Shown here in pieces: positions 1-64,000 of a DNA stretch of 64,000 bases. Made by a program: the position numbers and the translations under genes. Numbering within the stretch: position 1 is the first letter of the stretch; every line of letters begins with the position of its first letter. This DNA comes from Rhodocyclaceae bacterium. GTDB taxonomy: Bacteria > Pseudomonadota > Gammaproteobacteria > Burkholderiales > Rhodocyclaceae. The notes under the pieces are model-generated. The model made no database searches, was not told the origin of the DNA, and worked only from the letters and a program-made list of their open reading frames with translations. The stretch lies in NCBI GenBank assembly GCA_019455325.1, contig JACFMQ010000001.1, forward strand, positions 631,071-695,070. The letters are read 5' to 3'.

Positions 1-1347
1 GCGCTCGCCGGCGACGCCGCCGCGCGCAGGGCGGTCTCCGCCGCGCTGCTGAAGGTGCGCGAAGGCTTCCCGGCCTTCGTGAACGCCAGCCCGTCGGACG
101 ACGAGAAAAAGCACCTGGCCACGCTGGAAAGGACCGTCGCCGCCTATGAGGCCGCGCTGGCCGGCGGCAGCCGCGTGCCGGCGGCCGACGAGGAGGCCGC
201 CAGCGCCGCGCTGGCCGGCATCCGCGACGCGCTGGCCGAGCGCCGCAAGCGCGGCGCCGACGCCGTCGAGGACGCCATCTGGTCGCTGTCGCTGCAGGTC
301 GGCGGCATCATGTTCGCCACCGGCCTGATCCTCGCCTTCTTCGGCCTGTTCGCCTTCTGGTTCGTCCGCTTCCGCGTGGCGCTGCCGCTCTCGGCGATCA
401 ATTCGACGATGACCGGGCTTTCCGGCGGCGACACCGGCGTCGACGTCCCATTCACCGCCAAGCGCGACGAGGTCGGCGAGATGGCCCGCGCCGTGCAGAT
501 CTTCAAGGACAACGCCATCGCCAAGGGAAAGATGGAAGTCCAGAAGCAGCAGGTGACCCGCGACATCCAGGAAACCACCCGGGAGCTGGCGCAACTGACG
601 GTCACCGCCCGCGGCGCCACCGGCGAGCAGGCTTCGGCCACGTCGAGCATCTCGGCGGCCACCGAAGAGCTGAGCGTGAGCATCGACCACGTCGCCGAGA
701 ACGCCGAGCGGGCGCTGGACGCGACGCGCGAAACCGTCGACGCGGTGAAGCAGGGCGAAGTCGCGGTCAAGGAGACGATCGCCGTCATGGAGCAGACCGC
801 CGACCTCGTCGGCCAGGCCCGCGACAAGGTCGAGGAGCTTGCCCGCGAGAGCGACCGCATCCACGAGATCGTCGCCATCATCCAGAGCATCGCCAAGCAG
901 ACCGACCTGCTGGCGCTCAACGCCTCGATCGAATCGGCGCGCGCCGGCGAGGCCGGCCGCGGCTTCGCCGTGGTCGCCGACGAGGTGCGCAGCCTGGCCG
1001 AGAAGACCAATGCCTCGGCGCTCGACATCGGCAGCATCCTCGAACAGATCCAGCGCCGGATGGGCGACGTCACCAGCGAGGTGGCCAGCGCCTCGGACAA
1101 GGCCGGCGAAAGCGCCGCGCGCTCGCGCACCGTCGGCGACGCGCTGCTGCAGATCGACCGGCGCGCCGGCATGGTCGCCAGCGCCATGGCCGACATCGCC
1201 GACGCCTCCCGCGAGCAGAGCACCGCCGGCCGCGACATCGCGCAGAAGGTGGAGATGGTCGCCACCTCGTCGGAGACGATCAGCACCCAGATCAACCGCA
1301 TCGACGAACTGATGCGACGCCTGAACAAGAGCACGACGAGCATCTGA
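1..1347 (+). CDS. Methyl-accepting chemotaxis protein, 5' end outside window
   Basis: Membrane chemoreceptor that would signal to CheA/CheW. The reading frame is open from base 1, so the true start and part of the sensor domain lie upstream; a GTG at 55 is only an internal candidate. In the visible 448 residues a hydrophobic membrane segment lies near residues 95-122, followed by a HAMP-like linker and a long helical signalling domain. The conserved hairpin tip is clear ([20 protein letters not shown], then [18 protein letters not shown]). It ends 10 bp before the hydrogenase small-subunit gene and points the same way, so it is probably co-transcribed with the H2-sensor genes. There is no C-terminal CheR-tethering pentapeptide. 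The family call is certain; the ligand is unknown. Confidence 0.95.
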
Positions 1348-1357
1348 GAACCCGACC

Positions 1358-2320
1358 ATGAACGCACCCGAAAACCGGCCCCGGCCCCTTTCGCTGCTCT
1401 GGCTGCAGTGCGGCGGCTGCGGCGGCGACAGCATGTCGCTGCTCAACGCCGCCTCGCCCGAGCCGCACGAGCTTTTCGCGCAGCTCGGCGCCGAGCTGCT
1501 CTGGCACCCTTCCCTGTCGAACGGCTCGCCCGCGGAGCACGACGCCCTGCTCGAATCGATCGTCGCCGGCGAGCGAGCGCTCGACCTGCTGCTGGTCGAA
1601 GGCGCCATCGTGCACGGCCCGGAGCACACCGGCATGTTCGACACCCGCCGCGGGCGGCCGAAGAAGGATCTCGCCGCCGCGCTCGCCCGCCAGGCCGGGC
1701 ACGTCGTCGCCGTCGGCACCTGCGCCGCCTTCGGCGGCATCGCCGCCGAAGGCGCGCTGCAGGGCAGCGGCCTCCAGTTCACCGGCAAGCGGCCCGGCGG
1801 CCTGCTCGGCGCGGAATTCCGCGGCCGCGCCGGTCTGCCGGTGATCAACCTCGCCGGCTGCCCGGTGCACGAACAGGTCATCACCGGCACGCTGCTCGCG
1901 CTGGCCGCCGGGCAGGCGCCGCTGCTCGACGAGTTCAACCGCCCGCTCGACTGGTTCGGCATGACCGTGCACCAGGGCTGCACGCGCAACGAGTACCACG
2001 AATACCGGGTCGAGGAGACCGACTTCGCCGAGCGCGGCTGCCTGTTCTTCTTCAAGGGCTGCCACGGCCCGCTGACCGACGGCCCCTGCAACAAGGTGCT
2101 GTGGAACGGGCGCTCGTCGAAGCCGCGCGCCGGCGTCCCCTGCTTCGGCTGCACCGACCCGACCTTCCCGCAGCCTCATCCCTTCTTCGTCACCCGCGAC
2201 ATCGAGGGCATACCGATCAGCCTGCCCAAGGGCGTCAGCCGCGCCCACTACATGGTGTACAAGGGCATGGCCGCGGCCGCCGCGCCGGATCGGCTGAAAC
2301 AGCGGCAAACCACGATCTGA
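1358..2320 (+). CDS. hoxB: Sensor-type [NiFe]-hydrogenase small subunit (HoxB/HupU-like)
   Basis: Electron-transfer subunit holding the Fe-S clusters of an H2-binding [NiFe] hydrogenase. The 320-residue protein begins almost directly with the proximal-cluster motif (LQCGGCGGDS, residues 16-25) and has no Tat signal peptide, so it stays in the cytoplasm, as regulatory hydrogenases do. Further cluster cysteines are visible in GTCAAFGG, NLAGCPVHEQ, HQGCTRNEYHEY, GCLFFFKGCHGPLTDGPC and PCFGCTDPTFP. There is no C-terminal membrane anchor. It lies 10 bp before the large subunit and is followed by kinase and receiver genes. The absence of a signal peptide and the neighbours favour an H2 sensor (group 2-type, HupU/HoxB); a cyanobacterial-type cytoplasmic uptake enzyme is a less likely alternative. 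Confidence 0.88.
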   Translation: MNAPENRPRPLSLLWLQCGGCGGDSMSLLNAASPEPHELFAQLGAELLWHPSLSNGSPAEHDALLESIVAGERALDLLLVEGAIVHGPEHTGMFDTRRGRPKKDLAAALARQAGHVVAVGTCAAFGGIAAEGALQGSGLQFTGKRPGGLLGAEFRGRAGLPVINLAGCPVHEQVITGTLLALAAGQAPLLDEFNRPLDWFGMTVHQGCTRNEYHEYRVEETDFAERGCLFFFKGCHGPLTDGPCNKVLWNGRSSKPRAGVPCFGCTDPTFPQPHPFFVTRDIEGIPISLPKGVSRAHYMVYKGMAAAAAPDRLKQRQTTI

Positions 2321-2330
2321 AGACGCCGCC

Positions 2331-3860
2331 ATGACACGCCGGATCATCCGCGAACTGCCGCTCAACCGGGTCGAGGGCGACCTGGAAATCCGCATCGAAC
2401 TCGAAGGCCGGCGCATCGTCGACGCCTGGAGTTCCGGCACCCTGTACCGCGGCTTCGAGAACCTGATGATCGGCCGCGGCCCACTCGACGGGCTGGTCAT
2501 CACGCCGCGCATCTGCGGCATCTGCAGCACCACCCACCTGATGGCCGCGGCGCGCGCCCTCGACCGGATCGCCGGCGTGCCGCCGCCGGCCAACGCCGTG
2601 CGCGTGCGCAACCTGGCGCTGATGGTCGAGACCTGCCAGAGCGACCTGCGCCAGTCGATCCTGATGTTCATGCCGGACTTCGCCATTCCCGCCTACGCGC
2701 CGCACCCGCTGCACGCGGAGGCCGCCGCGCGCTACGCGCCGGTGCAGGGCGGCCGCTGCATCGAGGCCGTGCGCGAAACGCGCAGCCTCCTCGAAATCAT
2801 CGCCATCCTCGGCGGCCAGTGGCCGCACAGCTCGTTCATGGTACCGGGCGGCGTCACCTACGTGCCCAACCTGGCCGAGCTGAACCAGTGCCTCGGCATC
2901 CTGCGCCGCTTCCGCAGTTGGTACGAAAGGACGGTCCTCGGCTGCACGCTGGAACGCTGGCAGGCGATCCGCTCGGTCGACGAACTCGAAGCCTGGCTGG
3001 CCGAGCGCGCGGAACACCGCGACGGCGACGTCGGCTTCCTGCTGCGCTTCGCCGGCGCAGCCGGCCTCGCCGGCCAGGGGCGCGGCCACGGGCATTTCCT
3101 GTCCTGCGGTTCGCTCGACGTGCCCGCGGGCAGCGCGGTCCAGGGCGTCGACGGCATGCTCGTCGCCGCCGGCTTCCTCGCCGCCGACGGCGAGCGCCGG
3201 ACCTTCGACCAGTCGCAGATCGCCGAGCACGTCGCCGCCTCCTGGTACGCCGACGGCGGCGCCCCCAGGCACCCGTTCGACGGCGAGACCCGGCCCCAGG
3301 CCACCGGCGCCGACGGCCGGAAATACTCGTGGTCCAAGGCGCCGCGCTATGCCGGCCTGCCGGCCGAGACCGGCCCGCTGGCCGAACGCCTGGTCGCCGG
3401 CGACCCGCTGTTCGCCGATTGCCTGCGCGTGCGCGGCGCCGATCTGGTCGGCCGCCAGCTCGCCCGGCTGACCCGGCCGGCGACGGTGCTGGCGGCGATG
3501 GAGACCTGGCTGCGGGAGCTGGTCGAGAACCTGGCGCAGCCGTTCTACGAGACCGTGCCGCCGCTCCGGGAAGGGCGCGGCATCGGGCTCATCGAGGCGG
3601 CGCGCGGCGCCCTCGGCCACTGGGTCGAGATCGACGACGGCCGCATCAGCCGCTACCAGATCGTCACGCCCACCGCCTGGAACGGCTCGCCGCGCGACGA
3701 CGCCGGCGTGCGCGGCCCCTGGGAGGAGGCGCTGGTCGGCCTCGACGTCGCCGACATCGACCACCCCTTCGAGGCCGGGCACGTCGTCCGCTCCTTCGAC
3801 CCCTGCCTGGTGTGCACCGTCCACGTCGTCGGTGCCGACGCCAACCCCTTTCGCTGCTGA
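2331..3860 (+). CDS. hoxC: Sensor-type [NiFe]-hydrogenase large subunit (HoxC/HupV-like)
   Basis: Carries the NiFe active site that binds H2. The 509-residue protein has the N-terminal RVEGD and RICGICSTTH (L1) motifs and the C-terminal DPCLVCTVH (L2) motif, giving the two CxxC pairs that ligate nickel and iron. Only 11 residues (VVGADANPFRC) follow the terminal His. Regulatory hydrogenase large subunits are usually described as ending at this point without a cleaved extension, so this short tail, together with a maturation-protease gene 9 bp downstream, is unusual. Context (kinase, receiver and HD-GYP genes in the same chain) supports an H2-sensing role. Fine classification among group 2 hydrogenases needs a phylogeny. 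Confidence 0.88.
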   Translation: MTRRIIRELPLNRVEGDLEIRIELEGRRIVDAWSSGTLYRGFENLMIGRGPLDGLVITPRICGICSTTHLMAAARALDRIAGVPPPANAVRVRNLALMVETCQSDLRQSILMFMPDFAIPAYAPHPLHAEAAARYAPVQGGRCIEAVRETRSLLEIIAILGGQWPHSSFMVPGGVTYVPNLAELNQCLGILRRFRSWYERTVLGCTLERWQAIRSVDELEAWLAERAEHRDGDVGFLLRFAGAAGLAGQGRGHGHFLSCGSLDVPAGSAVQGVDGMLVAAGFLAADGERRTFDQSQIAEHVAASWYADGGAPRHPFDGETRPQATGADGRKYSWSKAPRYAGLPAETGPLAERLVAGDPLFADCLRVRGADLVGRQLARLTRPATVLAAMETWLRELVENLAQPFYETVPPLREGRGIGLIEAARGALGHWVEIDDGRISRYQIVTPTAWNGSPRDDAGVRGPWEEALVGLDVADIDHPFEAGHVVRSFDPCLVCTVHVVGADANPFRC

Positions 3861-3869
3861 GAACACGGC

Positions 3870-4298
3870 ATGGCCGACACAGCGGTGATCTGTCTCGGCA
3901 ACCGCTACGTCGCGGCGGACGCGCTCGGCTGCCGCGTCCATGACTGGCTGACGGCGCGCGCCGTGCCCGGCGAGGTGGACGTCGTCGACGGAGGACTGTG
4001 CGGGCTCGACCTGCTGCGCCTGATCGAGAACCGCGCCCGGGTCGTCTTCGTCGACGCCGTCGCCGGCAGCGGCGACCCGGCGCGCACGCTCATCCTCGAC
4101 CGCGAGGCCATCGCCGCCCACGCCGGCACCTACGGCCACGGCGCCGGCCTGCCCTATCTCCTGCGGATGCTGCCGGCGCTGCTGCCGCCGCCGCTGCCGG
4201 AAATCGTCCTCGTCGGCCAGGAAGGCGAGGCCGACGCGCCGGCGGTCCGCCGCATCGCCGAGCGCAGCCTGGAGATCGCCCGCCATGGTCTCGTCTGA
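3870..4298 (+). CDS. HyaD/HupD-family hydrogenase maturation protease
   Basis: Predicted nickel-dependent endopeptidase that trims the C-terminus of a [NiFe]-hydrogenase large subunit after metal insertion. The 142-residue protein shows the family pattern: LGNRYVAADALGCRVHDWL at the N-terminus (conserved GN..D.G), VDGGLCGLDLL in the middle and VVFVDAVAGSGDPA further on, matching the three positions that carry metal-binding acidic residues. The last 14 bases overlap the start of the histidine kinase gene. It is next to a large subunit whose tail is only 11 residues, so it may process that tail, act on another hydrogenase elsewhere, or be a retained relic. It is shorter than typical HyaD (about 160-195 residues). 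Confidence 0.78.
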   Translation: MADTAVICLGNRYVAADALGCRVHDWLTARAVPGEVDVVDGGLCGLDLLRLIENRARVVFVDAVAGSGDPARTLILDREAIAAHAGTYGHGAGLPYLLRMLPALLPPPLPEIVLVGQEGEADAPAVRRIAERSLEIARHGLV

Positions 4299-6390
4299 GC
4301 CCTCCCCGCCGGCCGACGAGCGAAGCGCGCTGGTCGCCGAGAACGCGGCGCTGCGCGCCGAGATCCGCGTCGCCCGCCAGGCCGCCGAGATCACCACGCA
4401 GATGGTCGTCGAACAGTTCGAGAAGACCGAGGCGATGAAGCACCGGCTGTGGGAAGCCAACGACGAGCTGACGGCCATCGTCGAGTCGACGACGATCGGC
4501 ATCGCGCTGCTCAAGGACCGGGTCTTCGTCAAATGCAACGGCAAGGTCAACGCGCTGTTCGGCTACGACGCCGACGAGCTGGTCGGCAAGAGCGCGCGCT
4601 GCCTCTACCCGGACGAAGCGAGCTACGCTGCCATCGGCGACGGCTATCGCCGCCTGGCCCAGGGCGAGCGTTTCCGGCAGATCATCCAGTTCGTGCGCCG
4701 CGACGGCAGCCTGTTCTGGGCGCGGGTGAACGGCTGCGCGCTCTCTGGCGACCTGTCGCGCGGCTCGGTCTGGATGTTCGAGGACGTCACCGCCGAGCAC
4801 GAGGCGGAAAAGGCGCTGCGCGAGGCGCGCGAGATCGCCGAGCGCGCCGAGCGGGAGCTGCGCAGCAGCTACGCCGAGCTGGAGGAGGCCAACCGCCGCC
4901 TGCAGGCGCTGGACCAGCTGAAGTCCGATTTCCTGTCCTCGGTCTCGCACGAGCTGCGCACGCCGCTGACCTCGATCCGCGGCTTCACCCAGTTGATCGG
5001 CCGCGAATTCGGGCGCAGCTTCGCGCCGCTGGCCGAAGCCGACCCCGGCCTGCGCAGGAAATCCTCGCGCATCGAGGAGAACATCGGCATCGTCCTCAAG
5101 GAGTCCGAACGGCTCACCCGCCTGATCAACGACGTGCTCGACCTGGCCAAGATCGAGTCCGGCAAGACCGAATGGCACGACGCCACGATACGGGTCGCCG
5201 ACTGGCTGCACGACGCCGCCCGCGCCGCCGCCGGCCTGTTCGAGCACAAGCCGGAACTCCGCCTGCGCATCGACCCGGCGGACGCCCTGCCGCCCTTCGT
5301 CGGCGACGCCGACCGGATGCTGCAGGTGCTGGTCAACCTGCTGAGCAACGCCGTCAAGTTCACCGACCGGGGCGAGGTCGCGATCCGCGCCTTCGTGAAC
5401 GACGCCGGCATGATCCAGATCGACGTGCGCGACAGCGGCGTCGGCTTTCCGCAGGAAGAGGCGGAAACGATCTTCGACAAGTTCCAGCAGGCCCGGCAGG
5501 GCGACACCCTGCACGACCGCCCGAAGGGGACGGGGCTCGGCCTGGCCATCTGCAAGGAGATCGTCGAGCGCCACGGCGGCCGCATCTGGGCGCGCTCCGA
5601 GCCCGGCCGGGGCAGCGTCTTCTCGCTCACCCTGCCGCCGGCCGCCGACGGCCGGGCCGCCCCCGATGCGTCCGCGGAACCGGGCGCGAGCACCGGATCG
5701 GCAGCGGGGGCCGACCGCGAAGCGGAAGGCGCCGGCCCGCCGGCCGGCAAGCGGGTGCTCGTGGTCGACGACGATCCGGGCGTCCGCGACTACTTCAGCC
5801 AGTTGCTGCAGGAACAGGGCTACGAAGTGATCACCGCCGCCGACGGCGAGGCCGCGCTGGCCGCGGCGCGGGCGCAGCGGCCGGTCCTGATCACGATGGA
5901 CCTGGCGATGCCGGTGATGGACGGCCGCGCGGCGATCGCCCGCATGCGCGAAGACCCGCTGCTGCGCGACATTCCGATCATGGTGATCTCCGCGCTGCCG
6001 GGCTGGGAAACGGCCGGCGGCAACCTGGCGATGAGCAAGCCGCTCGACGAGGCGCGCTTCGTCGACAACATCGAGCGCCTGCTGCGCCAGCCGCCGCCGC
6101 GGGAAAGCGGGAAGAAGCTCCGCTTTCTCGTCATCTACGACGAACCGCCGGCGCCGACGCTGGCGCCGAACGATTTTTCCGCGGCCTGCGAGGTCGGCTT
6201 CTGCACCGTCGCCGACCTGCAATCCCGCATCCGGGACGGCTTCCACGGCATGGTGGTGGTGCCGGCGGACCTCATCGGCAAGGTCGACATCGCCTTTCTC
6301 GGCGCCTCGCCGTCGCTGGAAGTGATGATCGTGCCGGTGCCGGGGAATGGCGAGAAAGCGGCGCTGCCGCTGCCGGCGGCGGGCCGCTGA
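4285..6390 (+). CDS. PAS hybrid histidine kinase, HoxJ-like position
   Basis: Soluble 701-residue kinase, probably the partner of the H2 sensor. Order: N-terminal coiled coil (about 15-60), PAS domain (about 60-170), helical linker, HisKA with phospho-accepting His222 in SHELRTPL, HATPase with the N box NLLSNAVKFT (351-360), DSGVGF and GTGLGLAICKEI (416-426), a Pro/Ala-rich linker, and a receiver domain (490-600) with DDD acidic cluster, Asp539 and Lys585. Residues about 610-701 form an extra unassigned segment that resembles a degenerate second receiver. No membrane segment is visible. HoxJ/HupT kinases bind regulatory hydrogenase through their PAS region; the hybrid receiver tail here is a departure from the simple HoxJ layout. 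Confidence 0.9.
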   Translation: MVSSEPSPPADERSALVAENAALRAEIRVARQAAEITTQMVVEQFEKTEAMKHRLWEANDELTAIVESTTIGIALLKDRVFVKCNGKVNALFGYDADELVGKSARCLYPDEASYAAIGDGYRRLAQGERFRQIIQFVRRDGSLFWARVNGCALSGDLSRGSVWMFEDVTAEHEAEKALREAREIAERAERELRSSYAELEEANRRLQALDQLKSDFLSSVSHELRTPLTSIRGFTQLIGREFGRSFAPLAEADPGLRRKSSRIEENIGIVLKESERLTRLINDVLDLAKIESGKTEWHDATIRVADWLHDAARAAAGLFEHKPELRLRIDPADALPPFVGDADRMLQVLVNLLSNAVKFTDRGEVAIRAFVNDAGMIQIDVRDSGVGFPQEEAETIFDKFQQARQGDTLHDRPKGTGLGLAICKEIVERHGGRIWARSEPGRGSVFSLTLPPAADGRAAPDASAEPGASTGSAAGADREAEGAGPPAGKRVLVVDDDPGVRDYFSQLLQEQGYEVITAADGEAALAAARAQRPVLITMDLAMPVMDGRAAIARMREDPLLRDIPIMVISALPGWETAGGNLAMSKPLDEARFVDNIERLLRQPPPRESGKKLRFLVIYDEPPAPTLAPNDFSAACEVGFCTVADLQSRIRDGFHGMVVVPADLIGKVDIAFLGASPSLEVMIVPVPGNGEKAALPLPAAGR

Positions 6391-6416
6391 CGAATACAGG
6401 AGAAGGAACAGGCATC

Positions 6417-6800
6417 ATGGGAAACCCCGCCAAGATCGCCATCGTCGACGACGAGGCCCACATCCGCGTGCTGCTCGAACAGACTCTCGAAGACCTCGAC
6501 GACGCGCCGGAAATACTGACCGCCGTAAACGGCGCCGAGGGCCTGGCCCTGATCGAGCGCGAGCGGCCGCGCCTGGTCTTCCTCGACGTGATGATGCCGC
6601 TGATGAACGGCTACGAGGTCGCCGCCGCGGTGCGCGCAAACGACGCGCTGGCAGCGACGACGATCGTCATGCTCACCGCCAAGGGGCAGGAATCGGACCG
6701 CACGCGCGGGCTCGGCGTCGGCGCCCACCACTTCATCACCAAGCCCTTCGACCCGGACGAAATCCTCGAACTCGCCCGCGACATCCTCGGCGCGCCGTGA
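6417..6800 (+). CDS. Single-domain response regulator (CheY-like)
   Basis: A 127-residue receiver with no output domain, so it must act by protein contact or as a phosphate relay. It keeps the acidic pair DDE at 11-13, the phospho-acceptor Asp57 in FLDVMMP, Thr87 and Lys109 in FITKPFD. The ATG at 6417 has an AGGAGAAGGA ribosome-binding site, which fixes the start. The gene ends in a GTGA overlap with the downstream HD-GYP gene, implying translational coupling. It is the natural recipient of phosphate from the upstream hybrid kinase and could pass the H2 signal to the HD-GYP protein or to the flagellar motor. Confidence 0.93.
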   Translation: MGNPAKIAIVDDEAHIRVLLEQTLEDLDDAPEILTAVNGAEGLALIERERPRLVFLDVMMPLMNGYEVAAAVRANDALAATTIVMLTAKGQESDRTRGLGVGAHHFITKPFDPDEILELARDILGAP

Positions 6801-8518
6801 GCCACGCCCACCTCCTCCGCGCCGGCTGGCTGCGCGAACAACTGGCCCTGGGCCTGGCGCTGCTGCCCGAGGGCGGCGGCCTGGCGCTGTGGATCGACGG
6901 CGCGCAGGTCGCCGGCGCGGGCGCGGCGGTGCCGGACGAGGCGTCGGCGGCGGCGCTCCGCTTCCCGGTCGTTCTCGACCACCGGGAGATCGGCAGCCTC
7001 CTGCTGTCGCCGCCGGGCGCGGCGGGCGAAGGCTGCGGCCGGCTGCTCCAGCACGCCCTGCAGGGCATGCTGAAGAGCGAGCAGGCCCGCCGCGCCGTCG
7101 CCGGCGAGACCATCCGCGCCTACCGCGAAATGGCGGCGCTGCAGCGCGCGGTCGGCGAATTCAACCGCTCGCTGCGGCCGGACGCCGTCGCCGCCGCCCT
7201 GCTCGGCGAATTCGACGACGCGCGCACGGCCGGCGACATGGGCGCCGTCTTCCTCCACGACGACGAAGGCGGACTGCACCTGGCCCAGACCTTCGGCGAC
7301 GCGGCGGCAGCGGTCTTCGGCCGCCTGCGCGACGAGGCGCTGTTCGCCGAAATGCTCGCGCGCCCGGCCGGCAACATCGCCAACCAGCTCGCCGAATCGC
7401 CGGCCTGGACGCCGCGCCTCGAACCGCTGCGCGCCCTGCTCTGGCTGCCGCTGGTCGCCCACGGCAACTGCCTCGGCTGGCTGGTCCTCGGCGCCACGGA
7501 CGGCGAAGGCTTTTCCGCCGCCGACCTCAAGCGCGGGCAGGTCCTCGCCTCGGTCGCCGCCGGCGCCCTGCGCAACGCGCAGCTCTACATGGCCGAGAAG
7601 GCGATGTTCGACTCCTTCGTGCGCGTCATCGCCACCGCCATCGACGCCAAGTCGCCGTACACCGCCGGCCACTGCCGCCGCGTCCCGGAGATCGCGCTGA
7701 TGATCGCCGAGGCCGCCCACCGGGCCGAGGACGGCCCGCTCGCCCGGTTCCGGCTCGACGACGACGAACGCACGGCGCTCGAAATCGCCGCCATGCTGCA
7801 CGACTGCGGCAAGGTGGTGACGCCCGAATGGGTCGTCGACAAGGCCAGCAAGCTCGACGCCATCGTCAACCGCATCGAGCTGATCGCCCTGCGCTTCGAG
7901 ATCCTCCGCCGCGACGCCGGCGAACGGGCGAGGCAGGAACTCGACGACGATTTCGCCTTCCTCGAAAAGTGCAACCGCGGCGGCGAATCCATGGACCCGG
8001 AACAGCTCGCCCGCCTGCGGCGCATCGCCGGCCGCCGCTGGCGCGACGCCGGCGGCGAGGAACGGCCGCTGCTCACCGAGAACGAGGTGTACAACCTGTC
8101 GACGCAGCGCGGCACGCTCAACCCGGAAGAGCGGAAGATCATCGAGGACCACGCCGTGCATACCATCAACATGCTGTCCCAGATCGCCTTTCCGCGCCAT
8201 CTGCGGCGCATCGTCGACTACGCCGGCGGCCACCACGAGCGCATGGACGGCAAGGGCTACCCGCACGGACTCGACGCCGCCCGGCTGCCGGTTCCGGCGC
8301 GCATCCTGGCCATCGCCGACATCTTCGAGGCGCTGACCGCGCCGGACCGCCCCTACCGCCAGTCCGGCGGCCTCGACTGGGCCATCGGCGTCATGCGCCG
8401 GATGAAGGACGACGGACACATCGACGGCGACCTCTTCGACCTCTTCATCGCCGAGCGGATCCACCTCGACTACGCCGCCCGGCACCTGGGCGGCGAGGCT
8501 CGGAACGAGCGGCGGTGA
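6797..8518 (+). CDS. GAF/HD-GYP domain protein, predicted c-di-GMP phosphodiesterase
   Basis: Predicted cytoplasmic enzyme that hydrolyses c-di-GMP. The GTG start at 6797 overlaps the preceding stop by 4 bp and gives 573 residues. Residues about 110-265 are GAF-like. The HD-GYP domain (about 270-560) has HD at 335-336 (AAMLHDCGKV), a His at 452, HHE at 479-481 and GYP at 487-489 (DGKGYPHGL), so the metal ligands look intact. An insertion of roughly 80 residues separates the HD helix from the rest of the domain, compared with canonical members. It is the last gene of the H2-sensor chain and the most likely output: H2 status would set c-di-GMP and hence motility or attachment. The inferred link is untested. 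Confidence 0.92.
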   Translation: MSHAHLLRAGWLREQLALGLALLPEGGGLALWIDGAQVAGAGAAVPDEASAAALRFPVVLDHREIGSLLLSPPGAAGEGCGRLLQHALQGMLKSEQARRAVAGETIRAYREMAALQRAVGEFNRSLRPDAVAAALLGEFDDARTAGDMGAVFLHDDEGGLHLAQTFGDAAAAVFGRLRDEALFAEMLARPAGNIANQLAESPAWTPRLEPLRALLWLPLVAHGNCLGWLVLGATDGEGFSAADLKRGQVLASVAAGALRNAQLYMAEKAMFDSFVRVIATAIDAKSPYTAGHCRRVPEIALMIAEAAHRAEDGPLARFRLDDDERTALEIAAMLHDCGKVVTPEWVVDKASKLDAIVNRIELIALRFEILRRDAGERARQELDDDFAFLEKCNRGGESMDPEQLARLRRIAGRRWRDAGGEERPLLTENEVYNLSTQRGTLNPEERKIIEDHAVHTINMLSQIAFPRHLRRIVDYAGGHHERMDGKGYPHGLDAARLPVPARILAIADIFEALTAPDRPYRQSGGLDWAIGVMRRMKDDGHIDGDLFDLFIAERIHLDYAARHLGGEARNERR

Positions 8519-8547
8519 ACACCTGCCGCAAAGACGCAGAACGGCGA
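8519..8547 (+). repeat. Possible decayed copy of the hairpin repeat's left end
   Basis: Directly after the HD-GYP stop the bases read AACACCTGCCGCAAAGACGC, close to the start of the two full hairpin repeats near 14981 and 61845 (AAACACCTACCGCAGAGGCG). Only the left portion is recognisable and no matching right arm follows, so this may be a truncated relic or chance similarity. Confidence 0.3.
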
Positions 8548-8581
8548 GTTTCGAGAAACCTGGACGGCTGACCGCCAAGTA

Positions 8582-8600
8582 AGTAGGATTCAATCCTACT
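8582..8600 (+). promoter_or_regulatory. Palindromic operator of the parDE module
   Basis: Perfect inverted repeat AGTAGGATT-C-AATCCTACT with 9-bp arms around a single base, 20 bp before the antitoxin ATG. Antitoxins with a ribbon-helix-helix fold bind such sites to autoregulate. The AAAGGAG ribosome-binding site follows at 8606-8612. Confidence 0.7.
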
Positions 8601-8619
8601 GAAGCCAAAGGAGCCCGCC

Positions 8620-8889
8620 ATGCGAACCACCCAGCAAATGAGCATCACCCTTCCCAATGACATGGCAGACGCGGTGAAGGCCAAGGTACGAACCGGCGAG
8701 TACGCCAGCGAAAGCGAAGTGATCCGGGACGGACTGCGGGCGCTGATGGCACGGGACCGCGCCGTGGAAAGCTGGCTGCACAACCAGGTCGGCACCGCCT
8801 ATGACGCCCTGAAGGCCGATCCATCCCGCGCCGTTACCGCTGATCAGGTACGCGCCCGTTTGGCCGCCGAACGCGACAAGATGCGATGA
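8620..8889 (+). CDS. parD: ParD-like ribbon-helix-helix antitoxin
   Basis: An 89-residue antitoxin. The N-terminus (QMSITLPNDMADAVKAKV, then GEYASESEVIRDGLRAL) is the typical ParD/CopG ribbon-helix-helix DNA-binding fold; the charged C-terminal part would wrap and neutralise the toxin. The start follows a good AAAGGAG site, and the stop overlaps the toxin start by 4 bp (ATGA). A 19-bp palindrome lies just upstream and probably mediates autorepression. Confidence 0.88.
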   Translation: MRTTQQMSITLPNDMADAVKAKVRTGEYASESEVIRDGLRALMARDRAVESWLHNQVGTAYDALKADPSRAVTADQVRARLAAERDKMR

Positions 8890-9215
8890 ACCATCGCGTC
8901 GTCTTCAGCCCGGAAGCCCAGGAGCAACTTGCCGAGCTTTACTGCTACATCGCCGAGGCGGCATCGCCCGACATTGCCGCGCGATACACCGAGGCAATCG
9001 TGAGCTACTGCGAGAGCCTGCATACATTCCCCCTTCGCGGCACCCGGCGCGACGACGTACGGCCGGGCTTGCGCATCACGAACTACAAGAAGCGGGCAGT
9101 GATCGCCTTCGACGTGGACGCCGAGGTGGTCTCCATCATTGGCGTCTTCTACGGCGGGCAGGACTACGAAACGATCCTGTGTGACGACTCTGGCGACAGC
9201 GGCACGGGGCATTAA
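8886..9215 (+). CDS. parE: ParE/RelE-superfamily toxin
   Basis: A 109-residue partner of the upstream antitoxin. The pattern VVFSPEAQEQLAELYCYIAE, then RYTEAIVSYCESLHTFP, RGTRRDDVRPGLR, and YKKRAVIAFDVD...VSIIGVFYGGQDYE matches ParE toxins, which block gyrase; the fold alone cannot exclude a RelE-like ribonuclease. Its last 4 bases overlap the end of the convergent regulator gene. The C-terminal tail (DDSGDSGTGH) looks nonessential. Confidence 0.88.
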   Translation: MNHRVVFSPEAQEQLAELYCYIAEAASPDIAARYTEAIVSYCESLHTFPLRGTRRDDVRPGLRITNYKKRAVIAFDVDAEVVSIIGVFYGGQDYETILCDDSGDSGTGH

Positions 9216-12200
9216 GACGCCCCCGCCCGCGCCAGACGCTCGTCGACCAGAGCCAGCCGCGGCAGCAGCCCGAAGCTGCCGAGCGTCTCGGCAAGCGTCC
9301 GCGCCCGTTCGAGGTGGCGCCGCGCCGCCGCCGCATCGCCGCCCGCCTCGCTGGCGAGCGCCTTCTGCCGCAGGAGATCGGGCATGCAGTAACGGTCGCC
9401 GCCGTTCTCCGCCAGCGCCAGCGCGCGGCCGGCGACGGCGTCGACCAGCGACCAGTGTCCCAGCGCCTCGAAGATCAGGCCGACGAACCACAGCGCCGTG
9501 ACCGGGCTCAGGCGCGCCGCCGCCGCGAACTCGCGGTGCATCGAGATCAGCCGGAAGGAGGCGCGCATGCGCAGCCGCCCCTGCCGCGCCCTGGCCCACA
9601 GGCCGAACAGCGTGTTGTAGGCCCGCCAGAGCGGGAAATGCCACTGCGTGGCGAGATCCAGCCCTTCGGCGGCGAGGCGTTCCACTTCCTCGGGGCGGTC
9701 GAGGACCAGATGGACGCTCGCGGCCATGGTCAGCGCGAAGCACAGGGCGTGCGTGTGGCCGGCGCGGCGCGCCTCGGCCACCGTCAGCCCGGCCGCTTCC
9801 ACGGCCGCCGACGCGGCGCCGCTGAAGGCCAGGTTGGTTCCCTTGAGCGCACCGCAGGCGATCACCGGACTGTCGGCCGAATAGCGCAGCCACTCGCGGG
9901 CGGGAATCTCCCTGCCGATGCGGATGGCTTCCTCCAGGTTGTTCAGCGAGCGGGCGAAATCCCCGCGCCAGAACATCAGGCTGCCGAAGCCGTAGCACAC
10001 CATCATGCGATGGGCGGGCGTGCTCGCCAGCTCGTCGAGGCGGTTCATGATCGCCAGCGTCTCGCGCCGCCCCTGCGGGATGGCCGCCGCCATGCCGCAC
10101 AGCGCGCGGATCAGCGTTTCGTCCGGCAGCGCGCCGGCAACGCACGCCACGGTCGGCGCGAAGAAGCGCTGCGCCTCCTTGGCGCCGTAGCCTTCCGCCA
10201 TCAGCGTGGCGAAGCCGGCCAACAGCTCCAGCTCGATCCGGTCCTTCTGCGCCAGCGGCTCCTCGTCCTTGGCGGCGGCGGCGAGCGCCCGTATCGCGGC
10301 TTCCTTGGCCTCGCCGGCGAACTCGTCGAGATAGGCCACCTCGGCGGCCTGCCACCAGAAATCGCGCGCCTCGCGCCAGGCGTGCGCCGCCTCGAAATGC
10401 CAGGCGACGTTGGCCGGCGCGGCGTCGACCCGCTGCGCCAGCCAGCGCGCGGCCCGGCGGTGCCAGTCGCGCCGCTGCCCCGGCGGAATGCTCTCGTAGG
10501 CGCAGTCGCGCAGCAGGGCATGACGGAAGGCGTGCCCGCCGGCGCCCGTGCGGCGGCTGATCGCCAGCGCCTCGGCGCGTTCCAGGGCGAGCGTCGGGTC
10601 CTGCGCCGGCAGCAGCGCGCGCAGCGCCCCCTCGCCGAACGAGACGCCGAGCACCGAAGCGGCCTGCAATACCGGCTTGTCCGGCCCGAGGCGGTCGAGC
10701 AGCCCCTGCAGCACGCCGAACAGCGAGGTCGCCGAGACCGCCCGGTCGCACGCGCTGCGGGCGATGTATTCGGCGTGCAGCGGCAGGCCGTCGCTCATGC
10801 GGGCCAGCTCCGCCCGCCGGCCGGCGGCGATGACGCCCTTCTCGTCGATGGCCGCGATCAGCGCCTGCGACTCCGCCAGGCTCAGCGGCCGCAGCGCCAC
10901 GCGGGAAAGCGCCGCGCCCTCCGGCGGCTTGACGCCGGCCGACGGGCGGCAGGCGAGGACGGTCAGGACCGGCGCCGCGGGCGGAAACTGCAGCGCGCTC
11001 TGCAGCAGTTCCCGCGTCGCCTCGTCGGCCCAGTGCAGATCGTCGAACACCAGCAGCGCCGGCCGCTGCCTGCGGGACGGCGCGAACAGGAGCGAGAGCA
11101 GCGCGCTGACCACCCGGCGCCCCGAGGCGCCGTCGACCCGGGCATCCCCGTCGGCGGCGAGGAGCGTGCGCAGCGGCGCGCGCAGCGCCCGCCGCCGCTC
11201 GGGCGGAAAGGAGCGTTCCAGCCAGCCGTCGAGGCCGGCGGCGCCGATGCGCTCGCGCAGTTCGTTGCGCAGCCCGCCCAGCGACACGTGGCGCAGCTCC
11301 GGACGGTGCCGGACCCAGCGGATTTCGCCGCCGGCGGCGGCGTGTTCCCGCGCCAGCTCCGCCAGCAGGCGGGATTTGCCGGTTCCCGGCAGGCCGCTCA
11401 CTTCGATGAAGACCGTGCGCCCCTCGCGCTCGGCCGCGGCCAGCGCCGCCGCCAGCTCGGCCGACTCGTGCCGGCGGCCGACGAAGGGCGTGGAAAACGC
11501 CGTCGGATGACGCGCGCCGCCCGCGTCGGGCGGGGCCGCCAGCCGGCACGGCGCGTGCTCGCCGGCGAGCCCGGTGAAACGGCGGCGGGGCAAGGGCTCG
11601 AAGCGGCAGTGCGGCCCCAGTTCGCCGGCCAGGGATTCGAGGGTGACGACCTCGCCCGGCTCGCCGCACAGCGCGAGTTGCTGGGCCAGCGCCGGCAGCG
11701 CGCTGTCGGCGACGGACTGCCGGGCCTGCGGGCCGATCAGCGCCTTGCCTTCGCAGATGCCGATGCGGCTGCGACCGAACGCCGGCATGGCGGCGATCGC
11801 CAGCGCCGCCTGCAGGGCCCGGCGCGGCGCCTGCTCGCCGTCGTCGGCCAGGCCGAAGACGGCGCCGAGCGCCAGCCCGGTGGTCGGAAAGCGTTGCCCC
11901 ATCCACAGGGCGAGGATGGCCTCGAACGCCGCGTCGAGCGGCGCCAGGCGGCGCTCCGGCTCCAGCACCTCGGCTTCGTCGCGCACGTCCGGTTCCGCCA
12001 GGAGAACGACCACCCGGCGCACCTCGCGCGGCTCGGCGCCGGCGGGGCGCAGCGCCGCCGGCGCCGAGCCGGGGCCGGCCCCGGCGCTCGCGCGTATCTG
12101 CCGGAGCAGCGCGCGCGTGGCTTCCTCGGGCCGGACGCCGATGTTCCGCGCCAGCGCCGCTTCCAGCGCCTCGTACTGCCGCAGGGCGGCGGCGGCCTGG

Positions 12201-12862
12201 CCGTCGGCGGCGAGGAGGCGCATCAGGCGGCGCGTCGCCGCCTCGTCCTCGGGCGCCAGCGCCACCGCGCGGCGCGCGAAGGTGAGCGCGTCCGGCCGTT
12301 CGCCGAAGCGCTCGTGGCAGTCCGCCAGCCGCTCGCACAGGGAAAGCGCATGCCGGTGCAGCGCCTCGCGCCGGTGGCGCAGCCATTCCTCGAACTCCGG
12401 GCAATCGGCCAGCGAAAAGCCGGCCATGAACTCGCCGCGGTAGAGGCTTTCCGCCGCCTCCATCCGGCGCAGGCACGGCGCGCAGCGCGACGCCGAACCG
12501 ACGCCGTCGCAGCGCGGCGGTGAGGCCAGGAAGATCGTCACGTCGGCGCGTTCGGCGCATTCCGCGCTGATCGAGATGGCGTCGCGCCGCACCAGCAGGC
12601 AGGGGTGCGCGGCGTCGTTGTCGCCGAGGACGGCGCGCAGGTTGGCCAGGACCTGGCGCAGGTTCGCGCGGTGGCCGGGCGAATCGGGCCAGAACAGGCC
12701 GCCCAGCGCCTCGCGCGGCAGCCAGCGGTTCTCGACCGCCAGGTAGGCGAGCAGCGCCCGCCCCTTCTCGTAGGCCGGCGGCGTCGCCGGACGGCCGTCG
12801 ATGGTCAGCCGCCAGCCGCCGAGCAGCGCGAGAAAAGGGCCTGCCGTCGGCGCCTCATCCAT
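9212..12862 (-). CDS. Giant SARP-like regulator: HTH-BTAD, cyclase-like segment, AAA+ ATPase, TPR
   Basis: A 1216-residue predicted transcription activator. Residues about 10-100 resemble an OmpR-type winged helix as in SARPs (LGGWRLTIDGRP, then LPREALGGLFWPDSP, RANLRQVLANLR), followed by a bacterial transcriptional activation domain (about 100-258). Residues about 280-441 look like a class III nucleotide cyclase domain whose metal-binding aspartates are lost (RIGICEGKALIG and CGEPGEVVTLESL are still recognisable). A STAND-type ATPase follows with Walker A GLPGTGKS (490-497) and Walker B LLVFDDLHWAD, then a long TPR-like helical region to the end. No C-terminal LuxR helix-turn-helix is present. 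An ATG at 12862 is preferred over an upstream TTG at 12913. It is divergent from menC; targets are unknown. Confidence 0.8.
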   Translation of the reverse strand: MDEAPTAGPFLALLGGWRLTIDGRPATPPAYEKGRALLAYLAVENRWLPREALGGLFWPDSPGHRANLRQVLANLRAVLGDNDAAHPCLLVRRDAISISAECAERADVTIFLASPPRCDGVGSASRCAPCLRRMEAAESLYRGEFMAGFSLADCPEFEEWLRHRREALHRHALSLCERLADCHERFGERPDALTFARRAVALAPEDEAATRRLMRLLAADGQAAAALRQYEALEAALARNIGVRPEEATRALLRQIRASAGAGPGSAPAALRPAGAEPREVRRVVVLLAEPDVRDEAEVLEPERRLAPLDAAFEAILALWMGQRFPTTGLALGAVFGLADDGEQAPRRALQAALAIAAMPAFGRSRIGICEGKALIGPQARQSVADSALPALAQQLALCGEPGEVVTLESLAGELGPHCRFEPLPRRRFTGLAGEHAPCRLAAPPDAGGARHPTAFSTPFVGRRHESAELAAALAAAEREGRTVFIEVSGLPGTGKSRLLAELAREHAAAGGEIRWVRHRPELRHVSLGGLRNELRERIGAAGLDGWLERSFPPERRRALRAPLRTLLAADGDARVDGASGRRVVSALLSLLFAPSRRQRPALLVFDDLHWADEATRELLQSALQFPPAAPVLTVLACRPSAGVKPPEGAALSRVALRPLSLAESQALIAAIDEKGVIAAGRRAELARMSDGLPLHAEYIARSACDRAVSATSLFGVLQGLLDRLGPDKPVLQAASVLGVSFGEGALRALLPAQDPTLALERAEALAISRRTGAGGHAFRHALLRDCAYESIPPGQRRDWHRRAARWLAQRVDAAPANVAWHFEAAHAWREARDFWWQAAEVAYLDEFAGEAKEAAIRALAAAAKDEEPLAQKDRIELELLAGFATLMAEGYGAKEAQRFFAPTVACVAGALPDETLIRALCGMAAAIPQGRRETLAIMNRLDELASTPAHRMMVCYGFGSLMFWRGDFARSLNNLEEAIRIGREIPAREWLRYSADSPVIACGALKGTNLAFSGAASAAVEAAGLTVAEARRAGHTHALCFALTMAASVHLVLDRPEEVERLAAEGLDLATQWHFPLWRAYNTLFGLWARARQGRLRMRASFRLISMHREFAAAARLSPVTALWFVGLIFEALGHWSLVDAVAGRALALAENGGDRYCMPDLLRQKALASEAGGDAAAARRHLERARTLAETLGSFGLLPRLALVDERLARAGAS

Positions 12863-13260
12863 GCGCGTCACCCGCTGCACCGTCGCGTTCCGTTCCCGCG
12901 CGCCCGCCGGCAAGCGCGCGGAACGCCGCCGTGTCCGGTTCGATCACCATCGCTTTCCCTCCCCCAACAAGCGTCGGCGACAGGCCCTGCGGTCTTTGCG
13001 CCGCGTGCCCGGCATGCCGGACGAAGTCGCTCTCCGCGTCGCTCGCGGGGGACTTGCGCGGCATGTTCACCGTTGTTCAATAAGATGCGATTTTGCCCAT
13101 AATGGCGCCAATTGGCGATGCCGCCGAAGACGACGATCCTTGAAGCAAGACGAATGCGCGCAAACCTGGAATCTGCAGAAGACCCCGGCAGCCGCCCGCC
13201 CCGGCGCATGCAGCGGGACGGGCGGGCCGATCGCCGGCGCGTTCTTTGCCGCTCCTGACG
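12863..13260. promoter_or_regulatory. Divergent intergenic region with 12-bp palindrome (13106-13117)
   Basis: About 400 bases between the SARP-like regulator and menC contain no convincing gene. The AT-richer part has a perfect palindrome CGCCAATTGGCG at 13106-13117, just downstream of a -10-like CATAAT at 13098-13103 (possible -35 TTGTTC at 13073, 19-bp spacing). It could be an operator for a plus-strand promoter reading towards menC. Confidence 0.4.
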
Positions 13261-14370
13261 ATGCGCATCGCCACCGCCACCGCCGTCCCCTACCGGCTGC
13301 CCCTGCGCTTCGCCGGGCCGGGGGCAACGACGCGCAGCGTCGCCCTGCTCTGCCTGCGCACCGACGACGGCCGCAGCGGCTTCGGCGAATGCGCGCCGCT
13401 GCCTGCGCACGGCAGCGAGAGCGACGACGAGGCCCTGCGCGCGCTCGACGCGGCCTGCCGGCGGCTGCCGGGCAACGCGGTCGGCGCGCTGCTCGACGCG
13501 CTGGCCGGGGATGCCGCCGCCGACGCCGCGCCGGCGGCGCGCTCGGCCCTCGAAACCGCCCTCATCGACCTCGCCGCGCAGGCGGCGGGGCAGCCCCTGT
13601 GGCGCTGGCTGGCGGGGCCGCAGCGGCACGCCGGCGAGGCGCGCCGGCCGGCGGTGAACGCCCTTGCCGGCGACCTCGCGCCGGAGCGGATCGAAAGCCT
13701 GGTCGATGCGGGGTTCGAGGTGATCAAGCTGAAGCTCGGCCGCGCGGCGCCGGACAGCGAGCTTGCCGCGCTGCGCCGGCTCCGCCCCCTGCTGCCGCCC
13801 GCCGTCCGCCTGCGCCTGGACGCCAACCGCGCGTGGGATCGGCGAACCGCCGCCCGCATGTGCGCCGCGCTCGCCGAACTGCCCGTCGACATGCTGGAAG
13901 AACCGCTGGCCCTGCCCGTTGCCGCGGCCCTGCCCGAACTGGCCGCGCTGCAGCGCGACCTGCCCTTCCCGCTGGCGCTGGACGAAGGCTGGGGCGAACT
14001 GCAGGGAGCGGAAAACCGCCGGCTCAGGGAAGACTTTCTCGCCGCGCCGCCGGTGCGCCGGCTGGTGCTCAAGCTGGCCGTCCACGGCGGGCCGCTGGCC
14101 GCGCGGGCCGCGGCCCACACGGCGGCAACGGCCGGCATCGGCTGCGTCGTCACCACCGGCATCGACGGCGCCTGCGCCACACTCGCCGCCGCGCACCTGG
14201 CGGCGGCGCTGGACGACGGCCTGGCGCACGGGCTGGCCACCTCGTCCTGGCTCGCCGCCGACCTCGGTACGCCGCCGCGCATCGCCGGCGGCCGGCTGAT
14301 CCTGCCCGACGCCGACGGCCTCGGCTTCGTTCCCGCTACTCCGGCAGCGAGCTTTCCATCGCGCCGATGA
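13261..14370 (+). CDS. menC: o-Succinylbenzoate synthase (MenC)
   Basis: Enolase-superfamily enzyme that dehydrates SHCHC to o-succinylbenzoate in menaquinone synthesis. The 369-residue protein has the superfamily catalytic set: KLK at 156-158 (VIKLKLG), metal ligands in RLDANRAWD, MLEEPL and LALDEGWG, and the later Lys in VLKLAVHGG. The superfamily also holds muconate cycloisomerases and dipeptide epimerases, but the nearby menE, menF and menD genes decide for MenC. The ATG at 13261 is preferred over a TTG at 13246; no strong ribosome-binding site is visible. The last 35 bases overlap the convergent lipoprotein gene. Confidence 0.85.
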   Translation: MRIATATAVPYRLPLRFAGPGATTRSVALLCLRTDDGRSGFGECAPLPAHGSESDDEALRALDAACRRLPGNAVGALLDALAGDAAADAAPAARSALETALIDLAAQAAGQPLWRWLAGPQRHAGEARRPAVNALAGDLAPERIESLVDAGFEVIKLKLGRAAPDSELAALRRLRPLLPPAVRLRLDANRAWDRRTAARMCAALAELPVDMLEEPLALPVAAALPELAALQRDLPFPLALDEGWGELQGAENRRLREDFLAAPPVRRLVLKLAVHGGPLAARAAAHTAATAGIGCVVTTGIDGACATLAAAHLAAALDDGLAHGLATSSWLAADLGTPPRIAGGRLILPDADGLGFVPATPAASFPSRR

Positions 14371-14854
14371 GCGCGAACAGGCGGCGGTAGAACTCCGGAT
14401 CGGCCACCGTCTCCTCGCCGACCTTGACCAGCGCATCCTTGTCCGACATCCACGGCAGCGAGATCGAGCCCATACCGGCGACGCTGACGCCGGCGTTGGT
14501 GGCGATCGTCTTCAGCTCGTAGCGGGTCTGCAGCGCGTTGGCGTAGAGCACGGCGCCGCCCGGCGTCGGCAGGCAGACGAGCGAGATGCCCAGCTCCATG
14601 TGGTGGCCGGGCCCCGGCTGGAAGAACTTGCGGCCGCGCACGGCCTGCGGCTGCGCGCTCTCGACCTGGTAGCCCTGGCTCAGCAGCGCGCGCTGGCCGA
14701 CCGCGCACAGGGACTTGGCCGAGATCGACGTGCGATGCTCGAAGGGAGACTTCTCGGAAAAGGACTCGGCGTGCCAGGCGGGCGCCGGCCGGGTCGTCGC
14801 GCAGCCGGCGGCGAGCAGGACGAGAAGCGGCGGGATGAAGGCTGTACAGCGCAT
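14336..14854 (-). CDS. Hypothetical lipoprotein (possibly DUF2242-like)
   Basis: A 172-residue secreted lipoprotein. The start at 14854 gives a textbook lipoprotein signal: MRCTAFIPPLLVLLAAGC with lipobox LAAGC, lipidated Cys at 18. The mature part has SPFEHRTSISAKSLCAVGQRALLSQGY and a second cysteine region (ISLVCLPTPGG), then a mixed alpha/beta remainder. It resembles the betaproteobacterial DUF2242 family in my memory, but this is not certain. Function is unknown. It sits within the menaquinone genes on the opposite strand, overlapping the end of menC by 35 bp. Confidence 0.75.
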   Translation of the reverse strand: MRCTAFIPPLLVLLAAGCATTRPAPAWHAESFSEKSPFEHRTSISAKSLCAVGQRALLSQGYQVESAQPQAVRGRKFFQPGPGHHMELGISLVCLPTPGGAVLYANALQTRYELKTIATNAGVSVAGMGSISLPWMSDKDALVKVGEETVADPEFYRRLFALIGAMESSLPE

Positions 14855-14935
14855 GGACGACGGACGACGAAGAAACGTCAGGATAGCAGATCGCCGAGCC
14901 GGCGCCCGGCGGAAACTGCCGGCGCCCACAGGGTG

Positions 14936-15087
14936 ATCGCATGAACGTGCTCGTGGGAGTGGGATGAACGGCGTAAAAACCTACCGCAGAGGCGCAGAGA
15001 CGCAGAGATTCGCAGAGAAAACCGAGAAAAAGCATTTCTCTGCGTTACCTCTGCGTCTCTGCGCCTCTGCGGTGGACGTTTGCCTTT
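14936..15087. repeat. Dispersed hairpin repeat, copy 1
   Basis: A 152-bp element nearly identical to 61809-61954. Its core is a perfect inverted repeat with 25-bp arms at 14983-15007 and 15049-15073 (outer ends ACCGCAGAGG and CCTCTGCGGT), with a nested 10-bp inverted repeat (CGCAGAGAAA at 15011 and TTTCTCTGCG at 15035). Similarity to the other copy starts upstream of the hairpin, at ATCGCATGAACGT. It fills most of the gap between the lipoprotein gene and menE. The transcript would fold into a long hairpin. Confidence 0.85.
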
Positions 15088-15157
15088 TCAGGCGATCGCC
15101 CTGGCCGGCGCCCGCCGTTTCTTGACATGGCGCAGGGCCGGCCGGAAACGCCGTCCG

Positions 15158-15163
15158 TATAAT
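15158..15163 (+). promoter_or_regulatory. Consensus -10 hexamer 9 nt before menE
   Basis: TATAAT at 15158-15163 lies 9 nt from the menE ATG, so a transcript would start only 1-3 nt before the start codon, or at it. There is no ribosome-binding site. A perfect TTGACA at 15122 is 30 bp upstream, too far to pair normally with this -10. Confidence 0.45.
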
Positions 15164-15172
15164 CCTTTGCCA

Positions 15173-16639
15173 ATGACGTCCGCCGATTTCCACGCCAGCC
15201 TCGCCCACGCCCTCGCCGCGCGCGCCCGCGCGCTGCCGCACGCGCCGGCGCTGCACTGCGCCGGCCAGACGCTCTCCTACGCCGGCCTCGCCGACGCCGT
15301 CGGCCGGCGCGCCGCCGCGCTCGCCGCGCAACTGCCGCCCGGCCGCATCGTCGCCCTCGCCGCGCCGGCCGACGAACTGGCCTGGACCCTACTCGCCTGC
15401 CAGTGGGCCGGCCATCCCTTCCTGCCGCTCGACCCCGCCGGCGCGCAGCGGCCGGCCTTCGCGGCGGCGGCGCATTGCCTGCCGCGGCCGCCGGCCCTGG
15501 CCGACGCGGCCATGCCGCCGGCCGCGGTCGCCGCCGAGGCGCCGGCTCTGGTCGTCGCCACCAGCGGCAGCGAGGGCGCGGCCAAGGGCGTACTGCTGCC
15601 GCACCGCGCGCTCGCCGCCGCCGCCGAGGCGAGCGCCGCGCGCATCCCGCTCGGCCCCGGCGACGCCTGGCTCGCCTGCCTGCCGCTCTTTCACGTCGGC
15701 GGCCTGTCGATCTTCTGGCGCTGCTTCGCCGCCGGCGCCGCCGTGCGCCTGCACGCGCGCTTCGACGCCGCCGCCGCGTGGCGCGAGATCGCCGCCGGCG
15801 CCGTCACGCACGTCTCGCTGGTGCCGGCGATGCTCGCCCGGCTGCTCGACGCGGCCGGCGACGCGCCGCCGCCGCCGACGCTCGCCTGCGCGCTGATCGG
15901 CGGCGCCGCGCTGTCGCGGCCGCTGTGGCGGCGCGCGCGCGCCGCCGGCTGGCCGCTCTTCGTCAGCTACGGCATGAGCGAGACCGCCGCCCAGGCGGCG
16001 ACGCTGCCGCCGACCGACGACTGGCACGAGGGCCTGGTCGGCGCGCCGCTGCCGGGCATGGAAATCGCCGTCGGCGACGACGGGCATGTCCGCGTGCGCG
16101 GCCGGCAACTGATGCTCGGCTACCTCGGCGGCGAGGCGCCGATCGAGGACGGCTGGCTGCGCACCGGCGACCTCGGCCGCATCGACGCGGCCGGCCGCCT
16201 GCGCGTGCTCGGCCGCGGCGACGACGTGCTGGTCAGCGGCGGCGAGAACGTGCATCCGCTCGAAGTCGAATCCCTGCTCGCCGCCTGCCCCGGCGTCGCC
16301 GACGTGGCGGTGACGGCAACGCCCGATCCGGTCTGGGGCGACCTCGTCACCGCGCTCGTCGTCGGCGCCGAGCCGGCGGCGGTGGACGCCTGGAGTCGCC
16401 GGCACCTGCCGGCGAAGCTGCGCCCGCGGCGCACGCTCGCCGTCGCCGCGCTGCCGCGCAACGCGCTCGGCAAGCTGGAACGCAAGCGCCTGCGGGCCTT
16501 GCTGGCCGAGGCCGAGGCCCGGCGGCAAGGCGAGGCGGGCGGGAGGGTCGCAGTGAGCGCCGCCGCCCGGCCGTCCGAAGGGGGCGCTCATCCTCCCTTG
16601 GGGAGGATGTCGCGCAGCGACAGGAGGGTCGTCCAGTGA
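15173..16639 (+). CDS. menE: o-Succinylbenzoate-CoA ligase (MenE)
   Basis: Adenylate-forming enzyme that activates o-succinylbenzoate with CoA in menaquinone synthesis. The 488-residue protein has the ANL-family motifs: a P-loop-like ATSGSEGAAKGVLL, LPLFHVGG, FVSYGMSETA, the hinge region DGWLRTGDLGRID, SGGENVHPLEVE and the catalytic Lys in NALGKLERKRL. The start is the ATG at 15173, directly after a TATAAT and without a leader. After the normal end of the family (RALLAEAEARRQG), about 37 extra residues (from GEAGGRVAVSAAARP onward) are encoded by a small inserted repeat. The stop overlaps the menF GTG start by 4 bp. Confidence 0.9.
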   Translation: MTSADFHASLAHALAARARALPHAPALHCAGQTLSYAGLADAVGRRAAALAAQLPPGRIVALAAPADELAWTLLACQWAGHPFLPLDPAGAQRPAFAAAAHCLPRPPALADAAMPPAAVAAEAPALVVATSGSEGAAKGVLLPHRALAAAAEASAARIPLGPGDAWLACLPLFHVGGLSIFWRCFAAGAAVRLHARFDAAAAWREIAAGAVTHVSLVPAMLARLLDAAGDAPPPPTLACALIGGAALSRPLWRRARAAGWPLFVSYGMSETAAQAATLPPTDDWHEGLVGAPLPGMEIAVGDDGHVRVRGRQLMLGYLGGEAPIEDGWLRTGDLGRIDAAGRLRVLGRGDDVLVSGGENVHPLEVESLLAACPGVADVAVTATPDPVWGDLVTALVVGAEPAAVDAWSRRHLPAKLRPRRTLAVAALPRNALGKLERKRLRALLAEAEARRQGEAGGRVAVSAAARPSEGGAHPPLGRMSRSDRRVVQ

Positions 16640-16643
16640 GCGC
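16542..16643. repeat. Small repeat insertion at the menE/menF junction
   Basis: GGAGGGTCG-CAGTGAGCGC at 16542-16560 recurs as GGAGGGTCGTCCAGTGAGCGC at 16623-16643, flanking about 62 bases that contain the hairpin ATCCTCCC-TTG-GGGAGGAT (16590-16608). It duplicates the ribosome-binding site and start of menF and lengthens the MenE C-terminus. It looks like a mobile repeat element that left direct repeats. Confidence 0.55.
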
Positions 16644-18057
16644 GCTGCTGACGCTCTCCGACGCGCAGCTCGCCGAACTGCGGGCGCGCCTCGACCGTCT
16701 CGCCGACGGCGCCCCCGGCGGCGCGCTGCTCTCCGTCACCCTCGACCTCGGCGAAGGCTGCCGCGACTGGCTGCACCGCCAGCCGAAGACGCGCGAATTC
16801 TGCTACTGGGCGCGCCCGGACGCCGGCCTCCACCGCCTCGGGCTGGGCCGCGCCGTCGTCTGCACCTCGGCCGGCCCGGCGCGCTTCACCGCGCTGCAGG
16901 CGGCGCACGCCGGCATCGCCGCCGACTGGCGCCACGACGCCGGCGGCAGCGCGCACGCGCCGGTCGCCTGCCTCGGCTTCGCCTTCGACGACTCTCCGCG
17001 CGTGCTCCCCGGCCGCCAGGCCGGCAGCCGGCGGGAGCGGCCGTGGGACGCGGCCGAGGCCCCGCGCGAGCAGGGCGGCGAACTGCCGAACGCCCAGCTC
17101 GGCGTCGCCGCCGTGCTGCTGACCACGGCCGGCGGCCGCGGCAGCGCCACGTTCACCACGCCGGCCCGCGATTGCGCCGGCGCCGTCGAACGCTGGCGCC
17201 GGCTGCTCGCCGCGCAGCCGGCGGCGCCGCTGCCGGCGCCCGGCACGCCGCCGGCGGGCGCGCTCGCCGCACGCGCCTGGAACGCGCGCGTCGAGCGCGC
17301 GCTCGCCGCCATCGCCGCCGGCGAGCTGGACAAGGTCGTGCTCTCGCGCAGCCTGCGCCTGCCGCTCGCCGGCCGCCTGGCGCCGGCGGCGCTGCTCGCG
17401 CGGCTGGTGGCGCAGCATCCGGAATCGACGGTGTTCGCCATCGGCGGCGAACAGGCCGTGTTCCTCGGCGCGACGCCCGAACAGCTCGTCGGCCTGCGGA
17501 GCGGCGAGGCGCGCGCCGACGCGCTCGCCGGCACGGCCTGGGACGACGAGCCGCTGGCCATCGACAAGAACGCGCACGAGCAGGCGCTGGTCGTCGACGC
17601 CATCCGCGCCGCGCTCGCACCGCTGTGCGCCACGCTGGCGCTGCCGCCGGCGCCGCGCGTGCTCGAACTGCGCGGGCTGCGCCACCTGTGGACGCCGATC
17701 GTCGGCCGCGTGCGGCCGGGCATCGGCCTCTTCGACCTGGTCGCCCGCCTGCACCCGACGCCGGCCGTCGGCGGCTGGCCGGGCGAGGCCGCGCGCGACT
17801 GGCTGCGCCGCCACGGCGAGCGCCGCCCCGGCTGGTACGCCGGCGGCATCGGCTGGATCGACCGGCGCGGCGACGGCGAGGTCGCCGTCGCGCTGCGCTG
17901 CGGCCTGCTGACGGCGCGGCACATCGAACTGTCGGCCGGCGCCGGCATCGTCGCCGGCTCGCGCGCCGAGCACGAATTCCGCGAGACCGAGGCCAAGCTC
18001 GGCACCATGCTCGGCGCGCTCGCCGCGGACGACGGCCAGGCCCGCACCGGCACCTGA
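16636..18057 (+). CDS. menF: Isochorismate synthase (MenF)
   Basis: Converts chorismate to isochorismate, the entry step of the classical menaquinone pathway. The GTG start at 16636 overlaps the menE stop (GTGA) and follows a GGAGG site; this gives 473 residues. The C-terminal half is a chorismate-binding domain with GELDKVVLSRSL, VFLGATPEQLV, the family-defining LHPTPAVGG, YAGGIGWIDRRGDGEVAVALR, and the metal-binding region EHEFRETEAKLGTML. The N-terminal third is poorly conserved and Ala-rich. Salicylate or enterobactin-type isochorismate synthases are related, but menD follows 6 bp downstream. Confidence 0.9.
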   Translation: MSALLTLSDAQLAELRARLDRLADGAPGGALLSVTLDLGEGCRDWLHRQPKTREFCYWARPDAGLHRLGLGRAVVCTSAGPARFTALQAAHAGIAADWRHDAGGSAHAPVACLGFAFDDSPRVLPGRQAGSRRERPWDAAEAPREQGGELPNAQLGVAAVLLTTAGGRGSATFTTPARDCAGAVERWRRLLAAQPAAPLPAPGTPPAGALAARAWNARVERALAAIAAGELDKVVLSRSLRLPLAGRLAPAALLARLVAQHPESTVFAIGGEQAVFLGATPEQLVGLRSGEARADALAGTAWDDEPLAIDKNAHEQALVVDAIRAALAPLCATLALPPAPRVLELRGLRHLWTPIVGRVRPGIGLFDLVARLHPTPAVGGWPGEAARDWLRRHGERRPGWYAGGIGWIDRRGDGEVAVALRCGLLTARHIELSAGAGIVAGSRAEHEFRETEAKLGTMLGALAADDGQARTGT

Positions 18058-18063
18058 TCGAAA

Positions 18064-19746
18064 ATGCCCGACACCGGCCGCCTCAACCTCGACTGGAGCG
18101 CCGCGCTGATCGGCGGCCTGGTCGACGCCGGCGTGCGCGAACTGGTGTTCTCGCCCGGCGCGCGCTCGACGCCGCTGACGCTGGCCGCGCTGCGCCATCC
18201 CGGCCTCGCCAGCGAGGCGGTCGTGGACGAACGCTCGGCCGCCTGGTTCGCGCTCGGCCGCGTGCGCGCGAGCGGCCGACCGGTGGCGCTCCTGTGCACC
18301 TCGGGCACGGCGGTCGCCAACTGGCTGCCGGCGGTGGTCGAGGCGGACCGGAGCGCATTGCCGCTGCTGCTGCTCGCCGCCGACCGGCCGCCGGAACTGC
18401 ACGGCTGGGGCGCCAATCAGACCATCGCGCAGGCCGATCTCTTTGCCGGCCAGGCGCGCGCGCGGCACGACCCGGGCGCGCCCTTCCCCGGCTTCTCGCC
18501 GGATTGGCTGCGCCAGTTCGCCGCGCGCGCCGTCGCCGACAGCCGCTGGCCGCTGCCCGGGCCGGTGCACCTCAACCTGCCGTTCCGCGAGCCGCTGCTG
18601 CCGGCGGTGGCGGAGCTCGTTTTTCCGGCATCGGCGCCGATCGCCTGCGCCCCCCCGACCGCGCAACCCGACGCCGCCGCCGTGCGCGCGCTGGCGCAGG
18701 CGCTCGCCGCCGGCCGCGGCGCCATCGTCTGCGCCGAGGGCTGCGCCGGCGGCGCCGAGCCGGCAGCCTTCGCCGACGCCGTCACCGCACTCGCCGAGCG
18801 GCTGGCCTGCCCGATCCTCGCCGAACCGCTCTCCGGGCTGCGTTTCGGGCCGCACGACCGGCGCGCGATCTGCTGCCGCCACGACCTCTGGCTGCGCGAC
18901 GAGGCGCGCTGCGCGGCGCTCCGGCCGGACTGGGTGCTGCGCTTCGGCGCCTTCCCGGTGACGCGGACGCTGCAGCGCTTCGTCACCGATACCGCGACGC
19001 TGCTCGTCGAGCCGCACGGACGCTGGCCGGACCCGGCGCACAACACGCGCCAACTGCTGCGCGCCGATCCGCTCGCCGCCTGCCGCGCGCTGCTCGACGC
19101 AGACCTCGCCGCTGCCGATGCCGGCTGGCTCGCCGCCTTCCGCGCGGCCGAGGCGGCGACCGAGGACTGGCTGGCAGCGACGCCGCAGCCGCCGGAAGCC
19201 GCCCTCTTCGCCGGTCTCTGCCGCGCGCTGCCGGCCGGCACAAACGTCTTCTGCGGCAACTCGCTGCCGATCCGCGACCTTTCCGCCTACTCCGGCAGCG
19301 GGGAAAAGCCGCTTCGCTTCTTCGCCAACCGCGGCGCCAGCGGCATCGACGGCAACCTCGCCAGCGCCGCCGGGCTGGCAGTGGACGGCCCGACCGTCGC
19401 CGTCGTCGGCGACCTGACTGCGCAGCACGACCTCGGCAGCCTGACGCTCGCCGCCGGCCGGCCGCTGGCCATCGTCGTCGTCAACAACGGCGGCGGCGGC
19501 ATCTTCGACCTGCTGCCGCCGGCGGCGCTACCCGAGTTCGCCGCCGGCTGGCTGACGCCGCCGGCCGTCGACTTCGCGCACGCGGCCGCCGCCTTCGGCC
19601 TCGCCTACCGGCGCTGCGACGACCCGGCGGCGGCGGTCGCCGAGGTCTGCGCCGCGCTCGCCGCCGGCCGGCCGCGGCTGATCGAACTCACCGTCGACCG
19701 CGCGGCCAGCCTCGCGCTGCGCCGCGCGCCGCCCGGCAGAGGCTGA
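18064..19746 (+). CDS. menD: SEPHCHC synthase (MenD)
   Basis: Thiamine-diphosphate enzyme that joins isochorismate and 2-oxoglutarate. The 560-residue length is normal for the family. Characteristic elements are SPGARSTPLTLAA near the N-terminus, DERSAAWFALG (with the catalytic Glu), TSGTAVANWLPAVVEA, RGASGIDGNLASAAG and the ThDP/Mg-binding VGDLTAQHDLGSL with VVVNNGGGGIFDLLPPA. It is the last gene of the menE-menF-menD run, 6 bp after menF. The downstream 145 bases to the next gene have no obvious terminator. MenB, MenH and MenA were not seen in the window. Confidence 0.95.
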   Translation: MPDTGRLNLDWSAALIGGLVDAGVRELVFSPGARSTPLTLAALRHPGLASEAVVDERSAAWFALGRVRASGRPVALLCTSGTAVANWLPAVVEADRSALPLLLLAADRPPELHGWGANQTIAQADLFAGQARARHDPGAPFPGFSPDWLRQFAARAVADSRWPLPGPVHLNLPFREPLLPAVAELVFPASAPIACAPPTAQPDAAAVRALAQALAAGRGAIVCAEGCAGGAEPAAFADAVTALAERLACPILAEPLSGLRFGPHDRRAICCRHDLWLRDEARCAALRPDWVLRFGAFPVTRTLQRFVTDTATLLVEPHGRWPDPAHNTRQLLRADPLAACRALLDADLAAADAGWLAAFRAAEAATEDWLAATPQPPEAALFAGLCRALPAGTNVFCGNSLPIRDLSAYSGSGEKPLRFFANRGASGIDGNLASAAGLAVDGPTVAVVGDLTAQHDLGSLTLAAGRPLAIVVVNNGGGGIFDLLPPAALPEFAAGWLTPPAVDFAHAAAAFGLAYRRCDDPAAAVAEVCAALAAGRPRLIELTVDRAASLALRRAPPGRG

Positions 19747-19891
19747 ACGACGTCCGTCCGCGCGATTTCCCCGCGCCGCGGCTGCGCGACCGGCCGAGCT
19801 GCGGTCGGGCGGTGCACGGCGCCGGTTCCCTGCTAACATTCGTCGGCTTTCCGCCGTTAAAAGGCAGATACCCCGCACAGAGGATCACCGG

Positions 19892-22396
19892 ATGGCTGGC
19901 GCAATACCCCTCCGCAGGCAGGCCGGCGAGCGGCCGCCGATCAGGCACGACCTGAGCTTCACCACCGCGCTGGTGCACCAGCTCGTCGTGCCGACCTTCG
20001 TCCTCGACGCGCAGCAGCGGGTGATCGTCTGGAACACCGCCTGCGAGCACCTGACCGGCATGACGGCCGGGGACGTGCTCGGCACCCGCGACCACTGGCG
20101 CGCCTTCTACGGCGTCGCCCGTCCCTGCCTCGCCGACCTGATGATCGAGGAACGCCTCGACGAACTCGGCCACTACTACCCCATCCACCGCCGCACCGAC
20201 GACGCCGGCCGCGGCGTGCACGCCGAGAACTGGTGCGTGATGCCGCTGCGCGGCGCGCAGCTCTACCTGGAAATCGACGCCGGTCCGATCCACGACGACC
20301 AGGGGCAGCTCGTCGCCGTCGTCGAGACGCTGCGCGACATGACCGAGCGCCAGAGCATGGAGAGCCGGCTGCGCACGATGTTCGCGTCGTCGCCGGACCC
20401 GGTCTGGATCATCGAGGAGGACCGCTTCGTCGAGTGCAACGACGCGGCCGTGGCCATGCTCGGCTACGCCAGCCGGGACGAGTTCCTCGACACCCATCCC
20501 TCGCAGTTGTCGCCGCCGGTGCAGCCGGACGGCGAGGACTCGTACAGCAAGGCCGAACGCATGATGGCGCTGGCGCGCGAGAAGGGACTGCACCGCTTCG
20601 AGTGGCTGCACGCGCGCGCCGACGGCACGACCTTCACCGCCGAGGTGACGCTGTCGGTGATCGACCTCGCCGGCCACCAGGCGATCTACTGCGCCTGGCG
20701 CGACATCTCCGACCGCAAGCGCGCCGAGGAGGCGCTGCGCCTCTACGCCAAGGTCTTCGAGAACAGCGGCGAGGCGATCATGATCACCGACCGCGACAAC
20801 CGCATCGTCGCCGTGAACGCCGCGCTCGTCCGCGACACCGGCTACGCGCCGGAGGAACTGCTGGGCCGCGACCCGCGCATGCTGTCGTCGAACAAGACGC
20901 CGCGCGAAACCTACCAGGCGATGTGGGCGGCGCTGAAAGACACCGGCTACTGGCAGGGCGAGCTGTGGGACCAGCGCAAGGACGACGTGACCTATCCGAA
21001 GTGGGCGGCGATCTCGGCCATCCACGACGAGAAGGGCGAGCTGACCAACTACATCGCCGGCTTCACCGACATCAGCGAACGCAAGGCGGCAGCGGCGCGC
21101 ATCGACCACCTGGCGCACCACGACGCGCTGACCGGGCTGGCCAACCGCTACAACCTGGAGAGCCGGCTAGCGCAGTCCCTGCTCGCCGCGCGCCGCGAGA
21201 ACCGGCAACTGGCGGTGCTGCTCATCGACCTCGACCGCTTCAAGCTGATCAACGACGCCCTCGGCCACCACGTCGGCGACCTGCTCCTGATCGAGGCGGC
21301 GCAGCGCCTCTCGGCGTGCGTGCGCGAGAGCGACATCGTCGCCCGGCTGGGCGGCGACGAATTCGTCGTCGCGCTGACCAGCCTGGCCTGCGACATGGAC
21401 GCGGCGCTGATCGCCGCCAAGCTCCTCGCCGCGCTCGGCCGGCCGTACGACGTCGACGGCCGGGTCCTGCACTCGACGCCGAGCATCGGCATCAGCATGT
21501 TCCCGTTCAACGGCGAGGATGCCGACGCGCTGATGAAGAACGCCGACGCGGCGATGTACCACGCCAAGGAAAAGGGCCGCAACAACTTCCAGTTCTTCAG
21601 CCCGGCGATGACGGCGGCGGCGACCGAGCGCATGGAGCTGGAACGCGACCTGCGCATCGCGCTCGAAGAGGGGCAGTACGAGCTGCACTACCAACCCCAG
21701 GTCTGCGCCGGCAGCGGCCGCGTCTGCGGCGTCGAGGCGCTGATCCGCTGGCGCCATCCGGAGCGCGGGCTGATCCCGCCGCTGAAGTTCATTCCCATCG
21801 CCGAGGAGAGCGGCGCCATCGAGGCCATCGGCGCCTGGGTGCTGCAGGAGGCGTGCCGGCAGCGGGCGCGCTGGCGCGCCGAGGGCATCGACGAACTGCG
21901 CGTCGCCGTGAATCTGTCGGCGCAGCAGTTGCGCTCGCCGTCGCTGGTGGCGCAGGTGCGCGACGCCATGGCGGCGCACGGCATCGGCCCCGGCGAGCTG
22001 GAGCTGGAAGTCACCGAATCGACGGCGATGGACGATCCCGAGCGGGCCATCGGCCAGTTGCAGGCGCTGCGCGACATCGGCGTCGAGCTGGCGATCGACG
22101 ACTTCGGCACCGGCTATTCCTCGCTCGCCTACCTGAAGATGCTGCCGATCCACACGCTCAAGCTCGATCGCGCCTTCGTCCGCGACATCGAGACCGACGA
22201 GAACGACGCGGCGATCAGCGCGGCGACGCTGGGGCTGGCCCGCAACCTCGGCCTCCGGGTCGTTGCCGAGGGCGTCGAGAACGAAGCGCAGCGGGAATTC
22301 CTCTCCCGCCACGGCTGCGACCTGCTGCAGGGCTATCTGTTCGGCCGGCCGGAGCCGGCGGCCGCGTGGTCGGAACGCTGGCGCGGCGCCCGCTGA
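19892..22396 (+). CDS. Triple-PAS GGDEF/EAL dual-domain c-di-GMP protein
   Basis: Cytoplasmic 834-residue protein with three PAS-type sensor modules (about 25-140, 155-270 and 280-400), then GGDEF and EAL domains. The cyclase motif RLGGDEF (GGDEF at 487-491) is intact, and so is the phosphodiesterase motif VEALIRW (EAL at 615-617) with supporting motifs VNLSAQQL, EVTEST, IDDFGTGYSSL and VVAEGVE. Both activities are therefore possible and may be opposed by the sensory input. No membrane segment is visible. It is a monocistronic gene between menD and a convergent ankyrin gene. With the HD-GYP protein, it is the second c-di-GMP enzyme here. Confidence 0.95.
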   Translation: MAGAIPLRRQAGERPPIRHDLSFTTALVHQLVVPTFVLDAQQRVIVWNTACEHLTGMTAGDVLGTRDHWRAFYGVARPCLADLMIEERLDELGHYYPIHRRTDDAGRGVHAENWCVMPLRGAQLYLEIDAGPIHDDQGQLVAVVETLRDMTERQSMESRLRTMFASSPDPVWIIEEDRFVECNDAAVAMLGYASRDEFLDTHPSQLSPPVQPDGEDSYSKAERMMALAREKGLHRFEWLHARADGTTFTAEVTLSVIDLAGHQAIYCAWRDISDRKRAEEALRLYAKVFENSGEAIMITDRDNRIVAVNAALVRDTGYAPEELLGRDPRMLSSNKTPRETYQAMWAALKDTGYWQGELWDQRKDDVTYPKWAAISAIHDEKGELTNYIAGFTDISERKAAAARIDHLAHHDALTGLANRYNLESRLAQSLLAARRENRQLAVLLIDLDRFKLINDALGHHVGDLLLIEAAQRLSACVRESDIVARLGGDEFVVALTSLACDMDAALIAAKLLAALGRPYDVDGRVLHSTPSIGISMFPFNGEDADALMKNADAAMYHAKEKGRNNFQFFSPAMTAAATERMELERDLRIALEEGQYELHYQPQVCAGSGRVCGVEALIRWRHPERGLIPPLKFIPIAEESGAIEAIGAWVLQEACRQRARWRAEGIDELRVAVNLSAQQLRSPSLVAQVRDAMAAHGIGPGELELEVTESTAMDDPERAIGQLQALRDIGVELAIDDFGTGYSSLAYLKMLPIHTLKLDRAFVRDIETDENDAAISAATLGLARNLGLRVVAEGVENEAQREFLSRHGCDLLQGYLFGRPEPAAAWSERWRGAR

Positions 22397-22417
22397 GCGG
22401 CGGCGGCCGGAACGCCT

Positions 22418-22918
22418 TCAGCAGGGCTTGCCGGCCTTGCACCCCTTGAGAATCCACAGCGAGATGACGCCGGACACCTCGTCCGAGCGCGTCTTCCTGG
22501 CCATCGAGGTCGGATCGCGGCCAGCGTTGGTCTTGGCGTAGGGATCGGCGCCGGCCTGCAGCAGCAGCTCGGCGTGGCGGGCGTTCTGCGTGTAGGCGGT
22601 CATGTGCAGCGGCGTCAGGCCCTCGTTGTCGCGCGCGTTGACGTCGGCGCCGGCGGCGAGCAGCGCCTGCAGCGCGCCGGTGTCCGGGTTGGTGGCGGCC
22701 AGATGCAGCGGCGTCGAGCCGTGCTGCGTGCGCGCGTCGCGCATCGCCGGGTCGGCCTTGAGGATCGCCTGGACGTCCTTGCCGCTGCCGAGACGAGCGG
22801 CGTCGTGGATCGGCCGGTCGTTGGCGCCGAACGTCGCCGGCGCGCCGCCGTCCTGCGCCGCCAGCGGCGGCACGGGCAGCAAGAGGCCGAGAAGGATCGG
22901 GAGCAGGAAGCGTTTCAT
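22418..22918 (-). CDS. Periplasmic ankyrin-repeat protein
   Basis: A 166-residue exported protein. The N-terminus MKRFLLPILLGLLLPVPPLAAQ is a Sec signal peptide. Three to four ankyrin repeats follow: NDRPIHDAARLG, HGSTPLHLAATNPDTGALQ, NEGLTPLHMTAYTQNARHA and a last divergent unit with TNAGRDPTSMA. It ends in a short tail with two cysteines (KGCKAGKPC) that could form a disulfide. Such proteins act as binding scaffolds; some in proteobacteria accompany catalases, but no catalase gene is adjacent here. The specific role is unknown. Confidence 0.88.
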   Translation of the reverse strand: MKRFLLPILLGLLLPVPPLAAQDGGAPATFGANDRPIHDAARLGSGKDVQAILKADPAMRDARTQHGSTPLHLAATNPDTGALQALLAAGADVNARDNEGLTPLHMTAYTQNARHAELLLQAGADPYAKTNAGRDPTSMARKTRSDEVSGVISLWILKGCKAGKPC

Positions 22919-23011
22919 CGGGGTCTCCGGGTCGGTGGATCGTGCTTCCCCGCCGGCGGGGAGCGGGACGCAATGATAGCCCGCCGGCGCCCGGCCTGTC
23001 GCGGCACGGAT

Positions 23012-23776
23012 TCAGCGGCGCAGCGCGTAGACGGCGAGGCCGATCCACTCGTGCAGCGCGGTGGCGGCGTCGCGCATGGCCGCGGCGCGCGGCACGAAGT
23101 CGAGCGGCGTCGCCGGCCGCGCCGCGGCGTAGGCGGTCGGCGCCGGCGTCACCGCCAGGCCGGCGGCGGCGAAGGCGGCGACCGCGCGCGGCATGTGCCA
23201 GGCGTGCGTGACCAGCGCCACCCGCCTGACCCCGGCCGGCAGCAGGATCTCGGCGGTATGCGCGGCGTTCTCGGCGGTGTCGTCGGACGCCGATTCGAGC
23301 CAGCGCACGCGCACGCCGAAGTCGCGTTCGAGCGCCGCGCGCATGGCCTCGGCCTCGCTGCGCCCGCCGCCGTCGGGCGCGCCGCCGGCGACGAGCAGCG
23401 GCTTGCCGGAGGCGCGCGCGAGCAGCGCGCCGTAGCGCAGTCGTTCGAGCGCGGCGCCGGCGACGTCGTCGGCGGCGAACTCCGGCGGCGCGCGGTAGCG
23501 GCCGGCGCCGAGGACGACGATGGCCTCCGCCGGCAGGCCGGCGCGGGCGTCGGCGGCGAGCGGCGGATACTTCGATTCGAGCGGCGCGAGCAGCGCGCGG
23601 GCGACGACGCCGAGCGACAGCGCGGTGACCAGGAAGACGCCGGCGATGACCAGGAAGCGCGCCAGCCGCGGCCGCAGCCGCCACAGGAAGAGGCCGGCGA
23701 CGGCCAGCGCCAGGCCGTTCAGCGGCGGCAGCAGCAGGCTGGCGGCGAGGTTGTTGATCAGCCAGGAAAGCGACAT
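23012..23776 (-). CDS. YdcF/ElyC-like DUF218 membrane protein
   Basis: A 254-residue inner-membrane protein. Two or three hydrophobic segments occupy residues 1-60 (LINNLAASLLLPPLNGLAL, then FLVIAGVFLVTALSLG), followed by a DUF218 domain: AIVVLGAGRYR, RLRYGALLARASGKPLLVAGG, SDDTAENAAHTAEIL and VTHAWHMPRAVAAF. Relatives such as ElyC affect envelope biogenesis in enterobacteria; the enzymatic activity is not settled. The ATG at 23776 gives the natural membrane-anchored start. It lies 75 bases downstream of prpE on the same strand, but a terminator separates them. Confidence 0.87.
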   Translation of the reverse strand: MSLSWLINNLAASLLLPPLNGLALAVAGLFLWRLRPRLARFLVIAGVFLVTALSLGVVARALLAPLESKYPPLAADARAGLPAEAIVVLGAGRYRAPPEFAADDVAGAALERLRYGALLARASGKPLLVAGGAPDGGGRSEAEAMRAALERDFGVRVRWLESASDDTAENAAHTAEILLPAGVRRVALVTHAWHMPRAVAAFAAAGLAVTPAPTAYAAARPATPLDFVPRAAAMRDAATALHEWIGLAVYALRR

Positions 23777-23807
23777 CGGACCCCCGGAGGCGCGCGGTCG
23801 ACGAAAA

Positions 23808-23829
23808 AGGCCCGCCGAAGGGCGGGCCT
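23808..23829 (-). terminator. Rho-independent terminator of prpE
   Basis: Perfect 9-bp stem AGGCCCGCC/GGCGGGCCT around a 4-base loop, followed on the minus strand by a run of T (five A on the plus strand at 23804-23808). It lies 22 bases after the prpE stop. Confidence 0.85.
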
Positions 23830-23850
23830 CGATGATGCCATGAAGCGGGA

Positions 23851-25743
23851 TCAGACGCCGAGCGCGCTCTTCAACTGTTCGAGCGCGGCCGGATCCTCGA
23901 TCGTCGTCAGGTCGCCCGGATCGCGGCCTTCGGCCAGCGCCTGGATCGAGCGGCGCAGCAGCTTGCCGGAACGCGTCTTCGGCAGCACCGTGACGAAGTG
24001 CACGCGGCCCGGCCGGGCGATGGCGCCGAGGTTCTCGTCGACCTTCTTCATCACTTCCTTTTCCAGCGCCTGGCGCAGCTCGGGCGTGGCGATCTTCGCC
24101 GCGTCCTTGACCACGGCGAAGGCCATCGGCATCTGGCCCTTGACCTGGTCGGCGACGCCGACGACGGCGACCTCGGCGATTGCCGGGTGCGCCTGCACCG
24201 CCTCCTCGATCTCGCGCGTGCCGAGGCGGTGGCCGGCGACGTTGATGACGTCGTCGGTGCGGCCGAGGATGTAGTGGTAGCCCTCCTCGTCGCGGATGCC
24301 CCAGTCGAACGACGAGTACACCTGCGGCTCCTTGAACAGCGAGAAGTAGGTCGAGACGAAGCGGTCGTCGTCGCCCCACACCGTGGACAGGCAGCCCGGC
24401 GGCAGCGGCGGCAGGATGCCGACGATGCCCTTCTCGTTCGGCTCGCAGATCGAGCCGTCCTCGCGGAAGATCTGCAGGTTGTAGCCGTAGACCGGGAAGC
24501 TCGGCGTGCCGAACTTGAGCGGCTTCTGCTCGATGCCCGGCATCTGCGAGAGCATCGGCCAGCCGGTCTCGGTCTGCCAGTAGTTGTCGATCACCGGCAG
24601 CTTCAGCTCGCCCATGATCCACTCGTGCGTCGGCTGGTCGAGCGGCTCGCCGGCGAGGAACAGGTGCTTGAGCGTGGACAGGTCGTACTTGTGCATGTAC
24701 GCCGGGTCCTGCTTCTTCAGCACGCGCGCGGCGGTCGGCGCCGAGAACATCACGTTCACCTTGTACTTCTCGACGATCTGCCACCAGATGCCGGCGTCCG
24801 GCCTGAGCGGCGTGCCTTCGTACATGACCGTGCACATGCCGGCGATCAGCGGGCCGTAGATGATGTACGAGTGGCCGACCACCCAGCCGATGTCGGAAGT
24901 CGAGAACATGGTCTCGCCCTCGCCGCCGAGGAAGATGTTCTTCATCGACGACGCCAGCGCCACGGCGTAGCCGCCGGTGTCGCGCTGCACGCCCTTCGGC
25001 TTGCCGGTGGTGCCGGAGGTGTAGAGGATGTACGACGGCTCCGAGGATTCCAGCCAGGTCACCGGCACCTGGGCGTCCATGTGCTGCGCGCGCAGCGTCG
25101 CGTAGTCGACGTCGCGGCCCTCGACCTTGTTGAAATCCTTGTCCAGGCCGCGGTCGATCATCAGCACCTTGGCCGGCTTGTTGGCGGCGAGGTTGATCGC
25201 CTCGTCGAGCAGGTGCTTGTAGGGCACGGCCTTGCCGCCGCGCATGCCGGCGTCCGACGAGACGATCAGCTTCGGCGAGGCGTCATCGATGCGCGTGGCC
25301 AGCGAGCCGGAGGCGAAGCCGCCGAAGACCACCGAGTGGATGGCACCGATGCGCGCGCAGGCGAGCATGGCGAAGGCGGCCTCGGCGATCATCGGCATGT
25401 AGATCAGCACGCGGTCGCCCTTGCCGACGCCCAGGCTCTGCATGATCGCCGCCATGCGCTCGACTTCGCGCTGCAGTTCGGCGAAGGAGTAGACCTTCTC
25501 CTCGTCGGTCTCGGTCGAGATGTAGACCAGCGCGCGGTCGTTCGGACGCCTGGCGGCGTGGCGGTCGACGGCGTTGTGGCAGAGGTTGGTCTCGCCGCCG
25601 ACGAACCACTTGGCGAACGGCGGACGGGAGAAATCGAGCGTCTGCGAAAACGGCTTGTGCCAGTCGACCAGCTTGGCCTGCTCGCCCCAGAAGGCATCCG
25701 GATTTTCGATGGACTGCTTGTGGACTTCCTGAATCGTGGTCAT
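23851..25743 (-). CDS. prpE: Propionate-CoA ligase (PrpE)
   Basis: AMP-forming acyl-CoA synthetase of 630 residues. Motifs: YILYTSGTTGKPKGVQRDTGG (ATP binding), DIGWVVGHSYIIYGPL, IDNYWQTETGWPM, YHYILGRTDDVINVAGHRLGT and the catalytic Lys in LPKTRSGKLLRR. The GVQRDTGGYAVAL stretch, VDYATLRAQH and the short C-terminal tail (DPGDLTTIEDPAALEQ) are more like PrpE than acetyl-CoA synthetase Acs, though acetate may also be used. A clear AAAGGGAG site precedes the ATG. No methylcitrate-cycle genes are adjacent, so it probably works in propionate or acetate salvage as a free-standing gene. Confidence 0.88.
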   Translation of the reverse strand: MTTIQEVHKQSIENPDAFWGEQAKLVDWHKPFSQTLDFSRPPFAKWFVGGETNLCHNAVDRHAARRPNDRALVYISTETDEEKVYSFAELQREVERMAAIMQSLGVGKGDRVLIYMPMIAEAAFAMLACARIGAIHSVVFGGFASGSLATRIDDASPKLIVSSDAGMRGGKAVPYKHLLDEAINLAANKPAKVLMIDRGLDKDFNKVEGRDVDYATLRAQHMDAQVPVTWLESSEPSYILYTSGTTGKPKGVQRDTGGYAVALASSMKNIFLGGEGETMFSTSDIGWVVGHSYIIYGPLIAGMCTVMYEGTPLRPDAGIWWQIVEKYKVNVMFSAPTAARVLKKQDPAYMHKYDLSTLKHLFLAGEPLDQPTHEWIMGELKLPVIDNYWQTETGWPMLSQMPGIEQKPLKFGTPSFPVYGYNLQIFREDGSICEPNEKGIVGILPPLPPGCLSTVWGDDDRFVSTYFSLFKEPQVYSSFDWGIRDEEGYHYILGRTDDVINVAGHRLGTREIEEAVQAHPAIAEVAVVGVADQVKGQMPMAFAVVKDAAKIATPELRQALEKEVMKKVDENLGAIARPGRVHFVTVLPKTRSGKLLRRSIQALAEGRDPGDLTTIEDPAALEQLKSALGV

Positions 25744-26194
25744 GAGACTCCCTTTACCGATTTTCCAAAGTTACCTGCACACGTCAATTTCCGCCGGACG
25801 TCTCGTTGCCTGACTGCCTGCATCCGGTCAAAAACACCTCCTCCGCCACGGCGCGACGAAAGCCGCGCCGCTTTCCGCCCGCGCCGCCTGCGCAGCAGCA
25901 AGCGAAGCGGGCAAATAGCCGTACCGACCGATTTTGCCGGAAAAACGGCCCGGCCGCGCAAGCGCGCGGCACCGGCGGCACCGGCATCCGCCCGATCTCC
26001 CCGTCCCGAAGGCGCAGGCGCGGAAGGCGCTCGCACCGGCGCCCCGCCGGCCCGGACAGGGGGAGAACTTAATTCATAATTACGAATTATAAGCGCAAAA
26101 CCGAAGCGCCTGCACACATCGCGGCAAGCCCCGCCATCCCCGCCGAACGGAGAAAGACGCCCCGCCCGAAAGCGCCCGCGCAGCGGTCCACCGG
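25744..26194. other. Long intergenic region with AT-rich palindromic patch
   Basis: About 490 bases between prpE (minus) and the NlpC/P60 gene (plus) carry no convincing gene; apparent open frames lack recognisable protein character. An unusually AT-rich patch at 26069-26092 holds the inverted repeat TAATTC-N8-GAATTA and, on the minus strand, a TATAAT (26091-26086). It could be a regulated promoter for prpE with a long leader. Confidence 0.4.
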
Positions 26195-26223
26195 TTTACA
26201 AAAGACCGGAATTCAAATAGATT
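26195..26223 (+). promoter_or_regulatory. Sigma70-type promoter for the NlpC/P60 gene
   Basis: TTTACA (26195-26200), exactly 17 bp, then TAGATT (26218-26223). The ATG follows 8 nt after the -10, and there is no ribosome-binding site, so the predicted transcript is leaderless or nearly so. Confidence 0.55.
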
Positions 26224-26231
26224 GCGCCGCC

Positions 26232-26741
26232 ATGCCGACCGCCCGCCACCGCCTCGTGCCGCTCCTCGCCGCGGCGCTGCTCGCCGCCGCCGCCCTGACG
26301 GCGCAGGCCGGCGAAACGTCGCGCCGCGACGGCGAAGACTCCCTGCTCGAACGCTACACCAGCACCGCCCACGACCTGATCCTGAAAGGGCTGGAACTGG
26401 TCGGCGTCGGCTATCGCCGCGGCGGCACCGACCCGGACACCGGGCTCGACTGCAGCGGCTTCGTCCAGCACGTCTTCCGCGAATCGGTCGGCATGATCCT
26501 GCCGCGCACCTCGCACGAAATGAGCAAGCTCGGCGACCGCATCGACCGCCGGGAGCTGAAGCCCGGCGACCTCGTCTTCTTCAACACCATGCGCCGCGCC
26601 TTTTCGCACGTCGGCATCTACGTCGGCGAGGGCCGCTTCCTGCATGCGCCGCGCCCCGGTGGCGAGGTGCGCGTCGAGGACATGCGCAGCGGCTACTGGG
26701 TGAACCGCTACAACGGCGCGCGCCGGATCGTCGAAAACTGA
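26232..26741 (+). CDS. NlpC/P60 (C40) cell-wall hydrolase
   Basis: Exported 169-residue endopeptidase that should cut peptide stems in peptidoglycan. An N-terminal signal peptide (LVPLLAAALLAAAALTAQAG) is followed by a single NlpC/P60 domain with catalytic Cys74 (GLDCSGFVQHVF), His126 (FSHVGIYVG) and a third polar residue His138 (FLHAPRPGG). There is no SH3 or LysM domain. Monocistronic: it has its own promoter and is closed by a strong terminator at 26769. Confidence 0.93.
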   Translation: MPTARHRLVPLLAAALLAAAALTAQAGETSRRDGEDSLLERYTSTAHDLILKGLELVGVGYRRGGTDPDTGLDCSGFVQHVFRESVGMILPRTSHEMSKLGDRIDRRELKPGDLVFFNTMRRAFSHVGIYVGEGRFLHAPRPGGEVRVEDMRSGYWVNRYNGARRIVEN

Positions 26742-26768
26742 GCGCGGCGGCCTCGCCGTCCGTCCGGG

Positions 26769-26791
26769 CGCCGCGATCGCGGCGTTTTTTT
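26769..26791 (+). terminator. Rho-independent terminator after the NlpC/P60 gene
   Basis: A perfect 16-bp palindrome CGCCGCGATCGCGGCG (26769-26784) is followed by seven T. It isolates the hydrolase gene from the iron-transport gene downstream. Confidence 0.9.
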
Positions 26792-26800
26792 CGCCGACCG

Positions 26801-26819
26801 CAAAGAACCGTTCTCATTT
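26801..26819 (+). promoter_or_regulatory. Fur-box-like site upstream of fbpA
   Basis: AAAGAACCGTTCTCATTT contains the inverted repeat AGAAC-C-GTTCT (26804-26814); the right half GTTCTCATTT is close to the betaproteobacterial Fur half-site ATTCTCATTT. It overlaps the -35 of the fbpA promoter, a good position for iron-dependent repression. Inference from sequence resemblance only. Confidence 0.55.
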
Positions 26820-26845
26820 ACATGACAGGGATCAGCCGATAGAAT
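26817..26845 (+). promoter_or_regulatory. Sigma70-type promoter of fbpA
   Basis: TTTACA (26817-26822), 17 bp spacer, TAGAAT (26840-26845). The leader to the ATG is about 25 nt and holds a GGAG ribosome-binding site at 26863-26866. Confidence 0.6.
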
Positions 26846-26877
26846 CGGCCGGCCTCAATCACCGGAGTGTCCCCACC

Positions 26878-27900
26878 ATGAAGCAAGCCATGCCCCGCGC
26901 CCTGTGCGTCCTGACCGCAGCGCTGCTCGCCGGCGCCGCGACCGCCGAGGAGAAGGTCCTCAATCTCTATTCCGCCCGCCACTACCAGACGGACGAGGCG
27001 CTCTACGCCGACTTCACGAAGCAGACCGGGATCAAGATCAACCGCATCGAAGGCAAGGAAGAGGAACTGCTCGAGCGGATCAGGAACGAGGGCGCCAACA
27101 GCCCGGCCGACGTGCTGCTGACGGTGGACGCCGCGCGGCTGGCCAAGGCGCACGAGATGGGCCTGTTCACGCCGGTGCGCTCGAAGACGCTGGAATCGCG
27201 CATCCCGGCGCACCTGCGCACCGAGGACTGGTTCTCCTTCTCCGTCCGCGCCCGCGTCATCGTCTACAACAAGGCGGCGGTGAAGGCCGAGGACGTGCAG
27301 AGCTACGACGACCTCGCCGACCCGAAGCTGAAGGGCAAGGTGTGCACGCGTTCCGGCTCGCATCCGTACAACCTGTCGCTGATGGCCTCGATCATCTCGC
27401 ACCAGGGCGCCGACAAGGCGGAAGCCTGGGCCAAGGGCGTCGTCGCCAACTTCGCGCGCGCGCCGAAGGGCGGCGACACCGACCAGATCAAGGCGGTCGC
27501 CGCCGGCGAATGCGGCGTCGCCATCTCCAACTCCTACTACGTCGCCCGCCTGATGCGCTCCGAGAAGGACGCCGACAAGAAGGCGATGGAGAGAATCGGC
27601 GTCGTCTGGCCGAACCAGAAGAGCACCGGCGCGCACATCAACGTCTCCGGCGCCGGCGTGCTCAAGCACGCCCCGCACAAGGAGGCGGCGGTGAAGTTCC
27701 TCGAATACCTCGCCTCCGACGCGGCGCAGCGCTACTTCGCCGACGGCAACAACGAGTGGCCGGTGGTGAAGAGCGTCAAGGTCGACAACCCGGCGCTCAC
27801 CCGGCTCGGTCCGTTCAAGGCCGACACGCTGCCGGTCGGCAACCTGCAGATGTACTCGACCAAGGCGCAGGTGATCTTCGACCGGGTCGGCTATCGCTGA
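26878..27900 (+). CDS. fbpA: Ferric-iron ABC transporter substrate-binding protein (FbpA/FutA-like)
   Basis: Periplasmic Fe(III)-binding protein of 340 residues. The signal peptide MKQAMPRALCVLTAALLAGAA ends near residue 22; the mature protein begins EEKVLNLYSARHYQTDEALY, as in FutA1/FbpA. The adjacent tyrosines of NSYYVARL (Tyr220, Tyr221) match the conserved iron-binding pair. Other family features are SPADVLLTVDAARL and GAHINVSGAGVLKHAPH. No permease or ATPase is adjacent; the likely partners are the divergent FbpB/FbpC genes at 42578-45423. The promoter overlaps a Fur-like box, consistent with induction under iron limitation. Confidence 0.9.
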   Translation: MKQAMPRALCVLTAALLAGAATAEEKVLNLYSARHYQTDEALYADFTKQTGIKINRIEGKEEELLERIRNEGANSPADVLLTVDAARLAKAHEMGLFTPVRSKTLESRIPAHLRTEDWFSFSVRARVIVYNKAAVKAEDVQSYDDLADPKLKGKVCTRSGSHPYNLSLMASIISHQGADKAEAWAKGVVANFARAPKGGDTDQIKAVAAGECGVAISNSYYVARLMRSEKDADKKAMERIGVVWPNQKSTGAHINVSGAGVLKHAPHKEAAVKFLEYLASDAAQRYFADGNNEWPVVKSVKVDNPALTRLGPFKADTLPVGNLQMYSTKAQVIFDRVGYR

Positions 27901-27911
27901 ACGGTCGGCGA

Positions 27912-27949
27912 CAGCCGGGAAACGCCCCGCACCGGGGCGTTCCGGGCTG
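27912..27949 (+). terminator. Long hairpin after fbpA, without U-tract
   Basis: An imperfect long stem centred on AACGCCCCG-CAC-CGGGGCGTT, extended outward by CAGCC.../...GGCTG, begins 12 bases after the fbpA stop. No T-run follows, so termination may be weak or it may protect the mRNA end. Confidence 0.5.
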
Positions 27950-27999
27950 CCGGCGAACCCCCGGTCCCGGGTTCATCGTGGTGGCGGAGAGCGAGACGA

Positions 28000-28005
28000 T
28001 ACAAT
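28000..28005 (+). promoter_or_regulatory. -10-like hexamer 7 nt before tamA
   Basis: TACAAT at 28000-28005 is followed after 7 nt by the tamA ATG, with no ribosome-binding site between. A start of transcription at or next to the ATG is predicted. No good -35 is visible. Confidence 0.4.
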
Positions 28006-28012
28006 CTCCGCC

Positions 28013-29761
28013 ATGTCTCTTTTCCTCCCGCCTCGCCGCCTCGCCGCCCTCGTCCTGGCGCTTGCCGCGCTGAACGGTTTCGGCCTGCCCGCCCTGGCGG
28101 CGCCGCCCCGGATCGAGGCGCCCGAGCCGCTGGATGAACTGCTCCGGCGCCATCTGCAGCTCGACGCCCCGCGGGACGAGGCGGAGCGGGAGGCGCTGCG
28201 CAACCGGCTGAGCCAGGAAGGCAGCCAGTTGCTCGCCACCGAGGGCTATTTCGACGCCCGCATCGAACTCGCCGGGGAGAGCCTGGAACACCTGGTGCTG
28301 CGGGTCGCGCCCGGCGCGCGCGCCACCATCCATGAAAACCGCATCCAGATCGACGGCCCGCTGCCCGAGGCGCGGCGCCAGGCCCTGCAACAGGGCTGGA
28401 CGCTGCAGCCGGGGCAACCGTTTCGTCAGGCGGACTGGACGCAGGCCAAGGAACGGCTGCTGCTCGCGCTGCTGGAAAAGGGGTTCCCCGGCGCCCGGAT
28501 CGCCCACAGCAAGGCCGACGTGGACGCCGACAGCGGCCGCGTGGCGCTGGAAGTGACCGTGCACAGCGGCCCCCTCTACCGCTTCGGGGAGCTGAGGATC
28601 GACGGGCTGGAGCGCTACCGGCCCGAGCTGGTGGCGCGCTACAGCGCCCGCATCAAGCCCGGCAGGCCCTACGAGGAAGACGCCCTGCACGATCTGCAGA
28701 ACCGGCTGGAAGGCACCCCGTATTTCAATTCCGTGCTCGTCCGCCTGGCCACGGAAGCCGCCGTACCCGCTGCCGACGCTGCTGCCGGCGACGACCTGGT
28801 GGCACCGGTGGCCGTGCAACTGCGCGAACGGCAGCCGTACCAGGTGGGCCTGGGCGGCGGCATCAGCTCCAACACCGGCGCCCGGGTGGAGGCGAGCTAC
28901 CGCAGCGCCGACCTGTTCCGCCAGGCCTGGCAATTCCACAGCGGCATCCGCCTGGAACAGTTGAAGCAGACGGCCTATGCCGACATTTTCCTGCCGCCGG
29001 CCGCGGATCAGTCCAACTACGCTTTCGGCGTCCTGGTCGAGCGTTCGGACATCCAGAACCTGGAACTGGAAACCCAGTCTGTAGGCATCACCCGCAGCCG
29101 CCGGCAGGGCAGCATCGACCTCGGCCTGAACCTCGGCTATCTCGAAGAGAAACAGACGCCCCAGCACATGGATTCCGAACGCACCCGCGCGCTCACCCTC
29201 AACGCCACCTGGACCTGGCAACCGTTCCGGGGACAGTTCGACCGCAGCGAGGGCCATTCCAGCCAGGTGCAGATCGGCGGCTCGATCAAGCCGGTGTCCA
29301 CGCAGAATTTCATCCGGCTCTACGGCAGGCACCAGCACACCCTGGCCGTGGGCCGCGACAACACCCTCTCCCTGCGCGCCGAGGGCGGCCTGATCCTCGC
29401 CCCGAGCAGCGACGGCATCCCCCAGAACTTCCTCTTCCGCGCCGGCGGCACCCAATCCGTGCGCGGCTATTCCTACCAGAGCCTGGGGGTCAGGGAGACG
29501 GGCGGCGCGGTGCTGGGCGGGCGCTACCTGACCACCCTGAGCGCCGAGTTCACCCACTGGATTTCCGGCGGCCCCTGGGGCGTCGCCGCTTTCGTCGATC
29601 ACGGCGACGCCGGCGACGACAGGCGCACCTTCAAGCTGAAGACCGGTTACGGCCTCGGCGCCCGCTGGCGCAGCCCCGCCGGCCCCCTGGGCATCGACCT
29701 GGCCTATGGCCAGGCCACCGGCAACTGGCACCTCCACTTCGCCCTGGCCCTGCCCTTCTGA
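28013..29761 (+). CDS. tamA: TamA-like outer-membrane translocation protein
   Basis: Omp85-family beta-barrel of 582 residues that with TamB moves proteins or phospholipids to the outer membrane. A signal peptide (residues 1-29) precedes POTRA-type domains (about 30-265) and a 16-strand barrel domain (about 280-582). The barrel carries the Omp85 L6 signature GGTQSVRGYSYQSLG and ends in the outer-membrane-type C-terminus HFALALPF with terminal Phe. TamB begins 1 base after its stop, so the pair is an operon. Confidence 0.92.
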   Translation: MSLFLPPRRLAALVLALAALNGFGLPALAAPPRIEAPEPLDELLRRHLQLDAPRDEAEREALRNRLSQEGSQLLATEGYFDARIELAGESLEHLVLRVAPGARATIHENRIQIDGPLPEARRQALQQGWTLQPGQPFRQADWTQAKERLLLALLEKGFPGARIAHSKADVDADSGRVALEVTVHSGPLYRFGELRIDGLERYRPELVARYSARIKPGRPYEEDALHDLQNRLEGTPYFNSVLVRLATEAAVPAADAAAGDDLVAPVAVQLRERQPYQVGLGGGISSNTGARVEASYRSADLFRQAWQFHSGIRLEQLKQTAYADIFLPPAADQSNYAFGVLVERSDIQNLELETQSVGITRSRRQGSIDLGLNLGYLEEKQTPQHMDSERTRALTLNATWTWQPFRGQFDRSEGHSSQVQIGGSIKPVSTQNFIRLYGRHQHTLAVGRDNTLSLRAEGGLILAPSSDGIPQNFLFRAGGTQSVRGYSYQSLGVRETGGAVLGGRYLTTLSAEFTHWISGGPWGVAAFVDHGDAGDDRRTFKLKTGYGLGARWRSPAGPLGIDLAYGQATGNWHLHFALALPF

Positions 29762-29762
29762 C

Positions 29763-32700
29763 ATGGCTACCGGCACACCGCGCCCGCGCCGCCGCAGCCG
29801 CCTCCTCGGCGGCCTGGGCCTCGTTGCGCTCGGCCTGGGCGCGGCCGGCGGCTGGCTGCTGGCGACGGAAAGCGGCCTGCGCGCCGCTCTGGCTCTGGCC
29901 CAGAACGCCACGGCGGGGCAGCTCGCCGTCGGCGGCGCCGGCGGCCGCCTGATCGGCCCGCTGACGGTGGAGCGGCTCCACTGGCGCGGCCCCGGACAGA
30001 CGGTCGAGCTGCAGGGGCTGCACCTCGACTGGCGAGCCGGCGCCCTGCTGCAGGGGCGGCTGGAAATCGGGCGACTGCATGCGCGGGCGCTGCGGGTCAC
30101 CGTCGAACCCGGGCCGGAAACGCCGCCACCGCAAACGCTGCATCTGCCCCTGGCGCTGCACGTCGGCGAACTGGGCGTGGATGCGCTGTTCCTCGGCGAA
30201 ACCGGCGCCCCCCTGCTCACCCAGTTGCGCGCCGGGCTGGAAAGCGACGGCCGGCGCCACCGCCTCACTGCCCTGCGCCTGGAGCGCCAGGGCCTGCGGC
30301 TCGAAGCCGAGGCCGAACTCGGCGGCGACGCCCCCCTTCCCCTCAAGGGCGAGGTACGGGTGCGCGGCGAATTCGAGGGCCATCCGGTCGAGCTGGACCT
30401 GCAAGCGGACGGCCCCCTGGCCCGCCTGCCCGCCACCGGACGACTGGCAAGCCGGAACAGCCGGGGCGAACTGAGCGCCACCCTGACCCCCTTCGCCCGC
30501 CAGCCCTTCACGCGCCTGCAGGCGCACATCGCAGGGCTGGATCCGGCGCACTGGCACCCGCAAGCGCCCCGGGCCGAGCTGGATCTGGACATCGACATCC
30601 ATCCCCTGGCCGACGAGGAAGCCAGCCTCGCCGGCCGCCTCAGCCTCGACAACCGCAGCAGCGGCCCCATCGACCGGCAGGCGCTGCCGCTCGACGCCCT
30701 CGCCGCCCGGCTGCGCTGGCAAGGCGAGCGCCTGCAGCTTGCCGACATCGACGCCCGCCTGCGGGGCGGCGGACGCTTCACCGGCGAGGTCGATCTGGAC
30801 CTCGGCACGCCCGGCGGCTTCCAGGTCCGGGGCGAGGTCGCCAGGCTCGACCCCGCCCGCCTGCTGGGCACCCTGCCGCCGGCCCGCATCAATGCCCGCT
30901 TCGAGACGGCAGGCACGCTCGCCGAACCCCTCGCCGTCAGCGCCCGGTTCACCCTGAACGACAGCCGGATCGGCAACAGGGCCTTCCACGGCGCGGGCAG
31001 GCTGCAGGCGAGCGCCGAGCGCGTGCACGACGTGGACCTGCAACTGGCCGCCGGCGACAACCGCCTGCGCGCCCAAGGTGCGCTGGGCCGCGCCGGGGAC
31101 AAGCTGCAGCTCGACATCGACGCGCCGCGCCTCGCCGACCTGGGCCTGGGCGGCGACCTGCAGGCCCGCCTCACGCTGGCCGGCGCCTTGCGCACGCCCG
31201 GCGTGAGCGGCACCGCGCAAAGCCGCAGCCTGACGCTGCCCGGCCGGCTCCGGCTCGCCGGACTGCGCCTCGATGCCCGCATGGGGCTCGCGCCGAGCGA
31301 CCCGATGCAACTGCGGCTCGAACTGGCCGCGCTGGAACTGCCGCAGCAAGAGCGCCGCCTCGGCGCCACGAAGCTCGACCTCTCGGGCAGCCGCGCCCGG
31401 CACCGGCTGGAACTCCAGACCCGGCTCGAACTGCCCGACCTCCCCCTGCTCCGGAACGCCCCGCTGGTGCTCGCGGCCAGCGGCGGCGAGCAGGACGGCC
31501 CGGCCTGGTCGGGCACGCTGGAACGCCTCGAACTCGGCGGCGCCGTGCCGCTGCTGCGCCTGACCGCCCCGGCCGCCCTGCGCCTGGGCGAAGCGCTGCG
31601 CTTCGGCCCGGCCCGCTTCGAAGGCCACTTCGAGGGCCGCTCCGCCGGGCAAAAAACCTGGCAGGCCCGCATCGATTCCCTCGAACGCCGGGACGGCCGG
31701 TGGCAAAGCGCCGGGGCGATCGAAGCCCTGCCCGTCGCCCCCTTCGCCGCGGCCCTGGAAAAAAGCAGCCTGCGCCTCGATGCGCAATGGGACCTGAGCC
31801 TGGGCAACAAACCGCGCGGCAGCCTGAGCCTGACGCGCCGGGAGGGCGACCTGCAGTTCGGCGCCGTCGGCCCCGCCCTCGGGCTGAACGAAGCCCGCCT
31901 GGACCTCGATCTGGCAGACCGGCCGCGCCTGCAACTGCGCGCCCGCGGCGAGCGCCTGGGGCTGCTGCAGGGCGAGGTCGCGCTGCACCCCGAAGCGCCG
32001 CTGGAAGAAGCGTGGAGCGGCACGATCCGGGCGAGCATGGCCGATCTCTCCTGGATCGGCCCCCTGCTCGGCCCGACCCTGCAGCTCGGCGGCCACCTGG
32101 AAGCCGACGCCCGCCTCGGCGGCACGCCGCGCCAGCCGCGCGTCGATGGCCGCCTGACCGGGGAAACCCTGCACCTGCGCGAACTCGACAGCGGCCTGCG
32201 CCTGGAATCCGGGCAACTGCAGCTCGTTTTCTCGGAAAGCGAGCTGCAGTTGGAAAAGCTGCAATTCTCCAGCCCGCACGCGCCCCTGCCCCAGGCCCTG
32301 GACCGGCAACAGCGGGCCGCCTTCGCGCCCATCGTCGCCAGCCCGGGGCGCGTGGAAGGCAAGGGGCGGCTGCAGTTCGCCGGCACCGAGGCCGGCGGCC
32401 AGCTCGAATTCCGGCTGGAACGGCTGGGCGTGATGCAGAAACCCAGGCAATGGGTGGCGCTTTCGGGCCAGGGCCGGCTCGGCCTCGCCGGGGACAGGCT
32501 CGACATCGGCGCCCGGCTCGACGTCGACGGCGGCTACTGGCAGCTTGCCGACTCGGGCGCGCCCAGCCTCTCCGACGACGTGGTGGTGCGCCGCCAGGGC
32601 ACCCCGGCCGCCGCGCCGCGCACCTCGCGCACGCGACTCGACGTGAACGTGGACCTGGGCCGCCATTTCCATTTCTCCGGCGCCGGCGTCGACAGCCGCC

Positions 32701-33449
32701 TGCGCGGCGCCCTGCGCCTGCAAGGGGAAGGCACGACCGGGCTGCGCGCCAGCGGCAGCATCCGCACGGCGGACGGACGTTTCGACGCCTACGGCCAGAA
32801 GCTGGAAATCGAACAGGGCATCCTCACCTTCAACGGCCTGGTGAACAACCCCGGGCTCAACGTCCGCGCCATGCGCAGGAACCAGGCGGTGGCAGCCGGC
32901 GTGAGCATCACCGGCACGGCGCAGCGGCCGGTCATCACCCTGGTTTCCGACCCGGCGGTGCCGGACGCGGAAAAGCTCTCCTGGCTGATCTTCGGCGAAG
33001 CCCCGGAACAGGGCGGCGGCGTCGATCACGGCACCCTGCTCGCCGCCGCCAACGCCATTCTCGGCGGCCAGAGCGGCGGCTCCGGCAACGTGCTGCGCGA
33101 CCTTCAGCAGACCCTCGGCGTCAACGTCAGCATGGGCCGCAGCAGCCAGGGCAGCGGCCCGCGCAGCCAGGTCGCCAGCAGCGGCGGCTTCGGCCCCGGC
33201 GGCGCAACCGCCAGCGAACAGGTGCTGCGGGTCGGCACCCAGCTCGCCAAGGGGCTCAGTCTCTCCTACGAATATTCCCTGACCGGCGCCGAAAGCGTGG
33301 TCAAGCTCACCCTCGCCCTGAGCCGCCGCCTCTCGCTGGTCGGCCAGGCCGGCACCGACAACGCGGTCGATCTGTTCTACAACTTCCGCTTCGGCGGCAC
33401 CCGAGCGCCGCGCGGGAAAGACACGAAGCCCGGAAACGGGACGCCATAA
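29763..33449 (+). CDS. tamB: TamB-like translocation/assembly protein
   Basis: A 1228-residue periplasm-spanning protein anchored in the inner membrane by one N-terminal helix (SRLLGGLGLVALGLGAAGGWLL, about 12-33). The rest is a long AsmA/TamB-like beta-rich groove rich in repeated LDL, LRL and LQL strands, and the C-terminal about 300 residues are the conserved TamB domain (DUF490): GILTFNGLVNNPGLNVRAMRRN, DAEKLSWLIFGEAPEQ, LGVNVSMGRSSQG and the end GTDNAVDLFYNFRFGG. It follows tamA directly. Likely role: bulk lipid or barrel-protein transport to the outer membrane. Confidence 0.92.
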   Translation: MATGTPRPRRRSRLLGGLGLVALGLGAAGGWLLATESGLRAALALAQNATAGQLAVGGAGGRLIGPLTVERLHWRGPGQTVELQGLHLDWRAGALLQGRLEIGRLHARALRVTVEPGPETPPPQTLHLPLALHVGELGVDALFLGETGAPLLTQLRAGLESDGRRHRLTALRLERQGLRLEAEAELGGDAPLPLKGEVRVRGEFEGHPVELDLQADGPLARLPATGRLASRNSRGELSATLTPFARQPFTRLQAHIAGLDPAHWHPQAPRAELDLDIDIHPLADEEASLAGRLSLDNRSSGPIDRQALPLDALAARLRWQGERLQLADIDARLRGGGRFTGEVDLDLGTPGGFQVRGEVARLDPARLLGTLPPARINARFETAGTLAEPLAVSARFTLNDSRIGNRAFHGAGRLQASAERVHDVDLQLAAGDNRLRAQGALGRAGDKLQLDIDAPRLADLGLGGDLQARLTLAGALRTPGVSGTAQSRSLTLPGRLRLAGLRLDARMGLAPSDPMQLRLELAALELPQQERRLGATKLDLSGSRARHRLELQTRLELPDLPLLRNAPLVLAASGGEQDGPAWSGTLERLELGGAVPLLRLTAPAALRLGEALRFGPARFEGHFEGRSAGQKTWQARIDSLERRDGRWQSAGAIEALPVAPFAAALEKSSLRLDAQWDLSLGNKPRGSLSLTRREGDLQFGAVGPALGLNEARLDLDLADRPRLQLRARGERLGLLQGEVALHPEAPLEEAWSGTIRASMADLSWIGPLLGPTLQLGGHLEADARLGGTPRQPRVDGRLTGETLHLRELDSGLRLESGQLQLVFSESELQLEKLQFSSPHAPLPQALDRQQRAAFAPIVASPGRVEGKGRLQFAGTEAGGQLEFRLERLGVMQKPRQWVALSGQGRLGLAGDRLDIGARLDVDGGYWQLADSGAPSLSDDVVVRRQGTPAAAPRTSRTRLDVNVDLGRHFHFSGAGVDSRLRGALRLQGEGTTGLRASGSIRTADGRFDAYGQKLEIEQGILTFNGLVNNPGLNVRAMRRNQAVAAGVSITGTAQRPVITLVSDPAVPDAEKLSWLIFGEAPEQGGGVDHGTLLAAANAILGGQSGGSGNVLRDLQQTLGVNVSMGRSSQGSGPRSQVASSGGFGPGGATASEQVLRVGTQLAKGLSLSYEYSLTGAESVVKLTLALSRRLSLVGQAGTDNAVDLFYNFRFGGTRAPRGKDTKPGNGTP

Positions 33450-33583
33450 GCAGCGGCCACCCGCTCCGGCGGCCCAGGCGTCGTCGCTGACCGCTTGATT
33501 GCCGAGGACGCCGAAGACCACACGGCGTAAGGCCGCAGTGCTGGTCGCGCCGCATCGTCGGGTAATGATTACTCCAGCAGAAT

Positions 33584-33618
33584 AGGGTTGTAACAGCTAG
33601 AATGGCTGTTACAACCCT
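33584..33618 (+). promoter_or_regulatory. Large perfect operator upstream of the Phd-like antitoxin
   Basis: AGGGTTGTAACAGC (33584-33597), 7-base spacer TAGAATG, GCTGTTACAACCCT (33605-33618): 14-bp arms without mismatch. The spacer itself reads TAGAAT, a -10-like hexamer, so binding would block the promoter. The antitoxin ATG is 20 bp downstream. Confidence 0.8.
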
Positions 33619-33637
33619 TTGAACGAAGGAGCCAGCC

Positions 33638-33934
33638 ATGCAAGCCATTGCCTCGCTTGAAGCCCAGAACCGTTTCGGCGAACTGCTCGACACCGCGCAG
33701 CGTGAGCCGGTGCTCATCACCCGGCGCGGGCGCCCCGTCTCGCTGGTGCTCTCGCCTGTCAACGACATCGCCGCACTGCAACGCCAGTTCGCGCGCGCGC
33801 TGAGCGAACTGGCCCCGTTGCGCGGCGTCGAGGCGGCAGCCGAACTCCAGCGCAGCATGGCCGGACTGGGCGAACAAGCTCGCCAGGAAGGCCTGACGGA
33901 ACAGGACGTGCAGCGCCTCATCGACAAAGGCTGA
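33638..33934 (+). CDS. Phd/YefM-family antitoxin
   Basis: A 98-residue antitoxin with the Phd/YefM fold: ASLEAQNRFGELLDTAQREPVLITRRGRPVSLVLSP at the N-terminus is the dimerising DNA-binding part, and the C-terminal helical tail should cover the toxin. A GAAGGAG site precedes the ATG. The PIN-domain toxin starts 7 bases after its stop. The large perfect palindrome upstream is probably its own binding site. Confidence 0.88.
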   Translation: MQAIASLEAQNRFGELLDTAQREPVLITRRGRPVSLVLSPVNDIAALQRQFARALSELAPLRGVEAAAELQRSMAGLGEQARQEGLTEQDVQRLIDKG

Positions 33935-33940
33935 CAGGCC

Positions 33941-34402
33941 GTGGCTCCATCTGCCGTGCCGCAGGCCGATCTGCCCGCCATCGTGCTGGATACCAACCTG
34001 CTGGTCAGTGCCGCGCTGCTGCCAGACAGTACCAGCGGGCAGGCGCTCAGGCAGGCCGTCCTTGGCCACGAACTGGCCTTTTCCGACGCCACCTGGGACG
34101 AACTGCACGAAGTGCTGCACCGCCCCCGCTTCGACCGCTACTTTCCCCACGCCACCCAGCGTGGCAACTATCTGCATGCGCTGGCCCGCGCCGGGCGCTG
34201 GCACCACGTCGTCTCCACCGTTGCCGACTGCCGAGACCCCAGGGACAACAAGTTCCTCGCCCTCGCGCTGGATGCCCGCGCCGCCGCCATCGTCAGCGGC
34301 GACGAGGACCTACTGTGCCTGCACCCCTGGCGCGGCATCGCCATCGTGCCGCCCGCCGCGCTACTCGGGCAAGAGCGGAACCCGCCAGGGACGGGCGGCT
34401 GA
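33941..34402 (+). CDS. PIN-domain toxin (putative ribonuclease)
   Basis: A 153-residue PIN-like nuclease. It shows the acidic metal-binding set: Asp17 in VLDTNLLVSAALL, Glu in DATWDELHEVLHRPRF, and CRDPRDNKFLALALDA with IVSGDEDLL near the end. This layout is the COG1569 type of PIN toxin commonly paired with Phd or RHH antitoxins. The start is a GTG at 33941, 7 bases after the antitoxin stop. Expected action: cleavage of RNA when the antitoxin is lost. Confidence 0.87.
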   Translation: MAPSAVPQADLPAIVLDTNLLVSAALLPDSTSGQALRQAVLGHELAFSDATWDELHEVLHRPRFDRYFPHATQRGNYLHALARAGRWHHVVSTVADCRDPRDNKFLALALDARAAAIVSGDEDLLCLHPWRGIAIVPPAALLGQERNPPGTGG

Positions 34403-34488
34403 TGCGTAGTACTGCAGGCCCTTGTCAATCTGGAACAGTTCGGTCGTGAGCAGCATACGCCCGCCGACCGCTTGGCGCCGACCTCGAT

Positions 34489-35469
34489 TCACTCCCTCCC
34501 AAATACATGAGGATCGGTTTTCCGGGGCGTGTATTGCCGCGGCGGAAAACCGAACTTGCGCTTGAACGCCGTCGAGAAACTGGACGGGTGGCTGAAACCG
34601 ACGGCATAGGCCGCCTCGGAGACCGTCCATCGTCCGCTGTTCAATGCCTGGTACGCCGACTCCAGACGGCGATCGCGCAGGAATTCGAAGACGGTCTTGC
34701 CATAGGCGCGCGGGAAGTGGTGTTTCAGCGTGCTGAGGCCGACGCCGGCCTCGCCGGCGAGTGACGCGAGGCTGTAGTCCGCGAACGGGTCAGCTTCGAT
34801 GATTTCACGCACGCGCGTCATCCGTATCCGATCGCGCACGGAAAGCCCGGTTCGCATGCCGCAGGCCTGCCCGGCGTGCGAGATCAGGGTCAGGGCGCAG
34901 CCTTCCGCCATCAATTTGCGCAGCGGGCCGGTCAGCGCCGGAGAAAACAGTCCTTCGGCGATCTGCGGCAGCCCCGGCGGCAGCTCGAACGGCTGAACCC
35001 GCAGGCTGGCGGAACCGGCCTGCGGTACCGGCACCTGCGCCGCCTCCAGCCATTCGGGGGTTCCCCGGATCGACAGCATACGCCCGCCTTTGCCGCTCTG
35101 GACCAGGCCGGACATGCTGACCGGGTCGCGCATGTGCATGGCGATGCAACGGCCGGTTTCCAGGGAAATCCGGGTCCGCGCCGAGAAGATGCCTTCGACC
35201 GCGCCGCGCAGGCATACGCCCAGCGTCAGCCCGGCGGGAAATACCGCCTCCGCCCGCACCGTGCAATCGGCCTGCGCATCGGCCGCCACGATCAACAGGC
35301 CGTTCCCCAGGTCGCAATGCTCCAGGACGCCATGCACCACCGCGTCGTTCGATGCGGACGCCTCGCCGCCGTAATGGCCGGCGTAAGCGTAGCCGCAGCG
35401 GCTGGCGAGCGCGGCGATGTCGCAGGACGACAGGCGTCTGGCGCAAGCGGTTCCATGGTCGGGGCGCAT
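34489..35469 (-). CDS. AraC-family regulator of siderophore uptake (PchR-like)
   Basis: A 326-residue activator. The N-terminal part is a PchR-like ligand-sensing region; the C-terminal about 100 residues hold two helix-turn-helix motifs (DYSLASLAGEAGVGLSTLKHHFPRAYG and WTVSEAAYAVGFSHPSSFSTAFKRKFGFPPRQY). The ATG at 35469 fits the family start better than upstream in-frame codons that run into the divergent promoter. It is divergent from a TonB-dependent receptor and two ABC half-transporters, the arrangement known for PchR/YbtA-type regulators that respond to a ferri-siderophore. Confidence 0.88.
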   Translation of the reverse strand: MRPDHGTACARRLSSCDIAALASRCGYAYAGHYGGEASASNDAVVHGVLEHCDLGNGLLIVAADAQADCTVRAEAVFPAGLTLGVCLRGAVEGIFSARTRISLETGRCIAMHMRDPVSMSGLVQSGKGGRMLSIRGTPEWLEAAQVPVPQAGSASLRVQPFELPPGLPQIAEGLFSPALTGPLRKLMAEGCALTLISHAGQACGMRTGLSVRDRIRMTRVREIIEADPFADYSLASLAGEAGVGLSTLKHHFPRAYGKTVFEFLRDRRLESAYQALNSGRWTVSEAAYAVGFSHPSSFSTAFKRKFGFPPRQYTPRKTDPHVFGRE

Positions 35470-35583
35470 AGGTGTCTCGAAGCTTTCAGGCGGTCGTTCG
35501 GCGGGCGGGAAGGCATTCGGCTTTTCGACTAAGTAATTCGGCCGTGCGCCAAAGCCCCCCGCCAGGGTGGCTGATATCTTATT

Positions 35584-35602
35584 TCCGAGAATGATTCTTA
35601 AC
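35584..35602 (+). promoter_or_regulatory. Fur-box-like site upstream of the TonB receptor
   Basis: TTCCGAGAATGATTCTTAAC has the inverted repeat AGAAT-G-ATTCT at 35588-35598, similar in core and size to the site before fbpA. It lies about 30 bp before the receptor ATG in the divergent region with the AraC gene, suiting iron-dependent repression. Confidence 0.55.
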
Positions 35603-35629
35603 AACTGTCTGCATTCCTGGAGAATCGAT

Positions 35630-37690
35630 ATGCCGAAGCCTTCTCTTGGCCGACCGACCCTGCCGGCGGTCATCCTGTCCTGCACGCTCGTTCAGGCCGC
35701 GCTGGCGCAGGACGCGCTGTTGCCGCCGGTGACGGTGACCGCGCAGAAACGCGCGACCAGCGTAGACGAGATCATCGGCAGCGCCACCGCCGTTTCCGGC
35801 GACGCCGTGGAGCGCTACCGCATGACGGACACGAAGGATCTGTTTTCCTCCGTTCCCGGCCTGCAGATGCAGGAATACGGCGGCTTTCCCGCGCAGACGA
35901 CGGTCATGCTGCGCGGCATCGGCGCCGATCGCCCGGAGCTGGAGGGCGCGGTGCAGATCAACCAGGACGGCGCCGCCATGCCGACGGCCGAGATGGCCAA
36001 CTTCTTCCTGTTCGACGTCGAGCGCGCAGAAATCCTGCGCGGTCCGCAGTCGACGCTTTACGGCCGCAGCGCGGAAGGCGGGGTGGTGAACCTCGTCAGC
36101 CGCCGGCCGACCGAGACATTCGAGGGCCGGGCCGCGCTCGGCGTCAACGATTTCGGCGGCCGCTCGGCCGAAATGGCCCTGTCGGGCAGCATCGTGCCCG
36201 ACCGCCTGCGCAGCCGCCTCGCCTTCATCAGCTCCGACGAGGACGGCGAGCGGGACAATCCGGCCACGGGGAAATCGCTGAACGGCCGCACGGTGAAGGC
36301 AGCTCGCCTGATCAACTCGCTCAAGCTCACCGACCGCCTGAACGCCGAGCTGCTGCTTCAGGGCGGCGAACTCAGGCATCGGGCGATGGCCGGCTATTTC
36401 TTCGTCGGCGGCCGGCCGGTGCTGAACGCCAGCAGCGATCCCTACGACACGGAAACGAAGGCCAACAACGGCGTCCTGACCGTCAACTGGGACGGCGGCG
36501 ACTTCTCCCTGATCAGCCTGACGACGCGGGCGTCGGCCGATTCGACCGGCCAGGGCATGGCGCCTTTCATCACTGGCACGCACCAGTACAACCGCCGTGA
36601 ATACGACGGCTGGACGCAGGAAGTGCGCCTGGCATCCAAGGGCAGGCGCACGCTGGACTGGCTGGCCGGGATTTACTACGCATCCGGGGATCGGGGCGAA
36701 ACCCTGCGCGCCCAGACCGCTTACGGAAGGATGAACTTCCACACCGACCAGGACAAGAAAACCACGGCGGTCTTCGGCGACCTGACGTGGAATCTCGGCG
36801 ACGCCTTCCGGCTGAGCGCCGGCGCGCGGCTGGCGCGCGATACGACCCGGATCTCGGGCAACGACAGCATGCTGGTCTTCTCCCAGTCCTATCGGGGAGA
36901 GCGCAGCGACACCACCCTCTCTCCGAAGATCGGCGCTGCCTACGATTTCACGCCGAACCATACGGCCTATGGGCTGGTTTCGCACGGCTACAAGGCGGGC
37001 AGCTTCAACACGATCAACACCTTCAGCCCGCTGGCGCCGTCTACGAACGCCGATGCTTACGAATACGGCCGGGAAACGGTCATCAACTACGAAATCGGCA
37101 GCAAGTATCGCCTGCCCGACCGGCGCCTGACGGTGAACACCGCCCTTTACTACATGGACTGGCGGGACAAGCAGGTCTACAACCTGGACGCCGCGACCTT
37201 CGCCGTGGTCACGAGCAACGCCGGACGCGCGTCTTCCTACGGGCTCGAACTCGATGCGCAATGGCAGGCGACGCCCTCGCTGAGCCTCAGAGGCGGTTTG
37301 GCGCTGGGCAACTCGCGCTACGACCGCTATACCGACCCCAACGGCGTCGAGTACGACGGCAAGCAGATGGAGTATTTCTCCAGGCTGTCCGCACTGCTGG
37401 CGGTCGACTGGCAGCCGCCCGGCTTCGACAGGCGCCTGAGTCTGAGCGGCAGCGCGCGCTATCGCAGCCGCCATTATTTCGACATGGCCAATACGCAAGA
37501 CCAAGGCGGACTGGTCCTGGTGGACGCCTTCGTCAATTACGACTTCGATCGTTTCCGCGTCAGCCTGTGGAGCAAGAATCTCTTCGACCGGGATTACGTG
37601 ACCTACAAGGTGCGGGTCGGCTCCGGCGCGCCGACGGGAACGATCGGCGCCGGCCGGCAGATCGGCCTGAGCCTGAGCGCCGATTTCTGA
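35630..37690 (+). CDS. TonB-dependent siderophore receptor
   Basis: Outer-membrane gated barrel of 686 residues for a ferric siderophore. A signal peptide ends near residue 26 (VQAALA), a TonB-box-like LPPVTVTAQ follows at 31-39, then the plug domain (VMLRGIGADRPELEG, FFLFDVERAEILRGPQSTLYG, SAEGGVVNLVSRRP) and a 22-strand barrel ending in the terminal-Phe motif IGLSLSADF. The ATG at 35630 with an upstream GGAG is preferred to earlier start codons. It heads an operon with two ABC half-transporters. The substrate cannot be read from sequence; a FyuA/FptA-like phenolate siderophore is a guess from the context. Confidence 0.9.
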   Translation: MPKPSLGRPTLPAVILSCTLVQAALAQDALLPPVTVTAQKRATSVDEIIGSATAVSGDAVERYRMTDTKDLFSSVPGLQMQEYGGFPAQTTVMLRGIGADRPELEGAVQINQDGAAMPTAEMANFFLFDVERAEILRGPQSTLYGRSAEGGVVNLVSRRPTETFEGRAALGVNDFGGRSAEMALSGSIVPDRLRSRLAFISSDEDGERDNPATGKSLNGRTVKAARLINSLKLTDRLNAELLLQGGELRHRAMAGYFFVGGRPVLNASSDPYDTETKANNGVLTVNWDGGDFSLISLTTRASADSTGQGMAPFITGTHQYNRREYDGWTQEVRLASKGRRTLDWLAGIYYASGDRGETLRAQTAYGRMNFHTDQDKKTTAVFGDLTWNLGDAFRLSAGARLARDTTRISGNDSMLVFSQSYRGERSDTTLSPKIGAAYDFTPNHTAYGLVSHGYKAGSFNTINTFSPLAPSTNADAYEYGRETVINYEIGSKYRLPDRRLTVNTALYYMDWRDKQVYNLDAATFAVVTSNAGRASSYGLELDAQWQATPSLSLRGGLALGNSRYDRYTDPNGVEYDGKQMEYFSRLSALLAVDWQPPGFDRRLSLSGSARYRSRHYFDMANTQDQGGLVLVDAFVNYDFDRFRVSLWSKNLFDRDYVTYKVRVGSGAPTGTIGAGRQIGLSLSADF

Positions 37691-37695
37691 GCGGC

Positions 37696-39459
37696 ATGCA
37701 GAAGCACGCATCGCCCGGCCCATTCCACGCCGCGCTGCGGATGGCCTGGGCGACCTCACCCGGCATGACGCTCGCCGTGCTCGCCGGGGGCGGCACGCTC
37801 GCCGCCCTTTCCCTGGCGCCTTACCTGCTGCTGCACGACATGGCGGCGGCCGCGCTGGCCCCGGCGCCGCAACCGGAGGCCGTCCGGCGGGCGATCGCCG
37901 GCCTGGCGGCCGTGCTGCTGCTGCGCCAGATCGGCATGGCCGTCACCTTCCGTCTGTCGCACCGGCTCGCCTATGGCGGGCAGGCCGCCCTGCGCGCCCG
38001 CATGATAGAAAAACTGGCCCAGGTGCCGCTCGGCTATTTCGACCATCGCAACGCGCAATCGGTACGCTCGGCCGTGATCGACGACGTGGATGCGCTGGAG
38101 GACGGCGTCGCCCACCTGCTGCCGCGAACCGTCGCTGCCCTCGCCGGCGTCGTTCTCGTGCTGGCGGCGATGGCGGCGCGCGACTGGCGGCTGGCGCTCG
38201 CCGCCCTCCTGCCGGCCATCGTCGGCATGCTGCTGATGGTCGCGGTGCTGGCCGGCGCGCGCCAGACCGTCGGGCGCTACATGGCGCTGGTCCGCTCGCT
38301 GGCGGTGCAGACCGACGACCTCGTGCGCGGCATGGCCACGGTGCGCATCTATGCCGCGGCCGGCAGAATGGTCGCCCGCCTCGAAGCCGGCTTTGCCGGC
38401 ATCGTCGCGCTGGCCGAGGAATGGATGCGGCGCATGAGCGTACCGGCCGCGGCGATTCCGGTGCTGGCCGGCGCCGCGCCGATCGCCGTCCTGGCCGCGT
38501 GGATCTGGCTGCACGCGAAGGGACAGAGCCGGATCGAGGATCTGCTGTTCTTCGTCCTGTGCGGCCTGGCCTTCGCCGGCATCCTGAAGACGATCTACGA
38601 CCTGCAGTATCGCGGCGGACAGTTGCGCGGCGCGCAGAAACGCATCGACGACCTCCTGGGCGCCGGGGAACTGCAGGCGCCGCGGCAGGCAAGCCGTCTG
38701 CCGCGCGATGCCGGACTGTGTTTCTCCGGCGTCGTCCTGTCCCACGGCGAGCGACAGGCCCTGCGCGGGATCGATCTGACCGTCGCCCCGGGAGAGCGCG
38801 TCGCCCTGGTCGGCCCCTCCGGCGCGGGAAAATCCTCGCTGGCGCGTCTGGCCGTGCGCGCCATGGACCCCGATGCCGGCCGCGTGACGGTCGGCGGCGT
38901 GGATCTGCGCGAACTGCCCGCTGAAGCGCTGGCCGCCTCCGTCGGCTGCATTTTTCAGGAAAGCCATCTGTTCGCGGACACGGTGGCCTCCAACCTCCGC
39001 ATCGGCGACCCGGCCGCCGACATGGAAACGGTCGTCGCCGCCGCGCGCGCCGCCAATGTGCACGAGGCCATCATGGCCTTGCCCACCGGCTACGACACGG
39101 TCCTCGACGGCGGCATCCGGCTGTCGGGCGGGGAGACGCAGCGGCTGGCGCTGGCCCGGCTGTTCCTGCGCAAGGCCCCGATCCTGATCCTCGACGAGGC
39201 CACCGCCCACGCCGACCCGGAAAACGAAATCCTGCTGCAGCAGGCGATCGGCCGGCTAAGCGCCGGCAAGACCCTGCTCGTCGTCGCGCACCGCCTGTCC
39301 TCGATCGTCGACTTCGACCGCATCGTCGTCCTGCAGGATGGCCTCATCGCCGGCCAGGGCCGCCACCCGGAGCTGCTCGCGGCCTGCCCGCTGTACGCGC
39401 GGATGTGGGCGGCCCATCTGGGGCGCGCGGATTTCTTCTACAGCACGCGGACCGCATGA
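37696..39459 (+). CDS. ABC half-transporter, YbtP/IrtA-like siderophore importer subunit
   Basis: Inner-membrane protein of 587 residues with an exporter-type six-helix membrane domain (about 15-310) fused to an ATPase. ATPase motifs: Walker A GPSGAGKSS, signature LSGGETQRLALAR, Walker B ILILDEATAHAD and switch His in VVAHRLSS. It overlaps the next half-transporter by 4 bp, so the two likely form a heterodimer. In Yersinia YbtPQ and mycobacterial IrtAB this exporter fold imports ferri-siderophores, which fits the TonB receptor and regulator next door. Export of a siderophore is the main alternative. No siderophore-interacting reductase domain is fused. Confidence 0.88.
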   Translation: MQKHASPGPFHAALRMAWATSPGMTLAVLAGGGTLAALSLAPYLLLHDMAAAALAPAPQPEAVRRAIAGLAAVLLLRQIGMAVTFRLSHRLAYGGQAALRARMIEKLAQVPLGYFDHRNAQSVRSAVIDDVDALEDGVAHLLPRTVAALAGVVLVLAAMAARDWRLALAALLPAIVGMLLMVAVLAGARQTVGRYMALVRSLAVQTDDLVRGMATVRIYAAAGRMVARLEAGFAGIVALAEEWMRRMSVPAAAIPVLAGAAPIAVLAAWIWLHAKGQSRIEDLLFFVLCGLAFAGILKTIYDLQYRGGQLRGAQKRIDDLLGAGELQAPRQASRLPRDAGLCFSGVVLSHGERQALRGIDLTVAPGERVALVGPSGAGKSSLARLAVRAMDPDAGRVTVGGVDLRELPAEALAASVGCIFQESHLFADTVASNLRIGDPAADMETVVAAARAANVHEAIMALPTGYDTVLDGGIRLSGGETQRLALARLFLRKAPILILDEATAHADPENEILLQQAIGRLSAGKTLLVVAHRLSSIVDFDRIVVLQDGLIAGQGRHPELLAACPLYARMWAAHLGRADFFYSTRTA

Positions 39460-41231
39460 GACTCTGGCCGCGCATCCGCCGTTTCCTTCCCGACGCCTTC
39501 GACGGCGACCTGCGGCGCGCCGCCGTTCTCGGCGCCATCGACGTCGCCCTGAGCTGCGCCCCGGTCGGGCTGATCGTTCTGACCCTGTACGCGGCGACCG
39601 GAACGATCGCACTGCCGGACCTGGCGATCATTGCCTGGCTGTGCCCGCCGCTGGTCGCGGCGACGCTGCTCGTGGCGCGCGCCGCAGCGCTGGCGCAGCA
39701 CCGCATCGCGTTCGGCCTGGGACACGCCCTGCGCCGGGCCATCGTGGAAAAATGCCGGCGCCTGCCGCTCGCCCGGCTGCGGAAACTGGGCAGCGGCACC
39801 GTGACCGCGCTGCTGAACGAGGAGATTCGCTGGATCGAGGGCTACGCCATGCAGGTGGTCGGTCACGCTGCGGCCGATTTCGGTGTGCCGGCGGCCCTGA
39901 CCGTGATGCTGGCGATCCTGGACTGGCGGCTGGCATTGGCCGTGATTCTGGCGCAAGGCGCGGCGCTGGCGGTGGCCGCCGCGCTCAAGCGCGTCATCGG
40001 CCGGGTGATCGGGCGCCGTGCCGCGCCGCTCGCGGAGATCGCCGGCCGCCTCGGCGACTTCGCCGACGGCATGCCGGTCCTGCGCAGCTTCGGCCGGGTG
40101 GCGGACAGCCAGCGGCGCATCCGGACGGCGATCGACGACCTGCACGACATCTACCTGCGCTCCCAGCGCAAGGAAATTCCCCTGTTCGCGCTGGCCGGCC
40201 TGTGCCTCGACGCGGGCATGGCGCTGGTCCTGCTGTTCGCGGCCTGGCGGCTGGAAGCCGGCGAGCTGTCGCCGCCCGCCTTCGTCGCGGCCATCCTGCT
40301 GACCCTGCTGATCTTCACACCGGTCCTGCAGCAACTGGGAGGCGCCATCGTCGGCCGCTTCGCCGAAGCCGCCGAGGCCGCCGTCGACCGCTTCATGCGC
40401 GAACCGGAAATCGGCGCATCGACCGCGGCAACGCCCCCCGCCGACAACACCCTGCGCCTGCAAGGCGTCGGCTTCGCCTACGGCGGCGGAGCCGGCCCGG
40501 CGGCGTTGCGCGACATCGACCTGGAAATTCCCGTCGGCGGCGTCACCGCCATCGTCGGACCGAGCGGCGCCGGCAAATCCACCCTGCTCGCCCTGCTGGC
40601 GCGTTTTCACGACCCGGACGCGGGGCGCATCACGCTGGGCGGCACGGATCTGCGCACACTGCCCGAAAGCGACCTGATGGCGCGCTTCGCCATCGTGCTC
40701 CAGGACGAGCACCTGTTCGACGCATCGATCGCCGACAACATCCGCCTCGGCCGGCCGGAAGCCAGCGCCGACGAACTGGAAGCCGCGGCCCGCCTGGCCC
40801 GCTGCCACGACTTCATCCGGAGCTTGCCGCAGGGCTATGCAACGCCGGCCGGAGACCGCGGCAAGGCCCTGTCCGGCGGCGAGCGCCAGCGCACCGCCAT
40901 TGCCCGCGCCATCCTGAAGGATGCGCCCATCGTCCTCTTCGACGAACCGACCTCAGCCGTCGATCCCATCGCCAGCGCGGCCATCCAGTCGGCGCTGAGC
41001 GCGCTGGCGCGCGGCCGCACGCTGGTGGTCGTGGCGCACCATCTGAGCGCGGTGCGTCGCGCGGACCGCATCGTCGTCATGAACCAGGGACGCATCGAGG
41101 CGGTCGGCAGCCATCCGACGCTGCTGCAGGACAGCCCGACCTACGCCCGCCTGTGGGCATGCCACGCGTCGACGCTGGCTTGGCATATCCCGAACGAGGG
41201 CTTCCAGCCGAGGACCGGAATCGCCACATAG
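39456..41231 (+). CDS. ABC half-transporter, YbtQ/IrtB-like siderophore importer subunit
   Basis: Second half of the presumed heterodimer, 591 residues. The membrane domain (about 20-320) is followed by an ATPase with Walker A GPSGAGKSTLL, signature LSGGERQRTAIARAIL, Walker B IVLFDEPTSAVD and switch His in VVAHHLSA. In Walker B the catalytic Glu is present in both halves. The ATG overlaps the previous stop (ATGA). The C-terminal about 25 residues (ACHASTLAWHIPNEGFQPRTG) extend past the usual end. It is the last gene of the receptor operon. Confidence 0.88.
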   Translation: MRLWPRIRRFLPDAFDGDLRRAAVLGAIDVALSCAPVGLIVLTLYAATGTIALPDLAIIAWLCPPLVAATLLVARAAALAQHRIAFGLGHALRRAIVEKCRRLPLARLRKLGSGTVTALLNEEIRWIEGYAMQVVGHAAADFGVPAALTVMLAILDWRLALAVILAQGAALAVAAALKRVIGRVIGRRAAPLAEIAGRLGDFADGMPVLRSFGRVADSQRRIRTAIDDLHDIYLRSQRKEIPLFALAGLCLDAGMALVLLFAAWRLEAGELSPPAFVAAILLTLLIFTPVLQQLGGAIVGRFAEAAEAAVDRFMREPEIGASTAATPPADNTLRLQGVGFAYGGGAGPAALRDIDLEIPVGGVTAIVGPSGAGKSTLLALLARFHDPDAGRITLGGTDLRTLPESDLMARFAIVLQDEHLFDASIADNIRLGRPEASADELEAAARLARCHDFIRSLPQGYATPAGDRGKALSGGERQRTAIARAILKDAPIVLFDEPTSAVDPIASAAIQSALSALARGRTLVVVAHHLSAVRRADRIVVMNQGRIEAVGSHPTLLQDSPTYARLWACHASTLAWHIPNEGFQPRTGIAT

Positions 41232-41266
41232 CCCTCGCGGGCGATCTGGCTGAGAGCGACGACCTT

Positions 41267-41596
41267 TTACTGCACCGCCAGCACCGTGATATGCCCCGCT
41301 CCGGTAGCTCGCGGGCGAATCATGATTTCCACGTCGTGATTCAACGCGGTGAGGAACTCCATCAGGCGCTCGACTGAAAACTGGTCGAGCCGGTAGTTCT
41401 TGAGCGCCGAAACTTTCGGCTGCGGGATGCCGAGCAGTTCGGCGGCTTCGCGCTGCTTGAGCTTGCGCGCCTTGAGCGTTTCATTGACGGCGAGCGCGAG
41501 GTGCGTTTTGGTCTGGCGCTCGGCGGCATCGGGCAGGCCGAGATCGGCGAACACGTTGTGCGTGCCGCGCGTGATGGTCTCTTTCCGGTGGCTCAT
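41267..41596 (-). CDS. XRE-family antitoxin (HigA-like)
   Basis: A 109-residue DNA-binding antitoxin with a central helix-turn-helix: LKQREAAELLGIPQPKVSALKNYRLDQFSVERLMEFL. The N-terminal extension (VFADLGLPDAAERQTKTHLALAV) is typical of HigA2-type antitoxins. It follows the toxin gene with a 4-bp overlap, the toxin-first order of higBA modules. It is expected to repress the shared promoter. Confidence 0.88.
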   Translation of the reverse strand: MSHRKETITRGTHNVFADLGLPDAAERQTKTHLALAVNETLKARKLKQREAAELLGIPQPKVSALKNYRLDQFSVERLMEFLTALNHDVEIMIRPRATGAGHITVLAVQ

Positions 41597-41973
41597 GGCT
41601 TCTCTCCGTTCGCTTCGTAGTCCTCGCGGGCGCGCTTGAGGCGGTCATGCACGAGTTTCACATCCTCTTGCGGCGTCTTGATGCCGGTCTTCGATTTCTT
41701 CTGGAATGCGTGCAGCACATACACCGCGTCGGAAAAACGCACCGTGTAGATGGCGCGATACGTGTCGCCGCGATGATCCTCGACCATTTCCAGCACGCCC
41801 GCGCCTTCGCCCTTCCACGGTTTGGCGTTCGGGTGCTTGCCGCCCAACTGCGCCAGCCCCAGCGCGTAGCCCATCCCGGACTGGACTTCCTTCGGAAAAT
41901 CCAGAAAGTCCTTTTTCGCGGAGCCGACCCAGTGCAGCGGCTTTTCGCGTGCGGTGCTTGGCGGAGTCCGCAT
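41593..41973 (-). CDS. HigB/RelE-like toxin (phage Gp49-type)
   Basis: A 126-residue toxin: KPLHWVGSAKKDFLDFPKEVQSGMGYAL, then GVLEMVEDHRGDTYRAIYTVRFSDAVYVLHAFQKKSKTGIKTP is the diagnostic pattern of Gp49-like HigB ribonucleases. The ATG at 41973 is preferred to the upstream codon at 42015 because family similarity begins there. A -10-like TATATT lies 9 nt before this ATG on the minus strand, with no ribosome-binding site. The gene overlaps the antitoxin by 4 bp. Confidence 0.88.
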   Translation of the reverse strand: MRTPPSTAREKPLHWVGSAKKDFLDFPKEVQSGMGYALGLAQLGGKHPNAKPWKGEGAGVLEMVEDHRGDTYRAIYTVRFSDAVYVLHAFQKKSKTGIKTPQEDVKLVHDRLKRAREDYEANGEKP

Positions 41974-41994
41974 CACGGGGAAAATATACCAGAT

Positions 41995-42008
41995 TTGAGA
42001 TATTTCAA
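41995..42008 (-). promoter_or_regulatory. Operator-like imperfect palindrome before higBA
   Basis: TTGAGATATTTCAA on the plus strand is a near-perfect 14-bp palindrome (one mismatched pair), 22-35 bp upstream of the toxin ATG and overlapping a TTGAAA -35-like hexamer on the minus strand. Probable binding site for the XRE antitoxin. Confidence 0.45.
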
Positions 42009-42081
42009 GAACCAAGCGCCGTTTCGCCAGCGCTGAATTTCGTTACGCAAGCTTGCGTCCTTCATATCCTCTCGCCAGCAG

Positions 42082-42246
42082 CTACAGTTGTAGCTCTTCG
42101 CTGACGTAGTGGCTATTGGGTCTTTCGAGCGTGGCAAAGTCGAGGTGCCCCACCCAGTCTTCGTGCACGAAACCGCGCAGCAAGGCTTCGACCATCGGCA
42201 GGCGGGAGAAGAGCAGATTGTGGCGGCCATCGTAGGGGGTGCGCAT
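42082..42246 (-). pseudogene. Truncated Rpn/YhgA-like transposase-nuclease remnant
   Basis: On the minus strand, ATG at 42246 opens a 54-codon frame reading MRTPYDGRHNLLFSRLPMVE, then ALLRGFVHEDWVGHLDFATL, ERPNSHYVSEELQL, then TAG. This is the N-terminal region of Rpn/YhgA-type putative transposases (PD-(D/E)XK nucleases, normally about 280-330 residues), whose usual text is a 'lFsh..mv..LL.gFv..dWv..lDfstLe...gsYVsddlr' pattern. The frame stops before any catalytic residues. No continuation was found in adjacent sequence, so the gene is broken. It suggests past mobile-element traffic beside the higBA module. Confidence 0.7.
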
Positions 42247-42577
42247 GGCGAAACAATGACAAATGCATTGTTCGTATCATGCCATAGAAAGCTATCGAAC
42301 AGCCGCTCCGCGCCAGAACGAACACCCGAAGACGAACGAACCGCCATCCCGTTACGCCGCCAGCACACTCCTTCACCGACCGCGCCAAGCCCTGACAATT
42401 GCGTCGCAAGGTGCCATGGCTTTCCAGCAGCGTAAACGAACCCCGGCGACGGCGGCTAAACGGCCTCGCCGATCCAGCGGGCGAGCCGTTGCCGGATGCG
42501 GGCAAGGCGAGCATCGTCGATGGTGCCGATCGTGCCCGCCAAGAGCGCGCCGTCGATGCGCCGCTTCTCCCGCCCCC
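42247..42577. other. Intergenic region without recognisable gene
   Basis: About 330 bases between the broken nuclease and the fbpB end. Base composition is less GC-rich than the surrounding genes near 42250-42300 (with AATGCATT at its centre). Open frames on both strands do not resemble known proteins. It may be the remains of an inserted segment together with the higBA genes. Confidence 0.4.
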
Positions 42578-44212
42578 TCACCGCCGCGCGCGGGCGATCT
42601 GCCTCGACAGCGCGATCAGCGGCACCAGGCCGACGGCGACGATGGCCAGCGCCGCCGTCGACGCCTCGGCAAGGCGTTCGTCGGAAGCCAGCGTGTAGGC
42701 CTGCGTCGCCAGCGTGTCGAAGTTGAACGGGCGCATGACCAGCGTCGCCGGCAGCTCCTTCATGACGTCGACGAAGACCAGCAGGCCGGCGGTGAGCAGG
42801 CCGCCGCGCAGCAGCGGCGCGTGCACCCGGCGCAGGGTCTCGCCCTGCGAGCAGCCGAGGCTCTTCGCCGCGTCGTCCATGCTCGGCGTGATCCGGGCCA
42901 GGCTGGCGCCGACCGTCTGCAGCGCGATGGCGAGGAAGCGCACGAGATAGGCATAGACCAGCGCGGCGATGCCGCCGGTGAGGACGAGGCCGGGGTTGCT
43001 GCCGAAGAGCGACTGCCAGCCGGCGGCGATCCAGTTGTCGAGCCGCGTCACCGGGATCAGCACGCCGACCGCGATCACCGAACCGGGCACTGCGTAGCCG
43101 AGGCCGACCATGCGGTTCAGGCCGCGCGCCAGGAGCCCCTTCGACTGCCGCGCCGAGTAGGCGAGCAGCAGCGCCAGCGCGACGGCGCAGAGCGCGGTGA
43201 CGCCGGCGAGCACGAAGCTGTTGCGCGAGAGCATCAGGAAGCGCTCGCCGAACTGCGCGTCGCCCTCGATCAGCGCCAGCCGCAGCAGCAGCCCGGCCGG
43301 CAGCAGGAAGCCGACGGCGAGCGGCAGCGCGCAGGCGAGGAAGGCGGCGGCGGCGTGTGCGCCGGAGAGCCGCCGGCCGGGCAGCGGGCGGTTGCGGCCG
43401 GTGGTGTCGTGGAAGCGGGCGCGGCCGCGCGAGAAGCGTTCGAGCGCCAGGAGCAGCACGACGAAGCCGAGCAGCATGGCCGCCAGTTGCGCAGCGGCGG
43501 TGCGGTCGCCGAGCGAGAACCAGGCGCGGTAGATGCCGGTGGTGAAGGTCTGCACGGCGAAATACGACACCGTGCCGTAGTCGGCCAGCGTCTCCATCAG
43601 CGCCAGCGCCGCGCCGGCGGCGACCGCCGGCCGCGCCAGCGGCAGCGAGACGCGGAAGAACCCCGCCCACGGCCCGACGCCGAGCGTGCGCGCCGCCTCC
43701 AGCATGCCGCTGGCGCGTTCGAGAAAGGCGGTGCGGGCGATCAGATAGACGTAGGGGTAGAAGACGAAGACGAACATGGTCACGGCGCCGCCGAGCGAGC
43801 GCACGTCCGGGAACCAGTAGTCGCCCTTCTGCCAGCCGAAGGTCTCGCGCAGGAAGGTCTGCAGCGGCCCGACGAACTGCAGGAAGTCGGTGTAGACGTA
43901 GGCCAGCACGTAGGCCGGCATGGCCAGCGGCAGCACCAGCGCCCACGCGAAGACGCGGCGGCCGGGGAAGTCGTGCATCGCGGTGAGCCAGGCCGTGGCG
44001 ACGCCGACGACGACGACGCCGCCGCCGACGCCGAGGCACAGCCAGAGCGTGTTGACGACGTACTCGGGCAGCACCGTCGACGCCAGGTGCCGCCAGGTGT
44101 CACCGGTGCCGCCGGCGAAGACGTTGAGCAGCACGCTGGCGATCGGCATGCCGACGAGCAGGGCGACGAGCAGGGAAAGGCGCAGCAGTGGGCTGAAGCG
44201 GGCTGAGGTCAT
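42578..44212 (-). CDS. fbpB: Ferric-iron ABC transporter permease (FbpB-like)
   Basis: Inner-membrane permease of 544 residues made of two fused six-helix halves, the FbpB/FutB layout. Each half has its EAA loop: EAARTLGVGPWAGFFRVSLPL in the first and DAAKSLGCSQGETLRRVHAPLL in the second, which dock onto the ATPase. The ATG at 44212 avoids an Arg-rich upstream extension. It is divergent from the ATPase gene fbpC, sharing a 128-bp promoter region. The substrate-binding partner is probably FbpA at 26878-27900. Confidence 0.92.
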   Translation of the reverse strand: MTSARFSPLLRLSLLVALLVGMPIASVLLNVFAGGTGDTWRHLASTVLPEYVVNTLWLCLGVGGGVVVVGVATAWLTAMHDFPGRRVFAWALVLPLAMPAYVLAYVYTDFLQFVGPLQTFLRETFGWQKGDYWFPDVRSLGGAVTMFVFVFYPYVYLIARTAFLERASGMLEAARTLGVGPWAGFFRVSLPLARPAVAAGAALALMETLADYGTVSYFAVQTFTTGIYRAWFSLGDRTAAAQLAAMLLGFVVLLLALERFSRGRARFHDTTGRNRPLPGRRLSGAHAAAAFLACALPLAVGFLLPAGLLLRLALIEGDAQFGERFLMLSRNSFVLAGVTALCAVALALLLAYSARQSKGLLARGLNRMVGLGYAVPGSVIAVGVLIPVTRLDNWIAAGWQSLFGSNPGLVLTGGIAALVYAYLVRFLAIALQTVGASLARITPSMDDAAKSLGCSQGETLRRVHAPLLRGGLLTAGLLVFVDVMKELPATLVMRPFNFDTLATQAYTLASDERLAEASTAALAIVAVGLVPLIALSRQIARARR

Positions 44213-44232
44213 GGCGATCCGGCGTGAATGCG

Positions 44233-44242
44233 AATTATAATT
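44233..44242. promoter_or_regulatory. AT-rich palindrome between fbpB and fbpC, possible Fur site
   Basis: AATTATAATT is a perfect 10-bp palindrome in the middle of the otherwise GC-rich divergent region (context AATGCGAATTATAATTGAG). It could be a Fur target controlling both genes and provides -10-like sequence on both strands. Confidence 0.4.
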
Positions 44243-44340
44243 GAGCCTTCGCCTCCGCCGCATTGTCGCACGCAGCGGAGGCAGGCAACGCGACGCGCCC
44301 CCGCCGGTGGCGCGCTCCCCGACCCGGCGCAGCGCATTCC

Positions 44341-45423
44341 ATGGCCCATCTCGAACTCACCGACATCCGGCAGCGCTACGGCGAACACGTCGTCGTCGAC
44401 GGCGTCTCCTTCACCGTCGAAACCGGCGGCATCGCCTGTCTGCTCGGCCCGTCCGGCTGCGGCAAGACGACGCTGCTGCGCTGCGTCGCCGGCTTCGAGC
44501 CGGTCGTCGCCGGCGAGATCCGCCTCGACGGGCGCGCGGTCAGCCGGCCGGGCTTCACGCTGGCGCCGGAAAAGCGGCGCATCGGCATGGTCTTCCAGGA
44601 CTACGCGCTGTTCCCGCACCTCAGCGTCGCCGGCAACGTCGCCTTCGGCCTCGGCGCGCTGCCGGAAAGCGAACGCGCCGCCCGCGTCGCCGAGTTGCTC
44701 GCCACCGTCGGCCTCGCCGGCCAGGGCGGCAAGTATCCGCACGAACTCTCCGGCGGCCAGCAGCAGCGCGTCGCGCTCGCCCGCGCGCTGGCGCCGAAGC
44801 CGGAGCTGATCCTGCTCGACGAGCCCTTCTCCAACCTCGACGTCGACCTCCGCGAGCGCCTGTCGCACGAGGTGCGCGGGATTCTCAAGGGCGCCGGCAT
44901 GACGGCCATCCTCGTCACGCACGACCAGCACGAGGCCTTCGCCATGGCCGACGAGATCGGCGTCATGGACGGCGGCCGCATCCAGCAGTGGGACACGCCG
45001 TACAACCTCTACCACCGGCCGGCCAACCGCGCCGTCGCCGACTTCGTCGGCCAGGGCGCGTTCCTGCCCGGCACGGTGATCGGCCGGCACGAGGTCGAGA
45101 TCGAGATCGGCCGCCTGCGTTCGCTGCAGCCGCTCGAATGCGGCGAGCCCTGCCGGGTGGACGTGCTGCTGCGCCCGGACGACGTCGTCCACGACGACCG
45201 CAGCCCGCTGCAGGCGGAGGTCGTGCACAAGGCCTTCCGCGGCGCCGACATCCTGTACACGCTGCGCCTGGGAAGCGGCGCCCGCATCCTCTCGCTGGTG
45301 CCCTCGCACCACGACCATGCGCTCGGCGGCAGCATCGGCATCCGCCTCGACGTCGACCACGTGGTCGCCTTCAGGGCGGTCGCGGACGGCGAGCGCGCGC
45401 GGCCGATCGCCCTCGTGCAATGA
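44341..45423 (+). CDS. fbpC: Ferric-iron ABC transporter ATPase (FbpC-like)
   Basis: Cytoplasmic ATPase of 360 residues that powers iron uptake. Motifs: Walker [10 protein letters not shown] (about 36-44), Q-loop [13 protein letters not shown], signature [15 protein letters not shown], Walker [13 protein letters not shown] and His switch VTHDQHEAF. The C-terminal about 120 residues form the TOBE-type regulatory domain seen in FbpC. It is divergent from its permease gene and overlaps aat by 4 bp (ATGA), so iron status may influence aat expression. Confidence 0.92.
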
Positions 45424-46124
45424 TCCCCTGGCTCGTCGCCGACGCGCCCTTCCCGCCGCCCGAGCACGCCCTCGCCGACCCCAACGGCCTGCTCTGCGCC
45501 GGCGGCGACCTGTCGCCCGAACGCCTGCTCGCCGCCTACCGGCAGGGCATCTTCCCGTGGTATTCGGCAGGCCAGCCGATTTTCTGGTGGTCGCCGGACC
45601 CGCGCATGGTGCTCTTTCCGGCGGAGTTCCGGATCTCGCGCTCGCTCGGCAAGACGCTGCGCGCCGGCCGCTACGAACTGCGGCTGGACAGCGACTTCCC
45701 GGCGGTGATCGAGGCCTGCGCGCACACCTGGCGGCCCGGCCAGCCGGGCACCTGGATCACGCCGGAGATGCGCCGCGCCTACACGCGGCTGTTCGAACTC
45801 GGCTGGGCGCATTCGGTCGAAACCTGGGTGGACGGCGAACTTGCCGGCGGTCTCTACGGCCTGGCCATCGGCCGCATGTTCTACGGCGAGTCGATGTTCG
45901 CGCGGCGCACCGACGCCTCGAAGATCGCCGCCGCGCACCTGGCGCGCTTCCTTGAGGGGCGCGGATTCGGCATGATAGATTGCCAGATGCGCACCGATCA
46001 CTTGGCCTCGCTCGGCGCCCGCGAGATTCCGCGCGACGCGTTCGCCGCCCGCCTGGCGGCGCTGATCGCCGACGCCGAACCGGCGCGCTGGCCGATCGAC
46101 GGCGCCGCCGGCGGCTGGCGCTAG
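45420..46124 (+). CDS. aat: Leucyl/phenylalanyl-tRNA-protein transferase
   Basis: A 234-residue cytoplasmic enzyme that adds Leu or Phe to proteins with N-terminal Lys or Arg, marking them for ClpS/ClpAP. Family motifs: [65 protein letters not shown] and [16 protein letters not shown]. The ATG overlaps the stop of fbpC. The second N-degron transferase gene, bpt, lies 39 bp downstream, so the two destabilising routes are encoded together. Confidence 0.96.
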
Positions 46125-46163
46125 GCCGCCGGTCCACAGCCCGCCCGCACCGAGGAAGAGGAC

Positions 46164-46898
46164 GTGTCCCAGCTCAACGACTCGCAACTGCCGTTCTCGC
46201 TGCTGCAGTTCTACGCCACCTCCCCCTACCCCTGCAGCTACCTGCCGGACGAGATCGCGCGCTCGCAGGTGGCGACGCCGACGCACCTGATCGGCGCCGA
46301 GGTCTACGGCGAGCTGGTGCGCGCCGGCTTCCGCCGCAGCGGCGTGTTCACCTACCGCCCGCACTGCGACCACTGCAAAAAGTGCGTGCCGGTGCGCCTG
46401 CCGGTCGAGCGCTTCGCGCCGAACCGCGCGCAGCGGCGGGCCTGGCGCGACCACGGCCACCTCGTCGCGCGCGAGCTGCCGCTCGGCTTCGACGAGGCGC
46501 ACTACGCGCTCTACCTGCGCTACCAGGGCGCCCGCCACGCCGGCGGCGGCATGGATCAGGACAGCCACGAGCAGTACGCCCACTTCCTGCTGCAGAGCCG
46601 CGTCGACACCCGCCTCGTCGAGTTCTCGGACGAACGGGGGCTGTGCATGGTGAGCATCATCGACGTCCTCGGCGACGGGCTGTCCTCGGTCTACACCTTC
46701 TACGAGCCGGGCGACGCCGGCGCCAGCTACGGCACCTACAACATCCTCTGGCAACTGGCGCAGTGCCGCGCCCTCGGCCTGCCCTACCTGTACCTCGGCT
46801 ACTGGATCGCGGAAAGCCCGAAGATGGCCTACAAGGTGCGCTTCCAGCCGATCGAGGGGCTCGTCGACGGCGAGTGGCGGGAACTGCCCGCCGGCTGA
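46164..46898 (+). CDS. bpt: Aspartate/glutamate leucyltransferase (Bpt/Ate)
   Basis: A 244-residue enzyme that adds Leu to N-terminal Asp or Glu. Characteristic text: [37 protein letters not shown] with the conserved CxxC pair, [31 protein letters not shown] and [21 protein letters not shown]. The start is a GTG at 46164 preceded by GAGGAAGAGG. Together with aat it forms an N-end rule pair typical of proteobacteria. Confidence 0.95.
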
Positions 46899-46989
46899 GG
46901 CCGCGAGCGTCCGCTTCTTGCCATACATCATTTTTCCCGCGGCGGCGGCGGGCTAGGATGCCCGCGACCCGCATTGCAGGAACCGCTCG

Positions 46990-47178
46990 ATGAACTCCCG
47001 GAAAGCCAGCTTCGCCAAGGCCCGCAACGCCCTCTTCAAGGCGCTCGCCGACTATCAGACCGCCACCCGCGACATGAACGTCGCCCTTCTGCGCTGCACG
47101 AAGCACACCGCCTCGGTCTACAGCTCGCTGCAGACGATGGTGGACGCCTCCGGCACGATCGCCGTGCGCCGGCGCTGA
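46990..47178 (+). CDS. Small basic hypothetical protein
   Basis: A 62-residue open frame between bpt and pyrD. ATG at 46990 follows AGGAA at a suitable distance. The product is basic, with a helical central part (FAKARNALFKALADYQTATRDMNVALLRC) and one cysteine, and no signal peptide or known motif. Codon use matches the neighbours, which supports a real gene, but I do not recognise the family. Confidence 0.5.
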   Translation: MNSRKASFAKARNALFKALADYQTATRDMNVALLRCTKHTASVYSSLQTMVDASGTIAVRRR

Positions 47179-47232
47179 CGCCCGCGCGCGCCGCGGGCGC
47201 GCTTCGCTGCGGCATTCCATGCTGCATTGCGA

Positions 47233-47238
47233 TAAAAT
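47233..47238 (+). promoter_or_regulatory. -10-like hexamer 6 nt before pyrD
   Basis: TAAAAT at 47233-47238 lies 6 nt before the pyrD ATG, which places the expected transcription start at the start codon itself. No strong -35 is visible at the normal distance. Confidence 0.4.
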
Positions 47239-47244
47239 CGCGGG

Positions 47245-48285
47245 ATGCTCTATCCCCTGATCCGCAGATTCTTCTTCGCGCTCGACGCCGAGGACGCCCA
47301 CGGCGTCGGCATGCGCGGCGTTTCCCTGCTCTCCTGCACCGGCCTGGCCGGCGCGCTGGCGAAGCCGGTGCCGGCCAGGCCGGTCGAGGCCATGGGCCTG
47401 AAATTCCCCAATCCGGTCGGCTTGGCCGCCGGCCTCGACAAGAACGGCGAGCACATCGACGGCCTGGCCGCGCTCGGCTTCGGCTTCATCGAGGTCGGCA
47501 CGGTGACGCCGCGCCCGCAGCCCGGCAACCCGCGGCCGCGCCTCTTCCGCATCCCGGAGAGGCAGGCCATCGTCAACCGCATGGGCTTCAACAACGGCGG
47601 CGTCGACCGGCTGGTCGCCAACGTGCGGGCGGCGAACTTCCCAAAGAAGGGCGGCATCCTCGGCATCAACATCGGCAAGAATTTCGACACGCCGATCGAG
47701 CAGGCCGCCGACGACTACCTCGCCTGCCTGGAAAAGGTCTATCCGCTGGCCGGCTACGTCGCCGTCAACATTTCCAGCCCGAACACCAAGAACCTGCGCG
47801 AGCTGCAGAAGGACGAGGCGCTCGACGCCCTGCTCGCGCCGCTGAAGGCCGCGCAACAGCGGCTGGCGGATGCACACGGCCGCTACGTGCCGCTGGCGCT
47901 GAAGATCGCGCCGGACCTGGAGGACGGCCAGATCGCGGCGATCGCCGACCTCCTGCGCCGGCACCGCATGGACGGCGTCATCGCCACCAACACGACGATC
48001 GCGCGCGCCGGCGTCGAGGGTCTGCCGAACGCCGACGAGACCGGCGGCCTCTCCGGCGCGCCGCTGTTCGCGGCGTCCACGGAGGTGGTGAAGAAGCTCG
48101 CCGCCGCGCTCAAGGGCGAGCTGCCGATCATCGGCGTCGGCGGCATCATGAGCGGCGCGGACGCGGCGGCGAAGATCGCCGCCGGCGCGCGCCTGGTGCA
48201 GTTCTATTCCGGCTTCATCTACCGCGGGCCGGAACTGGTCGGCGAAGCAGCGGCGGCGATCGCCGGAATGCCGCGCAAGCCCTGA
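47245..48285 (+). CDS. pyrD: Dihydroorotate dehydrogenase, class 2 (quinone-linked)
   Basis: Membrane-associated flavoenzyme of pyrimidine synthesis, passing electrons to the quinone pool. The 346-residue protein has the class 2 N-terminal helix ([16 protein letters not shown]), [42 protein letters not shown], the catalytic Ser in [17 protein letters not shown] and [11 protein letters not shown]. Since this genome appears to make menaquinone, the enzyme could use either quinone. The start is directly behind a TAAAAT hexamer. Confidence 0.96.
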
Positions 48286-48316
48286 GCCAGCGGCGAATCC
48301 CCCAGTTTCTCCATGG

Positions 48317-48345
48317 TTGTTTGATACAGCACAAAAGCCGATAAT
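48317..48345 (+). promoter_or_regulatory. Candidate promoter of the rnf operon
   Basis: TTGTTT (48317-48322), 17 bp, GATAAT (48340-48345). The predicted leader is about 20 nt and has no clear ribosome-binding site. Confidence 0.4.
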
Positions 48346-48370
48346 TCGCCGCCCGCATCGTTTCCCGACC

Positions 48371-48955
48371 ATGACCCACTACCTCTTCATCCTCCTCGGC
48401 GCCGTTCTGGTGAACAACGTCGTCCTGGTGAAGATCCTCGGCCTGTGCCCCTTCATGGGGGTTTCCAAGAAGCTGGAAACGGCCTTCGGCATGGGCGCCG
48501 CGACCACCTTCGTGCTCACCGTCGCCACCGGCGCCAGCTACGTCATCGACCACTACCTGCTGATGCCCTTCGGGCTGGAATACCTGCGCACGCTGTCGTT
48601 CATCGTCACCATCGCGGCCATCGTCCAGCTCACCGAGATGGTCATCCAGAAGACCAGCCCGGTGCTGCATCAGGTGCTCGGCATCTACCTGCCGCTGATC
48701 ACCACCAACTGCGCGGTGCTCGGCGTGCCGCTGCTGAACGTCGCCAACGGCAACGACTTCGTCGAGTCGCTGCTCTTCGGCGCCGGCAGCGCCATCGGCT
48801 TCTCGCTGGTGCTCGTGCTCTTCGCCGGCATCCGCGAGCGCATCGAGGGCGCCGACGTGCCGGTGCACTTCCGCGGCGTGGCCATCGCCATGATCACCGC
48901 CGGCCTGATGTCGCTGGCCTTCATGGGCTTCGCCGGCCTGGACAAGTACCAATGA
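48371..48955 (+). CDS. rnfA: Rnf complex membrane subunit RnfA/RsxA
   Basis: A 194-residue integral membrane subunit with about six helices. Typical text: [44 protein letters not shown] and [33 protein letters not shown]. Paired with RnfE, its opposite-topology homologue, it holds a [2Fe-2S] cluster in the membrane via conserved cysteines. The ATG at 48371 gives the usual length. The stop overlaps rnfB by 4 bp. Confidence 0.95.
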
Positions 48956-49494
48956 TCACCGCCATCGCCATCATGGCGCTCGGCGCCGTCGTGCTCGGCG
49001 CCGCGCTCGGCTACGCGTCGATCAAGTTCAAGGTCGAGGGCGACCCGCTGGTCGAGAAGATCGAGGCCATCCTACCGCAGACGCAGTGCGGCCAGTGCGG
49101 CTACCCCGGCTGCCGGCCCTACGCCGAGGCGATCAACAAGGGCGAGGCCGACATCAACCTGTGCCCGCCGGGCGGCGCCGAGGGCGTGCAGCGGCTGGCC
49201 GACCTGCTCGGCCGCGAGGTGAAGCCGCTCGACGCCGAGGAGAAGCCGAAGGCCATCGCCTTCATCGACGAGCAGACCTGCATCGGCTGCACGCTGTGCA
49301 TCCAGGCCTGCCCGGTCGACGCCATCGTCGGCGCCGCCAAGCAGATGCACACCATCGTTCCCGAGCTGTGCACCGGCTGCGAGCTGTGCGTGCCGCCGTG
49401 CCCAGTCGAGTGCATCAGCATGGAGCCGATCGGCGAGAACCTCGACAACTGGAAGTGGAAGTATCCGGTGATCGAACTGAAGAAGGTCGCCTGA
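48952..49494 (+). CDS. rnfB: Rnf complex ferredoxin subunit RnfB/RsxB
   Basis: A 180-residue iron-sulfur protein. It has one N-terminal membrane helix ([20 protein letters not shown]), a [4Fe-4S] motif CGQCGYPGC with a further Cys in LCPPGG, and two ferredoxin motifs [12 protein letters not shown] and [12 protein letters not shown]. It receives electrons from or gives them to soluble ferredoxin. The start overlaps the rnfA stop (ATGA), and its stop shares one base with the rnfC start. Confidence 0.95.
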
Positions 49495-51227
49495 TGCTGC
49501 AGTTGTTCAAGTTCAAGGGCGGCGTCAAGCCGCAGACCAACAAAACGCAGTCGGTCGGCGAACCGATCGGCGTCGCGCCCCTGCCCTCGCGCCTGTTCGT
49601 GCCGCTGCACCAGTCCATCGGCGGCACGCCGCGGCCGCTGGTCGCGGCCGGCGAACGCGTGCTGAAAGGCCAGTTGATCGGCGGCGCCGACGGCTGGATC
49701 TCGGCCGCCGTGCACGCGCCGACCTCGGGCACCGTGCGCGCCGTCGCCGAGCACGTCGCCGCGCACCCTTCCGGCCTGACCACGCTTTCCGTCGAGATCG
49801 AGCCGGACGGCCGCGACGAGTGGATCGAGCGCACGCCCATCGATCACGGCGCGCTGGCACCGGAGCGGGTCCGCGAACGCCTGCGCGAGGCCGGCGTCGT
49901 CGGCCTCGGCGGCGCCGTGTTCCCGACGCACGGCAAGCTGACCGCGTCGAAGACCGTGCCCATGGAGGAACTGGTGATCAACGGCGCCGAGTGCGAGCCG
50001 TACATCACCTGCGACGACCTGCTGATGCGCGAGCGCGCCGAGGAGATCGTGCGCGGCGTCGGCGTCTTCCGCGACCTGCTGCAGCCGAAGCGCGTGCTCA
50101 TCGGCATCGAGGACAACAAGCCGGAGGCCGTGGCCGCATTGCAGGCAGCGGCGGCGAAGCTCGGCGAGAACTTCGCGGTGGTCGCCGTGCCGACGCGCTA
50201 CCCGGCCGGCGGCGCCAAGCAGTTGATCCGCGTGCTCACCGGCAAGGAAGTGCCTTCGACCAAGCGTTCGACCGACCTCGGCGTGCAGTGCTTCAACGTC
50301 GCCACCGCTTACACTGCGTGGCGCGCCGTCGCGCACGGCGAGCCGGTGGTCTCGCGCATCGTCACGCTCACCGGCAACGTCGAGCGGCCGCGCAACTGGG
50401 AGGCGCTGCTCGGCACGCCGCTCGCCGAGTTCGTCGCGCTCGGCGGCCCGAAGCCCGACACCGACGGCTACCTCATGGGCGGCCCGATGATGGGCTTCGC
50501 CATGCCGACCATGGACGCGCCGCTGGTCAAGGCCACCAACTGCATCATCGCCTCGTCGCCGGCGCTGTTCCCGCCGAAGGCGCCGGAGATGCCGTGCATC
50601 CGCTGCGGCGAATGCGCCAAGGTCTGCCCGCACGAGCTGCAGCCCTTCGAGCTGTACTGGTTCGCGCGTGCCAAGAACTTCGGCAAGACGCAGGAGTACC
50701 ACATCTTCGACTGCATCGAGTGCGGCTGCTGCAGCTTCGTCTGCCCGTCGCGCATCCCGCTGGTGCAGTACTTCCGCTTCGCCAAGAGCGAAATCTGGGC
50801 GCGCGAGAAGGAGAAGAACGCCGCCGACCAGGCAAAGGCGCGCTTCGAGTGGAAGACCGCGCGCGAGGAGCGCGAAAAGGCCGAGAAGGCGGAGAAGCTG
50901 GCCAAGGCCGCGGCCGCGCAGGCGGCGAAGAAGGCGGCGGAAGCCGCCGCCGCTGCGGCCGGCGAAGCGGCCCCGGCGCCGGCCGCAGCAGAAGCAGCGA
51001 CAAACGTCCCGGCGGCGACGAATCCCCCGCTCGACGCAGAAGCCGCGAAGAAGGCCGCCATCGCCGCCGCGCTCGAACGCGCCCGCGCGCAGCGCGCCGC
51101 CGTCGAACCGAAGAACGTCGACCGCCTGACGCCGGCGCAGCAGAAGGACATCGCCGAGGTCGACGCACGCCGCCAGCAGGCCGGCATCGAAGCGCCGCCC
51201 ACCGCGCCCGAGGAATCGCAGCCGTGA
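49494..51227 (+). CDS. rnfC: Rnf complex NADH-binding subunit RnfC/RsxC
   Basis: A 577-residue subunit that carries the NADH/FMN site and two [4Fe-4S] clusters (CIRCGECAKVCP and CIECGCCSFVCP). The N-terminal barrel-sandwich (RPLVAAGERVLKGQLIGG) and the Rossmann-like GLGGAVFPTHGKL and NGAECEPYITCDD are as in NuoF-like proteins. The last about 150 residues are an Ala/Lys/Glu-rich helical tail of low complexity, common in proteobacterial RnfC and variable in length. Confidence 0.95.
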   Translation: MLQLFKFKGGVKPQTNKTQSVGEPIGVAPLPSRLFVPLHQSIGGTPRPLVAAGERVLKGQLIGGADGWISAAVHAPTSGTVRAVAEHVAAHPSGLTTLSVEIEPDGRDEWIERTPIDHGALAPERVRERLREAGVVGLGGAVFPTHGKLTASKTVPMEELVINGAECEPYITCDDLLMRERAEEIVRGVGVFRDLLQPKRVLIGIEDNKPEAVAALQAAAAKLGENFAVVAVPTRYPAGGAKQLIRVLTGKEVPSTKRSTDLGVQCFNVATAYTAWRAVAHGEPVVSRIVTLTGNVERPRNWEALLGTPLAEFVALGGPKPDTDGYLMGGPMMGFAMPTMDAPLVKATNCIIASSPALFPPKAPEMPCIRCGECAKVCPHELQPFELYWFARAKNFGKTQEYHIFDCIECGCCSFVCPSRIPLVQYFRFAKSEIWAREKEKNAADQAKARFEWKTAREEREKAEKAEKLAKAAAAQAAKKAAEAAAAAAGEAAPAPAAAEAATNVPAATNPPLDAEAAKKAAIAAALERARAQRAAVEPKNVDRLTPAQQKDIAEVDARRQQAGIEAPPTAPEESQP

Positions 51228-52249
51228 TGGATTTCAGCACCCCGCCCTACCTGCTCAACAACGCCAGCGTGCAGCGCGTCATGCTGCAGGTGCTGGCCGC
51301 GCTGCTGCCGGGCATCGGCGCCTACGTCTGGATCTTCGGGCCGATCGTCCTCGTCCAGATCGCGCTGGCCACGGCCACGGCGCTCGCCGCCGAGGCGGCG
51401 ATGCTGAGGCTGCGCGAGAAGCCGCTCGCGCCGTTCCTTACCGACGGCAGCGCCGTCGTCACCGCCTGGCTGATCGCCCTCGCCTTCCCGCCGCTGGCGC
51501 CGTGGTGGCTGATCGTCACCGGCACGCTGTTCGCCGTCGTCATCGCCAAGCACCTCTACGGCGGCCTCGGCCAGAATCCGTTCAACCCGGCGATGATCGC
51601 CTTCGCCGTGTGCATCGTCTCCTTCCCGGCGCTCATGTCGCAGTGGCCGCCGGCCGCGCTGGACCTCGGCTTCGCCGAACAGGCGCGCATCGTCTTCGGC
51701 CTGGCGCCGCGCGTCGATGCGATCGTCGGCGCCACCCCGCTCGACGCGCTGAAGACCGGGCTCAAGCTGGAGGAAGGCCGCGTCGGCGTCAGCCAGTTGC
51801 TCGACAACCGCGAGGTGTTCGGCGCCGTCGCCGGCCGCGGCTGGGAATGGGTCACCGCCGGCTACCTGCTCGGCGGCCTCTGGCTGTGGCGGCGCGGTGT
51901 CGTTTCCTGGCACGCGCCGCTCGCCTTCCTCGCCGGCCTGTCGCTGCTCGCCGGCGGCCTCTGGCTGTACGATCCGGCGCAGTTCGCCGATCCGCTCTTC
52001 CACCTCTTCTCCGGCGGCGCCATGCTCGGCGCCTGGTTCATCGTCACCGACCCGGTCTCCGGCTGCACGACGCCGAAGGGCAAGCTGATCTTCGGCTTTT
52101 CCGCCGGCGCGCTCGCCTATGTCATCCGCGTCTTCGGCGGCTATCCGGACGGCGTCGCCTTCGCCGTGCTGCTGCTGAACCTCTGCGCGCCGCTGATCGA
52201 CGTCTACACGCAGCCGGCGATCTTCGGCATGAAGGACAAATCGCGATGA
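51227..52249 (+). CDS. rnfD: Rnf complex membrane flavoprotein RnfD/RsxD
   Basis: A 340-residue membrane subunit with about nine helices. The covalent-FMN motif is present as DPVSGCTTPKGK near the C-terminal third; the conserved Thr is kept. Other features: GGLGQNPFNPAM and GGYPDGVAFAVLLLNL. An in-frame GTG at 51224 directly before the ATG is an alternative start. It follows rnfC with a one-base overlap. Confidence 0.94.
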   Translation: MDFSTPPYLLNNASVQRVMLQVLAALLPGIGAYVWIFGPIVLVQIALATATALAAEAAMLRLREKPLAPFLTDGSAVVTAWLIALAFPPLAPWWLIVTGTLFAVVIAKHLYGGLGQNPFNPAMIAFAVCIVSFPALMSQWPPAALDLGFAEQARIVFGLAPRVDAIVGATPLDALKTGLKLEEGRVGVSQLLDNREVFGAVAGRGWEWVTAGYLLGGLWLWRRGVVSWHAPLAFLAGLSLLAGGLWLYDPAQFADPLFHLFSGGAMLGAWFIVTDPVSGCTTPKGKLIFGFSAGALAYVIRVFGGYPDGVAFAVLLLNLCAPLIDVYTQPAIFGMKDKSR

Positions 52250-52917
52250 AGAAGCGCGCGCCGACGGCAGCGACGATGGCGCTGCGCACCGCCGTCATCC
52301 TCTTCGTCTTCGTCATCGTGTTCACCGGCGTGCTCGCCGGCACCTACCTGTGGACCAAGCCGGCGCTGGACGCCTCGGCCGCCGAGGAGAAGATGAAGCT
52401 GATCGACGAGGTGCTGCCGCGCGGCGCCTACGACAACGAGTTGCTCAAGGACGTGCTGACGCTGCCGGCCGAGCCGCTGCTCGGCACCGACGGGCCGACC
52501 GCGCTCTACCGCGCGCGCAAGGGCGGCGAACCGGTGGCGGTGGTCTTCGAGGCGGTGGCGCCGGACGGCTACTCCGGGCGCATTCGCCTGCTCGTCGCCG
52601 TCGGCGCCGACGGCGCCATCGTCGGCGTGCGCGTCAGCCAGCACAAGGAAACGCCCGGTCTCGGCGACTACATCGAGCCGAAGAAGGACAAGAACAAGGC
52701 GCGCCCGTGGATCACGCAGTTCAACGGCCTGTCCTACGCCGCCGTCAGCGACGCCGAATGGAAGGTGCGGAAGGACGGCGGCCGCTTCGACTTCGTCGCC
52801 GGCGCCACGGTGACGCCGCGCGCCATCGTCAAGGCGGTGCGCAAGGCGACGCGCTTCGCCGCCGAGAACCAGGCGCGGCTCTACGCGCCGAACCAGGAAA
52901 GCGAGGACAGCCGATGA
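52246..52917 (+). CDS. rnfG: Rnf complex FMN-binding subunit RnfG/RsxG
   Basis: A 223-residue protein with one N-terminal membrane helix and a periplasmic domain that binds FMN covalently. Family motifs: GYSGRIRLLVAVGADGAIVGVRVSQHKETPGLGD and the flavinylation site VAGATVTPRAIV. The usual motif is SGATVTS, so the first Ser is replaced by Ala while the acceptor Thr is kept. It overlaps rnfD and rnfE by 4 bp each. Confidence 0.94.
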   Translation: MKKRAPTAATMALRTAVILFVFVIVFTGVLAGTYLWTKPALDASAAEEKMKLIDEVLPRGAYDNELLKDVLTLPAEPLLGTDGPTALYRARKGGEPVAVVFEAVAPDGYSGRIRLLVAVGADGAIVGVRVSQHKETPGLGDYIEPKKDKNKARPWITQFNGLSYAAVSDAEWKVRKDGGRFDFVAGATVTPRAIVKAVRKATRFAAENQARLYAPNQESEDSR

Positions 52918-53594
52918 TCGCCCGCGACGAATTCCGCAGCATCGCCGAGAACGGCGTCTGGAAGCAGAACAGCAGCCTGATCCAGATCCTCGGCCTGTGC
53001 CCGCTGCTGGCGGTGACGACCAACGCGGTGAACGGCATCATGCTGTCGCTGGCGACGATCCTCGTCATGGCCGTCGCCAACGTCGCCGTCGCCAGCCTGA
53101 GGAACCTGATCCCGCACGAGATCCGCATCCCGGTGTTCATCCTGATCATCGCCGCGCTGGTCACCGTCGTCGACCTCGCCTTCAACGTCTTCCTGCACGA
53201 GCTGTACCTCGTGCTCGGCATCTTCATCCCGCTGATCGTCACCAACTGCATCGTGCTCGCCCGCGTCGAGGCCTTCGCCGCCAAGAACCCGCCGCTGCAG
53301 TCGACGCTCGACGGTATCTTCATGGGCGTCGGCATGCTGTGGACGCTGGCGCTGCTCGGCGGCATGCGCGAGTTCTTCGGCGGCGGCACGCTGTTCGCCG
53401 GCATCGACATGGTCTTCCCCTCGCTCTCGCCGCTGCAGCTCCTGCCCGCCGACTACCCCGGCCTGCTGCTCGCCATCCTGCCGCCCGGCGCCTTCATCCT
53501 GCTCGGCTGCATGATCGCCTGGAAGAACTGGGTCGAAGCGCGCGCCGCCAGGCGCCAGGCGCGCGGCGCCGAGCCGGCGGCGGCGGGCGGCTGA
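52914..53594 (+). CDS. rnfE: Rnf complex membrane subunit RnfE/RsxE
   Basis: A 226-residue membrane subunit homologous to RnfA: NGVWKQNSSLIQILGLCPLLAVTTNAVNG, HEIRIPVFILIIAALVTVVDL, LGIFIPLIVTNCIVLARVEAFA and the GIFMGVGMLWTLALLGGMREFFGGGTLF segment. It completes the ABCDGE set. In enterobacteria the next gene is nth; here a DUF433 gene and a remnant lie between. The whole complex couples ferredoxin and NAD+ redox to ion flow, and can supply low-potential electrons or, as Rsx, reduce SoxR. Confidence 0.95.
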   Translation: MIARDEFRSIAENGVWKQNSSLIQILGLCPLLAVTTNAVNGIMLSLATILVMAVANVAVASLRNLIPHEIRIPVFILIIAALVTVVDLAFNVFLHELYLVLGIFIPLIVTNCIVLARVEAFAAKNPPLQSTLDGIFMGVGMLWTLALLGGMREFFGGGTLFAGIDMVFPSLSPLQLLPADYPGLLLAILPPGAFILLGCMIAWKNWVEARAARRQARGAEPAAAGG

Positions 53595-53673
53595 CGCCCC
53601 CGAACGTTCCGCGCTGCCGGCCCCGGTGCTACGATGCATTCGAAGCGACCGGCAACGGATACGGAGAAACACC

Positions 53674-53901
53674 ATGGCTGAACTGTCCAGAATCACCATC
53701 GAACCAGGCAAGCGCGGTGGGCGTCCCTGCGTTCGCGGGCTGCGGATCACCGTGTGCGACGTCCTGGCGATGCTGGCGGAGAACATGAGCGAAACCGAGA
53801 TCCTGGAGGATTTCCCGGAGCTCGAAGCCGAGGACATCCGCGCCTGCCTGGCTTTCGCCGCCCAACGCGAGCACAACCATTACACGCTCGCGGTGCAATG
53901 A
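53674..53901 (+). CDS. DUF433 antitoxin-like protein
   Basis: A 75-residue DUF433 protein: RITIEPGKRGGRPCVRGLRITVCDVLAMLAENMSETEILEDFPELEAEDIRACLAFAA is the full, intact domain, a helix-turn-helix-like fold. Such genes are commonly the first gene of a two-gene toxin-antitoxin module with a DUF5615 PIN-like partner. The ATG at 53674 follows GGAGAAAC. It overlaps a 40-codon partner remnant by 4 bp, so it appears to be an orphaned antitoxin between rnfE and nth. Confidence 0.85.
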   Translation: MAELSRITIEPGKRGGRPCVRGLRITVCDVLAMLAENMSETEILEDFPELEAEDIRACLAFAAQREHNHYTLAVQ

Positions 53902-54020
53902 AGCTGCTGCTCGACGACGACAACCTTTTTCGACGACTGCTTCCCTCTCTGCAACAACAGGTATTGCTGACACGCCCAGGCGGCGTGGCCGCGCAAACTT
54001 GTTTCCATAGCCCCCCATGA
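53898..54020 (+). pseudogene. Truncated DUF5615 (PIN-like) toxin remnant
   Basis: ATG at 53898 overlaps the DUF433 stop and opens MKLLLDDDNLFRRLLPSLQQ, the hallmark N-terminus of DUF5615 toxins ('MKLLlDenLs.rL...L'). After about 20 codons the sequence departs from the family (QVLLTRPGGVAAQTCFHSPP) and stops at 54020, against a normal length near 110-120 residues. The stop overlaps the ATG of nth by 4 bp, so the remnant now links DUF433 translation to nth. The reading as a decayed toxin is inference from the N-terminal match and position. Confidence 0.7.
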
Positions 54021-54673
54021 ACGCCGCCAAACGCGCCGAAATCTTCGCCCGCCTCAAGGCCGCCAACCCGGCGCCGACCACCGAACTCGCCTACACCTCG
54101 CCGTTCCAGTTGCTGATCGCCGTCATCCTCTCGGCGCAGGCCACCGACGTGTCGGTGAACAAGGCGACGAAAAAGCTCTTCGCCGACGCGCCGACGCCGG
54201 CGGCGGTGGCCGCGCTCGGCGAGGAACGGCTGGCCGACTACATCAGGACCATCGGCCTCTACCGGACCAAGGCGAAGAACGTCATCGCCACCTGCAATAT
54301 CCTCCTCGCCCAGCACGGCGGCGAGGTGCCGCGCACGCGCGAGGCGCTGGAGGCGCTGCCCGGCGTCGGCCGCAAGACGGCCAACGTCGTGCTCAACACC
54401 GCCTTCGGCGAGCCGACCATCGCCGTCGACACGCACATCTTCCGCGTCGCCAACCGCACCGGCCTGGCGCCGGGCAAGACGCCGCTGGCGGTCGAACTCA
54501 AGCTGCTAAAATCGGTGCCGGAAGCATACCGACACGACGCGCACCACTGGCTGATCCTGCACGGACGCTACGTGTGCACGGCGCGCCGGCCGCAGTGCGA
54601 ACGCTGCCTGATCGTCGACCTCTGCGAGTTCAAGGGGAAGGCGCTGGCCCAATCTCCCGACCCGACGCCATGA
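54017..54673 (+). CDS. nth: Endonuclease III
   Basis: A 218-residue DNA glycosylase/AP lyase that removes oxidised pyrimidines. The helix-hairpin-helix LPGVGRKTANVV contains the catalytic Lys120, the catalytic Asp138 is in VDTHIFRV, and the [4Fe-4S] cluster loop is Cys187-X6-Cys194-X2-Cys197-X5-Cys203. It follows rnfE as in many proteobacteria, though separated by the DUF433 insertion, and overlaps the FIST gene by 4 bp. Confidence 0.96.
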   Translation: MNAAKRAEIFARLKAANPAPTTELAYTSPFQLLIAVILSAQATDVSVNKATKKLFADAPTPAAVAALGEERLADYIRTIGLYRTKAKNVIATCNILLAQHGGEVPRTREALEALPGVGRKTANVVLNTAFGEPTIAVDTHIFRVANRTGLAPGKTPLAVELKLLKSVPEAYRHDAHHWLILHGRYVCTARRPQCERCLIVDLCEFKGKALAQSPDPTP

Positions 54674-55737
54674 CCGCCGCCACCGCCCTCATCACCGGCA
54701 ACGAAGCCTCGCCGCAGCTCGCCGAACAGGCCGTGCGGGAAGCCCTCGCGCGCCTCGGCGAGGCGCAGGCCAACGGCGTCATCCTCTTCCTCAGCCCGGA
54801 ATTCGCCCGCCACGCGCAGCCAGCGGTGCTCGCCGCCGCTCGCGCCGCGCGCTGCATGCAGGTCTTCGGCGGCATCGCCGCCGGCCTGTGCACCGAGGAC
54901 GGCTGGGCGCTCGACCGGCCGGCGGCGGCGGCCATGACGCTCGGCGGCGGCGTCGCGCTGATGCCGGCGGAGAACGCCGACCACCGGCCGCTGCTGTGCT
55001 GCACCGGCAGCCCCTTCCCCTCAGCCTGGGCGCAGAGCCGGCGCTACGGCATGCTCTTCCACGGTAGCGGCGACGACGGCGCGGTCTGGCACGGCGGCCG
55101 CGTGCTGGCGCAGGGCAGCGCCGAGGCGGCGGTGCGCGGCGCGCACGTCCGCCTCGCCCTGTCCACCGGCCTGCGCCGGCTCGGCGCGGCGCTGCCCGTG
55201 GACCGGCTGCGCGGCTACGACCTGGAGGCGCTCGGCGGCCTGCCGGCGCTCGACTCGCTGCTCGCCCACCTGCCGGCGGACTGGCGGGAGCGCCTGCCGC
55301 TGCACCTGATCAACGTCCTCGTCGACGACCCGGCGGCGCCGGACGGCGTGCAGGCGGCGGCGATCATCTCGGCCAACGCCGACCGCTCGCTGACGCTCAC
55401 CGCGCCGCTGCGCACCGGCCAGGCGCTGACCTGGGCGATCCGCCAGCCGCTCGCCGCCGAGGCCGACATGCAGGCCGTGCTGCAGGACGGCGAGGCGCCG
55501 GACTTCGCCCTCTTCTTTTCCTGCATCGGCCGCGGCCCGTACTTCTACGGCGGCGAGGACCGCGACCTGGCGACGCTGACCGGCCGCCACCCCGGCCTGC
55601 CGGTGCTCGGCGCCTACGGCACCGGGCAGATCGCCTTCCGCGGCGGCAACAGCCGGCAGTTGCACAACGCCGTGGTCACCGCCCTGTTCAACGACGCCGA
55701 CGACGAGACCGACCATGTTGTTCAATCCCAGCCGTGA
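54670..55737 (+). CDS. FIST-domain signal transduction protein
   Basis: A 355-residue protein with FIST N and C domains, a ligand-sensing unit often linked to chemoreceptors, kinases or cyclases; here it stands alone. Recognisable parts are NGVILFLSPEFA and CMQVFGGIAAGLC in the N-domain, and APDFALFFSCIGRGPYFYGGEDRDLATL plus LPVLGAYGTGQIAF in the C-domain. The ATG at 54670 overlaps the nth stop. No membrane segment. The ligand is unknown (amino acids are suspected for the family). Confidence 0.87.
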   Translation: MTAATALITGNEASPQLAEQAVREALARLGEAQANGVILFLSPEFARHAQPAVLAAARAARCMQVFGGIAAGLCTEDGWALDRPAAAAMTLGGGVALMPAENADHRPLLCCTGSPFPSAWAQSRRYGMLFHGSGDDGAVWHGGRVLAQGSAEAAVRGAHVRLALSTGLRRLGAALPVDRLRGYDLEALGGLPALDSLLAHLPADWRERLPLHLINVLVDDPAAPDGVQAAAIISANADRSLTLTAPLRTGQALTWAIRQPLAAEADMQAVLQDGEAPDFALFFSCIGRGPYFYGGEDRDLATLTGRHPGLPVLGAYGTGQIAFRGGNSRQLHNAVVTALFNDADDETDHVVQSQP

Positions 55738-56146
55738 GCAGGTGCGTCGCTTCTTCTGCGACGCCTGGAAGAAGCACCTCGCCCGCTCGGTGCTCGACGG
55801 CGCCGAAGTCACCGCCGTCGACATCATCCTCCGCCACCCCGAATACCACGCGCTGCTGGCAAGCGGCGACGAGGCCGTGGCCCGCGACTGGACGCCGGAA
55901 GGCGGCGAGATGAATCCCTTCCTGCATCTCTCGCTGCATCTCGCGGTGGCCGAGCAGATCGCCATCGACCAGCCGCCCGGCATCCGCGCCGCCTGGCAGA
56001 AGCTCGCCGCGCGCCGCGACCCGCATGCGGCCGAGCATGTCATCCTCGAATGCCTCGGCGAAACCATCTTCCGCGCGCAGCAGGTCGGCGGCGGCATGGA
56101 CGCGCAGGCCTACGTCGAGAGCATCGAACGCGCCGCGCGCGGCTGA
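55715..56146 (+). CDS. DUF1841 family protein
   Basis: A 143-residue protein of the DUF1841 family: MLFNPSREQVRRFFCDAWKK, AVDIILRHPEYHALL, GGEMNPFLHLSLHLAVAEQIAIDQPPGIR and AEHVILECLGETIFRAQ. The conserved His and Glu residues in the HLSLHLAVAEQ helix could bind a metal, but the function is not known. It overlaps the end of the FIST gene by 23 bases, so they are co-transcribed. Confidence 0.85.
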   Translation: MLFNPSREQVRRFFCDAWKKHLARSVLDGAEVTAVDIILRHPEYHALLASGDEAVARDWTPEGGEMNPFLHLSLHLAVAEQIAIDQPPGIRAAWQKLAARRDPHAAEHVILECLGETIFRAQQVGGGMDAQAYVESIERAARG

Positions 56147-56178
56147 ACCGAACCAACCCGCCACAGGAGAACCCGCTC

Positions 56179-57261
56179 ATGAGCCAGGAAACCACGCTGT
56201 TCACCCCGATCCGCCTCGGCGCGCTGCCCCTGCCCAACCGCATCGTCATGGCGCCGCTGACGCGCAACCGCGCGCTCGCCGGCAACGTGCCCGGCCCACT
56301 CGCCGTCACCTACTACCGCCAGCGCGCCACGGCCGGCCTGATCGTCACCGAGGCGTCACCGGTCTGCGCGGAAGGCCACGGCTATCCGCGCACGCCGGGC
56401 ATCCACACGCCGGAACAGGTCGCCGGCTGGCGTGCCGTCACCGACGCGGTGCACGCCGAGGGCGGCCGCATCTTCCTGCAACTATGGCACGTCGGCCGCA
56501 TCTCGCACCCCTCGCTGCAGCCGGGCAACGCCGCGCCGGTGGCGCCGTCGGCGCTGAGGCCGGCCGGCCAGGTGTGGACCGGCAGCGGCCTGCAGGATTA
56601 CGCGACGCCGCGCGCGCTCGCCCGCGACGAACTGTCCGGCGTCGTCGCCGCCTACCGGCAGGCGGCGGAAAACGCCCGAGCCGCCGGCTTCGACGGCGTC
56701 GAGGTGCACGGCGCCAACGGCTACCTGCTTGACCAGTTCCTGCGCTCCTCGACCAACCGGCGCGACGACGACTACGGCGGCCCGGTCGAGAACCGCGCCC
56801 GCCTGCTGCTGGAAGTCGTCCGGGCGGTCACCGACGTGTTCGGCGCGGACCGCGTCGGCGTGCGCCTGTCGCCGGAGAACCGCTTCAACGACATCGCCGA
56901 CGACGACCCGCAGGCCACCTTCGAATACGCCGCGCGCGCCCTCGCACCGCTCGGCCTCGCCTACCTGCACGTGCTCGAAGGCGACATGACCGGGCAATCC
57001 GCGCCGGCCGTCGACTACGCGAAGATCAAGGCCGCCTTCGCCGGGCCGTACATGGCGAACAACGGCTACGACCAGGCGCGCGCCACGGCGGCCATCGCCG
57101 CCGGCCGTGTCGACCTCGTCGCCTTCGGTCGCCCGTTCATCTCGAACCCTGACCTGCCGGCGCGCTTCGCCGCCGGCGCGCCGCTCGCCGAGGCCGACGC
57201 GAAGACTTTCTACAGCGGCGAGGAAAAAGGCTACGTCGACTACCCGGCGCTGGAGCAATGA
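56179..57261 (+). CDS. Old Yellow Enzyme-type alkene reductase (NemA-like)
   Basis: FMN-dependent ene-reductase of 360 residues acting on activated alkenes, nitrate esters or maleimides. Motifs: NRIVMAPLTRNRA, LIVTEASPVCAEGHGYP, FLQLWHVGRISHPSLQP, HGANGYLLDQFLRSSTNRRDDDYGG with the catalytic Tyr, and DLVAFGRPFISNPDLPAR. The ATG at 56179 has an AGGAG site. It is followed with a 4-bp overlap by a MoxR ATPase, which is probably only a chance operon partner. Confidence 0.93.
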   Translation: MSQETTLFTPIRLGALPLPNRIVMAPLTRNRALAGNVPGPLAVTYYRQRATAGLIVTEASPVCAEGHGYPRTPGIHTPEQVAGWRAVTDAVHAEGGRIFLQLWHVGRISHPSLQPGNAAPVAPSALRPAGQVWTGSGLQDYATPRALARDELSGVVAAYRQAAENARAAGFDGVEVHGANGYLLDQFLRSSTNRRDDDYGGPVENRARLLLEVVRAVTDVFGADRVGVRLSPENRFNDIADDDPQATFEYAARALAPLGLAYLHVLEGDMTGQSAPAVDYAKIKAAFAGPYMANNGYDQARATAAIAAGRVDLVAFGRPFISNPDLPARFAAGAPLAEADAKTFYSGEEKGYVDYPALEQ

Positions 57262-58103
57262 TGCGCTTCGAGGGTTCCGACAACTACGTCGCCACGCGCG
57301 ACCTGACGCTTGCGGTGAACGCCGCGGTGACGCTGCAACGCCCGCTGCTCATCAAGGGCGAGCCGGGCACCGGCAAAACCATGCTTGCCGAGGAAGTGGC
57401 GGCGGCGCTCGGCCTGCCGCTGTTCCAGTGGCACATCAAGTCGACCACCAAGGCGCAGCAGGGCCTCTACGAGTACGACGCGGTCTCGCGGCTGCGCGAC
57501 TCGCAGCTCGGCGACCCGAAGGTCGGCGACATCGCCCACTACATCGTCAAGGGCGTGCTCTGGCAGGCGTTCGAGTGCGAGACGCCGAGCGTCGTGCTGA
57601 TCGACGAGGTCGACAAAGCCGACATCGAGTTTCCCAACGACCTGCTGCGCGAGCTCGACCGCATGGAGTTCCACGTCTACGAGACGCGGCAGACCGTGCG
57701 CGCGCGGCACCGGCCGCTCGTCTTCATCACCTCGAACAACGAGAAGGAACTGCCGGACGCCTTCCTGCGCCGCTGCTTCTTCCACTACATCCAGTTCCCG
57801 GACCGCGAGACGATGACGAAGATCGTCGACGTGCACTTCCCGGGCCTGAAGAAGGACCTGCTGCGCGAGGCGCTGGAAGTGTTCTTCGAGCTGCGCGAGG
57901 TGCCCGGCCTGAAAAAGAAGCCGTCGACCTCGGAACTGCTCGACTGGCTGAAGCTGCTGCTCGCCGAAGACATCCCGCCCGAGGCGCTGCGCGCCAAGGA
58001 CAGGAAGGCGGCGATCCCGCCGCTGCACGGCGCGCTGTTGAAGAACGAGCAGGACGTGCACCTCTTCGAGCGGCTGATCTTCATGGCGCGGCAGAACCGC
58101 TGA
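57258..58103 (+). CDS. MoxR-family AAA+ ATPase
   Basis: A 281-residue AAA+ chaperone-like ATPase. Walker A GEPGTGKTM, Walker B VVLIDEVDKAD, sensor 1 ITSNNEKELPDAFLRRCFFHYIQFPD with Arg finger. It has the DIEFPNDLLRELDRMEF stretch of the subfamily that partners CoxE-like VWA proteins, and the VWA gene is 6 bp downstream. Such pairs help to insert metals or remodel large enzymes; the client is not evident here. A second ATG at 57261 is an alternative start. Confidence 0.93.
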   Translation: MMRFEGSDNYVATRDLTLAVNAAVTLQRPLLIKGEPGTGKTMLAEEVAAALGLPLFQWHIKSTTKAQQGLYEYDAVSRLRDSQLGDPKVGDIAHYIVKGVLWQAFECETPSVVLIDEVDKADIEFPNDLLRELDRMEFHVYETRQTVRARHRPLVFITSNNEKELPDAFLRRCFFHYIQFPDRETMTKIVDVHFPGLKKDLLREALEVFFELREVPGLKKKPSTSELLDWLKLLLAEDIPPEALRAKDRKAAIPPLHGALLKNEQDVHLFERLIFMARQNR

Positions 58104-58109
58104 AGCGGC

Positions 58110-59279
58110 ATGCTGGTCGACTTCTTCCTGCATCTGAAGGACCGCAAGCTGCCGGTCTCGACCAAGGAGTTCCTGACCCTGCTGGAAGCGCTGCGGCAGG
58201 GCCTCGCCGGCCACAGCCTCGACGACTTCTACTACCTGGCGCGCAGCGCGCTGGTCAAGGACGAGGCGCACTTCGACCGCTACGACCGCGCCTTCGCCGA
58301 ATATTTCAAGGGCGTGGAATCGCTGCCCGGCATGGACGCGCAGATCCCCGAGGACTGGCTGCGGCAGACGATGAAGCGGCACCTCACGCCGGAAGAGCGG
58401 GCGAAGCTGGAAAAGCTCGGCTGGGACAAGCTGATGGAAGAATTCAGCAAGCGCCTCGCCGAACAGAAGGGGCGGCACGCCGGCGGCAGCAAGTGGATCG
58501 GCACCGGCGGCACCTCGCCCTTCGGCCACGGCGGCACGCACCCGGAAGGCATCCGCGTCGGCGGCAAGAGCGAGAACCGCTCGGCGGTGAAGGTCTGGGA
58601 GAAGCGCGAGTTCAGGAACCTCGACGACCAGGTCGAGCTCGGCACGCGCAACATCAAGGTGGCGCTGCGCCGGCTGCGCCGCTTCGCGCGCCAGGGCGCG
58701 GCCGAGGAGCTGGATCTCGACGGCACCATCGCCGGTACGGCGAAGAACGCCGGCTGGCTCGACCTGAAGCTCCGCCCGGAGCGGCACAACGCGGTCAAGG
58801 TGCTGCTCTTCCTCGACGTCGGCGGCTCCATGGACGACCACGTGCGCGTCTGCGAGGAACTGTTCTCCGCCTGCCGCAGCGAGTTCAAGCACCTCGAACA
58901 CTACTACTTCCACAACTGCGTCTACGAATCGCTGTGGCGCGACAACCGCCGCCGCCACAACGAGCGCATCCCGACGCACGACGTGCTGCACCGCTACGGC
59001 GGCGACTACAAGGCGGTCTTCGTCGGCGACGCGAGCATGAGCCCGTACGAGATCCTGCAGCCCGGCGGCAGCATCGAACACTGGAACGAGGAACCCGGCG
59101 CGGTCTGGCTCGGTCGAATCGTTGAAGCCTTCCCGCACGCCATCTGGCTCAACCCGGAGCCGGAGCGCGCCTGGCAGTACCGGCAGTCGACGGCGCTCGT
59201 GCGCAACCTGATGGGCGGCCGCATGTTTCCGCTGACGCTCGACGGCTTGGCCCGCGGCATGCACCAACTGGGCAAGTAA
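58110..59279 (+). CDS. VWA-domain CoxE-like protein
   Basis: A 389-residue partner of the MoxR ATPase. The N-terminal half is helical and charged; the C-terminal half is a von Willebrand A domain with the MIDAS motif DVGGSMDDH and a later Thr/Asp-rich region (VFVGDASMSP). Typical CoxE-like text includes FFLHLKDRKLPVSTKEFLTLLEAL and YYFHNCVYESLW. No membrane segment. With the ATPase it probably acts as an assembly or metal-insertion device. Confidence 0.92.
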   Translation: MLVDFFLHLKDRKLPVSTKEFLTLLEALRQGLAGHSLDDFYYLARSALVKDEAHFDRYDRAFAEYFKGVESLPGMDAQIPEDWLRQTMKRHLTPEERAKLEKLGWDKLMEEFSKRLAEQKGRHAGGSKWIGTGGTSPFGHGGTHPEGIRVGGKSENRSAVKVWEKREFRNLDDQVELGTRNIKVALRRLRRFARQGAAEELDLDGTIAGTAKNAGWLDLKLRPERHNAVKVLLFLDVGGSMDDHVRVCEELFSACRSEFKHLEHYYFHNCVYESLWRDNRRRHNERIPTHDVLHRYGGDYKAVFVGDASMSPYEILQPGGSIEHWNEEPGAVWLGRIVEAFPHAIWLNPEPERAWQYRQSTALVRNLMGGRMFPLTLDGLARGMHQLGK

Positions 59280-59377
59280 CAACCCGCGGCGCGGCGCAAG
59301 ATGCGCGGCGGGTATATTTCCGCTCGCAACTGGGCTAGAGTGAAAGCAACAAATCGAGTCAGCACGAGGAGGAGATC

Positions 59378-59938
59378 ATGGAACAGGGAGCCATGCAGTA
59401 CCGCCCGACGACCGAAGCCGGAATCCCGCATCGCCGCCGCGCCGGCGGCCTGCCGGACGACGACCTGATCGAACTCGTCGACGATCCCGTCGACGAACGC
59501 CCCGGACCACAGACACAGCAGCCCTGGCGGGTGCTCATCGCCGACGACGACAGCAGCGTGCACGAAGCGACGGTCGCCGCGCTGGCCGGCCAGCGCATCC
59601 ACGACCGGCCGATCGATTTCGTGCATGCCTACTCGGCGCGCGAAACGGTGGCGCTGCTCGCTGCCGGCGATCCGGTACACCTCGTGCTGCTCGACGTGGT
59701 CATGGAGTCGCCCGAGGCCGGGCTGCGCGCCGTCGACGAAATCCGCGAGACCCTCGGCCTGCGCGACCTGAAGATCGTCATCCGCACCGGCCAGCCGGGC
59801 CTCAAGCCGGAGCGGGAGATCCGCCGCAGCTACGCCATCGACGGCTACGCCAACAAGGCCGAACTGACGCGCAGCATGCTGCGCGAGGTGATCGCCAGCG
59901 CCCTGGCGCCGTCGGCCGCGACCGGCCGGGCGCACTGA
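59378..59938 (+). CDS. Stand-alone receiver with N-terminal extension
   Basis: A 186-residue protein: about 48 unstructured, acidic residues, then a receiver (LIADDDSSVHEATVAAL, VLLDVVMESPEAGL with the phospho-Asp, RTGQPG, YANKAELT with the Lys). This receiver subtype normally forms the N-terminus of DUF3369-HD-GYP or GGDEF regulators, but here the protein ends after it, so the output part is missing. An excellent GAGGAGGAGA site precedes the ATG at 59378. No kinase gene is adjacent. It is convergent with the GspE-like gene. Confidence 0.88.
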   Translation: MEQGAMQYRPTTEAGIPHRRRAGGLPDDDLIELVDDPVDERPGPQTQQPWRVLIADDDSSVHEATVAALAGQRIHDRPIDFVHAYSARETVALLAAGDPVHLVLLDVVMESPEAGLRAVDEIRETLGLRDLKIVIRTGQPGLKPEREIRRSYAIDGYANKAELTRSMLREVIASALAPSAATGRAH

Positions 59939-59956
59939 GGCCGGCGGCGCGGCCGG

Positions 59957-61738
59957 CTACTGCTCGCCCGGCGGCGCCACCTTGAGGATTTCGTCGAGCG
60001 TCGTCAGCCCCTGCGCCGCCTTCGTCGCGCCGGAGATGCGCAGCGGCTTCATGCCCTCCCGGTAGGCCTGTTCGCGCACCCTGGCGATGTCGGTGTCGGG
60101 GCGGATCAGCTTCTTCAACTCCGGGCTCATCGGCATGAGTTCGTACAGGCCGACGCGGCCGGCGTAGCCGGTCATGCGGCATTCCAGGCAGCCGACCGGG
60201 TGCTGCAACTGCGGCGGCCGGCTGGCCTTCCACGGCGCCACCAGCGCCTTCCACGTCTCCTCGTCCTCCGGCCGGATCGCCGCCGTCCGCTTGCAGTGCG
60301 GGCAGAGCGTGCGTACCAGGCGCTGCGCCATGACGCCGAGCAGCGTCGAGCCGATCAGGTAGGACGGCACGCCGAGGTCCAAAAGCCGCGTCACCGCCGA
60401 CGGCGCATCGTTGGTGTGCAGCGTCGACAGCACCAGGTGGCCGGTGAGCGCCGCCTGGATCGCCATGTCGGCGGTCTCCAGGTCGCGGATCTCGCCGACC
60501 ATGATGATGTCCGGGTCCTGCCGCATCAGCGCGCGCACGCCGTCGGCGAAGCCGAGGTCGATGGCCGGGTTGGCCTGCATCTGGTTGAACGCCGGCTCGA
60601 TCATCTCGATCGGGTCCTCGATCGTGCACACGTTCACTTCCGGCGTCGCCAGTTGCTTCAAGGTCGAGTAGAGCGTCGTCGTCTTGCCCGAGCCGGTCGG
60701 GCCGGTGACCAGGACGATGCCGTTCGGCTGCGCGGTCATCGCGTGCCAGCGCCTCTGGTCCTCGTCGGAGAAGCCGAGCTCGCGGAAGTCGCGCACCAGC
60801 ACCTCGGGGTCGAAGACGCGCATCACCAGCTTCTCGCCGAAGGCGGTCGGCAGCGTGGAGAGGCGCAGTTCGATCTCCTGCCCGTCCGGCGTGCGCGTCT
60901 TGATGCGGCCGTCCTGCGGGCGGCGCTTCTCGATCACGTCCATGCGTCCGAGCAGCTTGATGCGGCTGGTCATCGCCGTGGCCACGGCCATCGGGATCTG
61001 ATACACCTGATGCAGCACGCCGTCGATGCGGAAGCGGACGATGCCCAGCTCGCGCCGCGGCTCGATGTGGATGTCCGAGGCGCGCTGCTCGAAGGCGTAC
61101 TGCCACAGCCAGTCGACGATGTTGACGATGTGCTGGTCGTTGGCGTCGAACTGCCGGTTGCTGCGGCCGAGGTCGATCAACTGCTCGAAGGAGGCGAGGC
61201 CGCCGGTGTGGCCGCCGGCCTTGGCCGCCGTCTTCACCGAACGCGCCAGGTTGTAGAACTCGACCAGGTAGCGGGCGATGTCCGCGGGGTTGGCGACGAC
61301 GCGGCGGATTTCCTTCTTCAGGATCGGCGCCAGTTCCGCCACCCACTCGGTGACGTAGGGCTCGGCGGTGGCGATCACCACCTCGCGGGTCGTCACCTGC
61401 AGGGGCAGTATCTTGAAGCGCGTGGCGTAGGCGCTCGACATGACGTCGGTGACGATCGAGAAATCGACCTTGAGCGGGTCGATGTGCACGTATTCCAGGC
61501 CGACGCGCTTCGCCAGCCACTCGGTCAGCTCCTCGATCTGCAGCGGCCGGTTCGGCGGCAGCAGGCTGCGCCACTTCTGGTCCGCGGCCAGCACCAGCGG
61601 ATGGGCGTCGCCGCGGAAGAGCCGGCGCTCGGCGATCAGGCGCTCGCCCTCGGCCGGCGCCACCATGCCGTCGGCGACCAGCCAGCCGACCAGCTCCGGC
61701 AGGGTCAAACGATGTTCGTGCACAGCCTGGGCCTTCAT
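59957..61738 (-). CDS. GspE/PilB-family secretion or pilus ATPase
   Basis: A 593-residue cytoplasmic motor ATPase. It has the N-terminal GspE-II domain (about 20-180), CTD motifs Walker A GPTGSGKTTT, Asp box EDPIEMIEPAFNQMQ, Walker B DPDIIMVGEIRDLETADMA, His box LSTLHTNDAPSAVTRLLDLG and the zinc tetracysteine CPHCK...CLECR. Such ATPases drive type II secretion or type IV pili. No pilin, PilC/GspF or secretin genes are adjacent, so it is an orphan copy. Confidence 0.93.
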   Translation of the reverse strand: MKAQAVHEHRLTLPELVGWLVADGMVAPAEGERLIAERRLFRGDAHPLVLAADQKWRSLLPPNRPLQIEELTEWLAKRVGLEYVHIDPLKVDFSIVTDVMSSAYATRFKILPLQVTTREVVIATAEPYVTEWVAELAPILKKEIRRVVANPADIARYLVEFYNLARSVKTAAKAGGHTGGLASFEQLIDLGRSNRQFDANDQHIVNIVDWLWQYAFEQRASDIHIEPRRELGIVRFRIDGVLHQVYQIPMAVATAMTSRIKLLGRMDVIEKRRPQDGRIKTRTPDGQEIELRLSTLPTAFGEKLVMRVFDPEVLVRDFRELGFSDEDQRRWHAMTAQPNGIVLVTGPTGSGKTTTLYSTLKQLATPEVNVCTIEDPIEMIEPAFNQMQANPAIDLGFADGVRALMRQDPDIIMVGEIRDLETADMAIQAALTGHLVLSTLHTNDAPSAVTRLLDLGVPSYLIGSTLLGVMAQRLVRTLCPHCKRTAAIRPEDEETWKALVAPWKASRPPQLQHPVGCLECRMTGYAGRVGLYELMPMSPELKKLIRPDTDIARVREQAYREGMKPLRISGATKAAQGLTTLDEILKVAPPGEQ

Positions 61739-61808
61739 CCCGCTCCCCCGTCAGGCAGATGACGGACTATACCGCCCCGCGCTGGTCGCGCTCAATGGCG
61801 GCAGGGCA

Positions 61809-61954
61809 ATCGCATGAACGTTCAGCGGTATGAACGGCGTAAACACCTACCGCAGAGGCGCAGAGACGCAGAGATTCGCAGAGGAAAACCGAGAAAAAGC
61901 ATTTCTCTGCGTTACCTCTGCGTCTCTGCGCCTCTGCGGTGGACGTTCGCCTTT
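61809..61954. repeat. Dispersed hairpin repeat, copy 2
   Basis: Near-identical to 14936-15087. The perfect 25-bp arms lie at 61849-61873 and 61916-61940. It fills the gap between gspE and the nitronate-monooxygenase gene, beginning 1 base from that gene's stop codon, so on the minus strand it could end or stabilise that transcript. Shared flanking bases (ATCGCATGAACGT, TGAACGGCGTAAA) show that the repeated unit is larger than the hairpin. Confidence 0.85.
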
Positions 61955-61955
61955 A

Positions 61956-63212
61956 TCAGGCCGCCTCGGCCTCGGGCAGCGCGATCCGGCCGTCGGTGCT
62001 GAACTGGTAGTCGCTGAAGATGTGCTCGGCGCTGAGGACCTGATAGCTGCCGTCGGCGCGCTGGCGCGTCGTGTCCTTCAGCCGGTAGGTGTAGTGGCCG
62101 CAGGTCCAGCAGTCGAAGTTGCGCATGTGCGTGCACAGGCAGGTCTTGTCCATCACCGAGACGCGGCGCGCGTCGGGGTGCGCGGCGACCTCGCGGTTGT
62201 ACGAGGTGATGTAGGCGCACTTGCCGTTGGCGTCGAGCAGGTAGCCGTAGGCCTCGCAGTTCGGGCGGATGCCGCTGCCGATCGCCGGGCTGTTCCTGAG
62301 CATGCGCATCGGGTAGCCGGTCGGCGAGATCTGGTTGACCTCGATGTCCTCCTCGCCGGCCCTGAAGTACTCCTGCTGCACCTTCTCCGGCAGGCCGCAT
62401 TCCTTGGCCACGGTGAAGCGCGTCGCCACCTGCACGGCGGCGGCGCCGGCCTCCAGGAAGCCGACCGCGTCGCTGCCGGTGAAGATGCCGCCGGCCGGGA
62501 TCACCGGGATGTCGAGCTTTTCGTCCTTCAGGTACTGCAGCACCTCGACGACGATCGTGGCCAGGTCGTACTGCGCCCAGTCCATGCCGAAGCCGAGGTG
62601 GCCGCCGGCGAGCGGGCCCTCGACGACGACGAAGTCGGGCAGGCGATCCAGCCGCGCGCTCTTCTTCAGGAAGAGCTGCAGCGCGCGCACCGAGGAGACG
62701 ATGATGCCGATCTTCGCGTCGCGGAAGCGCGGGTGATCCTCGATCAGCGCCAGCGAGCCGAGGTGCAGGCCGGCGGCCAGCGTGATGCCGTCGATGCCGG
62801 CGTCGAGCGCGGCCGAGAGGCGCACCCTGAGCGTCTCCTTCGGCGCGTTCATCGTCAGCTTTTCCATGCAGTTGATGAACACCATGCCGTCGCCGCGCTT
62901 GCGGTCCATGGCGCTGCGCACGTGCAGGCGGGTCGCTTCCTCGACCGTGCCGAGGTCGAACTTGACCACCGCCTTGTCGGCGTTCTCGACGTTGAACTTG
63001 TACTGCTTGAGCTTGTCCTTGACGAATTTGGTCTGGTAGCGGCGGTCGGCGACGGTGTTGATCATCGCGTCCGAGATGTGTCCGATCCCGCCCAGCCGCG
63101 CGGCTTCCAGCGCCAGATCGGTCGTCGAGATATCGACGCCCATGCCTCCGATCATGATCGGCACCAGCTCGCGCCTGCCGAATCGCAGACGGAAATCATC
63201 CACACGCTTCAT
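61956..63212 (-). CDS. Nitronate monooxygenase (NPD)-like flavoprotein with C-terminal Cys cluster
   Basis: A 418-residue TIM-barrel FMN protein of the nitronate monooxygenase/2-nitropropane dioxygenase family: PIMIGGMGVDIST, GIGHISDAMI, GITLAAGLHLGSLAL, VVEGPLAGGHLGFG with the conserved His, and VIPAGGIFTGSDAVGFLEAGAAAVQVATRF. The family normally ends near 320-350 residues; here an extra segment follows, with CLCTHMRNFDCWTCGHYTYRL (Cys-x-Cys and Cys-x2-Cys) that may bind metal. The real substrate is unclear. Confidence 0.85.
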   Translation of the reverse strand: MKRVDDFRLRFGRRELVPIMIGGMGVDISTTDLALEAARLGGIGHISDAMINTVADRRYQTKFVKDKLKQYKFNVENADKAVVKFDLGTVEEATRLHVRSAMDRKRGDGMVFINCMEKLTMNAPKETLRVRLSAALDAGIDGITLAAGLHLGSLALIEDHPRFRDAKIGIIVSSVRALQLFLKKSARLDRLPDFVVVEGPLAGGHLGFGMDWAQYDLATIVVEVLQYLKDEKLDIPVIPAGGIFTGSDAVGFLEAGAAAVQVATRFTVAKECGLPEKVQQEYFRAGEEDIEVNQISPTGYPMRMLRNSPAIGSGIRPNCEAYGYLLDANGKCAYITSYNREVAAHPDARRVSVMDKTCLCTHMRNFDCWTCGHYTYRLKDTTRQRADGSYQVLSAEHIFSDYQFSTDGRIALPEAEAA

Positions 63213-63428
63213 TACTCATCCTTCCGGTTCGCGGCCCAGGCGCAAATTCGGCGCGCCGCCCGCAGCAAGGGCCGGATTTTACGCGATTGTGCCGGCCCGC
63301 GCTCGCCCGTTTCAAACAGCGGCCGTGGCCGCCTGCGAGGCGCCCGGCGGGCGGGGCAAAGCGCGGCGCACGGTATACTGTGAGCCTTTTTTCGGCCCGC
63401 CCCGCGGCCACGACGAGGATTCGAATCC

Positions 63429-64000
63429 ATGCGCCTTTCGCAGCACCCGCTCTGGCTCGCCGGTTTCCGCCCCTTCTTCACGCTGGCCTGTCTCTCCGGC
63501 ATGAGCCTGCCGCTCGTCTGGGCGCTGGTGTTCACCGGCACCGTCGCGCTGCCGCCGTCGCCGCTCTCGCCGAACCAGTGGCACGCCCACGAGATGTTCT
63601 ACGGCTTCGGCTGGGCCGTGCTCGGCGGCTTCCTGCTGACCGCGACGAAGAACTGGGTGAGCATCCGCGGCTACCACGGCACGCCGCTGATGCTGCTCGC
63701 CGCCGCCTGGCTGCTGGAACGGCTCGGCCTGTGGTACGCCGGCCACCTGCCGCCGGCGCTGTTCCTCGTCGCCAGCAACCTCTTCCTCGGCGCCATCGTC
63801 GTCATGCTGCTGTGGACGCTAGTCGCGCACCGCAAGGACGACAGCTACCGCATCGACAACGGCTTCTTCCTCATTGCGCTGCCGCTGTTCATCGTCGCCA
63901 AGAACCTGCTGCTCGGCGCCGACACCTTCGCCGCCGGCTGGAACATGACGCTCGCCCTCTTCCGCCTGGCCTTCCTGGTCATGCTCGAACGCACGCTGTC
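63429..64000 (+). CDS. nnrS: NnrS family membrane protein, 3' end outside window
   Basis: Heme- and copper-containing membrane protein linked to nitric-oxide stress and denitrification. 190 residues are visible, with about five hydrophobic helices. Family text: LWLAGFRPFFTLACLSG, WHAHEMFYGFGWAVLGGFLLTATKNW and FFLIALPLFIVAKNLLLG. The ATG at 63429 gives the normal start. A TATACT lies at 63374 upstream. The gene continues beyond the window. Confidence 0.9.
   Translation, partial: MRLSQHPLWLAGFRPFFTLACLSGMSLPLVWALVFTGTVALPPSPLSPNQWHAHEMFYGFGWAVLGGFLLTATKNWVSIRGYHGTPLMLLAAAWLLERLGLWYAGHLPPALFLVASNLFLGAIVVMLLWTLVAHRKDDSYRIDNGFFLIALPLFIVAKNLLLGADTFAAGWNMTLALFRLAFLVMLERTL

Follow-up and report, generated by a model that had tools for sequence, protein, structure and literature searches.

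The window (the whole 64,000-nucleotide stretch of Rhodocyclaceae DNA analysed) opens with seven genes that run from a chemoreceptor (MCP) gene to a gene for a GAF-HD-GYP protein (Table 1). All are on the + strand, with gaps of at most 26 bp: 10 bp between the MCP and small-subunit genes, 10 bp between the two hydrogenase subunits, 9 bp between large subunit and protease, and 26 bp between kinase and receiver. The protease and kinase genes overlap by 14 bp and the receiver and HD-GYP genes by 4 bp. The tight, co-directional seven-gene chain described in the initial annotation was thus borne out, as were the catalytic residues it had noted. The large-subunit motifs RICGIC and DPCLVC, the HD-GYP signature (HDCGK, HHERMDGKGYP and ADIFEAL) and the Asp residues of the receiver are all intact. 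Open reading frames and Pfam revealed no gene for a DNA-binding regulator in the window cluster. A sequence scan of L010:600-9800 found no promoter-like site and three terminator-like sites, which is no excess over the 4.7 expected from shuffling.

Table 1 Genes of the chain at the start of the window. Pfam matches are those above the curated cut-offs.
Feature	Position	Strand	Evidence
MCP, 3' part	1..1347	+	MCPsignal 3.6e-36 (Pfam)
[NiFe] hydrogenase small subunit, 320 aa, no Tat leader	1358..2320	+	Oxidored_q6, NiFe_hyd_SSU_C (Pfam)
[NiFe] hydrogenase large subunit, 509 aa	2331..3860	+	NiFeSe_Hases (Pfam)
Hydrogenase maturation protease, HycI/HupD superfamily, 142 aa	3870..4298	+	PF01750 (HycI) 1.9e-9, TIGR00072 6.5e-17
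Hybrid kinase, N-terminal coil-PAS-HisKA-HATPase-REC and a further C-terminal part of ~100 residues, 701 aa	4285..6390	+	HATPase_c, HisKA, Response_reg and PAS models (Pfam)
Single-domain receiver, 127 aa	6417..6800	+	Alignment to six relatives
GAF-HD-GYP protein, 573 aa	6797..8518	+	HD_5 1.3e-38, HD, GAF_2 2.3e-7 (Pfam)

Directly 5' of the MCP gene, beyond the window edge, lie hupS-hupL-hupC-hupD, which encode a group-1 uptake hydrogenase. The MCP gene overlaps hupD by 4 bp and is the last gene of this upstream operon. In full (L010:769-2418) it encodes 549 aa and starts 303 bp ahead of the window, which leaves the first 101 residues outside. The protein has hydrophobic stretches near residues 31-63 and 196-229. 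Its signalling domain (Pfam), together with a CheA system in the same genome, identifies it as a chemoreceptor. Genome-wide, there were four matches to flagellins, six to PilZ, six to CheA-type proteins and 40 to MCPs (39 above the cut-off). A second group-1 hydrogenase was seen on contig C7.

The order small subunit, large subunit, protease, hybrid kinase, receiver and GAF-HD-GYP protein is kept in all six complete loci of the close clade, the window counted, and this recurrence argues against a chance arrangement; one of these genomes (G520) has one extra hybrid kinase. The sequence of a seventh member (L077) stops within the kinase gene. One branch further out, the receiver and GAF-HD-GYP genes are also part of the chain (L090). 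The initial annotation had described a cytoplasmic [NiFe] pair in one chain with PAS kinase, receiver and HD-GYP genes but no NtrC-type regulator, and this description holds both in the window, where the pair has no Tat leader, and in its relatives.

Alignment revealed CxxD at the proximal cluster of the small subunit and a Lys in place of the fourth medial Cys. The large subunit continues for 11 residues beyond DPCLVCTVH, with its own protease gene adjacent. Among 99 loci of the wider lineage (collection scan limited to the top 80 of at least 581 relatives), the C-terminal tail is found in 93, versus none of nine group 2b rows. The proximal residue in the same 99 loci is Asp in 92 by pattern and two by eye, Glu in three and unreadable in two, and the medial Lys is present in all 98 readable loci; both positions are Cys in 9/9 of the 2b rows. 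Before counting, duplicates (L009, L010, L084, L091, L128, L131 and L145) and a group-3 locus (L013) were dropped.

By its sequence, the window enzyme belongs to a broad signalling-linked lineage, in which its sisters are clades anchored to HydDB group 2c. In four trees it was sister to a 36-row clade holding nine Methylobacter loci, with joint-clade supports of 98, 99/97, 98/96 and 100/99; the more careful trees comprised 73 or 71 rows selected from a bigger collection, without L181 and without 2d or 2e references. Group 2b formed one clade without the window enzyme in all four trees. When the 38-row clade of the window was forced together with 2b, large-subunit data did not reject the union (AU p 0.335), and the two subunits together gave a borderline result (0.0509).

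The initial annotation had compared the enzyme to HoxBC/HupUV-type (2b) sensors with new wiring. The two are alike in being cytoplasmic H2 sensors with a PAS kinase partner and no Tat leader. The assignment to 2b was rejected, however, on the tail and protease, the cluster residues and the position outside 2b in every tree, although by the AU test the case against a joint clade is not firm. Large subunits of 2b stop at DPCxxCxxH, Cupriavidus necator HoxC is stated in PMC9100943 to be unprocessed, and 2b enzymes have a proximal CxxC and four medial Cys where the window has Asp and Lys. In addition, 2b sensors work with HoxJ and HoxA, whereas the window cluster has no NtrC-type regulator; HoxA-HoxB-HoxC are encoded separately, on contig C31 of the same genome, along with an ortholog of HoxJ (54% across residues 3-442 of 447). 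The match between the window kinase and HoxJ is limited to residues 163-444, at 28%.

Among the closest described systems is group 2c, which was reportedly defined by Greening 2016. Like 2c, the window has a cytoplasmic-type [NiFe] pair with its own protease, a PAS signalling protein next door and c-di-GMP as the proposed output, and both have the proximal Asp and medial Lys. In contrast to 2c, the window falls in the sister clade, outside the clade of the Methylobacter and Ideonella loci, and its output is a kinase, receiver and HD-GYP protein in place of a GGDEF-EAL protein, with no neighbouring diguanylate cyclase. Table 1 of PMC5037454 lists 2c as 'Diguanylate cyclase-linked (putative)', so H2-to-c-di-GMP signalling has already been proposed, and 2c is the only group-2 class that HydDB gave in Methylobacter according to PMC12810054.

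The receiver is the best conserved signalling part, 78-87% identical to those of six relatives, and the GAF-HD-GYP protein is a predicted c-di-GMP phosphodiesterase. Signalling from receiver to HD-GYP is supported by their fusion in relatives: the two form one polypeptide in three next-branch loci (L048, L049 and L052), and a fusion also occurs in L101. In some sister-clade relatives a Rieske domain is fused to the kinase or cyclase partner, hinting at electron-relay signalling; the window chain, unlike these, has no Rieske domain.

We also profiled the 7.5 kb downstream, on the same strand, of the 99 wider-lineage loci. The collection scan was limited to the top 80 of at least 581 relatives, so the figures do not give proportions for the lineage as a whole: a kinase or c-di-GMP gene was found in 92, a GGDEF, EAL or HD-GYP gene in 33, and a kinase without a c-di-GMP gene in 59. 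The kinase may therefore have other targets, given these 59 of 99 relatives. Genes for c-di-GMP turnover also lie within 7.5 kb of 2b loci (L066 and L068), and an HD-GYP gene lies ~1.4 kb behind the HoxC (2b) of the window genome itself; all three cases are from the genus of the window. These observations weigh against the reading that follows.

Our main reading, to which we give a probability of about one half, is that the cluster encodes a cytoplasmic H2 sensor, placed behind an uptake operon with its own chemoreceptor, and that H2 oxidation would switch the kinase, receiver and HD-GYP protein and so change c-di-GMP. We read the genes, their order, the intact motifs, the conservation, the distinction from 2b and the MCP-hupSLCD linkage directly from the sequence; we infer how the signal runs, in which direction, and whether motility is affected. 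H2 would be oxidised at the [NiFe] site, and electrons, or a conformational change, would travel through the Fe-S clusters and reach the hybrid kinase at its PAS region. From the kinase, phosphate would then move to the separate receiver, which would set the activity of the GAF-HD-GYP phosphodiesterase. In many bacteria c-di-GMP is the switch between attached and swimming life. Here we guess that its level would fall, which would tip the cell towards motility. HoxBC-HoxJ-HoxA, elsewhere in the genome, would be left to run hydrogenase transcription.

A serious rival, tentative in our view and rather on the unlikely side, is that the main job of the sensor is expression control of the adjacent uptake hydrogenase, as a second, differently tuned HoxBC that acts via c-di-GMP or an unlinked regulator. 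The hup structural genes adjoin the sensor genes in four of the six complete close-clade loci (the window, G003, G183 and G520), which suits regulation equally well. L096, from a Nitrospirae MAG, has a sensor of this kind with genes for a kinase and a REC-AAA regulator and then a hydrogenase operon behind it, and group-1 hydrogenase genes are also present within the locus stretches L103, L104, L116 and L117. However, the window cluster has no DNA-binding gene, and the genome already holds HoxA-HoxBC and HoxJ. The sigma-54 promoter pattern was likewise not enriched around the hup operon, with 28 matches in the stretch that contains it (L009) versus 31.7 expected.

The initial annotation had wired the sensor hydrogenase and the MCP into one circuit, with the MCP as a direct partner or output. 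The genes are indeed 10 bp apart in the window; in G183 the MCP gene precedes the sensor genes on the same strand, and in G003 it is adjacent but divergent. Against this, MCP orthologs, found in 6 of 199 family genomes, directly follow hupS-hupL-hupC-hupD in 6/6. In two of these (G083 and G138) the search for a group-2 hydrogenase gave no match, and in a third (G029) the sensor hydrogenase is on a separate contig. Conversely, G153, G078 and G520 have the sensor hydrogenase without this MCP ortholog. As the orthologs always follow hupD, twice where no group-2 enzyme was found, the MCP belongs with the uptake hydrogenase and not with the sensor. We therefore rejected it as an integral part of the sensor and consider the single circuit improbable. 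Next to the sensor of our main reading, the MCP probably reports the working of the uptake hydrogenase (energy taxis to H2) and is probably not under the command of the sensor.

We find it still less probable that the cytoplasmic hydrogenase serves mainly in metabolism, as a Huc-like (2a) enzyme for H2 uptake, and that the signalling genes only read its redox state. The large subunit does not group outright with catalytic uptake enzymes, a grouping that would have spoken against the initial annotation, but among solved structures the closest is Huc, an uptake enzyme of Mycobacterium smegmatis (small subunit to 7uur, 4e-77; large subunit to 7uus, 8.1e-117). PMC10017518 describes Huc as a respiratory enzyme with three [3Fe-4S] clusters. 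The window enzyme and 2a also have in common the Lys for the fourth medial Cys, and in the small+large tree 2a joins the signalling lineage (99/88). However, that tree separates the signalling lineage from 2a (100/99), the six 2a rows form a clade of their own in all three of the more careful trees, and 6/6 of these rows have Asn at the proximal and Gln at the distal position, where Asp and His stand in the window enzyme. Besides the kinase, the chain has no gene for an electron carrier, and kinase or c-di-GMP genes accompany 92 of the 99 relatives (collection scan limited to the top 80 of at least 581). Regulatory hydrogenases show very low H2 turnover without artificial acceptors.

It is very improbable that the HD-GYP protein has some role other than c-di-GMP breakdown, by acting on another cyclic dinucleotide or by binding alone, given its intact HD, HHE and GYP signature and a second-best solved relative in 4mcw, even though the best is the 3'3'-cGAMP-specific phosphodiesterase 5z7c and HQE replaces HHE in some next-branch proteins (L049 and L052).

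A bolder extension of our H2-sensor reading, which we regard as speculative and doubtful, is a two-armed H2-seeking device. In one arm, the hup uptake hydrogenase and its dedicated MCP would provide taxis driven by H2 oxidation. In the other, the Asp-proximal sensor, with a predicted [3Fe-4S]-type medial cluster, would pass electrons to its partner (Rieske in some relatives) and lower c-di-GMP via HD-GYP, leading to release and swimming under H2. A link between hydrogenase and MCP has a precedent in the MCP-linked [FeFe] hydrogenases, listed as group C2, 'Chemotactic (putative)', in Table 1 of PMC5037454; unlike these, the MCP described here goes with a membrane [NiFe] uptake hydrogenase, an unrelated enzyme class. 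Among archaea, Methanococcus maripaludis has been described as showing taxis to H2 (Brileya 2013, as cited in PMC4266047). Among the open-licence literature searched, we found no paper that links a [NiFe] sensor to an HD-GYP protein or to an MCP.

For 2c, it has already been proposed in print that a [NiFe] enzyme senses H2 and signals by c-di-GMP, with a diguanylate cyclase as the output; the chain described here has a predicted HD-GYP phosphodiesterase in that place. The sensor lineage is set apart from 2b by features that can be mutated, namely the proximal Asp, the medial Lys and the C-terminal tail, and the Rieske fusions of the sister clade offer a handle on how a sensor hydrogenase tells its partner of H2. 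Because the MCP stays beside hupSLCD in six genomes, H2 taxis in bacteria can be put to a direct test. If our reading is true, H2 would be a behavioural cue for these bacteria besides a fuel.

The gene chain proposed in the initial annotation, running from a chemoreceptor (MCP) through the [NiFe] subunits, protease, PAS hybrid kinase and receiver to a GAF-HD-GYP protein, was recovered with every gene present and in order in the 4.46 Mb genome (G000), of which the window covers C9:631071-695070. The MCP gene is preceded, in the same orientation, by hupS (whose product has a twin-arginine leader), hupL, hupC and hupD, the last of which overlaps the first 4 bp of the MCP gene. A single transcript may span about ten genes, comprising hup, MCP and the sensor module; a scan of L010:600-9800 (the stretch covering the MCP start and the chain) gave no promoter-like site, which is weak evidence on a shared transcript. 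An in-frame TAG splits the upstream group-1 uptake hydrogenase large subunit gene (L009:16999-17001; G000:C9:628998-629000), and the frame is intact in the counterparts from the related genomes G003 and G183; the TAG may be a real defect, a polymorphism or an assembly error. Right behind the HD-GYP gene, two small genes (8620-9215 of the window) resemble, by eye, an antitoxin of the ribbon-helix-helix kind and a toxin of the ParE/RelE type. A 1233-residue ORF on the minus strand (9212-12913), also judged by eye, resembles a large regulatory ATPase whose N-terminal part is of the transcriptional-activator kind.

Genes of the chain, with positions in the window
Feature	Position	Strand	Status
MCP	start 303 bp before the window, precedes small subunit gene	+	chain confirmed
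[NiFe] small subunit	1358-2320	+	chain confirmed
[NiFe] large subunit	2331-3860	+	chain confirmed
Protease	3870-4298	+	chain confirmed
PAS hybrid kinase	4285-6390	+	chain confirmed
Receiver	6417-6800	+	chain confirmed
GAF-HD-GYP	6797-8518	+	chain confirmed

A contig scan matched at least 590 stretches with at least 581 relatives, and the best 80 were used. Placing the large subunit in a [NiFe] phylogeny, a check suggested in the initial annotation, put it in a signalling-linked lineage of 99 sequences (support 98) in a tree of 113 that also held nine group 2b and two group 2a sequences. This lineage divides into a 36-member clade (support 100) and a 63-member group (82) that includes the window. 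Nine Methylobacter loci fall in the 36-member clade, and 2c is the sole group-2 class among those reported for that genus in a HydDB-based paper (1d, 1e, 2c and 3d only; PMC12810054); we therefore anchored the clade as 2c. Besides its protease gene, the likewise anchored Ideonella dechloratans locus has one for a GGDEF-EAL protein. Careful trees built from 73 selected sequences supported the joint lineage at 99/97 (98/96 without the outgroup, 100/99 with both subunits) and the window's own clade at 92/90, 96/90 and 100/100. Counting against this placement, AU testing with the large subunit did not reject a tree in which the window group joins 2b (p 0.335), and the result with both subunits was borderline (p 0.0509).

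Residue signatures separate the lineage from 2b. A tail of 4-24 residues follows DPCxxCxxH in 93/99 members (none in three, pattern unfound in three) but in none of the nine 2b sequences, and a downstream protease was recognised at 74/99 loci. The proximal-cluster position is Asp in 92 of 99 (two more by eye; Glu in three, one truncated, one without a small subunit), whereas it is Cys in 9/9 2b and Asn in 6/6 2a. The fourth medial position is Lys in all 98 readable members, as in 6/6 2a, and Cys in 9/9 2b; the distal His is retained in 98/98, where 2a has Gln. Huc (2a) has three [3Fe-4S] clusters, assigned partly from the fourth residue (PMC10017518), RH has a medial [4Fe-4S] cluster (PMC5665086), and group 1h also has a named proximal Asp (PMC7174314). 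From comparison with Huc and RH, the window enzyme is predicted to carry a medial [3Fe-4S]-type, a proximal Asp-ligated or [3Fe-4S], and a distal [4Fe-4S] cluster.

At 92 of the 99 loci a kinase or c-di-GMP gene lies no more than 7.5 kb downstream in the same orientation: 33 have a GGDEF, EAL or HD-GYP gene and 59 a kinase without one. The remaining seven have neither in stretches of 3.4-11.1 kb. As a control, c-di-GMP genes occur in the same downstream stretch at 2/9 2b loci. In G000 itself, HoxC (2b) is followed after about 1.4 kb by an HD-GYP gene (L184:3701-6026), and HoxJ lies further downstream.

Thirteen loci of the 36-member clade have an N-terminal Rieske [2Fe-2S] motif in frame with the partner protein beside the 2c-type hydrogenase, five in a kinase and eight in a GGDEF-EAL protein (L133, L143, L054-L056, L058, L137, L140, L141, L144, L148, L150 and L151); at L139 it lies in a separate frame and at L146 in a small separate one. 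Pfam Rieske exceeded the cut-off in both proteins tested, one per kind (L133, L143), and in a Pfam scan neither the Ideonella protein (not over cut-off) nor the window kinase (no match) scored. The N-terminal regions of the clade's kinases and cyclases match one another, which, with the Rieske fusions, hints that electrons may carry the signal in this lineage.

The large subunit has relatives at 58% identity or more in 11/199 genomes (own counted) and at 47-51% in a further 12. The close clade (69-78%) comprises the window, G003, G153, G078, G183, L077 (a Methylococcaceae MAG whose contig stops within the kinase gene) and G520 (72%, from an order-level search of 399 genomes). Gene order from small subunit to GAF-HD-GYP is the same in all six complete loci, and the receiver is the best-conserved signalling part (78-87% against six relatives). 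Receiver and HD-GYP are fused in L048, L049 and L052, of the next branch out, and in L101. In L049 and L052, the HD-GYP domain has HQE in place of the HHE of the window protein, and its activity may differ.

The MCP fits poorly into the single circuit with the sensor hydrogenase that had been proposed for it. A search of 199 genomes of the family with its N-terminal 224 residues found orthologs in six (the window genome, G003, G183, G083, G138 and G029), all 3' of hupS-hupL-hupC-hupD, and FDSGLARRIDLLG is invariant among them immediately past the first hydrophobic segment. G083 and G138 have no match to the window large subunit at E 1e-40, and in G029 sensor and MCP ortholog are on different contigs. 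Because the ortholog follows hupSLCD even in genomes without a sensor match, the MCP is, judged by gene neighbourhood, tied to the membrane uptake hydrogenase, making two modules. On a Bradyrhizobium guangxiense plasmid (L076:1373-3484), an annotated MCP gene lies two genes 5' of hupU, with a second hydrogenase operon alongside.

Control of the adjacent uptake hydrogenase by the sensor module is a less likely but serious rival explanation. The hup genes adjoin it in 4/6 complete close-clade loci (window, G003, G183, G520; no hup gene in the stretches examined around it in G153 and G078), and in a Nitrospirae MAG (L096) a sensor hydrogenase of the same kind, a kinase, a REC-AAA regulator, and a group-1 hydrogenase with hyp genes form one chain. 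However, contig C31 encodes HoxA-HoxBC as well as an ortholog of HoxJ (54%, with an open frame of 494 aa and one TGA reported in the part that aligns), so transcriptional H2 control in G000 is, by gene content, covered without the window cluster.

Both c-di-GMP-mediated H2 sensing by a [NiFe] enzyme (2c) and hydrogenase-MCP linkage ([FeFe] C2) are already published ideas (PMC5037454). As far as literature searches show, the HD-GYP output via kinase and receiver, the sister lineage of 2c with its own residue signatures, and the chemoreceptor staying with hupSLCD are new.

We interpret the sensor module as probably signalling from H2 through enzyme, kinase and receiver to HD-GYP. H2 would meet the cytoplasmic enzyme and electrons would run to the distal cluster; in the docked kinase, the PAS region would shift state, and phosphate would pass to the separate receiver, which would then set the HD-GYP protein. 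G000 has taxis and c-di-GMP response genes (matches: flagellin 4, PilZ 6, CheA-type 6, MCP 40, of which 39 above cut-off). Low c-di-GMP usually goes with motility, and our guess is therefore that H2 would lower c-di-GMP in this organism.
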